Shown in pieces: positions 1-64,000 of a stretch of 64,000 bases of DNA; the stretch's first letter is position 1, and every line of letters begins with the position of its first letter. The notes under the pieces are model-generated. The model had not been told where the DNA came from. It saw nothing but the letters and a program-made list of their open reading frames with translations, and made no database searches. The translations under genes and the position numbers were made by a program. The DNA comes from Candidatus Lambdaproteobacteria bacterium RIFOXYD2_FULL_56_26 (lineage in GTDB: Bacteria > SAR324 > XYD2-FULL-50-16), in NCBI GenBank assembly GCA_001783715.1, contig MFNF01000001.1, positions 1 to 64,000 of the forward strand, read 5' to 3'.

Positions 1-82
1 AAATGGCCCTCGACCTCAAAACCCTTTTTAAAAAACTGGCCTAAACAACCTTCAACCCTGCGGGCACAAAGGCCTGCAGGCT

Positions 83-164
83 CCTGGCCTCACCGCTTCT
101 TTTCTCCTCACTGGACCCGGTGGACTCACCACCGGGTCTGGAGAAAACCGGCGGTGAGGGCAGG
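83..164. repeat. 82-bp direct repeat, copy 1, hairpin-forming
   Basis: This 82-bp stretch recurs without a mismatch 201 bp downstream (284-365). It folds on itself: 88-96 pairs with 151-159 (9 bp), 100-107 with 140-147 (8 bp), and 114-123 with 129-138 (10 bp) around a 5-nt loop, giving a 72-nt interrupted hairpin. No gene overlaps it and no T-run follows this copy. Possible roles are a REP/BIME-like element, a small miniature transposable element or a structured RNA. The sequence shows only the repeat and the fold. The spacer at 165-283 shows nothing recognisable. Confidence 0.85.
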
Positions 165-283
165 AGCAAGTCGGAAGACACACAGAGCAAGATTTACCTG
201 GAACCCTTTTTACAGGAGCTTGGAGGAACCCGGATTACCTGCAGCTCCAGTGCTAAAGCTTTTTTATTGCGATGCAACGGCCC

Positions 284-365
284 CCTGGCCTCACCGCTTC
301 TTTTCTCCTCACTGGACCCGGTGGACTCACCACCGGGTCTGGAGAAAACCGGCGGTGAGGGCAGG
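284..365. repeat. 82-bp direct repeat, copy 2, hairpin-forming
   Basis: Second identical copy of the element at 83-164, with the same nested hairpin (289-360). This copy is followed by a short T-rich run (about 368-376), so it could act as a rho-independent terminator on the plus strand. The interval 366-494 up to the nitroreductase gene shows no coding sequence or convincing promoter. Confidence 0.85.
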
Positions 366-494
366 GGCTTTTTGTTTTGCCGGTTCCAATGTCCAGAGGC
401 CGCACCGCAAGGCCCAGGGGGAGTTAAGCCTTGCTTTTTGGGGCCAAAGGTTGAATGGTCAAAGTAGAGGTACAACTTCTTTCCTGGTGCGACA

Positions 495-1184
495 ATGCGT
501 CTAAAACCCATAGAACTCCCTGGTGCCCTTGAGGCGATCCAAGAGCGGCGGTCCTTTCGGGCCTACCTGGACCGGCCAGTCCCACGGGAACTGTTGGAGC
601 GACTGCTCAATACGGCCCGCTGGTCCCCCAGTTCCACCAACATGCAGCCTTGGCAGGTCTTGGTCGTGTCGGGAGAAAAAAAAAGGCAATTGGACAAAAA
701 GTTACTGGAGGCTTTTGAAAACAAGCTTCCCATGCAGCCCAAGGTAAATGCCTACATGGACGAATGGACCGAGCCCTACAAATCACGTCGGCACGCTTGT
801 GGGGTTGCTTTGTACCAAGCTTTGGGGATTGGCCGGGACGACAAGGAATTGCGGGTGGAACAGTCCAGACGGAACTTTCATGCCTTTGGCGCTCCCACCG
901 CCTTGTTTTTGGGGATGTCCAGCGCTTTGAAGGAAGGTTCCTTGTTTGACTGCGGGATGTTTTGCCAGTCTTTGATGCTCAGTGCCGTCAGTTTGGGGTT
1001 GGAAACCTGTCCAGAAGCTTCGCTGGTCTTTTGGCCGGAGATTTTGCGAGAGTTCTTCCACGTTGGCGAGGAGATACATTTTTTGACTGGCTTGGCTTTG
1101 GGTTTTGGGGACTACCAAGCTCCGGTCAACCAGTACAAAACTGACCGAGCGGATCTGGCCGAATGGGTTTCCTTTGTTGAATAG
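495..1184 (+). CDS. Nitroreductase-family FMN oxidoreductase
   Basis: A 229-residue protein of the nitroreductase fold, which binds FMN and uses NAD(P)H to reduce nitroaromatics, quinones or flavins in the cytoplasm. The N-terminus carries the family signature: an ERRSFR segment near residues 17-22, then a helix ending in ARWSPSSTNMQPW (about 41-53) that shapes the FMN pocket. The C-terminal GLALGFGDY segment also fits. Length is normal for the family. The ATG at 495 gives the conserved N-terminus, but I see no strong Shine-Dalgarno site. It lies alone upstream of rplM, which has its own promoter. The natural substrate cannot be inferred. Confidence 0.88.
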   Translation: MRLKPIELPGALEAIQERRSFRAYLDRPVPRELLERLLNTARWSPSSTNMQPWQVLVVSGEKKRQLDKKLLEAFENKLPMQPKVNAYMDEWTEPYKSRRHACGVALYQALGIGRDDKELRVEQSRRNFHAFGAPTALFLGMSSALKEGSLFDCGMFCQSLMLSAVSLGLETCPEASLVFWPEILREFFHVGEEIHFLTGLALGFGDYQAPVNQYKTDRADLAEWVSFVE

Positions 1185-1262
1185 TCGATTGATTAAAAAG
1201 GGAATATGCACTTTTACAGAAGGCCGCTCCAAGAAAAAAGTTTGTATCCCCAAGGTGTGGGC

Positions 1263-1291
1263 TTGACAGGGAGACAGGAAGCGAATAGAAA
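1263..1291 (+). promoter_or_regulatory. Sigma70-type promoter for rplM-rpsI
   Basis: A perfect -35 hexamer TTGACA (1263-1268) is followed 17 bp later by TAGAAA (1286-1291). Transcription would start near 1298, leaving a leader of about 40 nt before rplM. Position and spacing fit a housekeeping promoter. Confidence 0.65.
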
Positions 1292-1336
1292 CGATGATTA
1301 CACGCCAAACGCTATCTTTACCCAAGGCAGACAAAA

Positions 1337-1783
1337 ATGAAGACGACCCCTTTTGTGAGTAACGAAGAGTACCAACAAGGCGAACGCCAGAAAGAATGGT
1401 ACTTGCTTGATGCCGAGGGCAAAACCCTGGGGCGCATCGCTACTCAGATCGCCATGATCCTGCAAGGCAAACACAAGCCCACCTACACCCCCCACGTGGA
1501 CACCGGCGATTACGTTGTCGTAGTCAACGCCAGCAAGGTAAAGGTTACCGGGGCCAAGGCCAAGGATAAAAATTATTATTACCACACCGGCTTTCCCGGC
1601 GGCTTGAAACAAGCGAATTTCGAGGCCCTGATGGCCAAGAAACCCGGTGCCGCCATCGAACACGCCGTCAAAGGGATGTTGCCTAAGAACCAACTGAACC
1701 GTAACGGGATCGACAAACTGAAGGTTTACGCTGGGGCGGAGCATCCTCACCAAGCACAATCCTTGACCACCCTTGATTTTTAA
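1337..1783 (+). CDS. rplM: 50S ribosomal protein L13 (uL13)
   Basis: A 148-residue protein matching L13 along its length: the [17 protein letters not shown] start of the fold, the [16 protein letters not shown] segment (about 54-69), the [12 protein letters not shown] motif and the GMLPKN segment near residue 113. L13 is an early-assembly protein of the large subunit and binds 23S rRNA. Length is typical (about 140-150). It pairs with rpsI five bases downstream, the arrangement found in most bacteria. Expression is probably driven by the promoter at 1263-1291. Confidence 0.97.
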
Positions 1784-1788
1784 TCGAT

Positions 1789-2175
1789 ATGAGCCAGCAT
1801 TACGGTACCGGTAGAAGAAAAACCTCTGTTGCCCGCGTCTTCCTGCGGCCCGGCACGGGTAAGTTTATCGTGAACCAGCGGGAAGCTTCCGAGTTTTTTA
1901 CCCGGGACCTCTACCTGATCCAAATCAATGCTCCCTTGGCTGCGGCCGAGAAACAGGGCAAGTTTGATGTTTTCGCCACCGTCAAGGGCGGCGGAACCAC
2001 CGGCCAAGCCGGAGCCATCACCCACGGCGTTGCCCGGGCCTTGGTCCACTACTCGGAAGACTTGCGCAGCAGCCTCCGCAAAGGCGGCTTCCTGACTCGG
2101 GACGCAAGGGAAGTGGAACGGCAAAAATACGGCCAGAAAGGTGCGAGGGCTCGGTACCAGTTCTCCAAGCGTTAA
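1789..2175 (+). CDS. rpsI: 30S ribosomal protein S9 (uS9)
   Basis: A 128-residue S9 protein. It starts with the GTGRRKTSVARVFL segment and ends with the basic tail KGARARYQFSKR, whose last residues reach into the decoding centre and contact tRNA in the P site. The GGGTTGQAGAITHGVARAL segment in the middle is also diagnostic. It starts five bases after the rplM stop with no clear ribosome-binding site of its own, which suggests translational coupling. A terminator follows at 2213-2246. Confidence 0.97.
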   Translation: MSQHYGTGRRKTSVARVFLRPGTGKFIVNQREASEFFTRDLYLIQINAPLAAAEKQGKFDVFATVKGGGTTGQAGAITHGVARALVHYSEDLRSSLRKGGFLTRDAREVERQKYGQKGARARYQFSKR

Positions 2176-2212
2176 GAAAAATTGGGCTTTTGCCCAAGAC
2201 CCTGCGACTTAC

Positions 2213-2246
2213 AAAAAGGCTGCCCCAAAGGCGGCCTTTTTTTTTT
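2213..2246 (+). terminator. Rho-independent terminator after rpsI
   Basis: A 10-bp stem (2215-2224 with 2230-2239, one G-U pair) closes a short loop and runs into a tract of about ten Ts. A smaller 6-bp hairpin with a TTTT loop lies just upstream at 2182-2197. Both sit directly after the rpsI stop. Confidence 0.85.
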
Positions 2247-2343
2247 GCCCTAAATCCTGGGTATTGGGTGATTCAGGTGGGCTATGTGGAGTTGGCCCCC
2301 CGGAGTAGTCTTCCAAAAACAATGGTTTTTGGAGAAAAAGAAA

Positions 2344-3189
2344 CTAAGCCCGCCGGTACTCAGGGTTTTGTTGGGCTGCCTGAGGGAGCAGTTTTAGAAA
2401 GTTGATTTCATTGCCTTTATGGTTAAACGTCACCTCGTCCATCAAGTGCTTGATCAACTCCAACCCCCGGTGCATCAAATCGCCCCCTTCCTGGAGGAGT
2501 CGCTCCGATTCAAACCCCTGCCCTTCATCTTTGATTTGTACCAAGATCCGGTCCATCTTGAGGTGGATCTGGAAGAAGATGTTTTTTTCCTGGTCCTTTT
2601 GGTTGCCATGTTCCACGGCATTGGCCAAACCTTCATAAATGGCCATTTTAAGGTCCGGGAAGCTGCCGTATTCTTGCGGGTACAGCAACTCGATCAGGTT
2701 GTCCACCGTGTCCAACAGCTTGAGAAAGCTCCGCTCCGAAGACTTGATCACCACTTGGTAGTGGTTGGTCATCTGGTAGTTGACCAGCTCGTTTTTTTGG
2801 AATCGGCTTTTGTGGTGCCGGATCGCTTTGGCTAGAGAACTTTGGGTCTCTTTGGGGTCCAGCGGTTTGAGCAAAAAGGCGCTGACCCCGTAGTTGACCG
2901 CCTCAATCGAACTGGTGATCGAGGCTTGGTCGCCGATCAGAATCACCGGCAGGTCGGCATCCCGCTCCCGTAGCGCCTTGAGGAGCACCAGTCCGGTCTT
3001 TTGGTCCGGCCCCAGGTTGATCTCGGCGATGACCAGGTCGTAGTGGTTTTTGTTCAGGTTCAAAAGCCCCTTTTCCACGGTCTTGACGAAGTCCGCTTCA
3101 AGGCTCTCTTTGTTGAGCGGTTCCGCAAGGCCGGCTTTGACCGCTTGGTCCGCTACCAGAACCAGGGCTTGAAAGGTGAGGCTTTCCAT
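2344..3189 (-). CDS. Degenerate receiver domain fused to HATPase (RsbW-like) domain
   Basis: A 281-residue two-domain signalling protein. Residues 5-125 have the receiver fold, but the phospho-acceptor Asp is Glu56 (DLVIAEINL), the usual acidic pair is a single Asp14, and the conserved Thr/Ser position is Gly86; Lys108 in LLKPLDP is kept. Residues 175-275 form an ATP-binding domain of the anti-sigma/histidine-kinase type, with an N-box EGLANAVEHGN (186-196) and a G-box DEGQGF (221-226). There is no HisKA dimerisation domain, so it is more likely a serine-kinase or anti-sigma-type switch than a classical sensor kinase. The Glu could lock the receiver in an active-like state. Its target is unknown, and no STAS or sigma partner lies nearby. 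Confidence 0.85.
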   Translation of the reverse strand: MESLTFQALVLVADQAVKAGLAEPLNKESLEADFVKTVEKGLLNLNKNHYDLVIAEINLGPDQKTGLVLLKALRERDADLPVILIGDQASITSSIEAVNYGVSAFLLKPLDPKETQSSLAKAIRHHKSRFQKNELVNYQMTNHYQVVIKSSERSFLKLLDTVDNLIELLYPQEYGSFPDLKMAIYEGLANAVEHGNQKDQEKNIFFQIHLKMDRILVQIKDEGQGFESERLLQEGGDLMHRGLELIKHLMDEVTFNHKGNEINFLKLLPQAAQQNPEYRRA

Positions 3190-3273
3190 GTTGGTGCTTG
3201 GGTCGTTTTGGTTTGGTTTACCTTAGCGCAGCGCCCCTGCATTTGTCTATTGCCAGAGGCTGTTCCTTTGGAC

Positions 3274-3303
3274 TTGACCTAGCGGTTTGGGCTCCTTTAG
3301 AAA
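3274..3303 (+). promoter_or_regulatory. Putative sigma70-type promoter for the aldolase genes
   Basis: TTGACC (3274-3279) and TAGAAA (3298-3303) are 18 bp apart, 68 bp before the LsrF-like start codon. The -10 hexamer is the same as in the rplM promoter. A good Shine-Dalgarno AAGGAG (3359-3364) precedes the gene. Confidence 0.5.
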
Positions 3304-3370
3304 TAGGGCTTGAGGGCGTAAAAACCCCCTTGGACCAACAACCTCAAAAGACCCCTACAAGGAGCGTTAC

Positions 3371-4297
3371 ATGGCGGATTTGGACGGCCTGAAAGACGGC
3401 AAGGATTTTGGAATCGGCATTCCCCAGCAAAGTGAGCCTTTTTTCCTCAAAGGTTCCAACAACCTGGATTGGGGGATGAAACACCGGCTGAGCCAGCTCT
3501 TTAATCCCAAGACCGGCCGCACCGTGATGTTGGCCTTTGACCACGGCTATTTCCAAGGCCCGACCACCGGCCTGGAGCGGATTGACCTGACCATCGCCCC
3601 CTTGATGCCCTATGCGGACGTGCTGATGTGCACCCGTGGGGCCTTGCGCCAAGTGGTGGAGCCGGGTTTGGCCAAGCCGATTGCGCTGCGCTGTTCGGGC
3701 GGGATGTCGGTGATGTCCGAGCTTTCCAACGAAGAAGTGGCGGTGGACATTGAAGATGCCATTCGGCTCAACGCCAGCGCTTTGGCTGCCCAGATCTACA
3801 TCGGTGCCGAGTATGAACACCAGTCGATCATGAACGTGATCAAGCTGATCGACAAAGGGACTAGGTACGGCATCCCGACCTTGGCGGTCACCGGAGTGGG
3901 CAAGGACATGGTCCGGGATGCCCGCTACTTTGGTTTGGCCACCCGGATTGCCGCCGAGATCGGTGCCCATTACGTCAAAACCTACTTTGTGGAAAAGGGT
4001 TTTGAAACCGTCACCCACGGTTGTCCGATCCCCATCGTCATCGCCGGGGGCAAAAAACTGCCGGAACTCGAAGCCTTGACCATGGCCTACAAGTCGATCG
4101 ACCAAGGGGCTGCCGGGGTGGACATGGGTCGGAACATTTTCCAATCCGAGTCCCCTTTGGCGATGATCCAAGCGGTTGGGGCGGTGGTCCACGAGATGGT
4201 GAAGCCCAAGGTGGCCTACCAGATGTACCTGGACCTCAAAGCCGAGTTGAGCGGCAAAGGCCAAAAGGCCGCCAAGGCTCAATCCAAGAAGAAGTAG
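3371..4297 (+). CDS. lsrF: LsrF-like class I aldolase/thiolase (DhnA family)
   Basis: A 308-residue class I aldolase of the DhnA/FbaB family that matches the E. coli AI-2 enzyme LsrF (3-hydroxy-5-phosphonooxypentane-2,4-dione thiolase) closely as I remember that sequence. Shared segments are [20 protein letters not shown] (51-70), [22 protein letters not shown] with the Schiff-base Lys at 203 (the LsrF number), and [11 protein letters not shown]. The start is set by an AAGGAG six bases upstream. A basic AKAQSKKK tail extends beyond the family. No lsr transporter, LsrK, LsrG or LsrR gene is nearby; the neighbour is an aldolase/dehydrogenase. The substrate may therefore be another phosphorylated sugar or dione. 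Confidence 0.88.
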
Positions 4298-4399
4298 CCT
4301 GAGGCTTCGGCCCAACGGGGGTGCTGACCGGCACCCCTGTCGCTGCGCTTCTTTCGGCGCTCTTTTCTTCAACCTCCCCTTCCTTTTAAGACAGGCAAA

Positions 4400-6487
4400 A
4401 TGCGCAACCGTTGGTCCGAATCCGAACTTTTGGAGCTGGTCTCCACCTACCCAGGGCTGCCTGTGGAGCTGACCGCAAAAATATACAGCAGCCGATTGCT
4501 GGCCCAAGAGCCCTCCTTGATCCTCCACGGCGGGGGCAACACTTCGGTAAAGGCCCAGGGGCAGAACTTTTTTGGGGAGCCTTTGGACTGCCTGTACGTC
4601 AAAGCCAGTGGATTCGACCTTTCGACCCTGACCCCCGAAGGAATTCCAGCCTTGGACTTGGCTGCCCTCCAGCGGTACAAACAGGTCGAGAAGATGGACG
4701 ACCAAAGGATGACCAACGAACTCCGCCGCCACCTGCTGGACCCCCAAGCGGCCAACCCCAGCATTGAGGCGCTGGTCCATGCCTTCATTCCCGCCCAATC
4801 GGTGGACCACACCCATGCGGATGCGGTCTTGACCCTTTGTTGCCAAGAAGGCGGAAAAGCCCTGCTGGAGGCCACCTTGCCCGGTTTTGTGGTGGTGGAC
4901 TATGTGGAAGCAGGGTTCCCTTTGGCCAAGGCGGTGCAGAAGGCTTTGGAGGCACACCCAAAGGCCAGGGGATTGGTGCTCGCTTGGCACGGGATCATCA
5001 CCTGGGGAGCAACGGCCCGGGAATCTTACGACCTGATGATCGAAGCGGTTGGCTTGGCGGAAGAAAAAATCCGGTCCTTGACCCAAAGCCCCCTGCCCGA
5101 GGCAAGCGCTGAGGAACTGGAAGAGGCCACAAAACGAATCAAACTGCTTTCTCCCCTCTTGCGGGGCCTGCTCAGCCAGTTGAGCGGCGGCAAACGGTGG
5201 GTTTTGCTGCCCCTGATCGAGGCCCCGGTGTTGGCCTTGGTCAACCGGCACCTGGACGCTTTGGTTTCCGGTCCCCTGACCCCGGACCACCTGATTCGCA
5301 CCAAAGCCCTGCCCATGGCCCTGGCGGACCTGGACGTGGTGGACCCTTCCCTGGCCCGAGAGCGGATCAAAGAGGCCTTGGAGCGGTACCAAAAGGAATA
5401 TGAAACCTACTACGACCGGCAGGCTGGTCGGTTAGAAGAACAGCTGGAGCGGTTCGACAGCCTGCCCCGGATGATCCTGGTGCCGGGGATCGGTGCCATT
5501 GCCGTCGGCCCCAATGCCCGGCACGGCCAGATTGCCCTGGACATCTTGAGGCAAACCCTAGTCACCAAAGGGCAGATCTTGGGCATGGGGAAAAACTTTT
5601 TGGGCCTCACCGAAGACCATCTTTTTGACATGGAATACCGGGGCTTGCAGCACTACAAGCTGCGCCACCAGACCCACCTGTCCATGGTAGGCCGGGTGGC
5701 GTTGGTGACCGGGGCGGCCGGAGCGATCGGTTCGGGCATCTGTCACGAATTGGCCCAGGAAGGGGCCCAGGTGATTTTTACCGACTTGGCCGGAGAGAAT
5801 CTGGAACGGGTGGGCCAGATGTTTTTGGCCCAGTATCCGACCCAAGTCTTTTGCCACCCCATGGACGTGACCAGCGAGGCCTCGATCCAAGCCTGCTTTG
5901 ATGCGGTGGTCAGCCGGTATGGCGGGTTGGACCTCTTGGTGATCAATGCCGGGTTGGCCTATGTTTCCAAGCTGGAGGAGATGGAGCTGGCAAGGTTCCA
6001 ACTGTTGGAGCGGGTCAACGTGGAAGGGACCTTGTTGATGCTCAAACTGGGGGCTAAACACCTGAAGACCCAAGGTTGCGGCGGTGACATGGTCTTGGTT
6101 TCCACCAAAAACGTCTTTTCCCCCAGCGCCAGCTTTGGGGCCTATTCGGCCACCAAGGCCGGAGCCCATCAATTGGCCCGGATTGCCAGCCTGGAGTTGG
6201 CCGACTCGGACATTCGGGTCAACATGGTCAGCCCCGACGGGGTCTTTTCGGACGATGACAAGGTCAAATCCGGCCTTTGGGCCACCGTGGGGCCGGACCG
6301 GATGAAGGCCAGGGGGCTTGATGAAAAGGGGCTGGAACGGTATTACCAGGACCGCAACCTGCTCAAGGCGAGGGTCACCGCCAGACATGTGGGCAAGGCG
6401 GTACTGTTTTTTGCCACCCGCCAAACCCCGACCACCGGGGCCACCATTCCGGTGGACGGCGGCCTGCCGGACGCAACGCCTCGTTAG
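4400..6487 (+). CDS. Bifunctional class II aldolase/short-chain dehydrogenase (RhaEW-like)
   Basis: A 695-residue fusion. Residues 1 to about 420 form a class II aldolase of the RhaD/fuculose-phosphate aldolase type, with GGGNTS (44-49) for phosphate binding and HTHAD (137-141) supplying metal ligands. From about residue 430 an SDR domain follows, with the nucleotide motif TGAAGAIG, an NAG segment and the catalytic YSATKAG. Known relatives (RhaEW/YuxG type) cleave rhamnulose 1-phosphate and oxidise the lactaldehyde formed. No rhamnose isomerase, kinase or regulator is present. The gene lies 102 bp behind the LsrF-like aldolase, in an arrangement suggesting one small sugar-phosphate cleavage unit. 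A GC-rich hairpin at about 4316-4337 without a T-run lies between them. Confidence 0.88.
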   Translation: MRNRWSESELLELVSTYPGLPVELTAKIYSSRLLAQEPSLILHGGGNTSVKAQGQNFFGEPLDCLYVKASGFDLSTLTPEGIPALDLAALQRYKQVEKMDDQRMTNELRRHLLDPQAANPSIEALVHAFIPAQSVDHTHADAVLTLCCQEGGKALLEATLPGFVVVDYVEAGFPLAKAVQKALEAHPKARGLVLAWHGIITWGATARESYDLMIEAVGLAEEKIRSLTQSPLPEASAEELEEATKRIKLLSPLLRGLLSQLSGGKRWVLLPLIEAPVLALVNRHLDALVSGPLTPDHLIRTKALPMALADLDVVDPSLARERIKEALERYQKEYETYYDRQAGRLEEQLERFDSLPRMILVPGIGAIAVGPNARHGQIALDILRQTLVTKGQILGMGKNFLGLTEDHLFDMEYRGLQHYKLRHQTHLSMVGRVALVTGAAGAIGSGICHELAQEGAQVIFTDLAGENLERVGQMFLAQYPTQVFCHPMDVTSEASIQACFDAVVSRYGGLDLLVINAGLAYVSKLEEMELARFQLLERVNVEGTLLMLKLGAKHLKTQGCGGDMVLVSTKNVFSPSASFGAYSATKAGAHQLARIASLELADSDIRVNMVSPDGVFSDDDKVKSGLWATVGPDRMKARGLDEKGLERYYQDRNLLKARVTARHVGKAVLFFATRQTPTTGATIPVDGGLPDATPR

Positions 6488-6505
6488 GGACCCAGGAGAC
6501 AAAGG

Positions 6506-7552
6506 ATGAGGCAGATCGACCGGTACATCACCAAGGAGTTTGTCCTCTACTTTGCTTCCTGCCAGCTTTCTCTGGTCACCATCGCCCTGACCTTCGTGGT
6601 CCTGGGCGAGCTGGACAGCCTCAACCAGCCCGAGGGGGCAAGGTTGTTCAAGGAAGCCGTGTTGGCGGCCATTCCGCTGTTGGTGGAATTGACCCTGCCC
6701 ATTGCGGTTTTGTTGGGCACCATCCTGACCTTCACCAGCCTCTCAAAAACCAGTGAATCCATAGCCATGCAGGCCGCCGGGGTCAGTTTGCTGCAAATGA
6801 TCCGGCCCGTGCTTTGGGCGGGAATGGTGATCGCCCTGTTTTCCTACTTCAACCAGAGTTATCTGGCTCCCTGGTGGGGGGCGGAAAAAAAATTGGGTTT
6901 TACCCAGCCGGAAGACCCCAAAACCATCTGGCGGTTTTACCAAGGCCGGTTGTTTTATTTCACCGGCCTGGACAAACACGACTTGACGGCCAAGAAGGTG
7001 GGGGAAGTGGTGTTCGGCGGGGATTACCAAGTGATCGGTCTCAACCGGTTTGAAGCAGTGACCCAGTTGGAAGGCGGTTGGCAGGTGGGGCCGGGGTTGG
7101 GCCTGGAGATCGACCAAGACAAACTGACTTACCAGGACCTAGCCCCGGCTCGGTTGGACGAGGATGCCATGCCCATCGCCTTTAATCCTGAACTGCCCCA
7201 CCCCAAGTATGCGCCCTTGGAGACGGTGCTGGCCAACTTGAGGATCAAGATCCAAGGGGCGGTCAACTATTCGGAAGACCTCTTTGCCTTGTTCCAGAAG
7301 CTTTCAGGGCTGTTGACCATTTTTTGCATGATGATCCTGGCCCTGCCCTTTTCCCTGTTCTCGGGCCGCCAAGCCAACGTCCGGGCGGGGATCGTAATTG
7401 CCATTGTCTTAGGCTTCGTCTTCTGGCTGGTCGAGCAGGTCTTCGTCTCCCTCTTTGAGGCCCAAGCCCTTTCCGCCTTTGTGGCCGCCTTTGCGACCAA
7501 CGGGATGTTTCTGGCTCTTGGCCTTTTCCTGATTGGCAAGAAGCTCAACTGA
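6506..7552 (+). CDS. LptF/LptG-family LPS-export permease
   Basis: A 348-residue inner-membrane protein of the YjgP/YjgQ family, which works with LptB to extract LPS and pass it to the periplasmic bridge. It opens with the family pattern RQIDRYITKEF, has membrane segments near residues 15-35, 50-75 and 95-115, then a periplasmic beta-rich domain (about 120-255) and a final cluster of three helices (about 265-345). An AGGAG site lies 6-10 bases upstream. I cannot tell LptF from LptG, and no second paralogue lies in the window. The last 144 bases are antisense to the 3' end of obg. Confidence 0.88.
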   Translation: MRQIDRYITKEFVLYFASCQLSLVTIALTFVVLGELDSLNQPEGARLFKEAVLAAIPLLVELTLPIAVLLGTILTFTSLSKTSESIAMQAAGVSLLQMIRPVLWAGMVIALFSYFNQSYLAPWWGAEKKLGFTQPEDPKTIWRFYQGRLFYFTGLDKHDLTAKKVGEVVFGGDYQVIGLNRFEAVTQLEGGWQVGPGLGLEIDQDKLTYQDLAPARLDEDAMPIAFNPELPHPKYAPLETVLANLRIKIQGAVNYSEDLFALFQKLSGLLTIFCMMILALPFSLFSGRQANVRAGIVIAIVLGFVFWLVEQVFVSLFEAQALSAFVAAFATNGMFLALGLFLIGKKLN

Positions 7553-8554
7553 ACGGCCTTGCGCAACGATCTTGTAAAGCTCTTCCAACAGCTCCTCCAG
7601 GCCAGTCTTGGCCACCGAACTGATGGTAAAAAGCCGCTCCCCCTTTTTGGCAAACGCCTTTTCCAGCTTTTTGAGGTTCAGCTCCGGGTTGAGGGCATCC
7701 AGCTTGGTCAGGAGGACCACCCGGGGTTTTTCGGTCAGGTCTTCGGAAAACAGCTCCAGTTCGTTGTACAGCGCCTCGAAGGTTTCCAACGGGCCTTTGG
7801 CGGCGAAGGAGGAGCCGTCGAGCAGGAAGGCCAGGACCTTGGTCCGTTGGATGTGCTTGAGGAACTGGTCCCCCAGCCCCACCCCCAGGTGTGCGCCCTC
7901 CAAGATTCCGGGGATGTCGGCGACCACAAAGCTCCGGTAGCCGCTCATCTGCACCACTCCAAGGTTGGGGGTCAAAGTGGTGAAGGGGTAGTCGGCGATT
8001 TTGGGCCGAGCAGCGCTGACCGAGGCGATGAAGGTGGACTTTCCGGCATTGGGAAAGCCAACCAAACCTACGTCCGCCATGATTTTGAGTTCCAGGTACA
8101 GCTCCATTTCCTGCCCGTCCTCGCCCGGCTGGGCGTGCCGGGGGGCTTGGTTGGTACTGGTCTTGAAATGCTGATTCCCCAGCCCGCCTCTCCCGCCCTT
8201 GAGGACCAACTGGAGGCTTTCGTCCACCACTTCAAAGACCACCTCGTCGGTCTCTGCGTTCACCAAAATGGTGCCCAAGGGCAGCTTGATCAGACAGTCC
8301 TCTCCGGCCTTGCCGGACTTTTGTTTGCCCATCCCCGGTTCTCCGTTTTTGGCCCGTTGGTGCGGGTGGAGCCGTAGGTCTTGCAGGCTGGTCAGGCTGT
8401 GGTCCCCCTGGACCAACACGTCCCCTCCTTTGCCGCCGTCGCCGCCGTTGGGGCCTCCGAACTCAACGAACTTTTCCCGTAGAAAGCTTGCGCATCCGGG
8501 GCCGCCGTGGCCGGAACTGATGTAAACATGGGCGGTATCAACAAATTTGACCAT
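7409..8554 (-). CDS. obg: Obg family GTPase
   Basis: A GTPase of 381 residues from the ATG at 8554, acting in large-subunit assembly and stress control. The N-terminal Obg domain (1-155) is glycine-rich (FGGPNGGDGGKGGD). The G domain follows with P-loop GFPNAGKST (about 166-174), the switch-I segment DYPFTTLTPNLG and DIPG in G3. A lysine-rich then acidic tail closes the protein. An in-frame TTG three codons upstream overlaps the radC stop, but MVKFVD is the usual family start. The last 47 codons are antisense to the convergent permease gene, which is unusual. Confidence 0.95.
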   Translation of the reverse strand: MVKFVDTAHVYISSGHGGPGCASFLREKFVEFGGPNGGDGGKGGDVLVQGDHSLTSLQDLRLHPHQRAKNGEPGMGKQKSGKAGEDCLIKLPLGTILVNAETDEVVFEVVDESLQLVLKGGRGGLGNQHFKTSTNQAPRHAQPGEDGQEMELYLELKIMADVGLVGFPNAGKSTFIASVSAARPKIADYPFTTLTPNLGVVQMSGYRSFVVADIPGILEGAHLGVGLGDQFLKHIQRTKVLAFLLDGSSFAAKGPLETFEALYNELELFSEDLTEKPRVVLLTKLDALNPELNLKKLEKAFAKKGERLFTISSVAKTGLEELLEELYKIVAQGRSVELLANQEKAKSQKHPVGRKGGHKGGKGLGLKEGDEDLLDQPEDEA

Positions 8555-8559
8555 CGGTC

Positions 8560-9948
8560 TCAAGTAGGTAAAAGGTTTTCGTCAGCGAAACTGAAGTAGC
8601 GGTTTTCGCTTAAAATGACATGATCCAAAACCTGGATGCCGATCAACTTGCCTGCCTCGCAGAGCCGTTTGGTGATCGCCAGATCCTGCTTGCTCGGCTC
8701 CACGTCCCCCGAAGGGTGGTTGTGGATCAACAAAATCGCCGCCGCATGGAGCTGGATCGCCGGGGCAAAAACCTCCCTGGGGTGGACCAGGGTTTGGTCC
8801 AGGATCCCTTTGCTGACCATCAGCAAGGAAATCTGCCGGTACTTGTTGTCCAAAATGGCGATGTGAAAGGACTCCTGTTTTTCCCGACCCAGCCGAAAGC
8901 GGTAATGTTCAAAAATATCCTTGCTGCTTTGGATCGGCTTTCCGGCGGTGCTGTGGGTCGCTTGGGCCAGCCGAAGTCCCACTTCTTCCAGGGCTTTGGT
9001 GAACAACAAAAATTCCTGGTCCTCTGCAGTTTTGGCGTTGACCAACAGTTCGTTGGCCACCTGTCCCGCCAAAAAGGCTTCAATCCACTGGTTTTGCAGA
9101 GGGCGGTTCTGCCACTTTTCTCCGGCCAAGTACAAAAACAACTCCCGGCTCTTCAGCTCCGCACTGCGGCCCAAGCGCAGTTGGTTTTCCAGCACCAGCC
9201 GCCTTTGTGGGTGGTACTGGTCGGCAAAAAATTTGCAATTGGACCCCAAAAAACAAGAGGGGCAAAGCGGGGCTTCGGCGCACAGCCTGGGCAGAGCCAG
9301 CGGGTGTCCGGGGCCAAAGATCAGGTCCAGGCTTCGGTCCAGCAGACAGGCCTGCTCCCAGGTTTTCCCCGACAAGACCAGCGCCAACCAGTCCAGGTAC
9401 CCCAACTCCTGGGTGCCGCTGTACCGGCCAAAAGCTTGGGCCGCCGCCGGGGAGTGGGGGTAAGGCAGCCCCAGTTGGGCCAAAAACCGGCCCAATCCCC
9501 AAAGGTCTCCGCTGGTCGCCGGGTCGAGCAGGCCGGCCAGGGACAGCAAAAATCCCTTGGGGTCCTGCTCCACCTCTGCGACCAATCCGCCTTGGTGCCA
9601 AGCCTGGAGTCGGCCTAGCAGGGCAAACAGGCTTGAGGTCAAGGCGGTCTTGGCTTCTTCTTCCAAAAAGGCCAAGGGGCTGGCTTCAATCAGCTCCCTG
9701 ATCCGGGCCTGGGGCGTAAACTCCCCCAGCCCGGCCAGACGTTCGACCAAGGGCTTTAGCGGTTGGCCGGTTCTTTGGAACAGCCCCGGTGCCTCTTGGG
9801 GAAGGCAGAGGGTGAGGGCTTGGGTCCAAAAAAACTTGCCTTCCAGGTTGAGCCTTGGGGGCAAGGGACCCAGCAAGACCGAGACCTTGGGGCCAAAGCC
9901 CTGTTTTTGGACCCAGGCCTCAATCTCGCCGACAAAGCTTTCGAACAT
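8560..9948 (-). CDS. radC: RadC-type JAMM protein with long N-terminal extension and Cys cluster
   Basis: A 462-residue protein, about twice the usual RadC length. Residues 335-460 are the RadC/MPN+ domain with the JAMM metal motif H409-N-H411-PSGD and D422. The first 330 residues are not standard. They contain a C-x5-C-x2-C-x5-C cluster (C223, C229, C232, C238) that closely resembles the C-x6-C-x2-C-x5-C iron-sulfur loop of endonuclease III-type HhH-GPD glycosylases. The preceding helices could be a worn HhH-GPD fold, but I do not see the catalytic Lys/Asp hairpin. RadC's biochemical role is unsettled. The gene follows the nitrilase by four bases and its stop precedes obg by five bases, as in an operon. 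Confidence 0.85.
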   Translation of the reverse strand: MFESFVGEIEAWVQKQGFGPKVSVLLGPLPPRLNLEGKFFWTQALTLCLPQEAPGLFQRTGQPLKPLVERLAGLGEFTPQARIRELIEASPLAFLEEEAKTALTSSLFALLGRLQAWHQGGLVAEVEQDPKGFLLSLAGLLDPATSGDLWGLGRFLAQLGLPYPHSPAAAQAFGRYSGTQELGYLDWLALVLSGKTWEQACLLDRSLDLIFGPGHPLALPRLCAEAPLCPSCFLGSNCKFFADQYHPQRRLVLENQLRLGRSAELKSRELFLYLAGEKWQNRPLQNQWIEAFLAGQVANELLVNAKTAEDQEFLLFTKALEEVGLRLAQATHSTAGKPIQSSKDIFEHYRFRLGREKQESFHIAILDNKYRQISLLMVSKGILDQTLVHPREVFAPAIQLHAAAILLIHNHPSGDVEPSKQDLAITKRLCEAGKLIGIQVLDHVILSENRYFSFADENLLPT

Positions 9949-9952
9949 CTCT

Positions 9953-10780
9953 TTACCGGTCGATCCCCGCCACTTGGTGCTCTAAGACCGGCATTTGGGC
10001 CCGGACTTGGTCCACCTGGGCGAGGTCGATTTGGGCCATGACCAGACCGGTGGCCTCCGGCCCGCCGTCGGCGATGATCTGCCCCCAAGGGTCGATGACC
10101 AAAGAGTGGCCGAAGGAATGGCGTTTTTGGTTGTGCCAACCGGCCTGGGCCGGAGCTACGATAAAACACTGGGTCTCGATGGCCCGAGCCTGGAGCAGCG
10201 GTACCCAATGGTACCGGCCAGTCTGGAAGGTAAAGGCGGCAGGGACAAAAATCACCTTGGCCCCCAACCTTCGTAGGCTTTGGAACATGGCGGGGAAGCG
10301 CAGGTCGTAACAGATGGTCAAACCAAAGGGTCCCAGTTCGTGGTCCAAGCAGACCACTTCCTTGCCGGGGCTGACGGTGTTGGATTCCTTGAGCATCACC
10401 TCTTTGATCTTGGTGTCAAAAAGGTGGATCTTCCGGTAGTGGCCCAAAAGCTTCCCTTGGGAGCCGATCAGGATCGAGGTGTTGTACAGTTTTTGCGGTT
10501 CCTGGGGGTTGGTTTCGGCGAATCCGCCCATCAGGATATGGATGCCCAGCTCTTTGGCCAAAGCGGAAAACCTCGTGACCATCGGTCCGTCCAAGGGCTC
10601 GGCCAGATTTTTGTAGGTTTCCTCAGCGACCCCCAAAAACAAAAAGGATTCCGGGAAGGCGATCAGGCTCGCCCCCTTTTTCTTGGCCTCCCGGACCAGC
10701 TCCAAAGCGGTCTGGAGGTTTTTGTCCAAGTCGGCGGTGCTGTTGATTTGGGCCAGGGCGATCTTGTAGGTTGTGGGCAT
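9953..10780 (-). CDS. Carbon-nitrogen hydrolase (nitrilase superfamily, NIT1-like)
   Basis: A 275-residue cytoplasmic amidase of the nitrilase superfamily, with the Glu-Lys-Cys triad visible in FPESFLFLG, HYRKIHLFD and GLTICYDLRFP. The closest relatives by pattern are the NIT1/YbeM enzymes that hydrolyse deaminated glutathione or omega-amides. The ATG at 10780 gives the family start (PTTYKIALAQ); the longer frame upstream would add a basic tail encoded inside the cpoB region. It follows cpoB by four bases. Its place between Tol genes and radC-obg looks like co-transcription, with no clear functional link. Confidence 0.9.
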   Translation of the reverse strand: MPTTYKIALAQINSTADLDKNLQTALELVREAKKKGASLIAFPESFLFLGVAEETYKNLAEPLDGPMVTRFSALAKELGIHILMGGFAETNPQEPQKLYNTSILIGSQGKLLGHYRKIHLFDTKIKEVMLKESNTVSPGKEVVCLDHELGPFGLTICYDLRFPAMFQSLRRLGAKVIFVPAAFTFQTGRYHWVPLLQARAIETQCFIVAPAQAGWHNQKRHSFGHSLVIDPWGQIIADGGPEATGLVMAQIDLAQVDQVRAQMPVLEHQVAGIDR

Positions 10781-10784
10781 GGAA

Positions 10785-11582
10785 TTATTTTTTAAGGGTT
10801 TTAAGTTTCTTTTTGGCCTTCTCGGCCAGCTTCGGGTCTGTGGTTTGTTTGGCCAAAATCGCCAACTGCGCCTTGGCGGCACCGGGGTCTTTGGCGGCCA
10901 ACAACCCCAAGGCCAACTGCCACCGGGCGGTCAACAGCCTGGGGGATTCGGGGTAAAGGCGGATCAGGTCGTCAAAAGCCGGGTTGGCGGTTTTGTAGTC
11001 CTTGAGCAAAAAGGCGCTGAACGCTCCGTAATAAAGGGCCTCCGGGGCCAGGGGTTGGTTGGGCGACTTTTTGGCAAAGTCCAGCAACCCTTCCTGAGCG
11101 GCAGCATATTTTTTGTCCTTAAAGTCCTGGAGTCCCTGTTCAAAGACCGCCTCCGATTTGGCCACCTGGGCTTGGGTTGCCGAGGCTTCCTGGGCCTGAG
11201 TCTGGGCCTTGATCAATTCTTTGAGTTCAAAAAGCTCCACCCCTTGGGCGTTCAACTTTTGTTCCAGTTCCTCCAGCTTGGCCTGCAACTTCCGGGCGGC
11301 CAGATCGTCCTGTTCGGCCCCACGGTTGACCTGGGCAAAGTCTTCCTTCAGCTGGTCCAAGGCCTTGTAAAACTCCTTGTTGGACTTTTGTTGGGCTTCG
11401 GCTTTTTTGGCCAACTCCTTGGTCTTGTCCAAGAGCTCGGTCTTTTGCTCCAAACCCAACCGCTCCAGATCCACCAGCCGCTTCTCCAAGACCTCCATCC
11501 GGTCTTCGAGCTTGAGCGCCCACAAGGGAGCGGGAAACAACAATACCAAGCCCAAGGTGAGGGCAATCAGGGTTCTGGCCAT
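10785..11582 (-). CDS. cpoB: Tol-Pal-associated periplasmic protein CpoB/YbgF
   Basis: A 265-residue secreted protein with a signal peptide (about 1-22, ending near LWA). A coiled coil rich in Lys, Glu and Gln follows (about 25-125), then a TPR-like C-terminal half (about 140-265) with repeats such as KDKKYAAAQEGLLDFAKKSP. This is the CpoB layout: coiled-coil trimerisation plus TPRs that bind TolA and tune PBP1B during constriction. The start overlaps the tolB end by 16 bases. In many bacteria pal lies between tolB and cpoB; here it does not. Confidence 0.9.
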   Translation of the reverse strand: MARTLIALTLGLVLLFPAPLWALKLEDRMEVLEKRLVDLERLGLEQKTELLDKTKELAKKAEAQQKSNKEFYKALDQLKEDFAQVNRGAEQDDLAARKLQAKLEELEQKLNAQGVELFELKELIKAQTQAQEASATQAQVAKSEAVFEQGLQDFKDKKYAAAQEGLLDFAKKSPNQPLAPEALYYGAFSAFLLKDYKTANPAFDDLIRLYPESPRLLTARWQLALGLLAAKDPGAAKAQLAILAKQTTDPKLAEKAKKKLKTLKK

Positions 11583-12766
11583 TCTATCTCCCCTTGGCTC
11601 CAGTCGGGATTAAATTCTTCCAGATTGTCTGGAGAAGAGGTCAATCTTCGGACATAGCTGCCGTCAACCCGCATCAGGAAAAGCTTTTGTTTGCCTGCGA
11701 CCTTGTTGACAAACAAAATCTGCCGTCCGTCGGGCGAGAATCGGGGCTGTTCTTTGGAGCCGGGGCCGTGGGTCAACTGCCGTTGGATCAACCCTCGTTG
11801 GTCCATCAAAAAGATCTGGTAGTTTCCCTCCACCAAGCCGGAAAAGGCAAAAAACTTGGCGCTCGGGCTCCAGCAAGGCTCGGCGTTGTATTTGCCTTCA
11901 AAGGTCATCCTCTGCTCCAGCCCTGAAGTTAAATTCTTTTGATAGATTTGTACAGCGCCGCTTCGGTCCGAGACAAAGAGCAGCCTTTGGCCGGTGCTGT
12001 CCAGGGAGGGGCTCGACTCGGTCGAACCTCGCTGGGTCTCCTTGAACAGCTGGCGACGTTTGCGTTCAAACCAATACAGGTCCGAGTCCCCCTGGATGGA
12101 AAGGGTCAGGAGCAGGCGGTTGGGGTTCTTGGTGAAAATCGCCTCCAGGCTTTGGCCCTTGCCGGTCCGCAGCTCCTCGACCAGCCCACGCAATCGGAGC
12201 ACCCGGGTTTGGGGGCCGTGGTCGCCCAAATAGGTATAGGCCAGTTGTTCCCCCGCCAAGTCCCACCGAGGCAGCAGCACCACTTTGCCTTCGGTGGAGA
12301 AGACCTTGTGCCTTTGGCCCAAAAAGTTGGTCAGCTCCAGCCGGTATCCTTGGGCTTTGTTTTTGGTGACGTAAACGATCCCCGAACCGAAGGCCGGTTT
12401 TTCGCCGGTCAGGGTTTTGATGATCTCCACCGCCTGGGCGGTGACCTCCTCTTGTACTTCCAGGGTCGGCAGGGCAAAGGTGCCGGTGTAAAAGACCATC
12501 CCTTCGAGGCCCACCAGCTGGATCTTGGCGAACTTGGGGAACCGGGAGAATTGCAGCTCCAAGTCGGCCACTGTTCCCTTTTCCACCGGTTCAAAGAGCC
12601 CGGACCAACGGAGGGTCGCCAACAGCTCTTGGGCATAGGGGTCATCGGCCCCCTGGCCTTGGGCAAGGGTGACCAGGGAAAACCTCGCCCCGGTGATCTC
12701 AATGTAGTCCTGGGCCCAAACCCAGGTGGGGCAGAGGGACAGGCACAACAGGAGCAGCCACTTCAT
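11567..12766 (-). CDS. tolB: Tol-Pal system protein TolB
   Basis: A periplasmic protein of 399 residues from the ATG at 12766, which overlaps the tolA stop as ATGA. The signal peptide is KWLLLLCLSLCPTWVWA. The N-terminal domain (to about residue 150) is followed by a WD40-like beta-propeller with repeats of the type SLDSTGQRLLFVSDRSG, WSPSAKFFAFSG and FSPDGRQILFVN. TolB binds Pal and TolA in the trans-envelope complex that draws the outer membrane in during division. An in-frame start ten codons upstream would spoil the signal peptide and is less likely. Confidence 0.94.
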   Translation of the reverse strand: MKWLLLLCLSLCPTWVWAQDYIEITGARFSLVTLAQGQGADDPYAQELLATLRWSGLFEPVEKGTVADLELQFSRFPKFAKIQLVGLEGMVFYTGTFALPTLEVQEEVTAQAVEIIKTLTGEKPAFGSGIVYVTKNKAQGYRLELTNFLGQRHKVFSTEGKVVLLPRWDLAGEQLAYTYLGDHGPQTRVLRLRGLVEELRTGKGQSLEAIFTKNPNRLLLTLSIQGDSDLYWFERKRRQLFKETQRGSTESSPSLDSTGQRLLFVSDRSGAVQIYQKNLTSGLEQRMTFEGKYNAEPCWSPSAKFFAFSGLVEGNYQIFLMDQRGLIQRQLTHGPGSKEQPRFSPDGRQILFVNKVAGKQKLFLMRVDGSYVRRLTSSPDNLEEFNPDWSQGEIEWPEP

Positions 12767-13524
12767 TGGGCCTCTTCGGGATGGAACCGAAACCAAGCCT
12801 CAAAGACCGGGGCCCCGGCTAGAACCTCAACGGGAGGGGCGGGGAAAGGAGAAGCGTCCAGGATCGCCTTTTTGGCCCCTTGGTCGAGCAGATCAAGCCC
12901 GGAGCTTTCCTCCAGGGAAAGGCTGTCGATTCTCCCGTCCGGCTTGATCTTGCAAAGGTAGAGAATCTGGTAGTCCCGCTCGATGGTCGGAGCCTTCCAC
13001 AAGGATTCGACCTTTTGGCGCAGCAGGGTTTTGTAGCCGTTTTGGTTGACCTTGTTGCGCCACAACTGGGCCGGTCCGGGAGGTGCCGCCGGAGCCGGTG
13101 CGGCAGCGGGGGCCTTGGGAGGAGGTGGCGGCTCGGCAGTAGTTTTTTCCTTGCTCTTAACCGCCTTGATCAGGTCGGCCCGCACCTTGGGGTCCGTTTT
13201 GGCGGCCACCGGCGGAGGCTCGGGAGCCTTGGGGGCCGGTTCTGGGGCTTTGGGCTCTTCCACTTTTGGGGGCTCTTCCGCCTTGGGGGGCTCGGGCACC
13301 GGCGGGGGAGCCGGTTCGGTTTTTCCCGCCGTCCCCTGGGGGGCCTCGTTTTGCTCCGCTGTCTCGGGGGCCGGGGCCTCTTCTTGGGGCTCAAACAGGA
13401 TCTCGGCCCCCAGGGGAAGGTTCGGCTCGGGGCTGGAGCGAACCATCGCCAAAACCCAGCCCAAGACCAAAAGGTGCAGGGTCAAGGACAGGGCCAGGGG
13501 GGTAAAGGGCTTGAGGCTCTTCAT
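12763..13524 (-). CDS. tolA: TolA-like protein with TonB-type C-terminus
   Basis: A 253-residue inner-membrane-anchored protein: one N-terminal membrane helix (about 10-28), a long Pro/Ala/Glu/Lys-rich periplasmic linker (about 45-150) and a compact TonB/TolA C-terminal domain (about 155-253, QLWRNKVNQNGY onward). Its place between tolR and tolB makes it the TolA of this system, transmitting force from TolQR to TolB and Pal. It is shorter than E. coli TolA (421 residues), and its linker is TonB-like proline-rich rather than a long helix. It joins both neighbours by ATGA overlaps. Confidence 0.88.
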   Translation of the reverse strand: MKSLKPFTPLALSLTLHLLVLGWVLAMVRSSPEPNLPLGAEILFEPQEEAPAPETAEQNEAPQGTAGKTEPAPPPVPEPPKAEEPPKVEEPKAPEPAPKAPEPPPVAAKTDPKVRADLIKAVKSKEKTTAEPPPPPKAPAAAPAPAAPPGPAQLWRNKVNQNGYKTLLRQKVESLWKAPTIERDYQILYLCKIKPDGRIDSLSLEESSGLDLLDQGAKKAILDASPFPAPPVEVLAGAPVFEAWFRFHPEEAQ

Positions 13525-13928
13525 CGGGCTTCTTCCACCAACAGCCCCAGCCTCGTGGTCCCAGCCACCTTGAGTTGGGCCATCAGGTGGGTGATCTTCT
13601 CATAAGCCAAGGAACGGTCCGCCCGGATCAGGACCCGTTCCTCCGGGTTGGCGGCCAGCCGCAGGCTGACTGCGTTGAGCAACATGGCCTCGGAAAGCAC
13701 CCCCTCACCCAAGGAGAGTTTGCCTTCCTTGTCCATCGAAACGATCACCCGCTTTTGGGCCTGGGAGTTGCGTTGGCTCAGCCGCTCCTTGGGCAGGTCC
13801 AGGTCCAACTGGCGCTGCAAAAAGGGGCTGGCTACCAGCAACACCACCACCAGCACCAACAACACGTCCACGAAGGGGGTGACGTTGATCTCGGCAATCG
13901 GCGGGTGCTTGGGTTTTTTGTACCGCAT
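13521..13928 (-). CDS. tolR: TolR/ExbD family protein
   Basis: A 135-residue inner-membrane protein with the family start AEINVTPFVDVLLVLVVVLLVA: one membrane helix (about 17-37) containing the proton-conducting Asp in FVDVLLV, then a periplasmic domain. It pairs with TolQ as the proton-driven motor of the Tol complex. Length is typical. The stop overlaps the tolA start (ATGA) and the start shares one base with the tolQ end. Confidence 0.93.
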   Translation of the reverse strand: MRYKKPKHPPIAEINVTPFVDVLLVLVVVLLVASPFLQRQLDLDLPKERLSQRNSQAQKRVIVSMDKEGKLSLGEGVLSEAMLLNAVSLRLAANPEERVLIRADRSLAYEKITHLMAQLKVAGTTRLGLLVEEAR

Positions 13929-14632
13929 CAGTCGAGCTGGTCAAAGAGGTTCAAAAGCTCCAGTCCAAAACGGTGCATCTCCTGGCCCAGGTCGTCCACC
14001 TTGGCCCGCAGGAGGTTGTGGGCTACCAATGCGGGAATAGCAACCAACAGGCCCAAGGCGGTCGCCACCAAGGCGGCGGCGATGCCCGGCCCTACGGCGC
14101 TCAGGTGATCCCCGCCCGTCTGGCCCAAGGAGGCCAGGGCATCGATCACCCCCAAAACGGTGCCAAACAACCCTACAAACGGGGCGGCACTGGAGAGGGT
14201 GGCCAGCCAAGAGAGGCCCTGGGCAAGCTTTTGTTCCTCCCCCATGATCTTGGCTTCCAAGGCCCGGTCCAACCGTTCCAGGAACTGGCCGTGTTGCAGT
14301 CTCGTGGCCACCGGGCGGCTTTTTTGTTCCAAGGCACTGGCCGGGGTTTGGGCGTTTCTCAGCTCAATCGCCTCAAAGCCCAAGGCTAAAATCGGACCGG
14401 TCGGGTGGGTCTCCACCGCCAAGATCAGGCCGTTGAGGCTCATCGGGCGATCCAGGGCGCACCGGAACCGGGCGGAGTCGGCAGCGGCCTGGGAGAGTTG
14501 TAGCGCTTTTTTGAGGATCAGCCCCCAAGAGAGGATCGAAAGCACCAGCAAAAACAACATCACCGCTCTGGAGAGCAGGTCCCCATGGAAGACCAGAGCC
14601 AAAAGGCCTTGGGTCGGATTGAGCGCAACCAT
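13928..14632 (-). CDS. tolQ: TolQ/ExbB family proton channel protein
   Basis: A 234-residue MotA/TolQ/ExbB protein with three membrane helices: one near residues 15-38 and two in the C-terminal half. The second half carries the family signature GLSWLATLSSAAPFVGLFGTVLGVI and GPGIAAALVATALGLLVAIPA. It forms the pentameric stator around the TolR dimer. It lies three bases behind murE-alr, so the Tol genes probably share a transcript with that wall-synthesis gene. Confidence 0.94.
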   Translation of the reverse strand: MVALNPTQGLLALVFHGDLLSRAVMLFLLVLSILSWGLILKKALQLSQAAADSARFRCALDRPMSLNGLILAVETHPTGPILALGFEAIELRNAQTPASALEQKSRPVATRLQHGQFLERLDRALEAKIMGEEQKLAQGLSWLATLSSAAPFVGLFGTVLGVIDALASLGQTGGDHLSAVGPGIAAALVATALGLLVAIPALVAHNLLRAKVDDLGQEMHRFGLELLNLFDQLD

Positions 14633-14635
14633 CGA

Positions 14636-17302
14636 TTAAACCCATCTTTTTTCGATCCTACCGGTCCAACAAGACAGGACTTGGTAGGTAACCGTTGAAG
14701 CCCAGCGGGCCAGTTGCATGGCGGTGATTTCTTTCTCTCCCTGGGTGCCGATCAGCACCACTTCTTCGCCGGGAGAGACCTCCTGGAGGTGGGAACAGTC
14801 CACCATGATTGCGTCCATCGAGTTGCCGCCTAAGATCGGACATTCGGTCCCTTGGATCAACACCGCTCCCTTGTTCCTCAGCCTGGGGTAGCCGTCTCCG
14901 TACCCTAGGGGCAAGATGGCCAATTGGGTGGCCCCCGGTGCGGTGTAGTGCATTCCGTAGCCCACCTTGTCGCCAAGCTCCAGGGTTTTGACGAAGGCCA
15001 CCCGACTTTTGAGGGACAAGGCGGGGGCCAGGGTTTTGCCCTCCCGGTTGATCCTGCGGCAGACCTCGGAGGGATAAACTCCGGCGAGCAAGGCTCCGAT
15101 CCGAACCATGTCCCCATGGGCAAAAGGCAGGTCCAGGTAGCCGCCGCTGTTGCAGGCGTGGACCAGGGGGGGCCGTTGGCCTTTTGCTTCCAGGGCCGAA
15201 ACCACTGCGGAAAATCGCTCCCACTGGAGCTTGGCGTAGGTTTTGTCGGCTTCGTCGGACTGGGCGAAATGGGTCATGACCCCTTCCAACTCCAGGTTTT
15301 TGAGCCGACTTATCTGCTCGACCAGCTCCAAGACCGCATGAGGCTTGACTCCATAACGGCCCATTCCGCTGTCCACCTTGAGGTGCACCTTGGCCCGTTG
15401 GCCCGCCGATGCCGCCAGCTCGTTGAGCCGCTCGGCCTTTTCCAGGGATTGGATCTGCAAGGTCAGTTTGTGCCGCAAGGCGATCGGCAGTTCTTGGTCG
15501 TCTCGTTCCCCAAACACCAGGATATCGGGGGCCAAGAGCCCGGCGGCCCGAAGCGCCAGGGCCTCGGAAAGGCAAGCGACCCCAAAGCGTTTGATCCCCA
15601 AGGTCGCCGCCAGCTTGGCGACCGGAACGATCCCGTGGCCCAAGGCATCATCCTTGACCACCAGCAGCAGTTCCAGGTGGGCCGGTTTTTCCTCCAGGAT
15701 CAGCCGCAGGTTCGCTTCGACCACCTTGAGGTTGACCTCGACAATCGCCCGGTAGTGGGGCTTGGGCGGGTTGGCGTAATAGTCGAGTACCGCTTGGCGG
15801 TCCGAGAAGAGCCGGGTTTCCTCCCCGATGATCTGGTAAGTCTCGTGCCCCTTTCCGGCGATCAAAACCGAATCCCCCGGCTTGGCCATTTCCAGGGCCA
15901 AATCAATCGCCCGTTTCCGGTCCAGTTCCACAAAAAGCTTGGCGTTTTTTTCTTCCGGGAATCCGGCCTGGATTTGGGCGGCAATGGTTTTGGGGTCTTC
16001 GGTCCTGGGGTTGTCGCTGGTGATGACGGTGACCCCGGCAAAACGGGCGGCAATGGCTCCCATCAGGGGACGTTTGCCCGGGTCTCGGTCTCCGCCGCAG
16101 CCGAAGACGGTGATGTTGCGCCCTTCGGTGAGGTGCACCACTTCTTTGATGATCTTCTCCAGGGCATCGGGGGTGTGGGCGTAGTCGATGTAAACGTCCA
16201 CCCCGGCGGGGCTTTTGATCTTTTCAAACCGGCCATCCACCTGTCTGGCCGCTGCCAGACCGGCGGCCAAGGTCTCGACATTGACCCCTAGGCCCAAACC
16301 GGCCCCAAATGCGGCCAGTGCATTATAAACGTTAAAAATTCCAGCCATGGGCAGCCGAATCTCTCCCAGCGAGTGGCCTCGCAAATAGACCTCGAACCGG
16401 CTGGAAGCGCCGGTCATCTCTTTGATCACCCCCAAGAGTTCGGCCTGTTTGTTTTTGATCCCGTAGCTCAAGGCCTGGATACGGCCAATCAATTTGGCAT
16501 GGTTGTCCAGGACCGACAAAAACTCGGGGCCATAATAGTCGTCCACATTGACTACCGCCAAAGACTTTTTTTTCCCTTGCCCCAGGCCCCGGAAAAACTT
16601 GAGCTTCGCTTCCTTGTAGGCCTCCATGCTCAGGTGGTGGTCCAGGTGGTCTTGGGTCAGGTTGGTAAACACGGCGACATCGTATTCCAGGGCTGAGTTG
16701 CGGTCAAAGTCCATGCCGTGGCTGGTGACTTCCATCATCACCACTTGGGCTCCTTCGTTCCGCATCTTGTGGCCGATCCGAAAAAGGTCCGGGGCCAGGG
16801 GATTGGAGAGGTGGCCGGCCGGTTCCTTGGACTTGGGGTAAAAGGTTCCGATGGTGCCGATCACCCCGGCGGGCACCTTGGCGTGGGCCAAGATGGAGTC
16901 CAACATTTGGGTGGTGGTGGTTTTGCCGTTGGTGCCGGTGATCCCTACCAGCTTGAGGCTCATAAACGGCCGCTCCCAGAAGGCCTGGGCCAACAGCGCC
17001 ATGCCCAGGTTGAGGTCCCAAAGCTGGAGGTGCGTGACCCCGGGGGGCAGGTCCAAGGTGAGGTTCTTGTCGGTGACCACACACACCGCCCCCCGCTCTA
17101 CGGCTGCGGGCCAATGGGCCAGGGAATTGGGCTTGAGGTGGGATTCCTGGAATTCCTCTTTGGTCAGGGCGAAGTACAAAAAGCCGGGTCCGGTTTTGGT
17201 TGGGTCCCAGCTGATCCCTTCCACCGAAACGTCCGGGTCGCCGATCACTTGAAACCCGGTGTCCGGCAGGGCCGAAAGCAGGCTACGGAGGCTGTGTTTC
17301 AT
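14636..17302 (-). CDS. murE-alr: MurE ligase - alanine racemase fusion
   Basis: An 888-residue fusion of two peptidoglycan-precursor enzymes. Residues 1 to about 510 are MurE (UDP-MurNAc-L-Ala-D-Glu:DAP ligase), with P-loop VGITGTNGKTT (119-129), the carbamylated-Lys region YKEAKLKFF and DNPRTEDP (430-437), whose Asn and Arg select meso-diaminopimelate. Residues 517-888 are a PLP alanine racemase. The PLP Lys is probably K550 in VVKDDALGHG, where the usual Tyr is Leu554; the second-subunit Tyr in KVGYGMHYTA is kept. MurF-Alr fusions are known in Bacteroidetes; a MurE-Alr fusion is less familiar. It lies three bases ahead of tolQ, with four bases to the previous gene. Confidence 0.93.
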   Translation of the reverse strand: MKHSLRSLLSALPDTGFQVIGDPDVSVEGISWDPTKTGPGFLYFALTKEEFQESHLKPNSLAHWPAAVERGAVCVVTDKNLTLDLPPGVTHLQLWDLNLGMALLAQAFWERPFMSLKLVGITGTNGKTTTTQMLDSILAHAKVPAGVIGTIGTFYPKSKEPAGHLSNPLAPDLFRIGHKMRNEGAQVVMMEVTSHGMDFDRNSALEYDVAVFTNLTQDHLDHHLSMEAYKEAKLKFFRGLGQGKKKSLAVVNVDDYYGPEFLSVLDNHAKLIGRIQALSYGIKNKQAELLGVIKEMTGASSRFEVYLRGHSLGEIRLPMAGIFNVYNALAAFGAGLGLGVNVETLAAGLAAARQVDGRFEKIKSPAGVDVYIDYAHTPDALEKIIKEVVHLTEGRNITVFGCGGDRDPGKRPLMGAIAARFAGVTVITSDNPRTEDPKTIAAQIQAGFPEEKNAKLFVELDRKRAIDLALEMAKPGDSVLIAGKGHETYQIIGEETRLFSDRQAVLDYYANPPKPHYRAIVEVNLKVVEANLRLILEEKPAHLELLLVVKDDALGHGIVPVAKLAATLGIKRFGVACLSEALALRAAGLLAPDILVFGERDDQELPIALRHKLTLQIQSLEKAERLNELAASAGQRAKVHLKVDSGMGRYGVKPHAVLELVEQISRLKNLELEGVMTHFAQSDEADKTYAKLQWERFSAVVSALEAKGQRPPLVHACNSGGYLDLPFAHGDMVRIGALLAGVYPSEVCRRINREGKTLAPALSLKSRVAFVKTLELGDKVGYGMHYTAPGATQLAILPLGYGDGYPRLRNKGAVLIQGTECPILGGNSMDAIMVDCSHLQEVSPGEEVVLIGTQGEKEITAMQLARWASTVTYQVLSCWTGRIEKRWV

Positions 17303-17305
17303 CGA

Positions 17306-18307
17306 TTATTTCCCGCCAAAGCCAAAGCTCCGTCCGCCCCCAAAGGAGCGCACCGAACCGCCAAAACCTCGATTGGACCCCAACCCGCTGGAGCTGCGGC
17401 CAAAGGCGCTGGACCGGCCAAGGGCACCGGAGCTTTGGCCAAAACCACGGGTTGTGCCCGAGCTGAGCGCCTTGGAGCCGCCGGACCGTCCAAAGCCGCC
17501 GGAGCCGATTTTGCCGGAGCTTCGAGAGGACAAAAACTGCTTCTGGGTCCCGGTGGGTTTGCGCAGTCCCTTGGCCACCCCGGTGTTGGCCGCTCGGCCT
17601 TTGTTGGGGTTGGACAAGGTCCGGTTCGAGTTGCCTTGGAAACTGCTGGGTCCTTGGCGCACCACGGTGTGGTGGACTGCAACTCGGTTGAAGTAGAGCG
17701 AAGGGCCCAAAATGGGGAAAAAGCCAAAGTAGGGTGGGTAAAACCCAAACCCGAAGGGGGAGATCCACAAGGGGTGGGGCATGAAATAGCTGGGGTACAC
17801 CGGATAAGGAGCCGCCTGGGCTTGGGCTGTTTGGACGGGCCGTTCGACTTTGACCGAATCGTTGTAAACGGCGTTGTCCCCGTAGATCTGTTCGTTGCCG
17901 ACCACCTGGATCTCCGCTTGGTCGCCGTTTTGCTCCACCGTCACCTCGGCGATTTCCTGTCTTTCGCCTTTGGCCGGTTCGGTGTACAGGGAATATCCTA
18001 CCTTGCCGGTTTCAGGTTTGCCGAATTCCTCCACTTGGAGGTAGTCCACCTTGCCGTCGTCGTTCAGGTCCAGGTTGTTGATGCCGTCTTTTTCGTTGAG
18101 CTTTCGTTCCAATTCCTGGCCGGACCGGATCTCTTTGGTCAGGCCGGTCAAGGCGGCTAGGTCGAACCCGGAAGCAGCCGGGTCGGGTTCGGCGGCGGCT
18201 TCGGCGATTCGTTCGTTTTCCGGGGAGGAGGAGCCCAGCCACTGGGTCAAGGAATAAACCCCGTTCAAGACCAGGATAAAGACAATGGCAACCTTTAGGG
18301 CTTTCAT
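17306..18307 (-). CDS. Membrane-anchored protein with EF-hand-like loop and Gly/Ser-rich tail
   Basis: A 333-residue protein I do not recognise. It begins with a signal anchor (about 4-22). Residues 80-91 read DLNDDGKVDYLQ, an EF-hand-type calcium loop with Gln in place of the final Glu. An aromatic Pro/Phe/Tyr-rich stretch follows (about 165-205). The last 100 residues are low-complexity Gly/Ser/Arg/Phe (GRSSAFGRSSSGLGSNRGFGG-like). The N-terminus suggests a periplasmic or surface location. It is followed four bases later by murE-alr, so it may lead that operon. The tail resembles sticky surface or RNA-binding low-complexity segments, but no function follows from that. Confidence 0.7.
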   Translation of the reverse strand: MKALKVAIVFILVLNGVYSLTQWLGSSSPENERIAEAAAEPDPAASGFDLAALTGLTKEIRSGQELERKLNEKDGINNLDLNDDGKVDYLQVEEFGKPETGKVGYSLYTEPAKGERQEIAEVTVEQNGDQAEIQVVGNEQIYGDNAVYNDSVKVERPVQTAQAQAAPYPVYPSYFMPHPLWISPFGFGFYPPYFGFFPILGPSLYFNRVAVHHTVVRQGPSSFQGNSNRTLSNPNKGRAANTGVAKGLRKPTGTQKQFLSSRSSGKIGSGGFGRSGGSKALSSGTTRGFGQSSGALGRSSAFGRSSSGLGSNRGFGGSVRSFGGGRSFGFGGK

Positions 18308-18356
18308 AGGGGACCGGGCTAAAAGTTCTGTACCTTAAGAGGCAAGGGTCGGGCGA

Positions 18357-19646
18357 TCAGTCGGCCAACTCTTCCCTGGCTTTGTCCAACAAGGGCATGT
18401 ATTCCAGAACCACCGAAACCACCTCGTTCCGGTTCATCTTGACCACCGTAAACTTGTGTGGGCCGACCTGGACCTGGTCGCCCAAGACCGGCATCCGCTC
18501 CAGCTTGGACATGATCAACCCTTGGAGGGAGTCGTAGTCCCCTTCCAAGGGCAGTTCTCCGGGGATCAGCCGGTTGATGGTGACCACGTCGTGCCGACCG
18601 GGGACCAGCCACTTGTGCTCCCCCATGGGCTTGACGAAGGAAGTGGTGGCATCCTTTTCATCGAAGATTTCCCCGACCAGTTCCTCGACGATGTCCTCCA
18701 AGGTCACCACGCCCGAAAGCCCGCCGAATTCATCGACCACAATGGCCATGTGGAGCTGCTCTTGCTTGAGGGTTTCCAGGACAGATGAAAGGGTCTGGGT
18801 TTCGTACACAAAGTTGGGCTTTTGGCAGAGGTCCTTGAGGAGTTTTTGGCCGTTGCCGCTCAAAAGTTCCTTGAGCGCTTCCTTGAGGTTGAGGATGCCC
18901 ACGATGTGGTCCACGCTGTCTTGGTACACCGGCACCCGGGTGTAAAGTTTGGCCAGCAATTGGTCTTGGACCAGGGCCAAGGTCAGGTCCCCTTCCAGCG
19001 CAAAGACCCGGGTCCGTGGGGTCATCACCGGGTACACCTCCCGCTCGTCAAACAAAAAGACGTTTTCGATCAGGCTCCGTTCCCGTTCGTTGATGATTCC
19101 CAGTTGTTCGCCCTTTTCGACCATGTTGATCACCGAAGATTCGCTGATCCGGTTTCCTCCGATTTGCGCTCCGGTCAATCGGGAGATGAGGTGGGAGGTT
19201 GCCGAAAGGGCCCAGGTGAAGGGGGTAAAAAGCCAAGTCAAGGGGTAAAGGATCGGGGAAACCGCCAGGGCAATGGTTCGGTTGTGCCCCAAGGCCACCC
19301 CCTTGGGGGTCACCTCGCCAAAAATGAGGATCAAGAGGGTCAGCAGGATGGTAGAAAGGGTGACCGCCAGCTCCGAACTGATCCCGAACTGGGGGCCGTA
19401 TTCGATGGCCATGGCGGTCCCCAAGGCGGAAGCGCCGATGTTGACCAGGTTGTTTCCCACCAGGATGGTGGAGATCAGTTTTTGGCGGTTCGCCAGCAGA
19501 TGGGCTACCAGCTTGCGGTTCTTCAGGCGGCTTTTTTCGATCTCGATCAGGTCGAGGTCGCCCAAAGAAATGTAGGCGCTTTCGATGCCCGAAAAGAAGG
19601 CAGAAAGTGCGATCAAAACCAAGAGTAACAACAATCCAACGATCAC
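18357..19646 (-). CDS. CNNM/CorC-family (HlyC-type) membrane protein with CBS domains
   Basis: A 429-residue protein of the CNNM/CorC family. The DUF21 membrane domain spans about 1-185, with three or four helices and the SAFFSGIESAYISL signature. Two CBS domains follow (about 200-320, including MTPRTRVFAL and VYQDSVDHIVGILNLKEAL), then a CorC_HlyC domain (about 335-415) starting WLVPGRHDVVTINRL. Relatives take part in Mg2+/Co2+ efflux or homeostasis; the older 'hemolysin' label is misleading. It lies 27 bases behind the zinc-ribbon gene. Confidence 0.92.
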   Translation of the reverse strand: MIVGLLLLLVLIALSAFFSGIESAYISLGDLDLIEIEKSRLKNRKLVAHLLANRQKLISTILVGNNLVNIGASALGTAMAIEYGPQFGISSELAVTLSTILLTLLILIFGEVTPKGVALGHNRTIALAVSPILYPLTWLFTPFTWALSATSHLISRLTGAQIGGNRISESSVINMVEKGEQLGIINERERSLIENVFLFDEREVYPVMTPRTRVFALEGDLTLALVQDQLLAKLYTRVPVYQDSVDHIVGILNLKEALKELLSGNGQKLLKDLCQKPNFVYETQTLSSVLETLKQEQLHMAIVVDEFGGLSGVVTLEDIVEELVGEIFDEKDATTSFVKPMGEHKWLVPGRHDVVTINRLIPGELPLEGDYDSLQGLIMSKLERMPVLGDQVQVGPHKFTVVKMNRNEVVSVVLEYMPLLDKAREELAD

Positions 19647-19673
19647 GGATTCCCTGCTAGCCGAATGGGGAGG

Positions 19674-20438
19674 TTATTCAACAGCCTTGCTTGGGGCTTT
19701 CTTTTTCGGTTTTGCCGCCACAGGCTCAGGTGGAGCCGGGGGTTGGTAAAAGAGCAACCTTTTGCAGGTGGTACACTCCCCAAAGCCGCTTTTGATGATT
19801 TCGTTGAACGCCTGGGCCCGCAAACTGGCAGCGCAGCCTTTGCAAAAGGGTTCGCTGATCGCCACCGCAGCGGGGATCATGTTGCGCTTCATCAGTTTGT
19901 TGTAGAGGACCATCAGGTCGTCGGTGACCTTGGGCTTGAGGCTTTCGACCAGGGTCTTGCCGCTTTCGATAGTCCGGGTGAGGGTGGTTTCTTCGTCCAA
20001 AAAGACTTGGTCTTCCTGGGCAAAAGCCTTGGCTTCCTCCTCTCGTTTTGCCACCGCCAGATTGATTTCCGCTTGCAGGGGCTCCATCTTTTCTTCCAGG
20101 CCCAGGATTTGGTCTTCCACCTTTTTGACGGTTTTGCCTGCGCTCTCCACTTCCTTTTGGGCGGCAGAGTATTCTTTTTGGTTGTGAACCTCCATCAGCC
20201 GGGCGTTGGCCGCAGCGGCTTTTTTGTTCTCCACTTCCACCAGTTTTTCTCGCAGCCGGATCTGGAGGGTTAGGTCCTTTTTCTGTTTTTCCAAAATCCC
20301 CAAGGCCGCTTCGGCTTGGTCCAACTGGGCTCTGATTTTGGCTCTTTTGGCAGGCAGGGCTTCTAGCCCTTTTTGGGATTGGAGAATTAGGCGGTCTTGG
20401 TCTGCAATCTGAAGGAGGGCCTCACAGGACTCGTGCAT
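19674..20438 (-). CDS. C4-type zinc-ribbon coiled-coil protein (CdsZ family)
   Basis: A 254-residue protein with a long coiled coil (about 20-165, rich in Lys, Glu and Gln) and a C-terminal zinc ribbon: C-x2-C in PFCKGCAAS and C-x2-C in GECTTCKRL, about 20 residues apart. This is the layout of the CdsZ/zf-RING_7 family, found in many bacteria and of poorly known function. A Pro/Lys-rich tail follows the ribbon. It reads toward the CorC-like gene and probably shares its transcript. Confidence 0.85.
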   Translation of the reverse strand: MHESCEALLQIADQDRLILQSQKGLEALPAKRAKIRAQLDQAEAALGILEKQKKDLTLQIRLREKLVEVENKKAAAANARLMEVHNQKEYSAAQKEVESAGKTVKKVEDQILGLEEKMEPLQAEINLAVAKREEEAKAFAQEDQVFLDEETTLTRTIESGKTLVESLKPKVTDDLMVLYNKLMKRNMIPAAVAISEPFCKGCAASLRAQAFNEIIKSGFGECTTCKRLLFYQPPAPPEPVAAKPKKKAPSKAVE

Positions 20439-20477
20439 GGTTTCTCCAAAGGGGTTTAACTAGGCCATAAGCTTGGG

Positions 20478-20554
20478 TGGTAGGCCCACCTGGACTTGAA
20501 CCAGGGACCGTCCGGTTATGAGCCGGATGCTCTAACCAACTGAGCTATAGGCCC
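20478..20554 (-). tRNA. tRNA with CAU anticodon (probably Ile2, possibly elongator Met)
   Basis: A 77-nt cloverleaf on the minus strand with D-arm GCTCAGTTGGTTAGAGC, anticodon loop CTCATAA (anticodon CAU), T-arm CCTGGTTCAAGTCCAGG and an encoded 3' ACCA. CAU can be elongator Met, initiator Met or Ile read as AUA after lysidine modification. The GGGCCTA acceptor and CCGG anticodon stem look most like Ile2. The first acceptor pair is G1-U72, a wobble instead of G-C. Confidence 0.92.
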
Positions 20555-20635
20555 CCAAAAGTGAGAGTGTATTGAAGGGTAGAGAAATGGTCAAGACTTT
20601 GTCCAACTTGGCGCAAAGGCGGCTTTTGGATTTGA

Positions 20636-22012
<1,377 letters not shown>

Positions 22013-22028
22013 CCCCAACCGTTAAAAA

Positions 22029-22056
22029 GCCGGGGCCGCTGATCGGCCCCGGTCTC
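22029..22056 (+). terminator. Hairpin after eno
   Basis: An 8-bp GC-only stem (22030-22037 with 22045-22052) encloses a short loop and is followed by a pyrimidine-rich run with few Ts. It sits 17 bases after the eno stop and may attenuate transcription into ftsB. Confidence 0.6.
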
Positions 22057-22084
22057 TCCCTTCTCTCTTTAGCCTCCAAGCTGT

Positions 22085-22459
22085 ATGGCCTTCGAGTTGA
22101 GAAAAAAAAAGCTTCCCTTTACCGACAAAAAAGTCATCCAAGGGTTATTGGCCCTGTTGATTTTGGTGGTGGTGGTGCTTTCCTTGGTCGGCGACAAGGG
22201 CTGGTTGGAGCGGGGAAAGATCAATGGCCAGGAAAAGGAATTGAAGGCGGAAATCAGCGCCTTAAAAAAAGAAAAGCTGGAATGGTACGGCAAGATCGCC
22301 TCGTTGCGCAACAACCGCACCTATGTAGAAACCTACTCTCGGGAACAGTTGGGCTGGATCAAAAAAGACGAGTACCTGCTTTTGCCACCCAAGGAAGAAA
22401 TGCCCCGTTTTGAATACCTGCCCGAGGTGGGCGAGGCCCCGCCGGAAACCACGGAATAA
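22085..22459 (+). CDS. ftsB: Septum formation initiator protein FtsB/DivIC family
   Basis: A 124-residue bitopic membrane protein: a short basic cytoplasmic N-terminus, one membrane helix (about 17-36), a coiled coil (about 45-75) and the family end pattern RNNRTYVETYSREQLGWIKKDEYLLL. FtsB joins FtsL and FtsQ in the divisome and activates septal synthesis. The position directly after eno supports the call. A Glu/Pro-rich tail extends about 20 residues past the usual end. No clear Shine-Dalgarno site is seen. Confidence 0.9.
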   Translation: MAFELRKKKLPFTDKKVIQGLLALLILVVVVLSLVGDKGWLERGKINGQEKELKAEISALKKEKLEWYGKIASLRNNRTYVETYSREQLGWIKKDEYLLLPPKEEMPRFEYLPEVGEAPPETTE

Positions 22460-22460
22460 C

Positions 22461-22931
22461 GTGGGCCGAGGTGCAGGGAAAGGTTGGCGCAGGGGTGTTC
22501 TCCCCCGTTTGGTTGCGTGTGTTTCTCTGCTAGGACCCAAAAGGACCGCCGGTCTTGGGGCCGCCTTGTGGTTTTTTCTTTGCCCCCCTCCCTTTTTATG
22601 GGCCCAAAACCCCATGCGAGCCCCCGAGCTGCCTAGGCCGGCAGAGGAGCGGCGGCCCGAGTTGGGGCTTGGGGCTGCCTTGGGCTTGGGGCTGGTGCGG
22701 GGATTCCAGCAGGTGATCAGCCCCGCCGATGGTCCCCGGAGCCCCAGCTATCCAACCGGATCGGCCTATGGAGCTTGGGTTCTCCAGGAGGAAGGATTTT
22801 TTTGGGGGGTCTTGATGATCGGGGACCGATTGTTCCACGAGGCAGACCTGCCCTTGGGTCCCAAAGTCTGGATTTACGGGGTGGAAAGGTACTACGATCC
22901 ACCCTTGTACAACCGTTACTGGCGGGACTGA
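22461..22931 (+). CDS. YidD-like protein, secreted and lacking the usual cysteines
   Basis: From the in-frame GTG at 22461, two bases after the ftsB stop, this is a 156-residue protein. A hydrophobic signal-like segment (about 27-48) precedes a domain that reads like the YidD family: RGFQQVISPADGPRSPSYPT, then GSAYGAWVLQEEGFFWG, MIGDRLFHEAD and VERYYDPPLYNRYW. In YidD the corresponding PRC and PTCS segments carry cysteines; here they are PRS and PTGS. YidD proteins are said to aid membrane-protein insertion. The start is uncertain, because the longer frame begins inside ftsB. Confidence 0.65.
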   Translation: MGRGAGKGWRRGVLPRLVACVSLLGPKRTAGLGAALWFFLCPPPFLWAQNPMRAPELPRPAEERRPELGLGAALGLGLVRGFQQVISPADGPRSPSYPTGSAYGAWVLQEEGFFWGVLMIGDRLFHEADLPLGPKVWIYGVERYYDPPLYNRYWRD

Positions 22932-23028
22932 CAAGCAGGACCGACAAAGCCAGTCTGGGAGAGGGAAAAGGAACCTCCGTCCATACTTACCGGAACTTAC
23001 CGGAACGGGGGTTTTTGGGGGGACCGGC

Positions 23029-24933
23029 TTAAACCAAATCCCGTCGGTCCACTCGGGCTTTGATCTCTTCTTGCAAGGCACCGATGATCTGGGGCAGGGT
23101 TTTGGCCCCCAGCACCTGGTTGCCCGCCCGGACCGTTGCGGTCTCGGATTCGATCTCTTGGTCGCCGACCACCAGAATGTAGTTCACTTGGTCCAGTTGG
23201 GCGCTGCGGACCTTCTTGTTGATCGACTCTGCGTCCAGGTCCGCCCCGGCTCGAATCCCCTCCGCCTTCAATTGGTCTGTCACCTTTTGGGCGTAACCGT
23301 GGTGGCTTTCGTTGATCGCCAAAACCCGGACCTGTTCGGGGCTCAGCCAAAGGGGGAACTTGCCGGTGTAATGTTCCACCAGAATCCCAAAAAACCGCTC
23401 AATCGAACCGTAAATGACCCGGTGGATCATCACCGGCCTTTGCTTCGAGCCGTCCTGGGCGATGTAGGACAGGTCAAACCGTTCGGGCAGGAACATGTCC
23501 AGCTGGATGGTTCCGCACTGCCAAGTTCGGCCAATGGCATCCTTGATGTGGATGTCGATCTTGGGGCCGTAAAAGGCACCGTCACCGGGGTTGAGTTTGT
23601 AGGGATACCCGCCTTCGTCCAGGGCTCCCTTCAGCCCGTTGACGGCCCGTTCCCATTCTTCGTCGGTACCGATGGATTTTTCGGGCCGGGTGGAAAGTTC
23701 CAAGTGGTAGGTCAACCCAAAGGTGGCGTACATCCGCTCGGCCAAGTGCATGACGTTGAGGATCTCGCTCTTGATGTCCTCGGGCTTCATGTAAATGTGG
23801 GCATCATCCTGGTGGAAGCTGCGGACCCGAAACAGGCCCGAAAGAGCCCCGGACATTTCGTGGCGATGGACGTTGCCGATCTCGCCGATCCTCAAGGGGA
23901 GCTGCCGGTAGCTGTACTGGTTTTCGCCGTAAAAGAGCATCGCTCCGGGGCAGTTCATCGGCTTGATGACAAAGTGCTTTTCCTCGATCTCCGAGCTGTA
24001 CATGTTTTCCCGGTAGTAGCCCCAGTGGCCGGAGCGCTCCCAGAGTTCCTGGCCCAAGAGGATCGGGGTCTTGATCTTGTGGTACCCTTCGGCCTTGTGG
24101 CACTGGTCCCAATAGGCCATCAGCTCGTCCCAGACGATCATGCCCTTGGGGTGGAAAAAGGGCATCCCTGGTCCTTCGGGGTGAAAGCTAAAAAGACCCA
24201 ACTTTTTGCCGATCACCCGGTGGTCCCGTTTTTTGGCTTCCTCCAAAAAGTTCAGGTATTCCTTGAGCTGCTTGCGGTCGGGAAAGCTGATGCCGTAGAT
24301 CCGGGTCAGTTGCGGAAGTTTCGCATCCCCACGCCAATAGGCACCGGAGGTTTTGAGGATTTTGATCCCTTGGATCAGCCCAAAATGAGGCAGGTGGGGG
24401 CCACGGCAAAGGTCGGTAAATTCGCCTTGCCGGTAGGCGCTTAAGCCCTCTTCCAGATTTTGGATCATCTCGGATTTAAAGGGATTCCCGGTAAACAGGG
24501 CCAGCGCTTCCTCTTTGGTCTTGAATTCGATCCGCTTCGGCTCGGGCCGTTCCTTAACGATCTTTTCGACTTCCGCCTCAATCCGTTCCAGGTCGGATTC
24601 TTGGAGGCTCAGGTCGGCAAAGTCGTAGTAAAACCCTTGTTCAATGGCCGGGCCGATGGTTGGCTTGGCCTGGGGGAAAAGCCGCAAGACCGCCTGGGCC
24701 AGCAAGTGGGCGGAACTGTGCCAGAACAAGGCTTTGCCTTCCTTGGATTCAAAATCCAACAGCCCCACTTCGGTCCCCTCGGTCAAGAGGCTCCCCAGGT
24801 CCTTTAAAACTCCATTTTCTACCAAGGCCAAGGCCGGGCCTTGGAGGGCCTTCTTTTGTTTTTTTGCCAAATCGAAGCCGGTGGAGCCGTCGGGGAGTTC
24901 TTCGACCAGACCTTCTGGGAGCTTAATTTTCAT
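23029..24933 (-). CDS. thrS: Threonine-tRNA ligase
   Basis: A class II synthetase of 634 residues from the ATG at 24933. An N-terminal TGS-like domain (KIKLPEGLVEELPDGSTGFD, about 1-60) leads into the editing domain with HSSAHLLAQAV (about 72-82). The catalytic core holds motif 2 (SGALSGLFRVRSFHQDDAHIY region) and the Zn ligands in KPMNCPGAML. A C-terminal anticodon-binding domain follows from LSPEQVRVLAI. Forty-one further in-frame upstream codons have no family counterpart. The usual downstream partner infC is absent; the gene converges on the YidD-like gene. Confidence 0.96.
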   Translation of the reverse strand: MKIKLPEGLVEELPDGSTGFDLAKKQKKALQGPALALVENGVLKDLGSLLTEGTEVGLLDFESKEGKALFWHSSAHLLAQAVLRLFPQAKPTIGPAIEQGFYYDFADLSLQESDLERIEAEVEKIVKERPEPKRIEFKTKEEALALFTGNPFKSEMIQNLEEGLSAYRQGEFTDLCRGPHLPHFGLIQGIKILKTSGAYWRGDAKLPQLTRIYGISFPDRKQLKEYLNFLEEAKKRDHRVIGKKLGLFSFHPEGPGMPFFHPKGMIVWDELMAYWDQCHKAEGYHKIKTPILLGQELWERSGHWGYYRENMYSSEIEEKHFVIKPMNCPGAMLFYGENQYSYRQLPLRIGEIGNVHRHEMSGALSGLFRVRSFHQDDAHIYMKPEDIKSEILNVMHLAERMYATFGLTYHLELSTRPEKSIGTDEEWERAVNGLKGALDEGGYPYKLNPGDGAFYGPKIDIHIKDAIGRTWQCGTIQLDMFLPERFDLSYIAQDGSKQRPVMIHRVIYGSIERFFGILVEHYTGKFPLWLSPEQVRVLAINESHHGYAQKVTDQLKAEGIRAGADLDAESINKKVRSAQLDQVNYILVVGDQEIESETATVRAGNQVLGAKTLPQIIGALQEEIKARVDRRDLV

Positions 24934-25104
24934 GAATCCGGTAAACCTAAGGGTGGAAATCTGGGGCTGATTTTTAACATTTCCAACTAACATCCATCGG
25001 CCCCTTTTGGCAAGCCCCAACAGGCCAAAAAGTCCCTGTCCATTCTTTGAATCCAAGCAACCTGCAAAGCCGATTTAACTTGGGCCGCAATGAGGCTAAA
25101 AAGT

Positions 25105-25131
25105 TTGACAGAAGGAAAAATCCTCTAGTAC
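25105..25131 (+). promoter_or_regulatory. Possible promoter for the beta-barrel/lipoprotein cluster
   Basis: A perfect TTGACA (25105-25110) is followed by TAGTAC (25126-25131) with a 15-bp spacer, shorter than ideal. It lies about 75 bp before the first gene of the cluster. Confidence 0.35.
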
Positions 25132-25208
25132 CCTCGCCCTAGGTTAAAATTAGCCGAAGTAAAAATCCTTAGGCTTGGACTCACTTGTTTTCTATTCCTA
25201 CGGCGACC

Positions 25209-26303
25209 ATGGCAACAAAAAGATTGAACCCTTTTGGCGCCGCCCTTTTGGGTGGGTTGCTGCTTCTTTGGCCTCAAACCTCAAGGGCCGATGAACCGCA
25301 GCACCTTCGCCAATCCGTGCGGGCCTTGGGAATGGGGAACGCCTTTGTTGCAGCGGTCAACGACGAAAACAGTCTGTACTACAACCCGGCCGGGTTGGCC
25401 TCGGTGCAGCGCAGCTTTTTTGAGTTGCTTTCGGTCACCGTCACCGCCAACCAAAACTTGATCGACCTGGGGCAAACCGACAGCGCCGACCAGACGGCTG
25501 CAGTGGGCAACTTGGTGGGCAACAAGATTTATGCCGAGGAAGGCCTTGGCCTGTTGAGCTTCACCGCCCCCTACTGGGGTTGGTCGTTTTACCAAAATGC
25601 AGTCTTTGATGCCCAGGTCCACAACCCGACCATCCCCTACTTTGAAGCCCTGGTGTACGGACAGGTCACCGCCATCGGCGGGTTTGCCTTTACCCTTTGG
25701 GACCAACAGTTGGACATCGGGACCAGCCTTAAATACGTATATCGCCAGGGGATCGGCAAAACCATTCACATTGTGGATGCCTTGGATCCCGAGTTCTCCG
25801 ACGATCTGCAAAACGAGTTGGTGGACAAGTCTCAGATTGCCCCGGATGTTGGGGTGACCTACCACTATGACCGTTGGTACAATTTCCAGCTCAAGGCCTC
25901 GGCGGTGATGAAAAACATCGGTGGCATGGACTTTGGCAGCTCGGGCAGCTTCCCCACCACCGTGGACCTGGGGCTCGCTTCGGAGTCCGAGGTGCTGGGC
26001 TTTGACCTGTTGGTGGCCGCCGATCTGGTGGACTCAACCTTCCAGACCACGGCCAAAAAATCATTGGCCCGGAACCTCAACCTGGGGGCCGAGTTGGGAA
26101 TGTGGAAACGGTCAAATGGCGGGCACCATTTCTTGGCCTTCCGGGCCGGGAAAAAAGGACCTTACCCCACCTATGGCTTCTCCCTTAACCCCCCCCTGTT
26201 GCCGATCATGATTGACTTTGCATCTTGGTCCGAGGAAGTAGGTGCCGTTGCGGGAGCAAAGGAGGACCAGCGTACCTCCCTCCAGCTCTCTTTCAACTTT
26301 TGA
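25209..26303 (+). CDS. PorV/FadL-like outer-membrane beta-barrel protein
   Basis: A 364-residue secreted protein with a signal peptide (about 1-28, ending near SRADE). It opens with the pattern of PorV/UPF0164-type and TraF-like barrels, VRALGMGNAFVAAVNDENSLYYNPAGLASV. Alternating beta strands run to a final strand, TSLQLSFNF, that ends in Phe as outer-membrane barrels do. It was started at the ATG at 25209; an in-frame TTG eight codons upstream is possible. Two lipoprotein genes follow within 40 bases each. Relatives serve in fatty-acid uptake, type IX secretion or surface-protein handling, but no specific role is evident here. Confidence 0.72.
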   Translation: MATKRLNPFGAALLGGLLLLWPQTSRADEPQHLRQSVRALGMGNAFVAAVNDENSLYYNPAGLASVQRSFFELLSVTVTANQNLIDLGQTDSADQTAAVGNLVGNKIYAEEGLGLLSFTAPYWGWSFYQNAVFDAQVHNPTIPYFEALVYGQVTAIGGFAFTLWDQQLDIGTSLKYVYRQGIGKTIHIVDALDPEFSDDLQNELVDKSQIAPDVGVTYHYDRWYNFQLKASAVMKNIGGMDFGSSGSFPTTVDLGLASESEVLGFDLLVAADLVDSTFQTTAKKSLARNLNLGAELGMWKRSNGGHHFLAFRAGKKGPYPTYGFSLNPPLLPIMIDFASWSEEVGAVAGAKEDQRTSLQLSFNF

Positions 26304-26317
26304 TCTAGGATAGGCCG

Positions 26318-28288
26318 ATGAAATCGCTCCAACGACTCCTCCCCATCGCCCTGGCCCTCCTGACTTTGGTTGGATGTTCCAGCCAAGGCAGCTTGACCCA
26401 CGCCGTTTTTGAACGAGAGGAGGCCAGCTTTCGGGAACTGGACCTTTCGATGAAAGACCTTTACCAAGCCTTGCACGAAGGTTCGACCGATGCTCAATTT
26501 AAGGCGGTCAACGCCTTGCGTCACTTGGCCGAATGGTCCGACGAACCGGGGAAACGGCAGATGGCTGCCCGTGGTTTGGTGGTTGCCGCTGCTTTTGTTT
26601 CCGATGGCGATGCCCGGGACCGGGCGGATTCGAGGGCGGCCAAGATCCTGACCGGCTCGGACCGGGCCTTGTCCGAAGAAGTGCTGTGGGCCAAAACCAA
26701 AGTGGCGACCGGCGCACTGGGACTTACTTTGGACCAAGGAACCCCGGACGAAACCTTTGTGATGGCCGACCCCGATGAACGAGAAGAGGCGGTTGTCTTT
26801 TTGACCAAACACTTTGGAGACCTGGACGAGTCCCTCCAGTACCAAACGGCGCTGGCCTTCTCGGCAATCTTGTCCAATCCGCCCAACTGCTTCAAAAAGG
26901 GTTACAAAATGGTTACCCGCACCGTGACCGAAACGGTGCCCAACCCTTTGTATGTTGAGCCCAAAGAAGGCAAGGCCCCCATGGCCGGGGTGCCTAAAAT
27001 GATCACCAAGTCCAAGATCGTCACCGAAGAAGACAAGTCCCAGGTCGCTTGCGCCAAAGACGATGCCAAGACCCAAGAAAGCTGGAAAACGGACTTGGTT
27101 GAAGAAATCAAGGACAGCGTTGGCTACGGCGAACTGCCCCAGTATGTTTCTGCCGCCCTGCTCGCCGCCGCCGCCAATCTGGCCTATGTAGAGGACAAAA
27201 AGTTTGCCTCCAAGGCAATGCAAGGTTGGGAAGAAGACGGAATCGTAACCAAAGAGCGGCTCCCCTTGCTGCAAGGGGCGATCAACAAGTCCAAGGGCTT
27301 TTACCCGGACCTTTACCGTGGCAGCTTTGATCGCTCGGCCGTGGATGGACCTAAATCCGAAAAGTCCAAGATCGATGAAAGTCAACCGGCAACGGTCATC
27401 GCTGAACAGTTGAAAGCCGCCCAAAAGGCTTCGGAAGAGGCGGAGAGCAAGGTTCTCTCCAATGCCGCCTTCGAGGCTCGGCCCAACTTCTCCAATCCCG
27501 GTGCCTATCCGGGCAACGGCTTTTGGCTGAACAACGCCGACGAGATCCTCCGCCGCCAGTTGTTCAACCCCAGCACGAGGCTGGCCAGTGGCAACGTCCC
27601 CGACGGGGAAACCGGCTTTGTCCCCCAGGAATGGATCAATTTTAAGGGCTACGATGGCAGTGCCGAGATGGTGGAGCTAAAAGGCTTGCTCTACCAATCC
27701 ACCCTCGGGGCGCTCAACCGCGGGTACCGGATCGAAAACCCCCGAGGGCTGGACAAGGTTTTTAAGGGTAAGCTGGACAACTTGGTCAACGCCAAGGAGT
27801 GGGATGTTGAACGAGAACTGGCGCTGCTCAAGGCCTCTTGGCCCAGTTTGGCCGATGGCGGAGCCAATTTTGGCGAGCTGGAAAAGGCCCTGCTTGAAGG
27901 AGCGGAGCGAAACAAGGAAAACCTTTATTTGCAGCAACGCTACCTCTTGGCCTTGGTCGCCGGGCTTTCGGCTTACCCCAAGGAAGAGCCTTCGGTCTGC
28001 AAAGCCTTGGAAGGCAGAGATGTCTATACCCAACTGGCCGCCTTTGAACAGGTGCAGTCTTACCCGGCCTATCGAAAACCCGGCAAGGCTTCGCTGGTCA
28101 AGAGCCCCCGGTTCTGTGGAGTTGCCTTGTACGACAATGGGCTGGACAAGGACAAGGTGATGGCCCCGGTAGCACCGGTGCCTGCACCGATCCAAGCGCC
28201 CAAGGAAGAGCCCAAACCCCAGGCCGATGAGCCTGCGCCTCTTGAGCCCGCAACGGAACAACCTGTCCCTGCCGCTCCGGCTGGCTAG
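26318..28288 (+). CDS. Large lipoprotein of unknown function
   Basis: A 656-residue protein with a lipoprotein signal: hydrophobic helix then LVGC, lipid-attached Cys at 20. The first half is rich in helices of HEAT or TPR appearance (EGSTDAQFKAVNALRHLAEWSD, ARDRADSRAAKILTGSD) followed by mixed segments; the last 45 residues are Pro/Glu/Ala-rich. A clear AGGATAGG lies before the ATG. It starts 14 bases after the barrel gene and ends before another lipoprotein, so the three look co-transcribed. I do not recognise a family. Confidence 0.72.
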   Translation: MKSLQRLLPIALALLTLVGCSSQGSLTHAVFEREEASFRELDLSMKDLYQALHEGSTDAQFKAVNALRHLAEWSDEPGKRQMAARGLVVAAAFVSDGDARDRADSRAAKILTGSDRALSEEVLWAKTKVATGALGLTLDQGTPDETFVMADPDEREEAVVFLTKHFGDLDESLQYQTALAFSAILSNPPNCFKKGYKMVTRTVTETVPNPLYVEPKEGKAPMAGVPKMITKSKIVTEEDKSQVACAKDDAKTQESWKTDLVEEIKDSVGYGELPQYVSAALLAAAANLAYVEDKKFASKAMQGWEEDGIVTKERLPLLQGAINKSKGFYPDLYRGSFDRSAVDGPKSEKSKIDESQPATVIAEQLKAAQKASEEAESKVLSNAAFEARPNFSNPGAYPGNGFWLNNADEILRRQLFNPSTRLASGNVPDGETGFVPQEWINFKGYDGSAEMVELKGLLYQSTLGALNRGYRIENPRGLDKVFKGKLDNLVNAKEWDVERELALLKASWPSLADGGANFGELEKALLEGAERNKENLYLQQRYLLALVAGLSAYPKEEPSVCKALEGRDVYTQLAAFEQVQSYPAYRKPGKASLVKSPRFCGVALYDNGLDKDKVMAPVAPVPAPIQAPKEEPKPQADEPAPLEPATEQPVPAAPAG

Positions 28289-28324
28289 GCAAAGATGAGT
28301 CACTTGGAATTTGAGGAATCGAAC

Positions 28325-29689
28325 ATGAACAACTTTAGACCCAAATACAAGAGAGCCCAGGCTTGGATTCTGACCGGAGCCTTGGCCTTTCTCTTTGGCT
28401 GCGCCTCGGCAGACAGCGGCAAGTCTTGTGCTCAAAAGTTGGACGAAAAGGATTTTGTTACCGTCAGCGAAGACACCGCTTGCTCCACCTACGAGCGGGG
28501 CAGTGCCTACCTGGGCCGGGCCGGGTTTTTGTTCGCCAACTTCCTCAAGGACGGGGCTTCGGACAATTTCCGGGCCGCTTTGGGAATCCCTTCGGATGCC
28601 TCTTGGGACACCTGGGATGGGGTCACCTACTACAACCAGGCTCGCATTTTGACCGGCGACGCTTCGACCGACCGCTACTATGGTTTGACCCGCAGCAATG
28701 CGGACATTGAGATCCACTACTTTACGACTTTGGCCAAACTGTTGGCCGAAACCTACATCAAGCTGGACACCAACGGGAACGGGACGATTTCGGAAGCGGA
28801 GACCCAAGCCTTTACAGCCCTGAACTCCACGGCCGCCCTTGACTACGATAAAAACGACATCTCGGCCACCAACTACCTGCAAATGGTCAAGACCGGCGAG
28901 TCCACTTCCTACATCCTGGACACCGGTTCTACCGCCTCTACTTCGGCCAACTGCTGGTCAGACAGTAACTATGACGGGATTGAAGCGGTCAACGGGACTG
29001 CTGGTACCGATGTAATTTCTTGTGGGCTTGCCGCCACTACGGCTTCGAACCAGACCATTTCCGGCAGTTGTGCAGTGATTGCCAAAGTGGACGGGGTGCA
29101 AAAGATGTTCACCACTACCATCAGCTCCAGCAACAGCGTCTTGAGTTTGACCGAAGGGATTGTTTCATCCATTTCCAGCCTCAGTTCGGACATGAGTTCC
29201 CTGGGGTTGGCCAGTGACTCGGACTTGCGTCAGGCGCTCGATGACTTTACTACCAAGATCGACAACGGTGGGACCTGTAGCAGCAGTACCAGCGTTTCGG
29301 AGGTCAACCAGTTGCTGACCCTGATCAACAATGCCAACAAAACTGCGATCACCACTCCGTCCAATTATGCCAGCACCAACAAAATCAAAACCAGCGCCTT
29401 GACCAGCAGTTCGGACAACTCGGTGACCATCCCCAGCAATTTTACCGTCACCACTGCTGCGGGTACCACCATCACCTTCAGCTGCACCAACAGCACCGAC
29501 TTGGATGCTAGATTGGTCTTCAAGATCAGCACCAATACCTATACCCCGGATTACGACAGCGCCAAGGACTCCATCAAGACAACCTTCAACAGTCTCTACA
29601 ACCTGCAACGTGACAGTGCCGGGACCAAAAAGGCAGTGGCCAAGGGAGACAACATCATCTCCTTTGAAGAGCTTTTGTGTATGCAATGA
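28325..29689 (+). CDS. Lipoprotein with a canonical EF-hand loop, Ser/Thr-rich
   Basis: From the ATG at 28325 (GAGGA about nine bases upstream) this is a 454-residue lipoprotein with the lipobox LFGC (Cys26). Residues 148-159 read DTNGNGTISEAE, a textbook calcium-binding EF-hand loop. The rest is rich in Ser, Thr, Asn and Asp, with several Cys that could form disulfides, and its codon composition is less GC-rich than its neighbours. It follows the large lipoprotein by 36 bases. A surface-exposed, calcium-stabilised protein is plausible; the family is unknown to me. Confidence 0.7.
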   Translation: MNNFRPKYKRAQAWILTGALAFLFGCASADSGKSCAQKLDEKDFVTVSEDTACSTYERGSAYLGRAGFLFANFLKDGASDNFRAALGIPSDASWDTWDGVTYYNQARILTGDASTDRYYGLTRSNADIEIHYFTTLAKLLAETYIKLDTNGNGTISEAETQAFTALNSTAALDYDKNDISATNYLQMVKTGESTSYILDTGSTASTSANCWSDSNYDGIEAVNGTAGTDVISCGLAATTASNQTISGSCAVIAKVDGVQKMFTTTISSSNSVLSLTEGIVSSISSLSSDMSSLGLASDSDLRQALDDFTTKIDNGGTCSSSTSVSEVNQLLTLINNANKTAITTPSNYASTNKIKTSALTSSSDNSVTIPSNFTVTTAAGTTITFSCTNSTDLDARLVFKISTNTYTPDYDSAKDSIKTTFNSLYNLQRDSAGTKKAVAKGDNIISFEELLCMQ

Positions 29690-29770
29690 CCTGGAGCATA
29701 GGCGGGTCGCCAATGTTCGGCCTTGGGGCTCTAGAGGGCCATTTTCCACTGTTGAGGATTTACTAGGCCC

Positions 29771-30568
29771 ATGGAAGAAGTTAACAAGATTGCCCCAGAG
29801 CTGCTTTATGAGATCCTTTTCCCGGTACTGGCGGAAACTTGCGAAAAAGTAAACCGCCAGTTCTCACAGGCCCTGGGGATCGACATGTCCTCTTCCGGTT
29901 GGTCCTTTATCATCGACAACCGGCAACTCTCCGATTTTCAAAAACCCTTTGTGCTGGAAGCCGACTGGGCTTCTTTTGCGGAGTTTTTCTCCGGGAAAAA
30001 GGACCTGTACCTCTTTTTGGAAAAACCGGTGGTCGGGATCGTCAACAAAAAGGCCAAGTATTGGGTCTTTTTTGACCCCAAGATTGCGCAAGCCTACTTC
30101 CAGCGGCAGACCGAACGACCCAAGGAATTTGGCCCCCAGGCGATCAAAAAGTTTCCGGTGCCCAACCTGCTCAAAAGCTTGGTGGACCAGGTCCAGGCGA
30201 TCACCGGGGAAAAGGCGGAAAAGGTGATGCACCAGATCAAAAAGATCGAAACCTTTTACACCATTGCCGACCAATTCTTGCCCGAACAGGCGGCCCAAGG
30301 TTTTTCCAACACGGTCAAAAAAACCATCATCGGGATCACCTTAAAGGAAGTCCGTCAGTTGGGCCAAGACGTGAGTGATCCTGGGGTGACCCCCACCTTG
30401 CTGGAAAAGCGGCTCCAGGCGGTCTTTCGGGTGTGCCTTCGGCTGTACGCCAAGAAGGGGGATGACCGGGAGCGGGACAGCCTGATGACCCTGCTTTCCC
30501 CCAAGATTGTGGTCCGCAAAAAAGCCTTGGAGCTGGTGGAAAAGCGGCTGCAAGTGGACTTGATGTAG
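29771..30568 (+). CDS. Unknown cytoplasmic protein with tandemly duplicated 3' end
   Basis: A 265-residue protein with no signal peptide or membrane helix. It is mostly alpha-helical with a central mixed segment (PVVGIVNKKAKYWVFFDP) and a basic C-terminus (SPKIVVRKKALELVEKRL). I do not recognise the family. It lies 81 bases after the EF-hand lipoprotein and converges on flhA. Its last 23 codons and about 110 bases of downstream DNA are repeated 190 bp away (see the repeat and pseudogene entries), which suggests a former tandem gene copy. Confidence 0.68.
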   Translation: MEEVNKIAPELLYEILFPVLAETCEKVNRQFSQALGIDMSSSGWSFIIDNRQLSDFQKPFVLEADWASFAEFFSGKKDLYLFLEKPVVGIVNKKAKYWVFFDPKIAQAYFQRQTERPKEFGPQAIKKFPVPNLLKSLVDQVQAITGEKAEKVMHQIKKIETFYTIADQFLPEQAAQGFSNTVKKTIIGITLKEVRQLGQDVSDPGVTPTLLEKRLQAVFRVCLRLYAKKGDDRERDSLMTLLSPKIVVRKKALELVEKRLQVDLM

Positions 30569-30867
30569 CCCCCGGTAAGCTTCTTCTTTGGCTCCCCCAG
30601 TCGGGGCCACCTTCCCTTTTTACATCCTTTACTTGTTTCTGCCCCTGCCGGTGGGCCTTGGGGGCCGCTGGAGCCGATCAGGGTTTTCCCCCAAGATTGT
30701 GGTCCGCAAAAAAGCCTTAGAGCTGGTGGAAAAGCGGTTACAAGTGGACTTGGTGTAGCCCCCGCAAGCTTCTTCTTTGGCCCCCCCAGTCGGGGCCACC
30801 TTCCCTTTTTTGCCTCCCTTGATGGTTCCTGCCGGTGGGCCTTTGGGGCCGCTGGAGCCGATCAGCA
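30495..30867. repeat. Imperfect tandem duplication, about 190-bp unit
   Basis: Unit 1 (about 30495-30683) and unit 2 (about 30685-30867) align end to end at an offset of 190 bp. Both contain the 3' end of the 265-residue gene, its stop codon, a hairpin with a GGCCCC-type stem, a pyrimidine run and the segment CCTGCCGGTGGGCC...GGAGCCGATCAG. Differences are few and spread out, with more change in the non-coding middle. This unit fills most of the gap between that gene and flhA. Confidence 0.85.
30688..30758 (+). pseudogene. Remnant of a second copy of the 29771-30568 gene
   Basis: This stretch repeats the last 23 codons of the upstream gene through its TAG. Three codons differ; two changes are synonymous (both Leu) and one is Met to Val. 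There is no start codon or ribosome-binding site, so it is not expected to be translated. The bias toward silent changes suggests that the copy diverged as part of a functional gene before its 5' part was lost. Confidence 0.65.
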
Positions 30868-30885
30868 CCCAAAACCAAGGGGCAA

Positions 30886-30913
30886 AAAAAAAGCCCCGTG
30901 ACCGGGGCTTTTT
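30886..30913. terminator. Bidirectional terminator between convergent genes
   Basis: A perfect stem GCCCCG/CGGGGC (30893-30898 with 30903-30908) around a TGAC loop is flanked by an A-run on the left and a T-run on the right. It can terminate both the plus-strand unknown gene and the minus-strand flhA. Confidence 0.85.
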
Positions 30914-30944
30914 GGGCGTGAATGGAGGTACGAGGCCGGGGGGC

Positions 30945-33044
30945 TTAGTATTCGATGCAGCCCAAGGATTCGATCTGGACCTCGGCGGCGATTTCGTTGT
31001 GACTCAACACCGCCAAGTTGGGCACTGCCCGCTCGGTCAACCTCTTGATCTGGACCCTCGCCTGGGGACCGCAGAGGATCACCGGCTGGTAGTTGTAAAC
31101 GTTGAAGGCCGAGATGCCCGCCTCAATGGCCGCAATAATCGCTTGGGCCTCTTCGGGGGCGATGCCCAGGTAGGTGCCTTGCCCGGTGTCCTGGATGGCT
31201 CCGACGATCTTGTTTTCCATTTCTTGGGACAAGGTCATGACCGGCAGGATTCCTTCCTGGTTCTGGAACTGCCGGGTGATGCTTCGGCTCAAACCTTCTC
31301 TGACATGTTCGACTAGGATCTCGGGCACCTTGGTGTATTGGGCGGTGTCGGCCAAGACCTCCAGGATGCTGTTCATGTCCCGGATGGAAACGTTTTCCTT
31401 GAGCAGCGCCTGCAACACCCGCTGGACGGTGCCCAGACCCAACAGATCGGGGACCAGTTCCTCGACCAGCTTCGGTTCGTTTTTGCTCACCTTGTCCAAA
31501 ATCTTCTGGACCTCTTGGCGGCCCAAGAAATCGGAGGCATGGGAGCGGATGATTTCGGTCAGGTGGGTACTGACCACCGTGGGGATGTCCACCACGGTGT
31601 AACCGGCGATTTGGGCGGATTCCTTGTCCGCCTCGCTGATCCAAATGGCCGGGAGCCCAAAGGCCGGTTCGACCGTGGCGATTCCGTCCATTTGGCCTTC
31701 CACCTCTCCGGCCTGCATGGCCAGGAAGTGGTCGATCATCATTTCCCCTTTGCCGACCTCGATGCCTTTGATCACGATGGAGTAGGCACCCGGTTCCAGT
31801 TGCAGGTTGTCTTTGATGTGGACCGGCGGGACCACAAAGCCCATGTCCAGGGCCACTTGCCGCCGGATCGCCTTGACCCTTTCGAGCAGCTCCCCATCTT
31901 GGTCTTGGTCCACCAGAGGGATCAGGGCGTAACCCAGCTCCAGGCCCAAGGTATCGATGGGCAAAAGGTCCACGATCGAGTCGCTGGTCTCTTCTGCCGC
32001 CTCGGCTTGGTGGCTGTCCACCTGGGCGAGTTTTGTCCGCTCCGCCTCTTCCCGTTTGCTTTTGAGGTTGAAGGCGACCACCCCCAATAAACCGGAGAGC
32101 ATAAAAAAGGTTACTTTGGGCATTCCGGGGACCATACCAAACAAAAACAAGGTTCCCGAAGCGAGTCCCATGGACATGGGGTTGCCGAACAACTGGAGGT
32201 TAAAGTCCACACCCAAGCGGTTCTGGGCCCCGGCCTTGGCCACCACCATACCGGCGGCGATGGAGATCACCAGCGCCGGAATCTGGCTGACCAGACCGTC
32301 ACCGATGGTCAAGCTGGTGAAGGTCATGGCGGCATTCATGATGTCCATGTGGTAGAACATCACCCCCAAGACCAAACCCCCGGCAATGTTGATTCCGGTG
32401 ATGATCAAACCGGCGATTGCGTCTCCCCGGACGAATTTGGAGGCACCGTCCATGGCCCCGAAAAAGTCCGCTTCCCTTTGGATTTCTTTGCGCCTGCGTT
32501 GGGCTTCGGTTTCATCGATATTGCCGGCGTTGAGGTCGGCATCGATAGCCATTTGTTTCCCCGGCATTGCGTCCAAGGTAAACCTTGCCGCTACCTCGGC
32601 GATCCGGCCCGAACCTTTGGTAATGACGATAAAGTTGATCAACACCAGGATCAGGAAGACGATGATCCCGATCAGGTAGTTCCCGCCGACCACGTAGGAC
32701 CCGAAGGCCTGAATCACATGTCCGGCCGCTGCGGTGCCCTGTTTCCCGTTGGTCAAAATAGCCCGGGTACTGGCGACGTTCAAAGAAAGTCGGGCCAGCG
32801 TGGTGACCAACAAAATGGAAGGGAAGACCGAGAAGTCCAGCGGCTTGACGCTGTACAAGGCGACAAAGAGGATCAAGACGCTGAAGGTGATGTTCACCGC
32901 CAAGAGGATGTCCAGGATCACCGGCGGCAAGGGCAGGATCATCACTGCCAAAATCAGGATCATGCCGACCGCCAGCAGGATGTCCGGGTTAAAGAGCCTG
33001 CCGGGTGCGTTCGCTTTAGCGTTCAAGGGGATCGAAATGGCCAT
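30945..33044 (-). CDS. flhA: Flagellar export gate protein FlhA
   Basis: A 699-residue protein of the FlhA/type III secretion family. The N-terminal half has eight or so membrane helices (about 20-325) and contains the conserved cytoplasmic FHIPEP-type loop region (SLNVASTRAIL, GSGRIAEVAARFTLDAMPGKQMAIDADLN). The C-terminal cytoplasmic ring domain follows (about 360-695), with LQLEPGAYSIVIKG and VRQF-like segments. It drives export of flagellar rod, hook and filament subunits. It stands apart from flhB-fliR, which lie 6.5 kb away. The start at 33044 matches the family, and the gene runs toward a bidirectional terminator. Confidence 0.96.
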   Translation of the reverse strand: MAISIPLNAKANAPGRLFNPDILLAVGMILILAVMILPLPPVILDILLAVNITFSVLILFVALYSVKPLDFSVFPSILLVTTLARLSLNVASTRAILTNGKQGTAAAGHVIQAFGSYVVGGNYLIGIIVFLILVLINFIVITKGSGRIAEVAARFTLDAMPGKQMAIDADLNAGNIDETEAQRRRKEIQREADFFGAMDGASKFVRGDAIAGLIITGINIAGGLVLGVMFYHMDIMNAAMTFTSLTIGDGLVSQIPALVISIAAGMVVAKAGAQNRLGVDFNLQLFGNPMSMGLASGTLFLFGMVPGMPKVTFFMLSGLLGVVAFNLKSKREEAERTKLAQVDSHQAEAAEETSDSIVDLLPIDTLGLELGYALIPLVDQDQDGELLERVKAIRRQVALDMGFVVPPVHIKDNLQLEPGAYSIVIKGIEVGKGEMMIDHFLAMQAGEVEGQMDGIATVEPAFGLPAIWISEADKESAQIAGYTVVDIPTVVSTHLTEIIRSHASDFLGRQEVQKILDKVSKNEPKLVEELVPDLLGLGTVQRVLQALLKENVSIRDMNSILEVLADTAQYTKVPEILVEHVREGLSRSITRQFQNQEGILPVMTLSQEMENKIVGAIQDTGQGTYLGIAPEEAQAIIAAIEAGISAFNVYNYQPVILCGPQARVQIKRLTERAVPNLAVLSHNEIAAEVQIESLGCIEY

Positions 33045-33324
33045 GCGGTAACCTAGAGGTTGGGTGTAAGGTCGTTTCTATTTGGAAATGCAAGGGCCGT
33101 ACAAAAACAAGACCCCTGGCGGTTCTAGCCGCAATTTTCAACCCTTCCTTGTCATTGTTTCCACCCGTCCTTGGGTGGGGCTATATCTATCACCTATGAA
33201 AAAAACGGGCCAAAGGTGAGCAATCCCCCCCAAAGGGGAGAAAGAAAAAAAACTTGTCCTGACCCCTGGAGGTATGAAAGAGAAGAGAAAAGTTTGTTTG
33301 GTTAATTCTGCCCCAGGAGAAAGA

Positions 33325-33855
33325 ATGAAGTTTCCAAAAATCAGCTCCAATTGGATCGAAAAACTCAAGTGGCTGGGCAAGGTGGCCATGGGGGCCCTGC
33401 CATTGTTGCTGGCGGCCAACGAGTATTACGCCAAGACTGCCGAAGCCAAGCGAAATCGGGCTTTGGAGGCGGTTTACCTGATGGACGATGCCAATTTTTT
33501 GCAAGAGACCAACCAGCTGGTGGCGGAAGTGCAGCTGGCCCAGGAATACCCGGAGGTCTTTTCCCTGCTCGACCAAAACCCCGAATTTCGTAGGGCCTTC
33601 TGGTCCCGGTACTCCAGTGTGATGAACCATTACCACCGGATCATCACCCTGTATGGAGCCGACCTTGCCGACCGCTGTGTGCTCAAGCACAGTTTCGGTT
33701 CGGCGTTGGACTCCCTGTTCCAGGTGGAGATGTCGGTCCGTGCGCTCCAGGAAGAGGACCAGGACTCTGCCAGCCTGACTTCCAAGGACTTTTTGGCAGT
33801 GCTCACCCACATGGCCACCAAAGGCGAAGAAGAATGCGTCAAGGAGGTCTTGTGA
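33325..33855 (+). CDS. Unknown 176-residue protein
   Basis: A 176-residue protein started at the ATG at 33325, which has an AGGAG six bases upstream; an in-frame ATG 17 codons earlier lacks such a site. The N-terminus is basic (KFPKISSNWIEKLKWLGK) with a short hydrophobic segment (about 21-31) that could be a membrane anchor. The rest is helical and charged, without motifs I know. The stop overlaps the GTG of the next gene. It is divergent from flhA; a 280-bp gap between them holds a small hairpin near 33162-33180 and no clear promoter. Confidence 0.65.
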   Translation: MKFPKISSNWIEKLKWLGKVAMGALPLLLAANEYYAKTAEAKRNRALEAVYLMDDANFLQETNQLVAEVQLAQEYPEVFSLLDQNPEFRRAFWSRYSSVMNHYHRIITLYGADLADRCVLKHSFGSALDSLFQVEMSVRALQEEDQDSASLTSKDFLAVLTHMATKGEEECVKEVL

Positions 33856-34109
33856 AGACAAACAGGCTTTTGGCCCTGGCCCTGCTTTTGCCCAGTCTGG
33901 CTTGGGGACAGGATTCGCCGGGGTCTCGGTGGGGGTATTCGGTCAAAAACAGCAACCTGCCTTTGGTCCAGGAAACCCAGTTTTCTGCGGAACAGCTCAA
34001 ACGGCAAGAGGCGCTGGCCAAGGCCTGTAAAGAGGAACTGCGGGGCCACAACCAACGGGAAGCGTTGGACTGCCTACTCAAGGGGCTGGCGGAGCTGGAA
34101 AAGTCCTGA
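33852..34109 (+). CDS. Small secreted protein of unknown function
   Basis: From the GTG at 33852, with AAGGAGG six bases upstream and GTGA overlap with the preceding stop, this gives an 85-residue protein. A signal peptide (KTNRLLALALLLPSLAWG) leads to a short mature helix-rich part containing two cysteines (KACKEEL and DCLLKGL) that may form a disulfide. Translational coupling ties it to the 176-residue gene. The family is unknown. Confidence 0.65.
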   Translation: MKTNRLLALALLLPSLAWGQDSPGSRWGYSVKNSNLPLVQETQFSAEQLKRQEALAKACKEELRGHNQREALDCLLKGLAELEKS

Positions 34110-34284
34110 CAGGCTCCGCCGAGAGGCCTTGGGTTGGGCGGACCGGTAAAAATATTTTTTTTCTGGTCTGCGGCCAGGGTTCCTAAAAAGCGTCTGAGGG
34201 GGTTTTTTGTGTCCCCAAACAAAAAGAGTTGTTGGGGTCCCTTTAAAAAACAAAACCCTAAAAAAATAGAGGTGCCGCAACAAA

Positions 34285-34300
34285 GATTGCCTTGGCAATC
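34285..34300. promoter_or_regulatory. Perfect palindrome upstream of the decarboxylase/FAD gene
   Basis: GATTGCC and GGCAATC flank a 2-bp centre, a perfect 7-2-7 inverted repeat of operator type. It lies 12 bp before a possible -35 box and 90 bp before the start codon. The region before it (34110-34284) has low-GC runs and a weak hairpin at 34212-34238 but no gene. Confidence 0.5.
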
Positions 34301-34312
34301 GATGAATTTTGT

Positions 34313-34340
34313 TTGCTTCAAAGTAAGACTGGTGTAGGAT
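34313..34340 (+). promoter_or_regulatory. Possible promoter of the decarboxylase/FAD gene
   Basis: TTGCTT (34313-34318) and TAGGAT (34335-34340) are 16 bp apart, just downstream of the palindrome at 34285-34300. A repressor or activator bound at the palindrome could act on it. Confidence 0.4.
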
Positions 34341-34390
34341 GCGCACAGTTCTATGTAATTTGATGCAACCCAAATTCCGAACGCCCTGCC

Positions 34391-37300
34391 ATGACGCTAC
34401 CCAACTATATCAACCACACCGGTGAACTTTGTTTTGAACCTCCCTTCGATTTACTGGGCACAAACCTCTATGCCCTGCCGGTCAAGGGAGACGCACAAAA
34501 GGTTCAGGCTACGGTGAACCAGTTTTTTGGTCCGGCTTTGGCCGGGACCGGGATCCGCTACCAAGCCCTGGGCGACTTTGTGATGCTCGCCCTGGCCTTT
34601 TGCGAAAAGGCCACCAGCACTGACCCCAAGGCCCGAGAGACCGGCTGGATGACCGAAAACGACTGGGCCTTTTGGGTGCCTTTGTTGCGGTACAACGGGG
34701 ACAAACCGGAACGGTTGGTTTGGTTCATGCCCTTTTTGTTTGTCAACAGCCCCTTTGCCATGGCTTGCGGAAGGGAGCCTTACGGCTTCCAGAAAACCAT
34801 GGCCCAATTCTCCCCAACCACTGCTCCAGCGGACCCTACCGATTTTGAGGTGACCGCTTGGGCGTTCAAGCAGTTTGGGGTGGAACAAGAGGCGGTGGAA
34901 CAGTTGATCTTCTCCCTCAAGGCGACCCCCAATCCGGTCAGCAAAATCGAGGCGTTGCTCAGCGACCTGCAAGCCATGGCCAGCGACCTGATCAACCTGG
35001 GCGAGATCGGCATTCTGGGTCCTTGGGAGTTGCTCAAGGCCCTGTTGGGGGACTTGGTCAAAGGGCAGATCCCCATTGTGCTGCTCAAACAGTTTCGGGA
35101 TGCCGTCTCCCCCAAGGCGGCCTGCTACCAAGCGGTGGTCGAGGCCCCGGCCCAGATCCTGGACCTCAAAAGCGTGGGCGGGTTGGACAAGATTTTTACC
35201 CTCCACAACCCCAACCTTGCCAGTTTTCCTTTCACCGATGCGCTCGGGGTTCCCTCCGGCGCAACGCCAATTGGCCCCGGCCTTCACATCTACATGGACT
35301 TTAGGATTGAAATGGGCAAGATCATTGCTGAAAAAAAACAGGAAAATCCAAAAAAAGTAGCGGTTTTGGGCGGCGGATTGGGGGCTTTGACCACCTTGGC
35401 CTCGATTGTTACGGCACCGGAGTGGAACAACCAGTATGAATTTACCGTTTATGAGCGCAGTTGGCGGATCGGCGGGAAGGGGGCCAGCGGTAGAAATGCC
35501 CAGGAAAACCAAGCCATTGAAGAACACGGTCTGCACATCTGGCTGGGCTTTTACAACAACGCCTTCCACCTGATCAACGGGGCCTACCAAGCGACCTTGG
35601 ACCTCCTGGGCTACGGGGACTTGGGGCTCACCTACAAGGACTTCTTCTCCCCGACCGATCTGGTGGTCTTCCAGGAAAACCTCAATGCCTACAAAGGCAA
35701 ACCTGGGTACGACTGGAAGGTCTGGCCGATCAAGTTTCCCGACAACTCCGAAGAACCGGGCACCCCGGACGAATTTTTGGGGCCCATCGACTACGCCGAG
35801 ATGTTGATCGAAATGATCCTGGAGATCTTTGAGGAGCAAAAGGAACAACTTTTGGGCGAGTTTGACTCAGAGGAAGACCAAGGACTGTTCGGCTGGGTTG
35901 AAAACAAAATCGAAGGGGCGGTGGCGGCCCCTTTGATCCAGAAGATCGACCAGCTGCTCCACGACCTCTTGGAGGCGATCCAAAAGGTAGCCAAAAAGAT
36001 CGAGGAAACCGAAGAAAAAGACTTGGCCGGACTGGAGTCTTGGATCGAAACCTTGATCGGCGATGTTCTACAGGTGATCGGTTGGCTGCAAAACCTGATG
36101 CAGGCCATCTTGATGCCGGTGTTGCTCCGCTCGGACTTGTTGCGCCGGATCTGGATGATCATTGATTTTGGCTTGGCCGTTGCCCAAGGGATGTTCAAGG
36201 ACCACATCTTCACCCGTGGCTTTCGCAACATCAACGACCTGGACTTTTATGCCTGGCTCAAACAAAACGGAGCCGGGGTCTTCACCATCAAAGGGCCTTT
36301 GATCCAAGCGGTGTATGACATCGTCTTCGGCTACAAGAACGGCAACAACAATGAACCGGCCTTGGCCGCCGGGGTGGGGCTGTACGGTTCCCTGCGGATG
36401 GTAATGACCTACAAGGGGCACATCTTCTGGCGGATGAACATGGGCATGGGAGACGTGATCTTTACGCCCTTTTATGAGCTGTTGACCTCCAAAGGAGTGA
36501 AGTTCAAACTCTTCCAGGAAGTGAAGGAACTGGTGATGAACGCCGATGGGACCGGCATTGAGCAGATCAAGATGAACAACCTGATCAAGCTCAAGGACCC
36601 GGCCAAGGAGTACGACCCCTTTGTCACCCTGCCCTACCACGTCCCCCAAAAGCCGGGCTTGACCTTGCAGTGGCCCTGCTGGCCCAGTGAGATCAATTGG
36701 GACCAGATTGATCCGGCCCAGGCGGCGAAGCTGCAAAACTTTTGGGCCACCAAGATGCTCAACCTAGAGTCCAACTGGCTGCCTTGGAAGGACGAATCGG
36801 TGCCTTATGTCCTCAAACAGGGGGAGGACTATGATTTGGTGCTCTGCGGGATCACCCCCCGTGCCTTGGAGCCGATTTCCGGGCAGTTGTATGCCAAAGT
36901 GCCAGGGTGGAAGGAGATGCTTGACCACAGCAAGACGGTGGTGACCCGCTGTTCGGAACTCTGGTTCCACAAGTCCTCCCAAGAGTTGGGCTTTAATCCA
37001 GGAGACCCGGAATACAAGAACCTGGAGCCGATCATCGGAGGTTATGCCGAGCCTTACGGTAGCGTGGCCGACCTGACCCACCTGATCGTCCAGGAGGAGT
37101 GGAACGCCGGGGCTGCGCCCAAGTATCTGGCCTACCCCTGCGGTCCGCTGGAGATGGGCACCATGGCTCCGACCAGTGATTCGGACTTCCCCAAAAAGAC
37201 CTATGATGCCATGGTGGCCGATTCCTGGGTTTGGCTCAACCAAAACGCCAAGGGGCTCTGGCCCAATGCCTGTAATCCCGACGGCAGCCTGAATCCCAAT

Positions 37301-37567
37301 GAATTGGTTTACCAGTACTGGCGGGCGGGGATCAACTATGGGGAGCATTATGTCCTCACCGTGCCCGGTTCTCCACAGTTCCGGCACCAGCCCAACGACT
37401 TTGGGGTGGCCAACCTGTTCATCGCCGGGGACTGGACCCAAAACCTGATCAATGCAGGTTGCGTGGAAGGGGGAGTGATTTCGGGGCTCAACTGTGCGAG
37501 GTTCCTCACCGGCTGGGCGATCCCGATCTACAATGCTTCGGTCAAGGATTTGGAGGAAGGGCCTTAA
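34391..37567 (+). CDS. Acetoacetate-decarboxylase-like domain fused to FAD amine-oxidase-type oxidoreductase
   Basis: A 1058-residue fusion. Residues 1 to about 310 resemble the acetoacetate decarboxylase superfamily: MPFLFVNSPFAMACGREPYGFQK (113-135), with Lys135 where the Schiff-base Lys sits in that family. A flavin domain follows with the dinucleotide motif VAVLGGGLGA (323-332), the E355 ribose-binding acid and YERSWRIGGKGASGRN, as in phytoene-desaturase and amine-oxidase flavoproteins. The C-terminal NLFIAGDWTQNLINAGCVEGGVISG closes the FAD site. A Glu-rich helical insertion lies at about 470-580. No signal peptide. It is probably transcribed alone from the promoter near 34313, with a terminator at its end. 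The substrate is unknown; a lipid, polyketide or terpenoid is plausible. Confidence 0.8.
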   Translation: MTLPNYINHTGELCFEPPFDLLGTNLYALPVKGDAQKVQATVNQFFGPALAGTGIRYQALGDFVMLALAFCEKATSTDPKARETGWMTENDWAFWVPLLRYNGDKPERLVWFMPFLFVNSPFAMACGREPYGFQKTMAQFSPTTAPADPTDFEVTAWAFKQFGVEQEAVEQLIFSLKATPNPVSKIEALLSDLQAMASDLINLGEIGILGPWELLKALLGDLVKGQIPIVLLKQFRDAVSPKAACYQAVVEAPAQILDLKSVGGLDKIFTLHNPNLASFPFTDALGVPSGATPIGPGLHIYMDFRIEMGKIIAEKKQENPKKVAVLGGGLGALTTLASIVTAPEWNNQYEFTVYERSWRIGGKGASGRNAQENQAIEEHGLHIWLGFYNNAFHLINGAYQATLDLLGYGDLGLTYKDFFSPTDLVVFQENLNAYKGKPGYDWKVWPIKFPDNSEEPGTPDEFLGPIDYAEMLIEMILEIFEEQKEQLLGEFDSEEDQGLFGWVENKIEGAVAAPLIQKIDQLLHDLLEAIQKVAKKIEETEEKDLAGLESWIETLIGDVLQVIGWLQNLMQAILMPVLLRSDLLRRIWMIIDFGLAVAQGMFKDHIFTRGFRNINDLDFYAWLKQNGAGVFTIKGPLIQAVYDIVFGYKNGNNNEPALAAGVGLYGSLRMVMTYKGHIFWRMNMGMGDVIFTPFYELLTSKGVKFKLFQEVKELVMNADGTGIEQIKMNNLIKLKDPAKEYDPFVTLPYHVPQKPGLTLQWPCWPSEINWDQIDPAQAAKLQNFWATKMLNLESNWLPWKDESVPYVLKQGEDYDLVLCGITPRALEPISGQLYAKVPGWKEMLDHSKTVVTRCSELWFHKSSQELGFNPGDPEYKNLEPIIGGYAEPYGSVADLTHLIVQEEWNAGAAPKYLAYPCGPLEMGTMAPTSDSDFPKKTYDAMVADSWVWLNQNAKGLWPNACNPDGSLNPNELVYQYWRAGINYGEHYVLTVPGSPQFRHQPNDFGVANLFIAGDWTQNLINAGCVEGGVISGLNCARFLTGWAIPIYNASVKDLEEGP

Positions 37568-37578
37568 GGAAAAAGGAG

Positions 37579-37608
37579 AGCCGGGGGCCGGAAGGTCCCC
37601 GGTTTTTT
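37579..37608 (+). terminator. Rho-independent terminator after the decarboxylase/FAD gene
   Basis: A GC-rich 9-bp stem (37581-37589 with 37594-37602) with a tetraloop-like GGAA segment is followed by TTTTTT. It begins about a dozen bases after the stop codon and lies between convergent genes. Confidence 0.8.
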
Positions 37609-37642
37609 GTTTTGCCACTCCCGCCCACTGGACGGGGGCAGC

Positions 37643-39313
37643 CTATTCGGAGAGCAACAGGTTCTCCAAGACCTTCAAAAGTTTCTCTTGGGACAAAGGC
37701 TTGTTCAAGTAGCCGTTGAACTTAAAGTCCGTTGCCCGCTCGTCCAACTCCTTTTTGGAATAAGAAGAAAGCGTAACCACCCAAGGTTTGGCAGGAAAGC
37801 TTTGCCGGAGTTCCCGGGTGGTTTCGATCCCGTTTTTGACCGGCATGTCGATGTCCACCAAAAAGAGGTCGTATTTCCCGGCATAAAGCTTCTGCAAGGC
37901 CTCGGCCCCGTTTTCCACCATCTCGAAGTCCAGATTCAGGTCCTTGAGCGCCTTGATGGTGGTTTCCTGGTGCAGGGCGTTGTCTTCGGCCACCAGTATC
38001 TTTAATGGAGCAATCCTTTTGAGTAGGGTTTCCTTGTCCATGCCGCTATGCTCCACAATGTTGGCCGCCGGGACGGTGAACCAGAATTGACAGCCCTCGC
38101 CCTTTTCGCTTTCAACCCCGATCCGGCCCCCGCTTTTTTCAGTAAACTCCTGGCATAAAACCAGCCCCAAACCGGTCCCGGATTCGCTGTTGGTCCCCGG
38201 AGTGGAGGAGACCTTTTCGCCGGGTTTAAACATCTTTTTCTGTTGCTCTTGGTTCAGCCCCACCCCGGTGTCCTTGACCCCAAACTTGAGGCTGCCTTCA
38301 ACCCGTTCCAAGGTGAAGGTGATTGAGCCTCCCTTGGGGGTGAACTTGAGGGCGTTGCCGGTCAGGTTGCGGACCACGGTGGTGATCATCGAAGGGTCGG
38401 CGTGGGCGAACATCGGCTCGGGCGGATCAAACAGCAGCTCAATCCCCTTCTGGTTTGCCTGGGCAGAGTAGAGGTTGAGGATGTCCAGGATCAGCGTTAC
38501 GGCGTTGAAGTTTTCCGGGTGGTATTCCAGTTGTCCCTTTTGGCTCCGGGCCCAGGTCAAGAGGTTTTCCAAAAAAGCGTAGGTGTTGCGGCTACTGACC
38601 CGCACCGCTTCGAGCATCTTCGGGTCGATGATGCCATCATCCCCGATCATCTCGTTGAAAAGCACCGAGATGCTGCCGATCGGCCCCCTTAGGTCGTGGG
38701 CGATGATCGAAAAAAACTTGTCCTTGGTGGCGTTGGCTTCCTTCAGCTCCGCCCGCAACCGAATCTCCCGGACCATGGTGGCGTACCGGTACATACCGGC
38801 CATGTAGCTGATCAGGGTGATGGTGGAATAAAAGAAGAACGTTGCCCATTGGGTCGGGCTGTCCAGGTTCTTCTCAAAAAAGGCCAAATAGGACCCAAAA
38901 ATCAAGGCATGGGTCGAAAAGGCCAGGGACATCCAAAAGGGGCTCCACAAGGGGATGATCCCCATGGAAACCGGCGCTAGGCTGAAACTACCGACATAAA
39001 AATAAAAGAAGTAGCCGTCGGTCTGGTGGAGAATGGGCAAGAAAAAAAGCAACACCATGTTGAGTTCGATGTAGCTCAACAGTTGCATGTGCTGGGGAAA
39101 GTTTCTTTTGAACAGGAAAACCAGCGCAAGGTTGGCAACAAAGCCAAACCGGAAGAGGTAGGTTTCCCCGTGGATGAATTGAATGTCGAGGAAATACCAG
39201 ACCACAAAAATGCCGGTCAGGCCGTAGAGGAACCAAGCAGAATTGATGTTGTATTCGTTCAGGTTCGCAAGGATTGATGCTTCTTCAATCCGTTTTTTTT
39301 CCGCCGCCAACAT
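37643..39313 (-). CDS. Membrane-bound hybrid histidine kinase
   Basis: A 556-residue hybrid sensor kinase. Six membrane helices (about 27-180) form the sensor part; no periplasmic domain is obvious. A HisKA domain has the phospho-His at H206 (SIIAHDLRGP). The HATPase domain carries the N-box VVRNLTGNALKF (313-324), DTGVGL and GTGLGL. A C-terminal receiver (about 437-553) has Asp487 in LFLVDIDMP and Lys in LNKPLS. It lies behind flhB on the same strand, 186 bp away, with a palindrome just before its start. Its output partner is not in the window. Confidence 0.9.
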   Translation of the reverse strand: MLAAEKKRIEEASILANLNEYNINSAWFLYGLTGIFVVWYFLDIQFIHGETYLFRFGFVANLALVFLFKRNFPQHMQLLSYIELNMVLLFFLPILHQTDGYFFYFYVGSFSLAPVSMGIIPLWSPFWMSLAFSTHALIFGSYLAFFEKNLDSPTQWATFFFYSTITLISYMAGMYRYATMVREIRLRAELKEANATKDKFFSIIAHDLRGPIGSISVLFNEMIGDDGIIDPKMLEAVRVSSRNTYAFLENLLTWARSQKGQLEYHPENFNAVTLILDILNLYSAQANQKGIELLFDPPEPMFAHADPSMITTVVRNLTGNALKFTPKGGSITFTLERVEGSLKFGVKDTGVGLNQEQQKKMFKPGEKVSSTPGTNSESGTGLGLVLCQEFTEKSGGRIGVESEKGEGCQFWFTVPAANIVEHSGMDKETLLKRIAPLKILVAEDNALHQETTIKALKDLNLDFEMVENGAEALQKLYAGKYDLFLVDIDMPVKNGIETTRELRQSFPAKPWVVTLSSYSKKELDERATDFKFNGYLNKPLSQEKLLKVLENLLLSE

Positions 39314-39336
39314 CGTGATACCCCTCTACAGCCGCC

Positions 39337-39352
39337 TCACCCTAGAGGGTGA
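39337..39352. promoter_or_regulatory. Palindrome just upstream of the hybrid kinase
   Basis: TCACCCT and AGGGTGA flank a 2-bp AG centre, a perfect 7-2-7 inverted repeat 24 bp upstream of the kinase start. A weaker one (ATCCT-AGG-AGGAT) lies at 39408-39420. Either may be an operator; the position also allows control of translation. Confidence 0.4.
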
Positions 39353-39499
39353 AGAACACCCCGATTAGACCAAGGAACCGGACCTAAAAGCAAGAAAAAA
39401 CTGAGAAATCCTAGGAGGATCAAGCCCACCGACGGAGGGCTCTACCTGTACGGAAAAACCAAACCCTAGGCCCCAGGAAGGGAGGGGGGGAGGGGTCTT

Positions 39500-40573
39500 T
39501 CAGCTGCGCCGCTTCTTTTTCTTGGCCTTAAAGACGAAGGCCAGGATCTCGGCTACTGCACGGTAAAAAGCTTCGGGAATGGTGTCCCCCACTTCGACTT
39601 GAAAGTAGAGACCCCTGGCAACGGTTGGGTTTTGGTAGATCGCCACCCCGTTTTCTCCGGCGATTTCGATGATTCTGCGGGCGATGTGGTCCGCCCCTTT
39701 GGCGATGACCTGCGGGGCGGCCATGCTGTCCCGGTCATACTTCATGGCGATGGCAAAGTGGGTCGGGTTGGTGACCACCACGTCGGCCTTGGGGACCTCC
39801 TGCATCTGCCGGGCTTGGCTCATTTGGGCCTGGATTTGGCGGATCTTGGCCTTCAGTTGCGGGTCCCCTTCGGACTGTTTCATCTCCTCCTTCAGGTCCT
39901 GGCGACTCATCTTGAGCTTTTGTTCCAAGTCCCACCGTTGGAAAAAATAGTCGGCCATGGCCAGCACCAACAGGGCCAAAAAGAGCCGAAAACTGAAGAC
40001 CCCAAAGATCTCCGCCGAAATCTCCAAGAGTGCTCTGGGATCTTGGTCGATCAGGTTTTGCAATTGTTGGGTGTATTCAACAAAGGTGTAGTAGCCGATG
40101 TAGCCGATCAAGCCCATCTTGAAGATGGATTTGAGCAGTTCGTTGAACGCCTGTTTGGAGAAAATGCGCCCAAAACCGGCCAAGGGGCTCAGCTTGTTGA
40201 ATTTGGGTTGGATCGGTTTGAGGGTGATTTGAAAGCCGACCTGCAAAACACTGGAGAAGACCCCCACCAAAATGGCGGTGATAAAAAAGGGACCCACCAG
40301 CACCGTGGCTTGGTTGAAAAAGCCCCAGGTCAACTGCTCCAACATGGGGATACTCAGATCCCCTTGGTTGAGGTTGACGAAGGCGTAACGAAAACTCTCC
40401 TGGAAGGAGGTCAACATTCTCCCGGAGCCAAAATAAAAGAGCAAAAGGAAACCGCCGAGCATCGCCACTGAGCTCAGTTCCTTGGAGTAGGCGACCTGTC
40501 CTTCCTCCCTCGCATCGTCACGCCGTTTTTGCGAGGGGGCCTCGGTTTTTTCTTCCGATCCCGATTCAGCCAT
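39500..40573 (-). CDS. flhB: Flagellar export switch protein FlhB
   Basis: A 357-residue protein with an N-terminal basic region (EKTEAPSQKRRDDAREEGQVAYSKE), four membrane helices (about 35-215) and a cytoplasmic domain containing the self-cleavage motif NPTH in VVTNPTHFAIAMKYD. FlhB switches export from hook to filament substrates. The start lies immediately after the fliR stop, with no gap, suggesting coupled translation. Confidence 0.96.
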   Translation of the reverse strand: MAESGSEEKTEAPSQKRRDDAREEGQVAYSKELSSVAMLGGFLLLFYFGSGRMLTSFQESFRYAFVNLNQGDLSIPMLEQLTWGFFNQATVLVGPFFITAILVGVFSSVLQVGFQITLKPIQPKFNKLSPLAGFGRIFSKQAFNELLKSIFKMGLIGYIGYYTFVEYTQQLQNLIDQDPRALLEISAEIFGVFSFRLFLALLVLAMADYFFQRWDLEQKLKMSRQDLKEEMKQSEGDPQLKAKIRQIQAQMSQARQMQEVPKADVVVTNPTHFAIAMKYDRDSMAAPQVIAKGADHIARRIIEIAGENGVAIYQNPTVARGLYFQVEVGDTIPEAFYRAVAEILAFVFKAKKKKRRS

Positions 40574-41359
40574 TTATTTTGCCATCAAGTTTAGCATTTC
40601 AATCACTTGCACCTCCAGCCCGGAGAAGGCCTTGTGCATCGCCCCGGTGGTATAGGGCATGCCGGTCATCAAAAAGAGGAATCCCAACAGGATCGTCAGA
40701 GGCATGCCCACCACAAAAATGTTCATTTGGGGCATGGCCCGGGCCATGAAACCCAAGATCAAGTTGGCGAACAGCAAGGCCACAATGAAGGGAGACCCCA
40801 GCTTGACCCCCAGGATAATCATGTCGCCGCCCAATCGCAACAAGAACTCCAGGATGTTGGGGTTAAAGGCAAAGGTCCCAATGGCCACCTTGTCGTAGCT
40901 GAGGGCGATCACCTCAAAAAAGGTGTGGTGTCCATCGATGATTACAAAGAGGAGGGTGGCCAGCAGTCCCTTGAAGCTGGAGATCATTGAGACTTGGGTT
41001 TGGGACTGGGGGTCCATGACGTTGGCCAAGGAAAGGCCCATTTGGAACCCGATCACCGTCCCCGCAAAGTCAACTGCCGCAAAGGTTGCCCGAGGAACCA
41101 CCCCCAAAAGCAGGCCGATCATGGTCTCCCTGGTGGCCATCAAAAGGTAGTAGGAGGCGTTCCAGTTTTGGGCGATCGGAGTGTTGGGCAGGACGGCAAA
41201 GAGCATCCAACTGACCATCAAGACCATGAACAGCCGCAAACGGCGAGGCACGTTGGCGGAGCTGAGGATCGGTGCGGTCACGAACAAACCGCCGATCCGC
41301 AAGACGACCAGGATGAAATTAAAATATTGGTCCGGCGAAAACTGCAGTACGCTTTCCAT
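40574..41359 (-). CDS. fliR: Flagellar export gate protein FliR
   Basis: A 261-residue membrane protein from the ATG at 41359 (ESVLQFSPDQYFNFILVVLR), with six or so helices and the family segments SSANVPRRLRLFMVLMVS, GFQMGLSLANVMDPQSQTQVS and MPQMNIFVVGMPLTILLG. It forms the export gate core with FliP and FliQ, which are not in this window. The 57 upstream in-frame codons are not FliR-like. It lies between dksA and flhB on one strand. Confidence 0.94.
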   Translation of the reverse strand: MESVLQFSPDQYFNFILVVLRIGGLFVTAPILSSANVPRRLRLFMVLMVSWMLFAVLPNTPIAQNWNASYYLLMATRETMIGLLLGVVPRATFAAVDFAGTVIGFQMGLSLANVMDPQSQTQVSMISSFKGLLATLLFVIIDGHHTFFEVIALSYDKVAIGTFAFNPNILEFLLRLGGDMIILGVKLGSPFIVALLFANLILGFMARAMPQMNIFVVGMPLTILLGFLFLMTGMPYTTGAMHKAFSGLEVQVIEMLNLMAK

Positions 41360-41414
41360 GGCGGAAGGCCTGGAAGGGGGGAAGGTGGCCTTTTGCCGCC
41401 ACCTAAGGTTGGGT

Positions 41415-41816
41415 TTACAGTTCTTCCTCTTCGGAATCCATAAACCCGGGCAGGCCGCTGTCCAAGTTGAGGCTGTCCTTGCCCTGGACCCGTTCCTGCT
41501 CGTTTTTGCAGTCCACGCAAAGCTCGGCAAAGGGCATGACCATCAGCCGTTTCTTGGAGATGTCCGCCCCACATTCCTCGCAAACCCCGTAGGTGTCTTC
41601 CTCGATCCTTTCCAGGGCTTGGCGGATCTGCTCCAATTTACGGCGGTCCCGCTCGCAAAGCAGTTGGTACAGTTCCCGGTCCCGCTCTTCCGAGGCCAGG
41701 TCGATGCTATCGCCAATGTCGTGGGTAATGGCGCTGGCAGACTGGCTGCGCTCCAGTTCGATCTCATCGATAATTTTTTTCTGCATATCGGTGAGCATTT
41801 TTTTGATTTCTTTCAT
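41415..41816 (-). CDS. dksA: DksA/TraR-family transcription factor
   Basis: A 133-residue protein with a long N-terminal coiled coil, the DxxDxA tip motif (DSIDLA, 36-41) and a C4 zinc finger (C79, C82, C100, C103). DksA enters the RNA polymerase secondary channel and acts with ppGpp on rRNA and amino-acid promoters. The acidic tip residues needed for activity are present. A Glu-rich tail follows the finger. It is 55 bp upstream of fliR, probably in one transcript with fliR-flhB. Confidence 0.92.
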   Translation of the reverse strand: MKEIKKMLTDMQKKIIDEIELERSQSASAITHDIGDSIDLASEERDRELYQLLCERDRRKLEQIRQALERIEEDTYGVCEECGADISKKRLMVMPFAELCVDCKNEQERVQGKDSLNLDSGLPGFMDSEEEEL

Positions 41817-41916
41817 ATCCCAAGAACCGGTGAACGTTAAAGCCTAAAAGGTGGACACACTTTAATCCAACCACCCTATTGGAGCAAGAAAAATAGGCAT
41901 AAAATCGGTGAAATCC

Positions 41917-43020
41917 TTATGACAAAGCCTTTTTCAACCGAGACAAATCGGCGGAGACAAATCTCAAGAGGTGGTCGGCCAAAACCAGATTGACCATGGC
42001 ATCCACATTGGGCACCGCTCGGGGCAGGACGCAGGGGTCATGCCTGCCTTTGGCCTTGAAGGTGAGGGCCTCCCCGCTCCGGTTGACGCTGTCCTGGTCC
42101 ACCAGCAAGGTGGCGGTGGGTTTGAAGGTGACGTGGCCCCAAAGGGGTTCCCCGTTGCTCATGCCCCCTAAGACCCCTCCGGCCCGGTTGGTGACGGTGC
42201 CGATGCGGTTCCCTTTGGAGACAAAAAGATCGTTGTGTTCCAGGCCGGTCAGCAAAGTGGCCTCTTCCCCCAGGCCAAAGGAGACCGAGCGGGTGGCTGG
42301 GATGGACATCAGGGCCTTGGCCAAGTCGGCGGTCAGTTTGTCGAAGACCGGTGCGCCCAAACCGGCAGGCAGCCCCTTGACCACAAAGCCGATCTTCCCG
42401 CCCAGGCTGTTTCCCTTGGCTTTGGCGGCCAAAATCGCTTCGATCATCAGGGATGCCGCTTTGGGGTCGGGGCAGCGAACCTCGTTGGCTTCGATCGCCT
42501 CCAAGGTGACCGTTTGGGGGTCCACCAGGATTTTGGTTTGGTGCACCTGTTCGACCCAAGAGAGGCAAGCGGTGCCCAGCAAGGTTTCCAGCAAGGCTTT
42601 GGCCACCGCCCCCCCGGCCACACGGCCCACCGCCTCCCGGTTGCTGGCTCTGCCGCCGCCCCGGTGGTCCCGAAAGCCGAACCTTGCGTCATAGGTGAAG
42701 TCGGCATGGCCGGGCCGGTAGAGGTCTTTGAGGTCGTCGTAGTGGTCGGACTTGGCATCACCGTTGTAGATCACCATGCCGATCGGGGTTCCGAGGGTCC
42801 GGCCTTGGTAGATACCTGAGAGGACCTGGACCCGGTCCTCTTCCTTCCTGCTGGTGGTGATTCTGCTTTGGCCGGGCTTTCGCCGGTCCAGCTCCCGTTG
42901 GATGTCCGCTTCACAAAGTTCCAGCCCTGCTGGACAGCCGTCCACCACGACCCCTAGGCCTACCCCGTGGCTCTCCCCAAAGGTAGTGATTACAAAACTA
43001 TGGCCAAAACTGTTGTTCAT
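41917..43020 (-). CDS. aroC: Chorismate synthase
   Basis: A 367-residue FMN-dependent enzyme that makes chorismate from EPSP, the last shared step of aromatic amino-acid synthesis. It has the signatures FGESHGVGLGVVVDGCPAG, the GGRASNREAVGRVAGGAVA region and GRHDPCVLPRAVP. Length is normal. The start overlaps the bpt stop as ATGA. Confidence 0.97.
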   Translation of the reverse strand: MNNSFGHSFVITTFGESHGVGLGVVVDGCPAGLELCEADIQRELDRRKPGQSRITTSRKEEDRVQVLSGIYQGRTLGTPIGMVIYNGDAKSDHYDDLKDLYRPGHADFTYDARFGFRDHRGGGRASNREAVGRVAGGAVAKALLETLLGTACLSWVEQVHQTKILVDPQTVTLEAIEANEVRCPDPKAASLMIEAILAAKAKGNSLGGKIGFVVKGLPAGLGAPVFDKLTADLAKALMSIPATRSVSFGLGEEATLLTGLEHNDLFVSKGNRIGTVTNRAGGVLGGMSNGEPLWGHVTFKPTATLLVDQDSVNRSGEALTFKAKGRHDPCVLPRAVPNVDAMVNLVLADHLLRFVSADLSRLKKALS

Positions 43021-43739
43021 TCACTTTCAAGGTCGGGAGTCCCGGCTTTTGGGGACCATTGGAGAGCGGCCCACACGCCTTCTACCAGGAGCTGGTGGGG
43101 GTAAAACCGGGACTTGTAGGCCATGGATTGGCATTCCTTGACCCAAAACCCCAGGTGCAGGAAGTCTTTTTGGTACTGTTTGCAGAGCTCGATCTCCCAA
43201 AGCACGCTGAAGGTGCCTAGGCTCCGTTTGCTTTCCTTAGGGTCAAAGGCAAAATAGACGCTGCTGATCGACTGGTGCAAAATGTCCAGCCACCCGACCG
43301 CCACCATTTTCCCGGTGTGGTCGTAGTATTTGGCCATTTGGGTGTCCACAGCGGTTTTGACCAAAAATTGTTGGAAATCCTCGGCAGTGGCGCTGCAGTT
43401 GAAACGGTCTTGGGTAAAGAGGTCATAAATCGCAAAGGCTTCAGCATCAAACTTGGCGGGTTGGAGCGTCACCTTCAGGTCTTGGTTTTTCTTCCAGATT
43501 TTCCGTTGGGATTTGCTGGGCACAAATTGTTCGGCCAAAACCCGGATGGGGACACAAGACTCACAGCCCCGGCATTGGTTTTGGTAAAAGATCCGCCCGC
43601 TGCGCCGAAACCCCCGGTTGATCATCGCCTCATAAAGGTAGATGTCGAGGTAGTCCGCATGGGTGAGGTAGGACAACCACTCCTTGCCTTCCAGGTATGG
43701 GCAGAGGCCGTTGCTCGATTCAAACAGGGGGATCTCCAT
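43017..43739 (-). CDS. bpt: Aspartate/glutamate leucyltransferase (Bpt; bacterial N-end rule)
   Basis: A 240-residue protein from the ATG at 43739 (EIPLFESSNGLCPYLEGKEW). It has the N-terminal GLCPYL Cys, the CRGCESCVPIRV cluster and a GNAT-like C-terminal half. The enzyme adds Leu (or Arg) to acidic N-termini so that ClpS-ClpAP can degrade the protein. An in-frame start 16 codons upstream is possible but lacks family support. It overlaps aroC by four bases. Confidence 0.92.
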   Translation of the reverse strand: MEIPLFESSNGLCPYLEGKEWLSYLTHADYLDIYLYEAMINRGFRRSGRIFYQNQCRGCESCVPIRVLAEQFVPSKSQRKIWKKNQDLKVTLQPAKFDAEAFAIYDLFTQDRFNCSATAEDFQQFLVKTAVDTQMAKYYDHTGKMVAVGWLDILHQSISSVYFAFDPKESKRSLGTFSVLWEIELCKQYQKDFLHLGFWVKECQSMAYKSRFYPHQLLVEGVWAALQWSPKAGTPDLESE

Positions 43740-43817
43740 AGCCTCTTTTGGGTAGAACCTTGGTTCAAACGTCTTCCCTTGTACCAAATTCCTAAGGGAG
43801 GAGCAAGCGCTAGACTA

Positions 43818-43846
43818 TTGTGATTTTTTTTTTTTGCTGGTATAAA
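43818..43846 (+). promoter_or_regulatory. Promoter of the AT-hook gene
   Basis: TTGTGA (43818-43823) and TATAAA (43841-43846) are 17 bp apart across a T-tract. Transcription from here would give a leader of about 145 nt (43853-44002) that is GC-rich and can form several short stems; I could not match it to a riboswitch class. Confidence 0.5.
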
Positions 43847-44002
43847 ATAGCCATAAAGGGGAGCCGCGAGAATGCGGGATAAAAATCCCCAGGTCGGCCA
43901 ACAGGGCTGGCTTTCGGTTCCAGTCTTTCAGGGCAGAGACGGTCGGTTTGGCGGTGCTGCGATGCGGGACAACAACAAAAACTCGGCTCCAAAGGGGTGA
44001 TC

Positions 44003-44470
44003 ATGGCAAAATCCATTGCTGAGCAAGTGCAGGACTACCTCAAAGAACATGCCTCTGCCTCCAATCAGGAACTCTACCAGGCCTTTCCGTCGGTGCGGCA
44101 GAATACCTTGCGCCACTATCGGTCCAAGTTTTCCCCCCAACCGGAAGCCAAGGAAAAGAGGGCTAAAAAGGAGCTGCCCAAGCCCAAGCGGGGGCGGCCC
44201 AAAAAGGTGGGGTCCGAGTTGGAGAACCGGGTGGTGCGGCTGGAAAAGCAGATGGACCAGCTTTTGAAGACCTTGGATGTGGAAGTAGGCAAACGGGGCC
44301 GACGGGTAAACCCCATCGACAAGCGTTTCAAGGAGTTTGAAGATGTGGTGCTCAAGTTTCTCAAGGCCCGCACCGCAATGATGCCCCACGACCTAGCCCG
44401 GCTTGAGGAACTCCAACTGGCGCTGAGCCAGAAGATCTCCAGCTTTATCAACAACCTTAAAAAGAAATAG
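44003..44470 (+). CDS. AT-hook DNA-binding protein of unknown function
   Basis: A 155-residue protein from the ATG at 44003 (AAAGGGGTGA site upstream). The N-terminal 40 residues look like a small winged-helix or HTH fold (QDYLKEHASASNQELYQAF). Residues 60-68 read KPKRGRPKK, an AT-hook that inserts in the minor groove of AT-rich DNA. A coiled-coil segment (about 72-92) and a helical C-terminus follow. It lies four bases before pyrF. It may be a nucleoid-associated or regulatory protein; the target is not known. Confidence 0.7.
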   Translation: MAKSIAEQVQDYLKEHASASNQELYQAFPSVRQNTLRHYRSKFSPQPEAKEKRAKKELPKPKRGRPKKVGSELENRVVRLEKQMDQLLKTLDVEVGKRGRRVNPIDKRFKEFEDVVLKFLKARTAMMPHDLARLEELQLALSQKISSFINNLKKK

Positions 44471-44474
44471 CCCC

Positions 44475-45401
44475 TTGCCTCTGATTGACCGACTGTTTGC
44501 CGAGGTTTCAAAAAAACAAAGCCCCATCCTGCTGGGCCTTGACCCCACCTTGGACCGCCTGCCGCCTCAGTTCCACGCCCAAGGGGCGGAAGGAGCAGCG
44601 GCGGCGCTGCTCGACTTCAACCTGGAACTTTTGGAAGCCCTGGCCGACTTGGTCCCGGCGGTCAAACTCCAAATGGCCTGTTACGAGCTGTTTGGCGCTC
44701 CCGGCTACCGGGCCTTTGGGGCAACAGTCAAGCGGGCCAAGGAATTGGGGCTGTTGGTGGTTGACGACTCCAAAAGAGGGGACATTGGCAGCACTGCCAA
44801 ACTTTACGCCCAAGGCCACCTGGGGCCGGTGCCCGGCTTTGCCGGGGAGTCCTTCCCGGTGCTTTCGGACTTTGTGACCGTCAACCCCTACTTGGGGGAC
44901 GATGGGCTGTTGCCTTTTTATGAGGTCGCCCAAGCCCAGGACAAAGGGGTGTTCGTTTTGGTCCGCACCTCCAACCCTTCCGCCCGGCAGTACCAGGAAG
45001 CCCAGATCCAAGGTCGGCCCTTGTTCGAGCAGATTGCCTTGGATCTGGAAGCCCAGTCCAGGACCCAGGTTGGGGCTTGTGGCTATTCTCCCCTGGGGGC
45101 GGTGGTTGGGGCTACTTGGCCGCAAGAGGCGGCGAGGCTTAGGGAATTGATGCCCACCGTGCCCTTTCTGGTCCCTGGTTACGGCACCCAAGGGGGGAGC
45201 GGGGCCGACGTGGTGCCCTGCTTTGATGCGCAAGGCTCCGGGGCGTTGGTCAACAACAGCCGGGGCTTGATTTTTGCCTACCAGAGCCTGGGTTTTCCCG
45301 CCGCTTTGTTCGCTAAAGCGGCCACCGAAGCCGCCCTGGCCATGAAGGAAGACCTCAAATCCGCCTTGAAGGCGCAACACAAGCTCCCCAAGGGTTGGTG
45401 A
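44475..45401 (+). CDS. pyrF: Orotidine 5'-phosphate decarboxylase (type 2)
   Basis: A 308-residue enzyme producing UMP from OMP. The type 2 signature LVVDDSKRGDIGSTA (about 94-108) includes the catalytic Lys and Asp residues; GLDPTLDRLP opens the barrel and LVPGYGTQGG closes it. Length fits the long (type 2) class. The best start is TTG at 44475, four bases after the AT-hook gene, which suggests coupling. Confidence 0.95.
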   Translation: MPLIDRLFAEVSKKQSPILLGLDPTLDRLPPQFHAQGAEGAAAALLDFNLELLEALADLVPAVKLQMACYELFGAPGYRAFGATVKRAKELGLLVVDDSKRGDIGSTAKLYAQGHLGPVPGFAGESFPVLSDFVTVNPYLGDDGLLPFYEVAQAQDKGVFVLVRTSNPSARQYQEAQIQGRPLFEQIALDLEAQSRTQVGACGYSPLGAVVGATWPQEAARLRELMPTVPFLVPGYGTQGGSGADVVPCFDAQGSGALVNNSRGLIFAYQSLGFPAALFAKAATEAALAMKEDLKSALKAQHKLPKGW

Positions 45402-45453
45402 AGAAAAAGGCTGGACAGGGATTGCCCGTTTTTCCGAACATAACCAGAACCTT

Positions 45454-46296
45454 TTGCCGAGCCTTGGACCAGTGAGCCTATTTTTTTGGAGCCTTTTTGT
45501 TTTGATCGCCTCGGGTTGGGTGCTTTGTTGTATCTCCTTTTTCCGGGAGATGGACTTGGCCCATAGGTTTGGGGAACGGTTACTCTTTGTTGGACTCGTG
45601 GCCCAACTGGTGTACGCCGTTGCCAGCTACATTGAAGAGGGGCTGGACCCGTTCGCCAATCTTGCGGGACTGTTCCTCTTTGGTTCACTGTTGGTGTTGC
45701 TGCTGTACTTTGTATTGGACTTTTATTTCACCAACCCGATTTTTGAAGTCATCTTCCCCCCACTGACCCTCTTTTTTCTGCTCCTGTCGGACCTGATCGC
45801 CCATGAAGGGATCGGCACTGGCGGTTATTTGGCCAGCTCGCCGGTCTTCGGCAAGGTGATCCTGGTGTTCCACGCCTCCAACCTGATGATCGGCTACCTG
45901 CTGTTTGCGGTCGCCTGCGCCACTTCCATCTTTTACCTGATCCAAGAGCGGCAGCTGAAAAACAAAACCCTGCACCTCTCGGCCAACAAGGGGCTCAGCC
46001 TGGGCTATCTGGACAAGTTGAACTACAAGGTGATTGCGGTGGGGTTTTTGTTGGTGACCTTAGGGCTACTTTCGGGGGTGGGGATGAATCTCTTTGCCCG
46101 AGCCGGGCAGGCAGAACTGAGCCTGCGCCAGATCCTGCCCATTTCCACCTGGGGGATTTATGCGGTCTTTTTGCTGGACCGCTCGATCAAGGGGCTCAAG
46201 GGCAGCAGCTCGGCCATTTGGGCGATTGTTGGTTTTCTGGTAGTGGTCTTCTCTTTTGCCTACGAAATCTCCATTCTGCTCAACCGAGTCGCCTGA
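45454..46296 (+). CDS. CcsA/HemX-like cytochrome c assembly membrane protein
   Basis: A 280-residue integral membrane protein with about eight helices. The segment VFHASNLMIGYLLFAVACATSIFYLIQERQLK and later LNYKVIAVGFLLVTLGLLSGV match the CcsA/CcmF/HemX superfamily, including a His that could bind haem. The tryptophan-rich WWD loop of true CcsA is not evident; STWGIYAVFLL stands in its place, as in HemX. HemX-type genes often precede hemA; here the next gene is an unrelated chemoreceptor. The start is uncertain (TTG 45454 or GTG 45472). Confidence 0.72.
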   Translation: MPSLGPVSLFFWSLFVLIASGWVLCCISFFREMDLAHRFGERLLFVGLVAQLVYAVASYIEEGLDPFANLAGLFLFGSLLVLLLYFVLDFYFTNPIFEVIFPPLTLFFLLLSDLIAHEGIGTGGYLASSPVFGKVILVFHASNLMIGYLLFAVACATSIFYLIQERQLKNKTLHLSANKGLSLGYLDKLNYKVIAVGFLLVTLGLLSGVGMNLFARAGQAELSLRQILPISTWGIYAVFLLDRSIKGLKGSSSAIWAIVGFLVVVFSFAYEISILLNRVA

Positions 46297-46431
46297 GTCC
46301 CCCGAGTCGCCGAGGCTTTTCCGTCTCCCCTAACGTCGTCCACCCGGTAAGTTCCAGCCGAGCCAGGGCTGCCGCCTTGGGCCGACCAGCCCGGCCTTCC
46401 TGCCTTGGGGCCTAGGCCAAACCAAAGCGGT

Positions 46432-48897
46432 TCAGGTGGTTTTAAAGGCCGAAACCTGTTGGTTCAACTCTTCGGCCATTTGGGAGAGGCCTTTGGATTC
46501 CTGGTTCAACTGAGCCGAGCCCTTGGCGGTCTCTTTGGCGGCCAAGGACATCTGGGACATGGTTCGGGCCACTTCGGAAGCCCCTTGGGCCAATTCTTCG
46601 GAGGCCCTGGAAACCGAACTGATTTCTTCGCTCAAGGCCTTGGTCAGTTCTGCCACTTCCTCTACCTTGGTCCGAGCGGCCTTCAGCTCCTGGTCCACGG
46701 TCATGGCGTTGCCCGCTTGGTTTTGGGCTTGGTCGGCAATCCCCTGGTTCGCTTCGGCCAGACTGGCCACCGACTGGATCATCTCCTTGACCGCCTCAAT
46801 GCTGGCGTTGGTTTCCGCTTCGATCCCCCGGACCTTGCCGTCAATGGCGTTAGAGGCCTCCCCGCTTTTGATCGCCAGCCCCTTGATCTCTTCGGCCACC
46901 ACCGCAAAGCCCTTGCCGGCGGTTCCGGCCGCCGAGGCCTCAATGGTGGCGTTTAGGGCCAGCATTTTGGTTTGGTTGGAGATGTTGTGGATCAGCTGGG
47001 TGATCTGGCTGATTTCCAGGTTGGATCGGCTCAGGCGGTCCATGGCCGTGGTGACCTTCTGGCTGACCATTTGGGCTTGTTTGGTGGTAATTGAGGCCAT
47101 AAAGGCCTTGCCTGCCACGTCTTGGATCGACCGGGCCAGCTTGTCCACCGAAGCCCCGATGTTCACGAAGTTGGCCGCCAGCTGGGTGGTGTGCTCGGAG
47201 ATGGACAGCGAGTTCCCGTTCATGGTCTCGGCGTTTTCGGCCAAGGTCTTGGAATTGACGCTGATCTCTTCGACTGCCGCCGCTGCGGTTCTGGACTCGG
47301 CGTTCACCTCTTCGGCAGTGTTGGCCATTTGGGAAGACAACAAAGACAGATGGTCGGAGGAGGTCGCCAATCCACCTGCCTGGATACGGAGCTGTTTGAC
47401 CACTAAGTTGAGGTCCTGGGTCATTTGGGTGAAGGCGAGCCCCAAGGTATCCGCATCGGAAGACAAGTGGATGGGGACGCTCAAATCCTTGGCTGCCACC
47501 GCCCTGGCAATGGTGGCCTTTTCCGAAAGGCTGGTCACCATTTGGTTCAAGGACTGACCCAGGCTGTCTTTTTCCGAAAGCAAGGTCACCTTTTGCCGGA
47601 GGTCCCCTTTGGCGATCTTGGCGGCAATCTCGGCCCGGTCGGACAGATCTTGGGAAAGGCCGTTGAGTGCTTGGATCAGCTGGCCGGTTTCGTCCTGGGA
47701 ATGAACCGGGAGCCGTCCTTCCAAATCCCCTTGGCCAAGCCGTTGGATCAGCTGGGCCATGCCCTTAAAGGGGGTCAAGATGTAAACCTTGAGGAACCCG
47801 GAGGTAGCCGCCACCAACACCAGGATAACCGCCGCCGCAATGGCCAGGGTCGTGCCCATCATGGTCAGGATCTGGTGGCTGACCCTGGACTGTTCGGCCT
47901 CCAGGAGTCGGTCGATGTCATCGATGTAAACCCCGGTGCCGATCACCCAGCCCCATTGGGGGAAGGACTTGACGAAGGAAAGCTTTGGCTGGGGGCCTTC
48001 GGAGCCGGGCTTGGGCCAGTTGTACTCCACAAACCCTTCCCCTTGCTCCTTGCCGACCTTGGCGAACTCCTTGAAAATAAATTTCCCGTTGGGGTCCTTA
48101 AAGCCTTTGAGGTCCTGGCCGTTGAGTTTGGGGTCCCCACCATGGACTACCACCCTACCGGCAAAGTCATTGACCCAAAAGTACCCGGAATCCCCGTACC
48201 GCAATCCGGCCAAGGAAGCAGCCACTTCCGCCTGTTGGCGGGCCTTGAGTTCCGAATAATATTCCCCGGTGCCGATCACCCAACCGGTGGGCTCAAAATA
48301 AAAGACATAAGAGATCTTCGGTTCCACCTTGCCGCTTTTGGGGTTGAGCCATTGGTACTCAACGAACCCTTCCTGCTTTTCCTTGGCGACCTTGACGAAT
48401 TCCTTGAACAGATAGACCCCGTCCGGGTCCTTCATCTCCGAGACATTCTGGCCGTTGAGCTTGGGTAGGATGGGGTGGATGATCACCCTGGGGGTAAAGT
48501 CGTTGGCCCAAAAGTAGCCGGTTTGGTCGAACCGGTAGGAGTCGATCACCTGGATCAACAGGGCTTCGAGCCCCTTGGCGCTGGTTTTGCCTTGGTTGTT
48601 GGTGTAAACCCGCATCAGATTGGCCTTGAATTCACGGCCACGGTCCTGCAGTCCCAACTTGGCCGCTTCGGGTTGGGAGGACAGATAGGCCTTTTCGGTG
48701 GCGCTCAAGGCAAGCTGGACATAATCTTTGAGGCTTTTTTGGACATCCTGGGTCAAGGTGGCCTTGTAGTCCTCAATCCTTGTTTGCCCTTCCCATTTGG
48801 ACTGGACCGCCAAAAAGAGGCTGCTGACCAAAGCCAAGATCAGAGGTGGAGCCAAGGTCAAAAGGAGTAGTTTGGCTCTGATCGAAAGATTTTTCAT
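46432..48897 (-). CDS. Methyl-accepting chemotaxis protein with two single-Cache modules
   Basis: An 821-residue chemoreceptor. A first membrane helix (about 10-30) is followed by a periplasmic region with two homologous Cache modules: one around TGYFWANDFTPRVIIHP and PTGWVIGTGEYYSEL, the second around SGYFWVNDFAGRVVVHG and WGWVIGTGVYIDDID. A second membrane helix (about 345-370), a HAMP domain (about 372-425) and a long signalling domain follow, with the hairpin tip EEIKGLAIKSGEASNAIDGKV. Cache modules of this kind often bind small organic acids. It is monocistronic as far as can be seen. Confidence 0.92.
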   Translation of the reverse strand: MKNLSIRAKLLLLTLAPPLILALVSSLFLAVQSKWEGQTRIEDYKATLTQDVQKSLKDYVQLALSATEKAYLSSQPEAAKLGLQDRGREFKANLMRVYTNNQGKTSAKGLEALLIQVIDSYRFDQTGYFWANDFTPRVIIHPILPKLNGQNVSEMKDPDGVYLFKEFVKVAKEKQEGFVEYQWLNPKSGKVEPKISYVFYFEPTGWVIGTGEYYSELKARQQAEVAASLAGLRYGDSGYFWVNDFAGRVVVHGGDPKLNGQDLKGFKDPNGKFIFKEFAKVGKEQGEGFVEYNWPKPGSEGPQPKLSFVKSFPQWGWVIGTGVYIDDIDRLLEAEQSRVSHQILTMMGTTLAIAAAVILVLVAATSGFLKVYILTPFKGMAQLIQRLGQGDLEGRLPVHSQDETGQLIQALNGLSQDLSDRAEIAAKIAKGDLRQKVTLLSEKDSLGQSLNQMVTSLSEKATIARAVAAKDLSVPIHLSSDADTLGLAFTQMTQDLNLVVKQLRIQAGGLATSSDHLSLLSSQMANTAEEVNAESRTAAAAVEEISVNSKTLAENAETMNGNSLSISEHTTQLAANFVNIGASVDKLARSIQDVAGKAFMASITTKQAQMVSQKVTTAMDRLSRSNLEISQITQLIHNISNQTKMLALNATIEASAAGTAGKGFAVVAEEIKGLAIKSGEASNAIDGKVRGIEAETNASIEAVKEMIQSVASLAEANQGIADQAQNQAGNAMTVDQELKAARTKVEEVAELTKALSEEISSVSRASEELAQGASEVARTMSQMSLAAKETAKGSAQLNQESKGLSQMAEELNQQVSAFKTT

Positions 48898-49207
48898 GGG
48901 GCTACTGGAGTGAAAAGGGGACCTCTGGTTAGGACAGAGGGACTTTTTTTGTTTTGTTCAGTCTAAGGCGAATCCAATTTTCTTGTCTATGCGCACCAAA
49001 AAGAAATAATAATATATCTGAATAAAAAGATAGACTTAACGTATGAGTACCATAAACGACAGGGGGAAGAAATCAAAAAAAGGAAAGTCCGAAATTGTTG
49101 CTTTTGGGGGCGATTGAAAGGGCGAACAGAGGGCGGGAGGAACGGAACCCAGCCCCAAGTTTCAGGCTTGGGACTGGGAAAAGGGAGAGGCTGTTGGACA
49201 AAAAAGG
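48898..49207. other. Intergenic region between chemoreceptor and dcd
   Basis: About 310 bp without a gene. The part from 48940 to 49060 is markedly AT-rich (AATAATAATATATC near 49000) and probably holds the chemoreceptor promoter; I could not assign a clear sigma28 or sigma54 site. A 12-bp hairpin with one G-U pair and a 7-nt loop lies at 49148-49178 and may end the dcd transcript, although it lacks a T-run. Confidence 0.5.
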
Positions 49208-49747
49208 TCAGGGCTTGTTTTCGCTGTCTTGGTACACCCTTGAACCGGTGGCCTTACGTTGCCCCTGGTATTTGCCGTCATAGGGGTTGAGCGCCGCTTG
49301 GTCCATCTGGGCCAAAACCAGCTGGCAGATCCTCCGCCCGGCGACCAGACGGATGGGCAGGTTGTTGGCGTTGAACAGCTCCAAGGTAATCTCCCCTTCA
49401 AACCCCGGGTCCACCCACCCGGCATTTTGGATAAAAAGGCCCATCCGCCCGATGGAACTGCGGCCTTCTACAAAGGCGGTCAGGTCGTTGGGCAGGCCGA
49501 TGTATTCCAAGGTGGTGGCCAAAATGAAGCTGTGGGGAGGCAGGATGATCTCGTCTCGTTCGATGGAGACATATTCCGGCGGGTTTTCCAGGTCCAGGTG
49601 GGTGACGTTGTTTTCCGAGACCTTGAGGAAATGGTACCCCAACCGCAAGTCCACCGAAGCGGGCTGGATCTGGTACTCTTCAATCGGCTCTACCTTCAAC
49701 TCCCCGGTGCCGAGCAGTTCTTTGATCTTGCGGTCAGAAAGGATCAT
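49208..49747 (-). CDS. dcd: dCTP deaminase
   Basis: A 179-residue trimeric enzyme giving dUTP from dCTP. It opens with MILSDRKIKELL and has the substrate and catalytic segments VEGRSSIGRMGLFI (about 94-107) and AGWVDPGFEGEITLELFN. Some relatives also hydrolyse dUTP; the sequence alone does not decide that. It is divergent from tgt, with about 100 bp between the two starts. Confidence 0.94.
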   Translation of the reverse strand: MILSDRKIKELLGTGELKVEPIEEYQIQPASVDLRLGYHFLKVSENNVTHLDLENPPEYVSIERDEIILPPHSFILATTLEYIGLPNDLTAFVEGRSSIGRMGLFIQNAGWVDPGFEGEITLELFNANNLPIRLVAGRRICQLVLAQMDQAALNPYDGKYQGQRKATGSRVYQDSENKP

Positions 49748-49818
49748 AAGGTCCCTTTTTCCTTTACAATTGGCGGAAAAAAGCCAAGTTTAGTTGGCGG
49801 TTCTGCAATCCTCTATGA

Positions 49819-53126
<3,308 letters not shown>

Positions 53127-53140
53127 CCTATGCTTGGATC

Positions 53141-53168
53141 GGCCCTGGTTAAAAAAGACCGGGCCTTT
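53141..53168 (+). terminator. Weak hairpin after rnr
   Basis: GGCCC-t-GGT (53141-53149) can pair with ACC-GGGCC (53158-53165) with one bulge, followed by TTT only. It begins 15 bases after the rnr stop. The rest of the gap to the ParA gene includes a CCGCCC-AGG-GGGCGG inverted repeat (53221-53235) and no gene. Confidence 0.35.
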
Positions 53169-53326
53169 GGACCTTCAGTTTGCCTTCCTGAAAGTGGTTT
53201 TCGCCCTCCCCTTGGTTTGACCGCCCAGGGGGCGGAAGAAAATTGTGCTCAAATTTGACCGTTTCCAAACCGTTTTTTGTCTCCTGTCCCTTTTTTTCCG
53301 TTAAGCTCGCCGTAACAGGAGTTGTC

Positions 53327-53959
53327 ATGGCGATCATCATCGGTATCGGAAACCAAAAGGGCGGAGTGGGAAAAACCACTCTAGCGGTCAACTTGGCAGG
53401 GAATCTAGCCAAGATGAAAAAACGAGTTTTGCTTTTGGACACGGACCAACAGGGCACTGCCTTGGATTGGCAGGCGGTCCGAGAGCAGGAACCGCTTTTT
53501 ACGGTGGCCGGATTGCCACGGGAAACGGTGCACAAAGAAATCAAAAACCTCTCCCAGGGCTATGACTTTGTGGTCCTGGACAGCCCTCCCCATTCGGCGG
53601 CGATCCTTCGGAGCGTCTTGGTTTCCAGCCACCTCTTCCTCATCCCCATCAGCCCCTCGGCAGTGGACGTTTGGGCCTCCAAGGAGGTAGTCAAGTTGGT
53701 TGAAGAGGTTATTACGATCAAAGAAGACCTAAAAGCCCTGTTTGTGATCAACCGGCGGATCGGCAACACCGTGATCGGCAAAGACATCGCCGAGGCAGTT
53801 GGGCAGTTGGGCTTGCCGGTTGCCAAGACCTCCCTTTCCCAGTTGGTTATTTTTGCCGAATCCATGAGCCAAGGCTTGCTGGTTGGGGAGGTGGACAAAC
53901 ACAGCAAAGCCAAAAAAGAATTGGACCGTTTAACCCAGGAGATTCTCCATTATGGCTAA
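53327..53959 (+). CDS. ParA/MinD-family ATPase
   Basis: A 210-residue ParA-type ATPase started at the ATG at 53327 with AGGAG eight bases upstream. It has the deviant Walker A motif KGGVGKTT (11-18, two signature lysines), switch [11 protein letters not shown] and the Walker B-like [11 protein letters not shown]. Its compact length, with no N-terminal HTH, resembles ParF, PpfA and carboxysome or chemotaxis-array positioning ATPases rather than chromosomal ParA. The next gene overlaps by eight bases and is probably its partner. The cargo (plasmid-like DNA, protein cluster or organelle) is unknown. No ParB gene is present. Confidence 0.88.
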
Positions 53960-54374
53960 AAAATCCTTTACCAGTCTCAAAAGTCCCGTTGCTCCAAAAA
54001 ACGAACCGACAGCTCCCTTGGTTTTGGAAGAGAAGGCCGATGAGTTTGTGCAAAAGGCAGTAGAAACCCACCCCAGAACCAACGAAATTACTTTGGGTGC
54101 ACCAGAGGTTTTTTTTACCTCCGAGCAGATAAGACGGTCTTCTAAAGAAGTGGAAAAAGAGTTGAAAGCAGTAGAAAAAGCCGAAAAAAAACGGCTGAAG
54201 ACTGAAGCCAAACGGGCCAAACTGTTGGAAAAATATCCCGGAGAGCTGTCCAGTTTTACGGTCCACCTCCCGGCCACTTTGGTCATGGAGCTCCAACTTC
54301 TGGGGGTCCAAAGCCTGGACTATCTGGTGACCAAGGCGGCAGTGAAGTTTGTAAAGAAGGAAAAAAAGCACTGA
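53952..54374 (+). CDS. Small partner protein with RHH-like C-terminus
   Basis: A 140-residue protein overlapping the ParA-like gene by eight bases. The N-terminal 60 residues are disordered and Pro/Glu-rich, a Lys/Glu coiled coil follows (about 60-90), and the C-terminus ([30 protein letters not shown]) has the strand-helix-helix pattern of ribbon-helix-helix DNA-binding proteins such as ParG. This is the expected layout of an RHH-type centromere-binding or adaptor protein for the ATPase; the N-terminal tail could stimulate it. The assignment is by pattern and context only. Confidence 0.6.
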
Positions 54375-54381
54375 TTTGGAT

Positions 54382-54406
54382 TGGTAATTTCCATTACCAT
54401 TTTCCC
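54382..54406 (+). terminator. Hairpin after the ParA/RHH pair
   Basis: TGGTAAT (54382-54388) and ATTACCA (54393-54399) form a perfect 7-bp stem with a TTCC loop, followed by TTTTCCC. It lies 7 bases after the stop codon and could end the pair's transcript; it could also be a binding site for the RHH protein. Confidence 0.5.
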
Positions 54407-54505
54407 TTGCTTCCTAGACGGAGTGGCTTTCTTGCTTGGCAAGCAGGTCCGAAGGTCTTAGCCTGTAGGCAAACCCTAAAAGACCCCCTTGCCCCAGGAC
54501 CCCGG

Positions 54506-55081
54506 ATGGAAGACATCAAATTTGACCTCAGAAAGCTGGAAAAGCTAAACCACCCCGACCGATTAAAAATCCAAGATCCCAGCTTATTTTGGCCGGTATT
54601 GGGTCTCCAGGACCCCAAGGTGATCGTGGACCTCGGCTGCGGCACCGGGTTCTTTTCCGTAGAATTCCTCAAAAAAGCTCCCCATGCCAAGGTCTATGGC
54701 CTCGACATTGCTCCGGTGATGTTGGAGTGGATTCGGGCCAACCGCCCCGAGTTCAAGACCGGCCATTTGGTCCCCCTGGCCATGACCGAAGATGCGGTCC
54801 CCTTGGAAGACGGTGTGGCCGACCTGGTGGCCATGATCAACCTGCACCACGAACTGCACAACCCTCTGGGGATTTTGTCCGAATGCAAACGGGTTCTCAA
54901 GCCCGGCGGCAGGTTGATGGTCTTGGATTGGAAGCCCACCGGGGATTCGATGGGGCCTCCCCTTTCGATCCGAGTTTCGCCCCAGACCGTGCTGGACCAA
55001 GTGGAGGCCGCCGGGTTGACCCAGGGGACGGAGCATTTTTTGTTTGAGCAATTTTTCCTGATCACCGCCACCTGTCCTTGA
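54506..55081 (+). CDS. Class I SAM-dependent methyltransferase
   Basis: A 191-residue protein from the ATG at 54506. The SAM motif is VIVDLGCGTGFFSVEFL (about 39-55), followed by the acidic LDIAPVMLEWI, LVAMINLHHELHNP and the post-motif LKPGGRLMVLDWKP (about 133-146). This is the UbiE/arsenite-type class I fold; the substrate is not evident. The 33 codons upstream in frame have no family likeness. It lies alone between the partition pair and the PilZ gene, about 60 bp before the latter. Confidence 0.85.
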   Translation: MEDIKFDLRKLEKLNHPDRLKIQDPSLFWPVLGLQDPKVIVDLGCGTGFFSVEFLKKAPHAKVYGLDIAPVMLEWIRANRPEFKTGHLVPLAMTEDAVPLEDGVADLVAMINLHHELHNPLGILSECKRVLKPGGRLMVLDWKPTGDSMGPPLSIRVSPQTVLDQVEAAGLTQGTEHFLFEQFFLITATCP

Positions 55082-55145
55082 GCTTGAAATGGTCGGACCG
55101 ATGCGCTAGATTGGTCCGGTAACCAACCCCCATCCAAGGGCCGCC

Positions 55146-55625
55146 ATGTTCTCGATCAAAGCCACCTATGAGGGAGGCCGTTTCCAGCTCCAAGAACCGC
55201 TTCACTACCAAGGGGTGGCCAAGGTGATTGTCACCTTGCTGGAGCCCAAAGGTGAAGAGGAAATCGAAGTTTTGCCCGAAAACGCCGACCGCCTCAGTGC
55301 GGAAGAACTGCGGGCGCTGCGTAAGCACGAGCGGTTCCAGGCCCACGGCAGCATCGCCATCCAAATGGGGGAGGCCGAGCTGTTCCAGCGGCTGTTCGAC
55401 TACTCCTCCGGCGGCTTGAGCTTCTTGAGCAACCGCCCTTTCCCCAAGGGCCGGGTTTTGACCGCCAGCCTCAAGGACCCGCTCAACGCCAGACACACCA
55501 TCTTGGAATTTGAATTTGAAGTGGCCCGCTCCGTGGCCCATGGCCAGGGGTTCAAGATCGGCTGTAAGTTCACCGATCAGGTGGATGAGGCGCTTTGGCA
55601 CTCCCTGATGCGGACCCAAGGGTAA
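55146..55625 (+). CDS. PilZ-domain protein with antitoxin-like N-terminus
   Basis: A 159-residue cytoplasmic protein. Residues 55-155 are a PilZ domain with both c-di-GMP binding motifs: R59-x3-R63 and DYSSGG (85-90, DxSxxG). The first 35 residues (FSIKATYEGGRFQLQEPL) read like the AF2212/DUF104 antitoxin family. PilZ proteins bind c-di-GMP and act on motility or surface polymers. A toxin gene is not next to it, so the N-terminus may simply be a beta-hairpin module. It is one base from yggT. Confidence 0.82.
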   Translation: MFSIKATYEGGRFQLQEPLHYQGVAKVIVTLLEPKGEEEIEVLPENADRLSAEELRALRKHERFQAHGSIAIQMGEAELFQRLFDYSSGGLSFLSNRPFPKGRVLTASLKDPLNARHTILEFEFEVARSVAHGQGFKIGCKFTDQVDEALWHSLMRTQG

Positions 55626-55626
55626 A

Positions 55627-56229
55627 ATGCAATTGATCCTCGCACTCTCCGAGGCCTTGGCTTGGGGGTTTAAGATTTACGGCTGGATGATCGTGGTGGC
55701 CTTCCTGCTGACCTGGGTGGATGCGGACAAAAGCAACGGCATCGTCCGGTTTATCAACCGCTACACCTACCCCTTCTGGGCTTGGCTTTCCACCAAACTG
55801 CCCCGATCCCTGGTGCCCTTTGCGCCCTTGGTGGCCTTGTTTTTGGTGGACTTTGGGGAGATCTTTTTTCCCGGTGCCCTGCGCTCTTTTGGCGGGACAC
55901 TGGTGGAGCGGTTGGTTTTAGAGGAGGGGCTGTACAACTTGGCCTTATACTTTGGGCTGGCGACGATCCTAGTGGCCCGGAGCTTGGTGATGTTTTTGCT
56001 GATGTTGTGCATCCTGTACTTCGTTTTTACCCTGGTGGCCCCGCCGGTAACCAACCCGTTTGTCAGGAGCGTGGTTTGGATGTTGGACCCAATGTTGCGG
56101 CCCTTGCAGCGCCTTTTGCCCCGAGCCAAGTTGGACCTTTCCCCGATTGTTTTGGCAGTGGGGCTGTACCTGTTGATGACCTTGATGGCTCCGGTAGCCA
56201 TCAGCCTGCAAACCCAGTTGACCGTCTAA
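55627..56229 (+). CDS. YggT-family membrane protein
   Basis: A 200-residue integral membrane protein with two YggT repeats: IYGWMIVVAFLLTWVDADKSNGIVRFINRYTYPF (about 17-50) and a second near VTNPFVRSVVWMLDPMLRPLQRLLP. Four or five helices. YggT proteins are widespread, and roles in osmotic tolerance or cell division are suggested. The ATG lies one base after the PilZ stop and four bases before the next gene. Confidence 0.85.
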   Translation: MQLILALSEALAWGFKIYGWMIVVAFLLTWVDADKSNGIVRFINRYTYPFWAWLSTKLPRSLVPFAPLVALFLVDFGEIFFPGALRSFGGTLVERLVLEEGLYNLALYFGLATILVARSLVMFLLMLCILYFVFTLVAPPVTNPFVRSVVWMLDPMLRPLQRLLPRAKLDLSPIVLAVGLYLLMTLMAPVAISLQTQLTV

Positions 56230-56233
56230 GCCC

Positions 56234-57334
56234 ATGGGCCTCAACACCGCCGCCTTGGGCGAACAGATCCAAAGGTTGGCCGGGATTGACCCGTTGGCCG
56301 AGGTCGATGAAACCTTTTTTCGTCCCACCGGCAACGACCACTTGGCCCAGTTTTGCCTGAAAAATCTGGCCCCCGAACTGGCCGAGCTGGAGCTGCGGGA
56401 CCAACGGGCCTTTTTGTTGGCCGAGTTGGAGGAATCGCTGGGCCTGAACTTCAACCTGACTGCGGACCCGAATTATGCCGCTGCCACCTTGGGGGAGACC
56501 GGCGGTCCCGGTGGTGTGCAGGTGGTTCTGGACTTGGGAATGCCCCAGTTGGTCCTGGTCCATTACCTGGGCGAAGCCAGGGCAATCGGGAAACTGAACG
56601 GTCGCCTGACCTCCCTGCCCTTCCTTTCCCCCGCCAGACTGGGCCGAGAAGAAATGTTGGGCCTGCGGGCCTCTTTGGGCCGGATTTTGTTGGTCCGGCT
56701 GGGCTTTGAGCAAAACCCCAAACTTTTTGCCGAACCGACCGGACTTTTGGGCACCCTCAAAGGCGGCCAATCCGGACCCCTGCTGGAGCAATGGCTGCGT
56801 ACCAAACCGGAGCTGGTCCGGGTGGAGGCCCTGGGCGGCGAAGGGGGCGAGGGCAGCGGCTCAAGGATCGAGATTTTGGAAACCGGAGCCTTGTGGGGAA
56901 AAGGGATGCGGCTGGCCAACTTCCTGGAACGGTGCCAGAAGGTCGAGGCGTTGCTGGACCTGCGCTACCGGCAGATCGAACAACACCACCTTTGCTCGGT
57001 GGTCACCCAGGGGGGATGGAGCCGCTTGGTCGGCGAGCCGGTGCGGTTTGTTTTTGAACAGCCGATCGAGCGGATGGACCGGTTTTTGGCGCTGTTGGGT
57101 CAGGGGCTCAAGCCCCTGGAGTTTTATGGCAACCCGGAGCGGCTGAGCCCCAACCTTTGGGGCATGGAGCTTTGTGATGCCACCGGCGGTTGGCTTCGGT
57201 TGAGCCTGACCCCCCACTGGCTCAGTTGTGAACTGACCGGCCCCCATTCCATCCCCCTTTTTGACCGACTGGAAGGCTTTTTGGCCAAACAGGTGGAGGC
57301 AACCTTGGGCCTGCAACCTTGGGGAGAACCATGA
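56234..57334 (+). CDS. Unknown 366-residue protein in the yggT-moaC operon
   Basis: A cytoplasmic protein with no signal peptide or membrane helix, rich in Leu, Gly and Glu. The start follows yggT by four bases, and the stop overlaps the next gene as ATGA. I recognise no motif. Segments such as RLGREEMLGLRASLGRILLVRLG suggest alternating helices and strands. With the next gene it forms a strictly coupled pair. A scaffold or regulatory role is only a guess. Confidence 0.6.
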   Translation: MGLNTAALGEQIQRLAGIDPLAEVDETFFRPTGNDHLAQFCLKNLAPELAELELRDQRAFLLAELEESLGLNFNLTADPNYAAATLGETGGPGGVQVVLDLGMPQLVLVHYLGEARAIGKLNGRLTSLPFLSPARLGREEMLGLRASLGRILLVRLGFEQNPKLFAEPTGLLGTLKGGQSGPLLEQWLRTKPELVRVEALGGEGGEGSGSRIEILETGALWGKGMRLANFLERCQKVEALLDLRYRQIEQHHLCSVVTQGGWSRLVGEPVRFVFEQPIERMDRFLALLGQGLKPLEFYGNPERLSPNLWGMELCDATGGWLRLSLTPHWLSCELTGPHSIPLFDRLEGFLAKQVEATLGLQPWGEP

Positions 57335-58200
57335 TTTTTCCCTTCCGGGCGAACGAACAGCTCCTGGCCGATTGGGTCTTGGCCCAGTCCGGCCCCGCCG
57401 GGATCTTTCCCCAGTCCAAGGGCTGGGGCCTCGGTTTTACCTTGTGGCAACCGCCGGGCCCCTACCGTCCTTTGTTTGTCTTCCAGGCGCAACAGCAGGA
57501 CGAGACCTTGCTGCTCTTTCCGCTCAGCCCCCCTTCGGCGGCCTCCGCTCCGTTGGAATTGCTTTTGAAGTTCCCCACCGCCGGGCAGCGGGTCTTGTTG
57601 TGCGGCCAGTCCTGGGCGGAAGCCTTGGTGGCAGAGGCAAAAAAATTGCTGCCCAAACCGGTGGTGCTCGCTTTGGCAGAGAACGGGGCCGAGTTGGTGG
57701 CCGGGGAGTTTGCCAACAGTCGGTTGGAATTCCGGCTCCAGGGGCAGAGCCTCAAGCCCCAGGACTTGGTTCCCCAAATGCCGGTCAACCCGGCCTTGGT
57801 GGAGGACGAAACCATTTTGACCCGGTGTTTCTTGGGTCTTTTTACCCAGCTGAACCGTAGGTCGGCCTTGGGCGGGGACTGGTTCAAGCTGGAAGAGCTG
57901 TTGCAGGAAAGCCTCCCCTTGTACGGCCAGCTGAGCAGGCCCAGGCGCAAGGAACTGGAAAACCTGATGTTGGTGCAGCTCCAAGGGCTTTTGGACGGCC
58001 CCTTGAAGGGCGCTCTGGTCCTGGAACATTACAAAAAGAAGGAAGGCTCCCAACCGGTTTGGCGGCTCCGTCTGCCGCCGGTAGAACCGGGCCGCCCCCT
58101 GTTGCCCCAAACCTTGCGTCGGCAAGCCCAGGCCTTGCTGTGGCTGAAAAACCAAGTCAACCAAACGAGTTTTTATGACCCAGAAATTGACCCACTTTAA
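57331..58200 (+). CDS. Unknown 289-residue protein, coupled to its upstream neighbour
   Basis: A 289-residue cytoplasmic protein starting at the ATG at 57331 inside the upstream stop (ATGA). It is mostly Leu/Gln/Pro-rich with no motif I recognise and no membrane helix. Its 3' end overlaps moaC by 26 bases, so translation of moaC probably depends on it. The gene pair and moaC form one transcript with yggT and perhaps the PilZ gene. Confidence 0.6.
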   Translation: MIFPFRANEQLLADWVLAQSGPAGIFPQSKGWGLGFTLWQPPGPYRPLFVFQAQQQDETLLLFPLSPPSAASAPLELLLKFPTAGQRVLLCGQSWAEALVAEAKKLLPKPVVLALAENGAELVAGEFANSRLEFRLQGQSLKPQDLVPQMPVNPALVEDETILTRCFLGLFTQLNRRSALGGDWFKLEELLQESLPLYGQLSRPRRKELENLMLVQLQGLLDGPLKGALVLEHYKKKEGSQPVWRLRLPPVEPGRPLLPQTLRRQAQALLWLKNQVNQTSFYDPEIDPL

Positions 58201-58663
58201 CGACCAAGGCCGAGCCCAAATGGTGGACGTTTCGGCCAAATCGGTGACCCACCGTCTGGCCAAAGCCAAAGGTTCCCTCAAGATTTCCGCTGAACTGGCC
58301 CAAATCCTGGAGCAAGGCAGTTTGGCCAAGGGGGATGCCTTTACCGTAGCCAAAACGGCGGGGATCCTGGCGGCCAAACAAACCGGCCTTTTGATCCCCC
58401 TGTGCCATCCTCTGGGGCTCGACCAAGTGGAGATCGAGATTTGGTTGGATGTCCCGGAGGGCCGGGTGTACTTCGAGGCCACCGCCAAGTGCGAGGGCAA
58501 GACCGGGGTGGAGATGGAAGCCCTGACCGCCCTGTCGGTCGCCGCCCTGACGGTTTACGACATGTGCAAGGCGGTGGACAAGGGCATGGTAATCGAACGG
58601 ATTGGGCTGGCCCTCAAGGAAGGCGGAAAGTCCGGGCGGTTTGAAAACCCGGATTTTCTCTAA
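58175..58663 (+). CDS. moaC: Cyclic pyranopterin monophosphate synthase (MoaC)
   Basis: A 162-residue enzyme of molybdenum-cofactor synthesis that turns MoaA's product into cPMP. Signatures are FNDQGRAQMVDVSAKSVTHR, LIPLCHPL (residue 69 on) and CEGKTGVEMEALTALSVAALTVYDMCKAVDKGM. Length is normal. It overlaps the upstream unknown gene by 26 bases. No moaA or other Mo-cofactor gene lies nearby. Confidence 0.96.
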   Translation: MTQKLTHFNDQGRAQMVDVSAKSVTHRLAKAKGSLKISAELAQILEQGSLAKGDAFTVAKTAGILAAKQTGLLIPLCHPLGLDQVEIEIWLDVPEGRVYFEATAKCEGKTGVEMEALTALSVAALTVYDMCKAVDKGMVIERIGLALKEGGKSGRFENPDFL

Positions 58664-58685
58664 AGTCCCACCTCCTAACATTCCC

Positions 58686-59963
58686 CTAGAAGGTCCATCC
58701 CGCCTCAACACCGCTGAGCCAGTTGAAGGGATTTTGGTCCCGGACATAGCCCAGAGAGGACTTGAGGCTGACCATCAGGCTGCCGGTACTGGCGGCCAGA
58801 TAATAACCCCGGTCGCTTTGCCAACGGTAGCCGACCATCGCTTTGGCAACCGTATGGACCTCCTTGTGCTCGCTGGTGCCGCCCAAAAGTTCCAGGTAAA
58901 ATTGGGACTGTTGGCTTTGGTTGTAGATCAGGAGCGGACCAGCGGCAATATAGGCCCCAGTGATCTGGAGGTTGGGCCGGTCCTTCGCCAAAGCCAGACT
59001 GGAATTGATCCACCCCAGTTCGGCCCCCATTCCCCATTCAAAACTTTCTCTTTGCGTGCCCATGGCAAAGTGCACCGAACTCAACCCGCCCCATTCCTTG
59101 GAGTTTTGGAAACCATAAACCCCCAGACCCAAGCTGGTCCACCTGCGTTTGGAGGCTCCACGGCCAAACCAAAAACGGTATGCCGAATCCCGGCCAAGCC
59201 AATAGCGTGAGGAAAATATTCCGGATTTCTTTTTGGTGCCGGTTGGCTCCATTTCTTTGATGGGCACGTCTCCCTCGATTTCAGGGCGGTTGGAAGGCAA
59301 CGTTGCTTCAGGTTTGGCATCGGCAGGTCTGCTGCCTTCCTTGAGGGCGAGCTGGTCTTCTTGGCTTTGGCGATACAAATACCGGACAGCATAAAAGATC
59401 AGCACAATCACGATCACCAACCCAAGGATCACTAGAAGGCCAGCCATTCCGTCTCCCCCTCCCTTTCCGCCGCCTCCACCAAGCCCTCTGCCCACCGAGT
59501 CCCCGATCCCTCTGCCCACCCCCTCCCTGACCGCTCGCCCTAGTTGACCGGAAACCTGTGAGCCATCTTCGTTGTACATTGTTTGGCCCTGTTCCTGTTG
59601 GAAGGAACCAGCAGGGGTGTTGTTAGGTCCAGTCTCTTGGGTTGGGTTTTGAGCGTTTGCAGCATTTGGGTTTGACGGAACCGGAAGGGGCGAGGGGGTT
59701 GCCTCGGCCTGGGCCAAGAGGCGGTCCAATTCTGCCGGGTCGGTGACTTCTATGGTTGTCGCACCCTGTTCCTCCATGGTGCGGCGGAACGCTTCGCCTT
59801 CTTCGGGGCTCATATACAAAACCTGCACCTGTGCCCCGCCGGTGGCTGACTGGAAGCTGGGCGACAAAGGTTCGGGATGGGCGTTGCCGTACAACTCCTG
59901 ACGTTGGAACAAGACCAACAAAAGGATCAGGCAAAGCTTGGTGATCGGGGAATAAGGCTTCAT
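58686..59963 (-). CDS. Paralogous membrane protein A: signal peptide, TM helix, C-terminal beta domain
   Basis: A 425-residue protein in five parts: signal peptide (1-26, LILLLVLFQRQELYG), a small alpha/beta segment (45-88), a low-complexity Gln/Asn/Gly linker (90-172), one membrane helix (about 174-195), and a C-terminal beta-rich domain (about 240-425). Its last 90 residues match protein B (60030-60992) at about 74 positions by my count. I do not recognise the family. A Gly-rich run precedes the helix. Protein B lies 66 bp upstream on the same strand, so the two are a tandem duplication. Confidence 0.72.
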   Translation of the reverse strand: MKPYSPITKLCLILLLVLFQRQELYGNAHPEPLSPSFQSATGGAQVQVLYMSPEEGEAFRRTMEEQGATTIEVTDPAELDRLLAQAEATPSPLPVPSNPNAANAQNPTQETGPNNTPAGSFQQEQGQTMYNEDGSQVSGQLGRAVREGVGRGIGDSVGRGLGGGGGKGGGDGMAGLLVILGLVIVIVLIFYAVRYLYRQSQEDQLALKEGSRPADAKPEATLPSNRPEIEGDVPIKEMEPTGTKKKSGIFSSRYWLGRDSAYRFWFGRGASKRRWTSLGLGVYGFQNSKEWGGLSSVHFAMGTQRESFEWGMGAELGWINSSLALAKDRPNLQITGAYIAAGPLLIYNQSQQSQFYLELLGGTSEHKEVHTVAKAMVGYRWQSDRGYYLAASTGSLMVSLKSSLGYVRDQNPFNWLSGVEAGWTF

Positions 59964-60029
59964 TTCCTTTGGTAGAAAAATTTCAGTTTGAAAAATATAC
60001 GTTGGAAAACCACAAACACAAAGAAAAAG

Positions 60030-60992
60030 TCAAAAGGCCCAACCTGCTTCAATCCCGCTGAGCCAGTTGAAAGGGTTTTGGTCCCTGACGTAGCCCAAGG
60101 AAGACTTGAGGCTGACCATCAGGCTGCCGGTACTGACCGCCAGATAAGCCCCCTGCTCGCTTTGCCAACGGTAGCCGACCATTGCTTTGGCCACCGTATG
60201 GACCTCCTTGTGCTCGCTGGTGCCGCCCAGAAGTTCCAGGAAAAATCGGGCCTCTTTGGTGTGGTTGTAAACCAACAGCGGCCCGGCGGCGATAAAGGAG
60301 CCTTGGATGTCCAGGTTGGGCTTGGCTTTTTCCAGGGCCAAACTGGCGTTGATCCGGCCTACCTCGGCCGCAAGCCCCCAGTCGAAGCCCAGGTCCTTGA
60401 ATCCCAACGCAAAGCGGACCGATTCCAGCCCGCCCCATTCCTTGCCGTTGGCAAACCCAAACACCCCTACCCCAAAACTGGACCAGCTTTTGGCCCGCCA
60501 GCCGTAGTTGAGGTAACGGTACAGGTAGGTAGCGGCATAAAAGACGAAGGCAAAAACCACGATCAGGCCGATGATCACAAAGATCACCATCGCTGCATCC
60601 CCGTTGTTCCCGCCCCCGCCCCCAAGGTTCAGGTGAAAGTTGAAGTTCGGGCTGTAGGACGGCCACGAGGGGGAGTATTCTTGGGGTGCCGGTTCGGGGT
60701 TGTAGTCTTGGGGCTGCCGGTCCCGGTTGGGGTCTTCCTCCGGTGTCTCTTTGGCCTGAGCCTGGGCATACAACCTTGCCGCCTCCGGTTGTTCGATGAT
60801 TTGCACCGAACCTTGGGACTCCAGATTCCGCCGCAACAAGGCCGCCTCTTGGGTGTTCAGGTACAAAGCTTGGGGGGCAAGGGGGTGGACCGTCAGCAGG
60901 TTGGGGTCCACCTTGGCAAACAATTCTTGCCGTTGGAACAAGAGCAACAGGAGGCACAAAAAAACCTTCACCCAAATCGGCCTGGACTTCAT
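60030..60992 (-). CDS. Paralogous membrane protein B: signal peptide, TM helix, C-terminal beta domain
   Basis: A 320-residue protein with the same order as protein A but a shorter linker: signal peptide (1-26, LCLLLLLFQRQELFA), short alpha/beta part (35-80), Pro/Asn/Tyr-rich linker, membrane helix (about 133-155) and a C-terminal beta domain (about 168-320) with KEWGGLESVRFALG. The FQRQEL segment is shared with A, as is a 27-residue identical block in the C-terminal domain. It lies 29 bases after the stop of the FleS-like kinase. Function unknown. Confidence 0.72.
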   Translation of the reverse strand: MKSRPIWVKVFLCLLLLLFQRQELFAKVDPNLLTVHPLAPQALYLNTQEAALLRRNLESQGSVQIIEQPEAARLYAQAQAKETPEEDPNRDRQPQDYNPEPAPQEYSPSWPSYSPNFNFHLNLGGGGGNNGDAAMVIFVIIGLIVVFAFVFYAATYLYRYLNYGWRAKSWSSFGVGVFGFANGKEWGGLESVRFALGFKDLGFDWGLAAEVGRINASLALEKAKPNLDIQGSFIAAGPLLVYNHTKEARFFLELLGGTSEHKEVHTVAKAMVGYRWQSEQGAYLAVSTGSLMVSLKSSLGYVRDQNPFNWLSGIEAGWAF

Positions 60993-61021
60993 AAAACCTC
61001 AAAAGAAAAGGGATGTTTTCA

Positions 61022-62284
61022 TCAACGTTCCAACAATTCGGGGAACAACAGGTCCAAAGTGGTGCCCTTGCCCAATTGGGAGGAGACCTCAATGGCCCCT
61101 CCGTGGCTGGCCATGGTTTTGTGGACGATCGACATGCCCAGGCCGGTGCCCTGCTCCCGGGTGGTAAAAAAGGGGTCGAACAACCGCCGTTTGGTTTCGG
61201 CGGTCATGCCTTTGCCGGAGTCGGCAAAACGGACCCGGACCACCCGCAGTTTCTCCCGGTCCCCCTTGAGTTGTTTGGGGAACTTTTCGAGCATCACCGG
61301 GTCCGACTCCAGGTAGGCCTTGGCTTCGATCTTCAATTCCCCCCCTTCTTCCATTGCTTGGCAAGCGTTCATAAAAAGATTGAGGAAAACCTGTTTGATC
61401 AACTGGGGATTGCCTTTGATCCACAGTTCCCCTTTGGGCCGTTTGTACTTGAGTTCCACCCCTTGTTGGTCGGCGGTGTGCTGGGAGAAGCCGACAAAGT
61501 CGCTGAGCAAAGGGACCAAGTTGAAGGCTTCCAGCTGGATCGGCTTGGGGCGGCTGTATTCCAGCAGGTTGGAGATGATGTGGTTGATGCTGTGCAACGC
61601 CGAAGTGATGTGGTTGAGCAACTCCATCTCGGCGGATTCGGCGGTGACATCCTTTTTCATCATTGAGACAAACAGCTCAATGGAGCCCAAGGGGTTTCGT
61701 ACCTCATGGGCCACCTGCATGGCAATCTCCCCCATGGCGGCCAGTCGGTTCTTGCGCTCCGCCTCATCCTGCAACCGTTTGAGCAGGGTGATGTCGTTGA
61801 GGTTTAAGATGATCCCTTGGCGGGTGCTGGTTTCCGACTCGATCAAGCTGGTGGAAACCGCCAAGAGAATCTTGGCTCCATCGGCCCTCAGGTAGGAACA
61901 TTCCTGGGTGTCCCGGGTGGCCAAGGCCTCCACTGCCGCCTCGTCCAGCGGGCTGGGCAGGAGGCAGAGGCCGAGCAGCCGGTTGATCTCTTGGCCCACC
62001 GCCTCTTCCGCCCCGATCCCGGTGATTGCCACCGCCGCCCGGTTGAAGCTTTTGATCCGCCCCGCCAGATCGGTGACCACCAAACCGCTTTGCAGGCTTT
62101 GCAAGACGTTGCCCAGCTCCTGGTTTTTGGCCTGCAACTCGTTGTTGAGGGTATCTACCTGTTCTTGCAGTCGGGCTTGGTAGGTCCTGAGTTTTTCAAT
62201 GGACCGGTTGAAGGTCTCGAAGGCCTCGCTCAGGAGCTGCTTTTCCGCCAAGTTGAGGGTGGAAAGGTCTAGTTTTTTGTCCAT
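61022..62284 (-). CDS. PAS-domain histidine kinase (FleS/AtoS type)
   Basis: A 420-residue cytoplasmic sensor kinase. A coiled coil (about 20-60) leads into a PAS domain (about 60-170, SLQSGLVVTDLAGRIKSFNRAA). HisKA has the phospho-His in MQVAHEVRNPLGS. The HATPase domain holds the N-box FLNLFMNACQAM, DSGKGM and GTGLGM. There is no receiver and no membrane helix, as in the FleS/FlrB kinases that control flagellar class III genes with an NtrC-type partner; that partner is not here. It reads toward the paralogous membrane genes. Confidence 0.9.
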   Translation of the reverse strand: MDKKLDLSTLNLAEKQLLSEAFETFNRSIEKLRTYQARLQEQVDTLNNELQAKNQELGNVLQSLQSGLVVTDLAGRIKSFNRAAVAITGIGAEEAVGQEINRLLGLCLLPSPLDEAAVEALATRDTQECSYLRADGAKILLAVSTSLIESETSTRQGIILNLNDITLLKRLQDEAERKNRLAAMGEIAMQVAHEVRNPLGSIELFVSMMKKDVTAESAEMELLNHITSALHSINHIISNLLEYSRPKPIQLEAFNLVPLLSDFVGFSQHTADQQGVELKYKRPKGELWIKGNPQLIKQVFLNLFMNACQAMEEGGELKIEAKAYLESDPVMLEKFPKQLKGDREKLRVVRVRFADSGKGMTAETKRRLFDPFFTTREQGTGLGMSIVHKTMASHGGAIEVSSQLGKGTTLDLLFPELLER

Positions 62285-62472
62285 GTTGTTTTGGTCCTCA
62301 GACTGAAACTTTTTCCCGGAAGCGGTGCCCCCAAAAAAGGCCCAATGACCGGCGGAGGCCCGTTTTTGTGGCCAAGACTACGTAAATGGGCAGTTGCCTT
62401 TGAGGGCGCAAAACGTTTAAACTGTGCCGAAACTTTAGAAGAACTCCGTTCACCGTACCGAAGGAACCCCCA

Positions 62473-63678
62473 ATGACTCAACCAAAAATCGAGATTTACA
62501 GCAAGGCCCAATGTCCATACTGCGACCGGGCCAAGGTGCTTTTGACCAACAAAGGGGTGACCTATGAGGAGATCAGGATCGATCTTTTTCCCGAACGCAA
62601 GGAAGAAATGATCAAACGGGCCAACGGGGGGAGGACGGTGCCGCAGATCTTCATTGACGGACAGCACCTGGGTGGCTGTGACGACATTCATGCCCTGGAT
62701 GCCCAAGGGAAACTGGACCCTTACCTGAAACAGGAAAAAAAAGCCATGTCCGAAGAACATCATCAGGTGATCATTCTGGGTTCCGGCCCCGCCGGTTACA
62801 CCGCTGCCATTTATGCCGCCAGGGCCAACCTGAACCCTTTTGTGCTCTCTGGCCCCCAAAAGGGCGGTCAGTTGACCACCACCACGGAAGTGGAAAACTT
62901 CCCCGGATTTGAGCACGGCATCGACGGGAACCAGTTGATGATGAACATGGAAGCCCAGGCGGCCAGGTTTGAAACCAAAATCGAGTATGGGGACGTTCGT
63001 TCGGTGGACCTTTCCAAACGGCCCTTCACCTTGGTCACCGACGACAAGACCTACAAGGCGGAGGCCCTGATCGTGGCCACCGGGGCCAGCGCCAAGTACC
63101 TGGGCCTGCCCAGCGAGATCAGCTACAAAAACCACGGGGTTTCCGCTTGCGCCACCTGTGACGGTTTCTTTTACAAAGGCCAAGCGGTAGCGGTGGTCGG
63201 CGGAGGGGATACGGCCCTAGAAGAGGCCAGCTATCTGGCCAACATCTGCTCCAAGGTCTTTTTGATCCACCGCAGGCAGGACTTCCGGGCTTCGGTAGCG
63301 ATGCAAACCCGGGCCAAAAACCACCCCAAGATCGAAATGGTCCTTGACAGCGCTGTGGACGAGGTTCTAGGGGACGGCAAGCTGATGACCGACCTGAGGG
63401 TCAAAAACCTCAAGACCGGTGCCACCAGGAACCTGGGCTGTACCGGCTTGTTTGTGGCCATCGGCCATTCCCCCAACACCGAAGCTTTTAAGGGGCAGTT
63501 GGAATTGGACTCCATGGGCTACATTGTGATCCAAGGCGGGACCTCCAAGACCAACGTGGAAGGGGTTTTTGCCGCCGGGGACGTGGCCGATCCGCACTAC
63601 CGCCAAGCGATCACCGCCGCTGGGATGGGATGCCGGGCTGCCATTGATGCCGAACGCTGGCTGGGCGAGCAGGGGTAG
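62473..63678 (+). CDS. trxB: Glutaredoxin-thioredoxin reductase fusion
   Basis: A 401-residue fusion in one frame. Residues 1-85 are a glutaredoxin with CPYC (14-17) and the cis-Pro TVPQIF. After a short charged linker (about 86-95), a full low-molecular-weight thioredoxin reductase follows: FAD motif GSGPAGYTAA (103-112), redox CATC (226-229), NADPH motif GGGDTALEEA and HRR, and the second FAD motif GVFAAGDV. The linker codons hold a run of eight A bases (62735-62742) with an internal ATG at 62746 and GGA upstream, so a separate TrxB could also be made there. Confidence 0.9.
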   Translation: MTQPKIEIYSKAQCPYCDRAKVLLTNKGVTYEEIRIDLFPERKEEMIKRANGGRTVPQIFIDGQHLGGCDDIHALDAQGKLDPYLKQEKKAMSEEHHQVIILGSGPAGYTAAIYAARANLNPFVLSGPQKGGQLTTTTEVENFPGFEHGIDGNQLMMNMEAQAARFETKIEYGDVRSVDLSKRPFTLVTDDKTYKAEALIVATGASAKYLGLPSEISYKNHGVSACATCDGFFYKGQAVAVVGGGDTALEEASYLANICSKVFLIHRRQDFRASVAMQTRAKNHPKIEMVLDSAVDEVLGDGKLMTDLRVKNLKTGATRNLGCTGLFVAIGHSPNTEAFKGQLELDSMGYIVIQGGTSKTNVEGVFAAGDVADPHYRQAITAAGMGCRAAIDAERWLGEQG

Positions 63679-63686
63679 GCACAAAA

Positions 63687-63729
63687 CCCTTTGCCTGGGG
63701 GAATCCTCCGGGCAAAGGGGGCCTTTTTT
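63687..63729 (+). terminator. Rho-independent terminator after the Grx-TrxB gene
   Basis: A 9-bp stem (63687-63695 with 63711-63719) around a 15-nt loop is followed by GCC and a T-run (63723-63729). The rest of the gap to 63978 is low in coding signal. Confidence 0.85.
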
Positions 63730-63978
63730 CTTGGCCTGAGCTTTGCACCTCCTATTCCTTGGAGGCAGCTGCTTTTGGCCAAACCCCATGGACAAGACCG
63801 CCCCTTCGGGCCTGCCCCGGCCCCCAAAAGCCGAGCGCCCTCTTTGGGCACAGACCTCGCCCAGCCTTCCCCTTCTTCAGAGTCCCGGCAAAAAAAATCC
63901 CAGTATTGGCCCTTTCTTTGCATTTCCAATAGTGAAACTCTCCTTGGGCTCACGCCGGGAGAAGAACAAAGGAAAGCG

Positions 63979-64000
63979 ATGAGCATCAACCTATTTGACA
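63979..64000 (+). CDS. Start of a gene truncated by the window end
   Basis: An ATG at 63979 follows an AGGAAAGCG ribosome-binding site and opens a frame reading MSINLFD to the end of the window. Seven codons are not enough to identify it. The ATG and its spacing are good enough to expect a real gene. Confidence 0.45.

Follow-up and report, generated by a model that had tools for sequence, protein, structure and literature searches.

The acetoacetate decarboxylase (ADC) superfamily (PF06314) includes decarboxylases (PDB 3C8W, 3BGT, and 3BH2), an aldolase-dehydratase (4ZBO/6EEJ), MppR (4JM3), and Swit_4259 (5UPB). In the Clostridium decarboxylase, Arg29 and Glu61 are tied to acetoacetate decarboxylation, and Lys115 is the Schiff-base lysine. 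Phytoene desaturase (PDS) of the plant and cyanobacterial type, exemplified by the rice enzyme (5MOG), has zeta-carotene desaturase and the hydroxysqualene dehydroxylase HpnE as sister families. Here, we analyzed a gene that joins these two known kinds of enzyme in a single polypeptide. The same two proteins are encoded by adjacent genes on plasmids of Azospirillum and Catenovulum, where they are annotated as “NAD(P)-binding protein” and “acetoacetate decarboxylase family protein”; the records name no function. In open-licence papers we found nothing on the pairing, on its repeated fusion, or on the linkage to giant sensors described below.

The gene lies in the window, by which we mean the whole 64,000-nucleotide (64-kb) stretch analyzed, positions 1 to 64,000 of contig MFNF01000001.1 of Candidatus Lambdaproteobacteria bacterium RIFOXYD2_FULL_56_26. 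See Table 1 for the coordinates of all features. The open reading frame was confirmed as real, and it agrees with the profile and fold matches on a 1058-residue fusion of an ADC-like domain to a PDS-like flavin domain, as proposed in the initial annotation of this DNA. The gene is flanked by fliR-flhB (39500–41530) on one side and flhA (30945–33044) on the other, and a histidine kinase-receiver gene (37643–39313) converges on it. An upstream 193-amino-acid ORF also lies in the interval between the flagellar genes (30945–41530 overall). Since flagellar export genes commonly sit together, the stretch between them looks inserted. Elsewhere in the window, two consecutive ORFs (26318–29689) carry signal sequences resembling those of lipoproteins and lack a confident Pfam match; the second gives only a weak EF-hand match.

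The fusion protein is present in 2 of the 52 genomes of the phylum, a distribution that fits horizontal acquisition. With a sole copy in its genome, placed between flhB and flhA and apart from recognizable pathway genes, the gene could be read as a horizontally acquired orphan that now has little function or none. We regard this as most improbable, since the reading frame is intact, the FAD and Schiff-base residues are kept, a strong terminator follows, and the 62% identical relative in another genus is also intact. A viral origin was considered and rejected, as no viral contig was found to encode a relative.

Table 1. Coordinates of features of the fusion gene and its surroundings in the window.
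Feature	Position	Strand	Evidence or remark
Perfect 7-2-7 palindrome GATTGCC-TT-GGCAATC	34285..34300	.	Operator role unsupported
Fusion protein ORF	34391..37567	+	Stop included; 62% identical full-length relative
ADC-fold half, residues 1–312	34391..35326	+	Fold match E 4.7e-14; profile-profile E 8e-12
Asp91 codon, Glu76 position of classical ADC	34661..34663	+	Acidic in 17/17 rows (Asp or Glu)
Lys135 codon, predicted Schiff-base lysine	34793..34795	+	Aligned with ADC lysine; invariant in 17 rows
PDS-like FAD half, residues 320–1058	35348..37564	+	PF13450 and PF01593 above cut-off; 5MOG fold match E 2.6e-16
N-terminal dinucleotide-binding motif GGGLG, residues 327–331	35369..35383	+	Kept in 32 homologues
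Variable helical segment with Glu-rich stretch, about residues 465–609	35783..36217	+	Model secondary structure; alignment gaps
C-terminal FAD motif GDW, residues 1013–1015	37427..37435	+	Gly and Trp kept in homologues
Intrinsic terminator	37575..37608	+	15-pair stem, -26.4 kcal/mol, z -3.9

The initial annotation had also credited the gene with a palindromic operator, a promoter, and a terminator of its own. The terminator is convincing. The palindrome exists, but the window holds 8 perfect 7-2-7 palindromes against about 3.9 expected (64000/4^7), its core has no second copy across the 3.08 Mb genome, and it was not seen upstream of the closest relative’s fusion. We therefore rejected it as an operator. 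No sigma-70-like site was found upstream of the fusion gene on the + strand.

Single-sequence searches recognized the domains of this protein weakly, and profiles and structure models make the case firm. The window protein scores 20.2 bits against PF06314, below the cut-off of 29.8, and searching the PDB with this one sequence gave no match; the Azospirillum and Qingshengfaniella homologues score above the PF06314 cut-off. A profile built from 17 ADC-like rows matches ADC-family sequences over the whole domain. We also modeled the structure of the N-terminal half (pLDDT 85); two structure analyses covered the alignment rows that were not plasmid-derived. All 24 of its fold matches at E < 0.001 are ADC-superfamily chains, and the N-terminal half has this fold.

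Lys135, within GREPYGFQK, falls on the ADC Schiff-base lysine in separate alignments, as the initial annotation had it. It is the same residue in every one of the 17 rows, and together with its GRExxGFxK surroundings it forms the best-conserved part of the domain. The residue alignment with ADCs rests on retrieved sequences. The positions of Clostridium Arg29 and Glu61 hold Thr24 and Ala67, and no aligned relative has Glu at position 67. The loss of these equivalents makes simple decarboxylation less likely than other Schiff-base chemistry. The ADC half could nevertheless be a true beta-keto acid decarboxylase, with the flavin half oxidizing its product or making its substrate; the fold, the retained lysine, and the acid at the Glu76 position would all suit such an enzyme. 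We consider this unlikely, given the two replaced residues and a fold that is matched about equally well by decarboxylases, aldolase-dehydratases, and MppR. From these residues, the ADC half is likely to carry out Schiff-base chemistry, and a classical decarboxylase is the less likely form of it.

The flavin half has the PDS fold. Both Pfam families found in it are above their cut-offs, its structure model has a pLDDT of 91, and its best fold match is rice phytoene desaturase with a TM score of 0.79 by target length. No named family in the HMM libraries exceeded its cut-off across the full-length flavin half. The equivalog model for PDS/CrtP (TIGR02731) gave 18 bits against 569 required, and that for HpnE (TIGR03467) gave 32 bits against 283. 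The Glu-rich insert that had been noted in this domain is real and lies in a variable segment that is all-helical in the model.

We examined the neighborhoods of homologues in other genomes. Candidatus Lambdaproteobacteria RIFOXYD2_FULL_50_16 (hereafter G003), of the same family and another genus, encodes the full-length relative listed in Table 1, with the same start, MTxPxYIN. It also has a split copy, in which an ADC-like gene and a FAD gene lie on the same strand 96 bp apart; the FAD gene is cut by a contig end, and another G003 contig opens with the matching remainder. Catenovulum has separate genes in the order ADC then FAD. In Azospirillum the order is FAD then ADC with a 4 bp overlap, and Qingshengfaniella has a 968-amino-acid FAD-ADC fusion. 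Furthermore, the FAD family occurs in 23 of 195 genomes of a myxobacteria-like phylum (it looks like Myxococcota). There, the pair is encoded by separate genes in G732, G727, G728, and G708, as a FAD-ADC fusion in G771, G744, G698, and G694, and as an ADC-FAD fusion in G749. One phylum sample of 251 genomes contained no relative. Thus the separate homologues share context, rather than being unrelated single genes.

Several related loci carry further enzymes. In G732, two ADC-like and two FAD genes form a four-gene set, and G727 and G728 have the same layout with a putative second ADC-like gene. At one locus, a second, diverged ADC-like gene of 269 amino acids (L055:13993-14802, −) lies directly upstream of the ADC-like gene, so that the set there comprises two ADC-like and two FAD genes. 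A predicted oxidoreductase with an NAD-binding domain (PF00175; L067:8691-9578, +) sits just upstream of a FAD-ADC fusion and is a possible electron partner. Among FAD-only loci, one branch has the gene of a saccharopine-dehydrogenase-like NAD(P)-binding protein (L061:11685-12740, −) next to the FAD gene. The gene downstream of the Rufibacter FAD gene was tried as an ADC and rejected, as it belongs to a different family that is common to G003. Members of this second partner family (L023:9547-10401, −; L015:17129-18082, +) have 278–317 residues and no Pfam match, are 44% identical between G003 and Rufibacter, and replace the ADC half as partners of a separate FAD branch.

Many FAD homologues lack an ADC-like gene in their vicinity. 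These, together with the branch that has another partner, indicate that the flavin half is able to function in the absence of the ADC half. Such homologues, and the loss of the classical catalytic Arg29 and Glu61, would be expected if the ADC-fold half had no catalytic role and served the flavoenzyme by binding a ligand or by regulating it. We find this very unlikely, because conservation in the domain peaks at an invariant Lys135 and its motif and because the domain also occurs as a free-standing gene.

A tree of 38 FAD halves shows that the two proteins were joined repeatedly. The window protein and the G003 fusion are sisters of the split G003 copy, the G749 ADC-FAD fusion is the sister of split Catenovulum, and the G771 fusion shares a clade with split Azospirillum and split G708. 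One common origin for all fusions was rejected (p-AU 2.9e-6), as was a single origin of each fusion order; the groups for these tests were chosen with knowledge of the tree. At least six changes between the fused and split states are needed on this tree, some of which may be due to paralogy instead of fresh fusion events. If the two proteins did not work together, their joining in both orders would be hard to explain. Its repetition in unrelated bacteria is strong gene-fusion evidence, from sequences only, that the two proteins share a pathway.

A FadL-type channel adjoins the Azospirillum pair and was seen in that lineage only. Additionally, five genomes (Azospirillum, G708, G771, G632, and G687) have a cluster with two FAD enzymes that belong to separate clades (supports 100 and 99), which suggests two successive flavin steps; loci L027:3846-11088, L065, L060, L068, and L016 show this arrangement. 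On the short G632 contig, the genes after the cluster (L027:11674-16897) resemble, judged by eye, those of an AAA protein, a protein with a TIR domain, and the specificity subunit of a type I restriction system.

A frequent neighbor is a giant sensor, which 17 of 30 loci have no more than about four genes away. It is mostly a Ser/Thr kinase or a nucleotide cyclase that carries an AAA ATPase. We know of no ligands for these giant dual-kinase and cyclase sensors. The architecture is Ser/Thr kinase-AAA-GAF-histidine kinase in G003 and Azospirillum, kinase-AAA-GAF in G732, G727, G728, and G744, and kinase-AAA-GAF-cyclase in Rufibacter. Qingshengfaniella and G708 have a cyclase-AAA form, six related loci and G698 have a kinase-AAA-TPR form, and on the short contig of G632 only a C-terminal GAF-histidine kinase part is present. 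In 15 myxobacteria-like genomes, a kinase-AAA sensor lies within 10 kb of 8 of 24 FAD clusters against 0.6 expected (p 8e-8), a statistic that ignores relatedness, with the 8 clusters coming from about three genera, and that uses a sensor profile seeded by loci chosen for adjacency and the best 57 candidates per genome. We take this figure as an indication. The stronger point is that the sensor recurs in separate phyla, namely in Lambdaproteobacteria, Azospirillum, Rufibacter, Qingshengfaniella, and the myxobacteria-like group. A defense system was also considered and rejected: no PADLOC model matches either enzyme half, and the displayed matches of the sensor fall on its kinase domain.

The recurrence in several phyla and the enrichment would both follow if the pair made or consumed a small hydrophobic signal read by the giant sensor encoded next to it, be this of the Ser/Thr kinase-AAA-(GAF-histidine kinase) or of the cyclase-AAA type, the window gene being a copy separated from its sensor. 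We hold this possibility only tentatively. The Ser/Thr kinase-AAA sensor has no match anywhere in the 64-kb window, and no giant sensor was seen beside the G003 fusion, the Catenovulum pair, or G749. Furthermore, regulation of the enzymes by the sensor would explain the adjacency equally well. An undescribed signaling module is likewise a speculative prospect. In such a module, a signal would be made from, or turned back into, a compound of lipid or isoprenoid origin by a Schiff-base enzyme together with one or two flavoenzymes of the PDS-like kind, and it would be read by a dual kinase (Ser/Thr and histidine) or by an AAA-domain nucleotide cyclase. The window protein would then be the module’s enzyme part, reduced to one polypeptide.

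Our preferred explanation, which we hold with middling confidence, is a bifunctional enzyme made from two joined neighboring genes of one pathway, whose Schiff-base and flavin steps would be linked and would act on a substrate that is probably hydrophobic. The PDS-like half would oxidize or redox-isomerize this substrate, probably an isoprenoid, polyene, or fatty chain. Lys135 of the ADC-fold half would form a Schiff base with a carbonyl that belongs to that compound or to its partner, and this half would then make, break, or rearrange a C–C bond next to the carbonyl. Aldol- or dehydration-type chemistry would be likelier here than simple decarboxylation. The fusion would keep the intermediate within one protein. 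We infer the chemistry of the two halves from fold and residues, and the link between them from comparative evidence. Both would act on one compound. That it is hydrophobic is suggested by the nearest flavoenzymes, which are of the PDS, zeta-carotene desaturase, and HpnE types, and by the FadL-type channel at the Azospirillum pair.

The decarboxylation or cyclization coupled to flavin oxidation that had first been proposed for this protein can thus be divided. Neighboring genes and repeated fusion in both orders strongly support the coupling of an ADC-type and a flavin step, and decarboxylation specifically is not supported, as the Arg29 and Glu61 equivalents are lost. The initial annotation had also seen no substrate clue in the neighbors; those in the window are indeed silent, but related loci give hints in the FadL-type channel, the second PDS-like flavoenzyme, and the giant sensors. 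Two vaguely annotated families become one testable enzyme system, and their frequent sensor neighbors offer a route to what these sensors perceive or control.

Compared with known systems, the ADC half is closest to the ADC superfamily, with which it shares the whole-domain fold and the Schiff-base lysine in its GRExxGFxK motif, at 11–15% identity in structural alignments. Unlike the superfamily, it is longer, lacks the Arg29 and Glu61 equivalents, has its own conserved LKQFR...ACYQA motif, and is fused to or paired with a flavoprotein. The flavin half shares its fold, FAD motifs, and an EHGLHI.GFY-like start with PDS. However, it is 12% identical to the rice enzyme and about 270 residues longer with its large helical insert, and it falls far below all equivalog cut-offs. 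The Azospirillum and Catenovulum plasmid pairs are 26–31% identical to the window protein over most of its length but are encoded by separate genes, in reverse order in Azospirillum.
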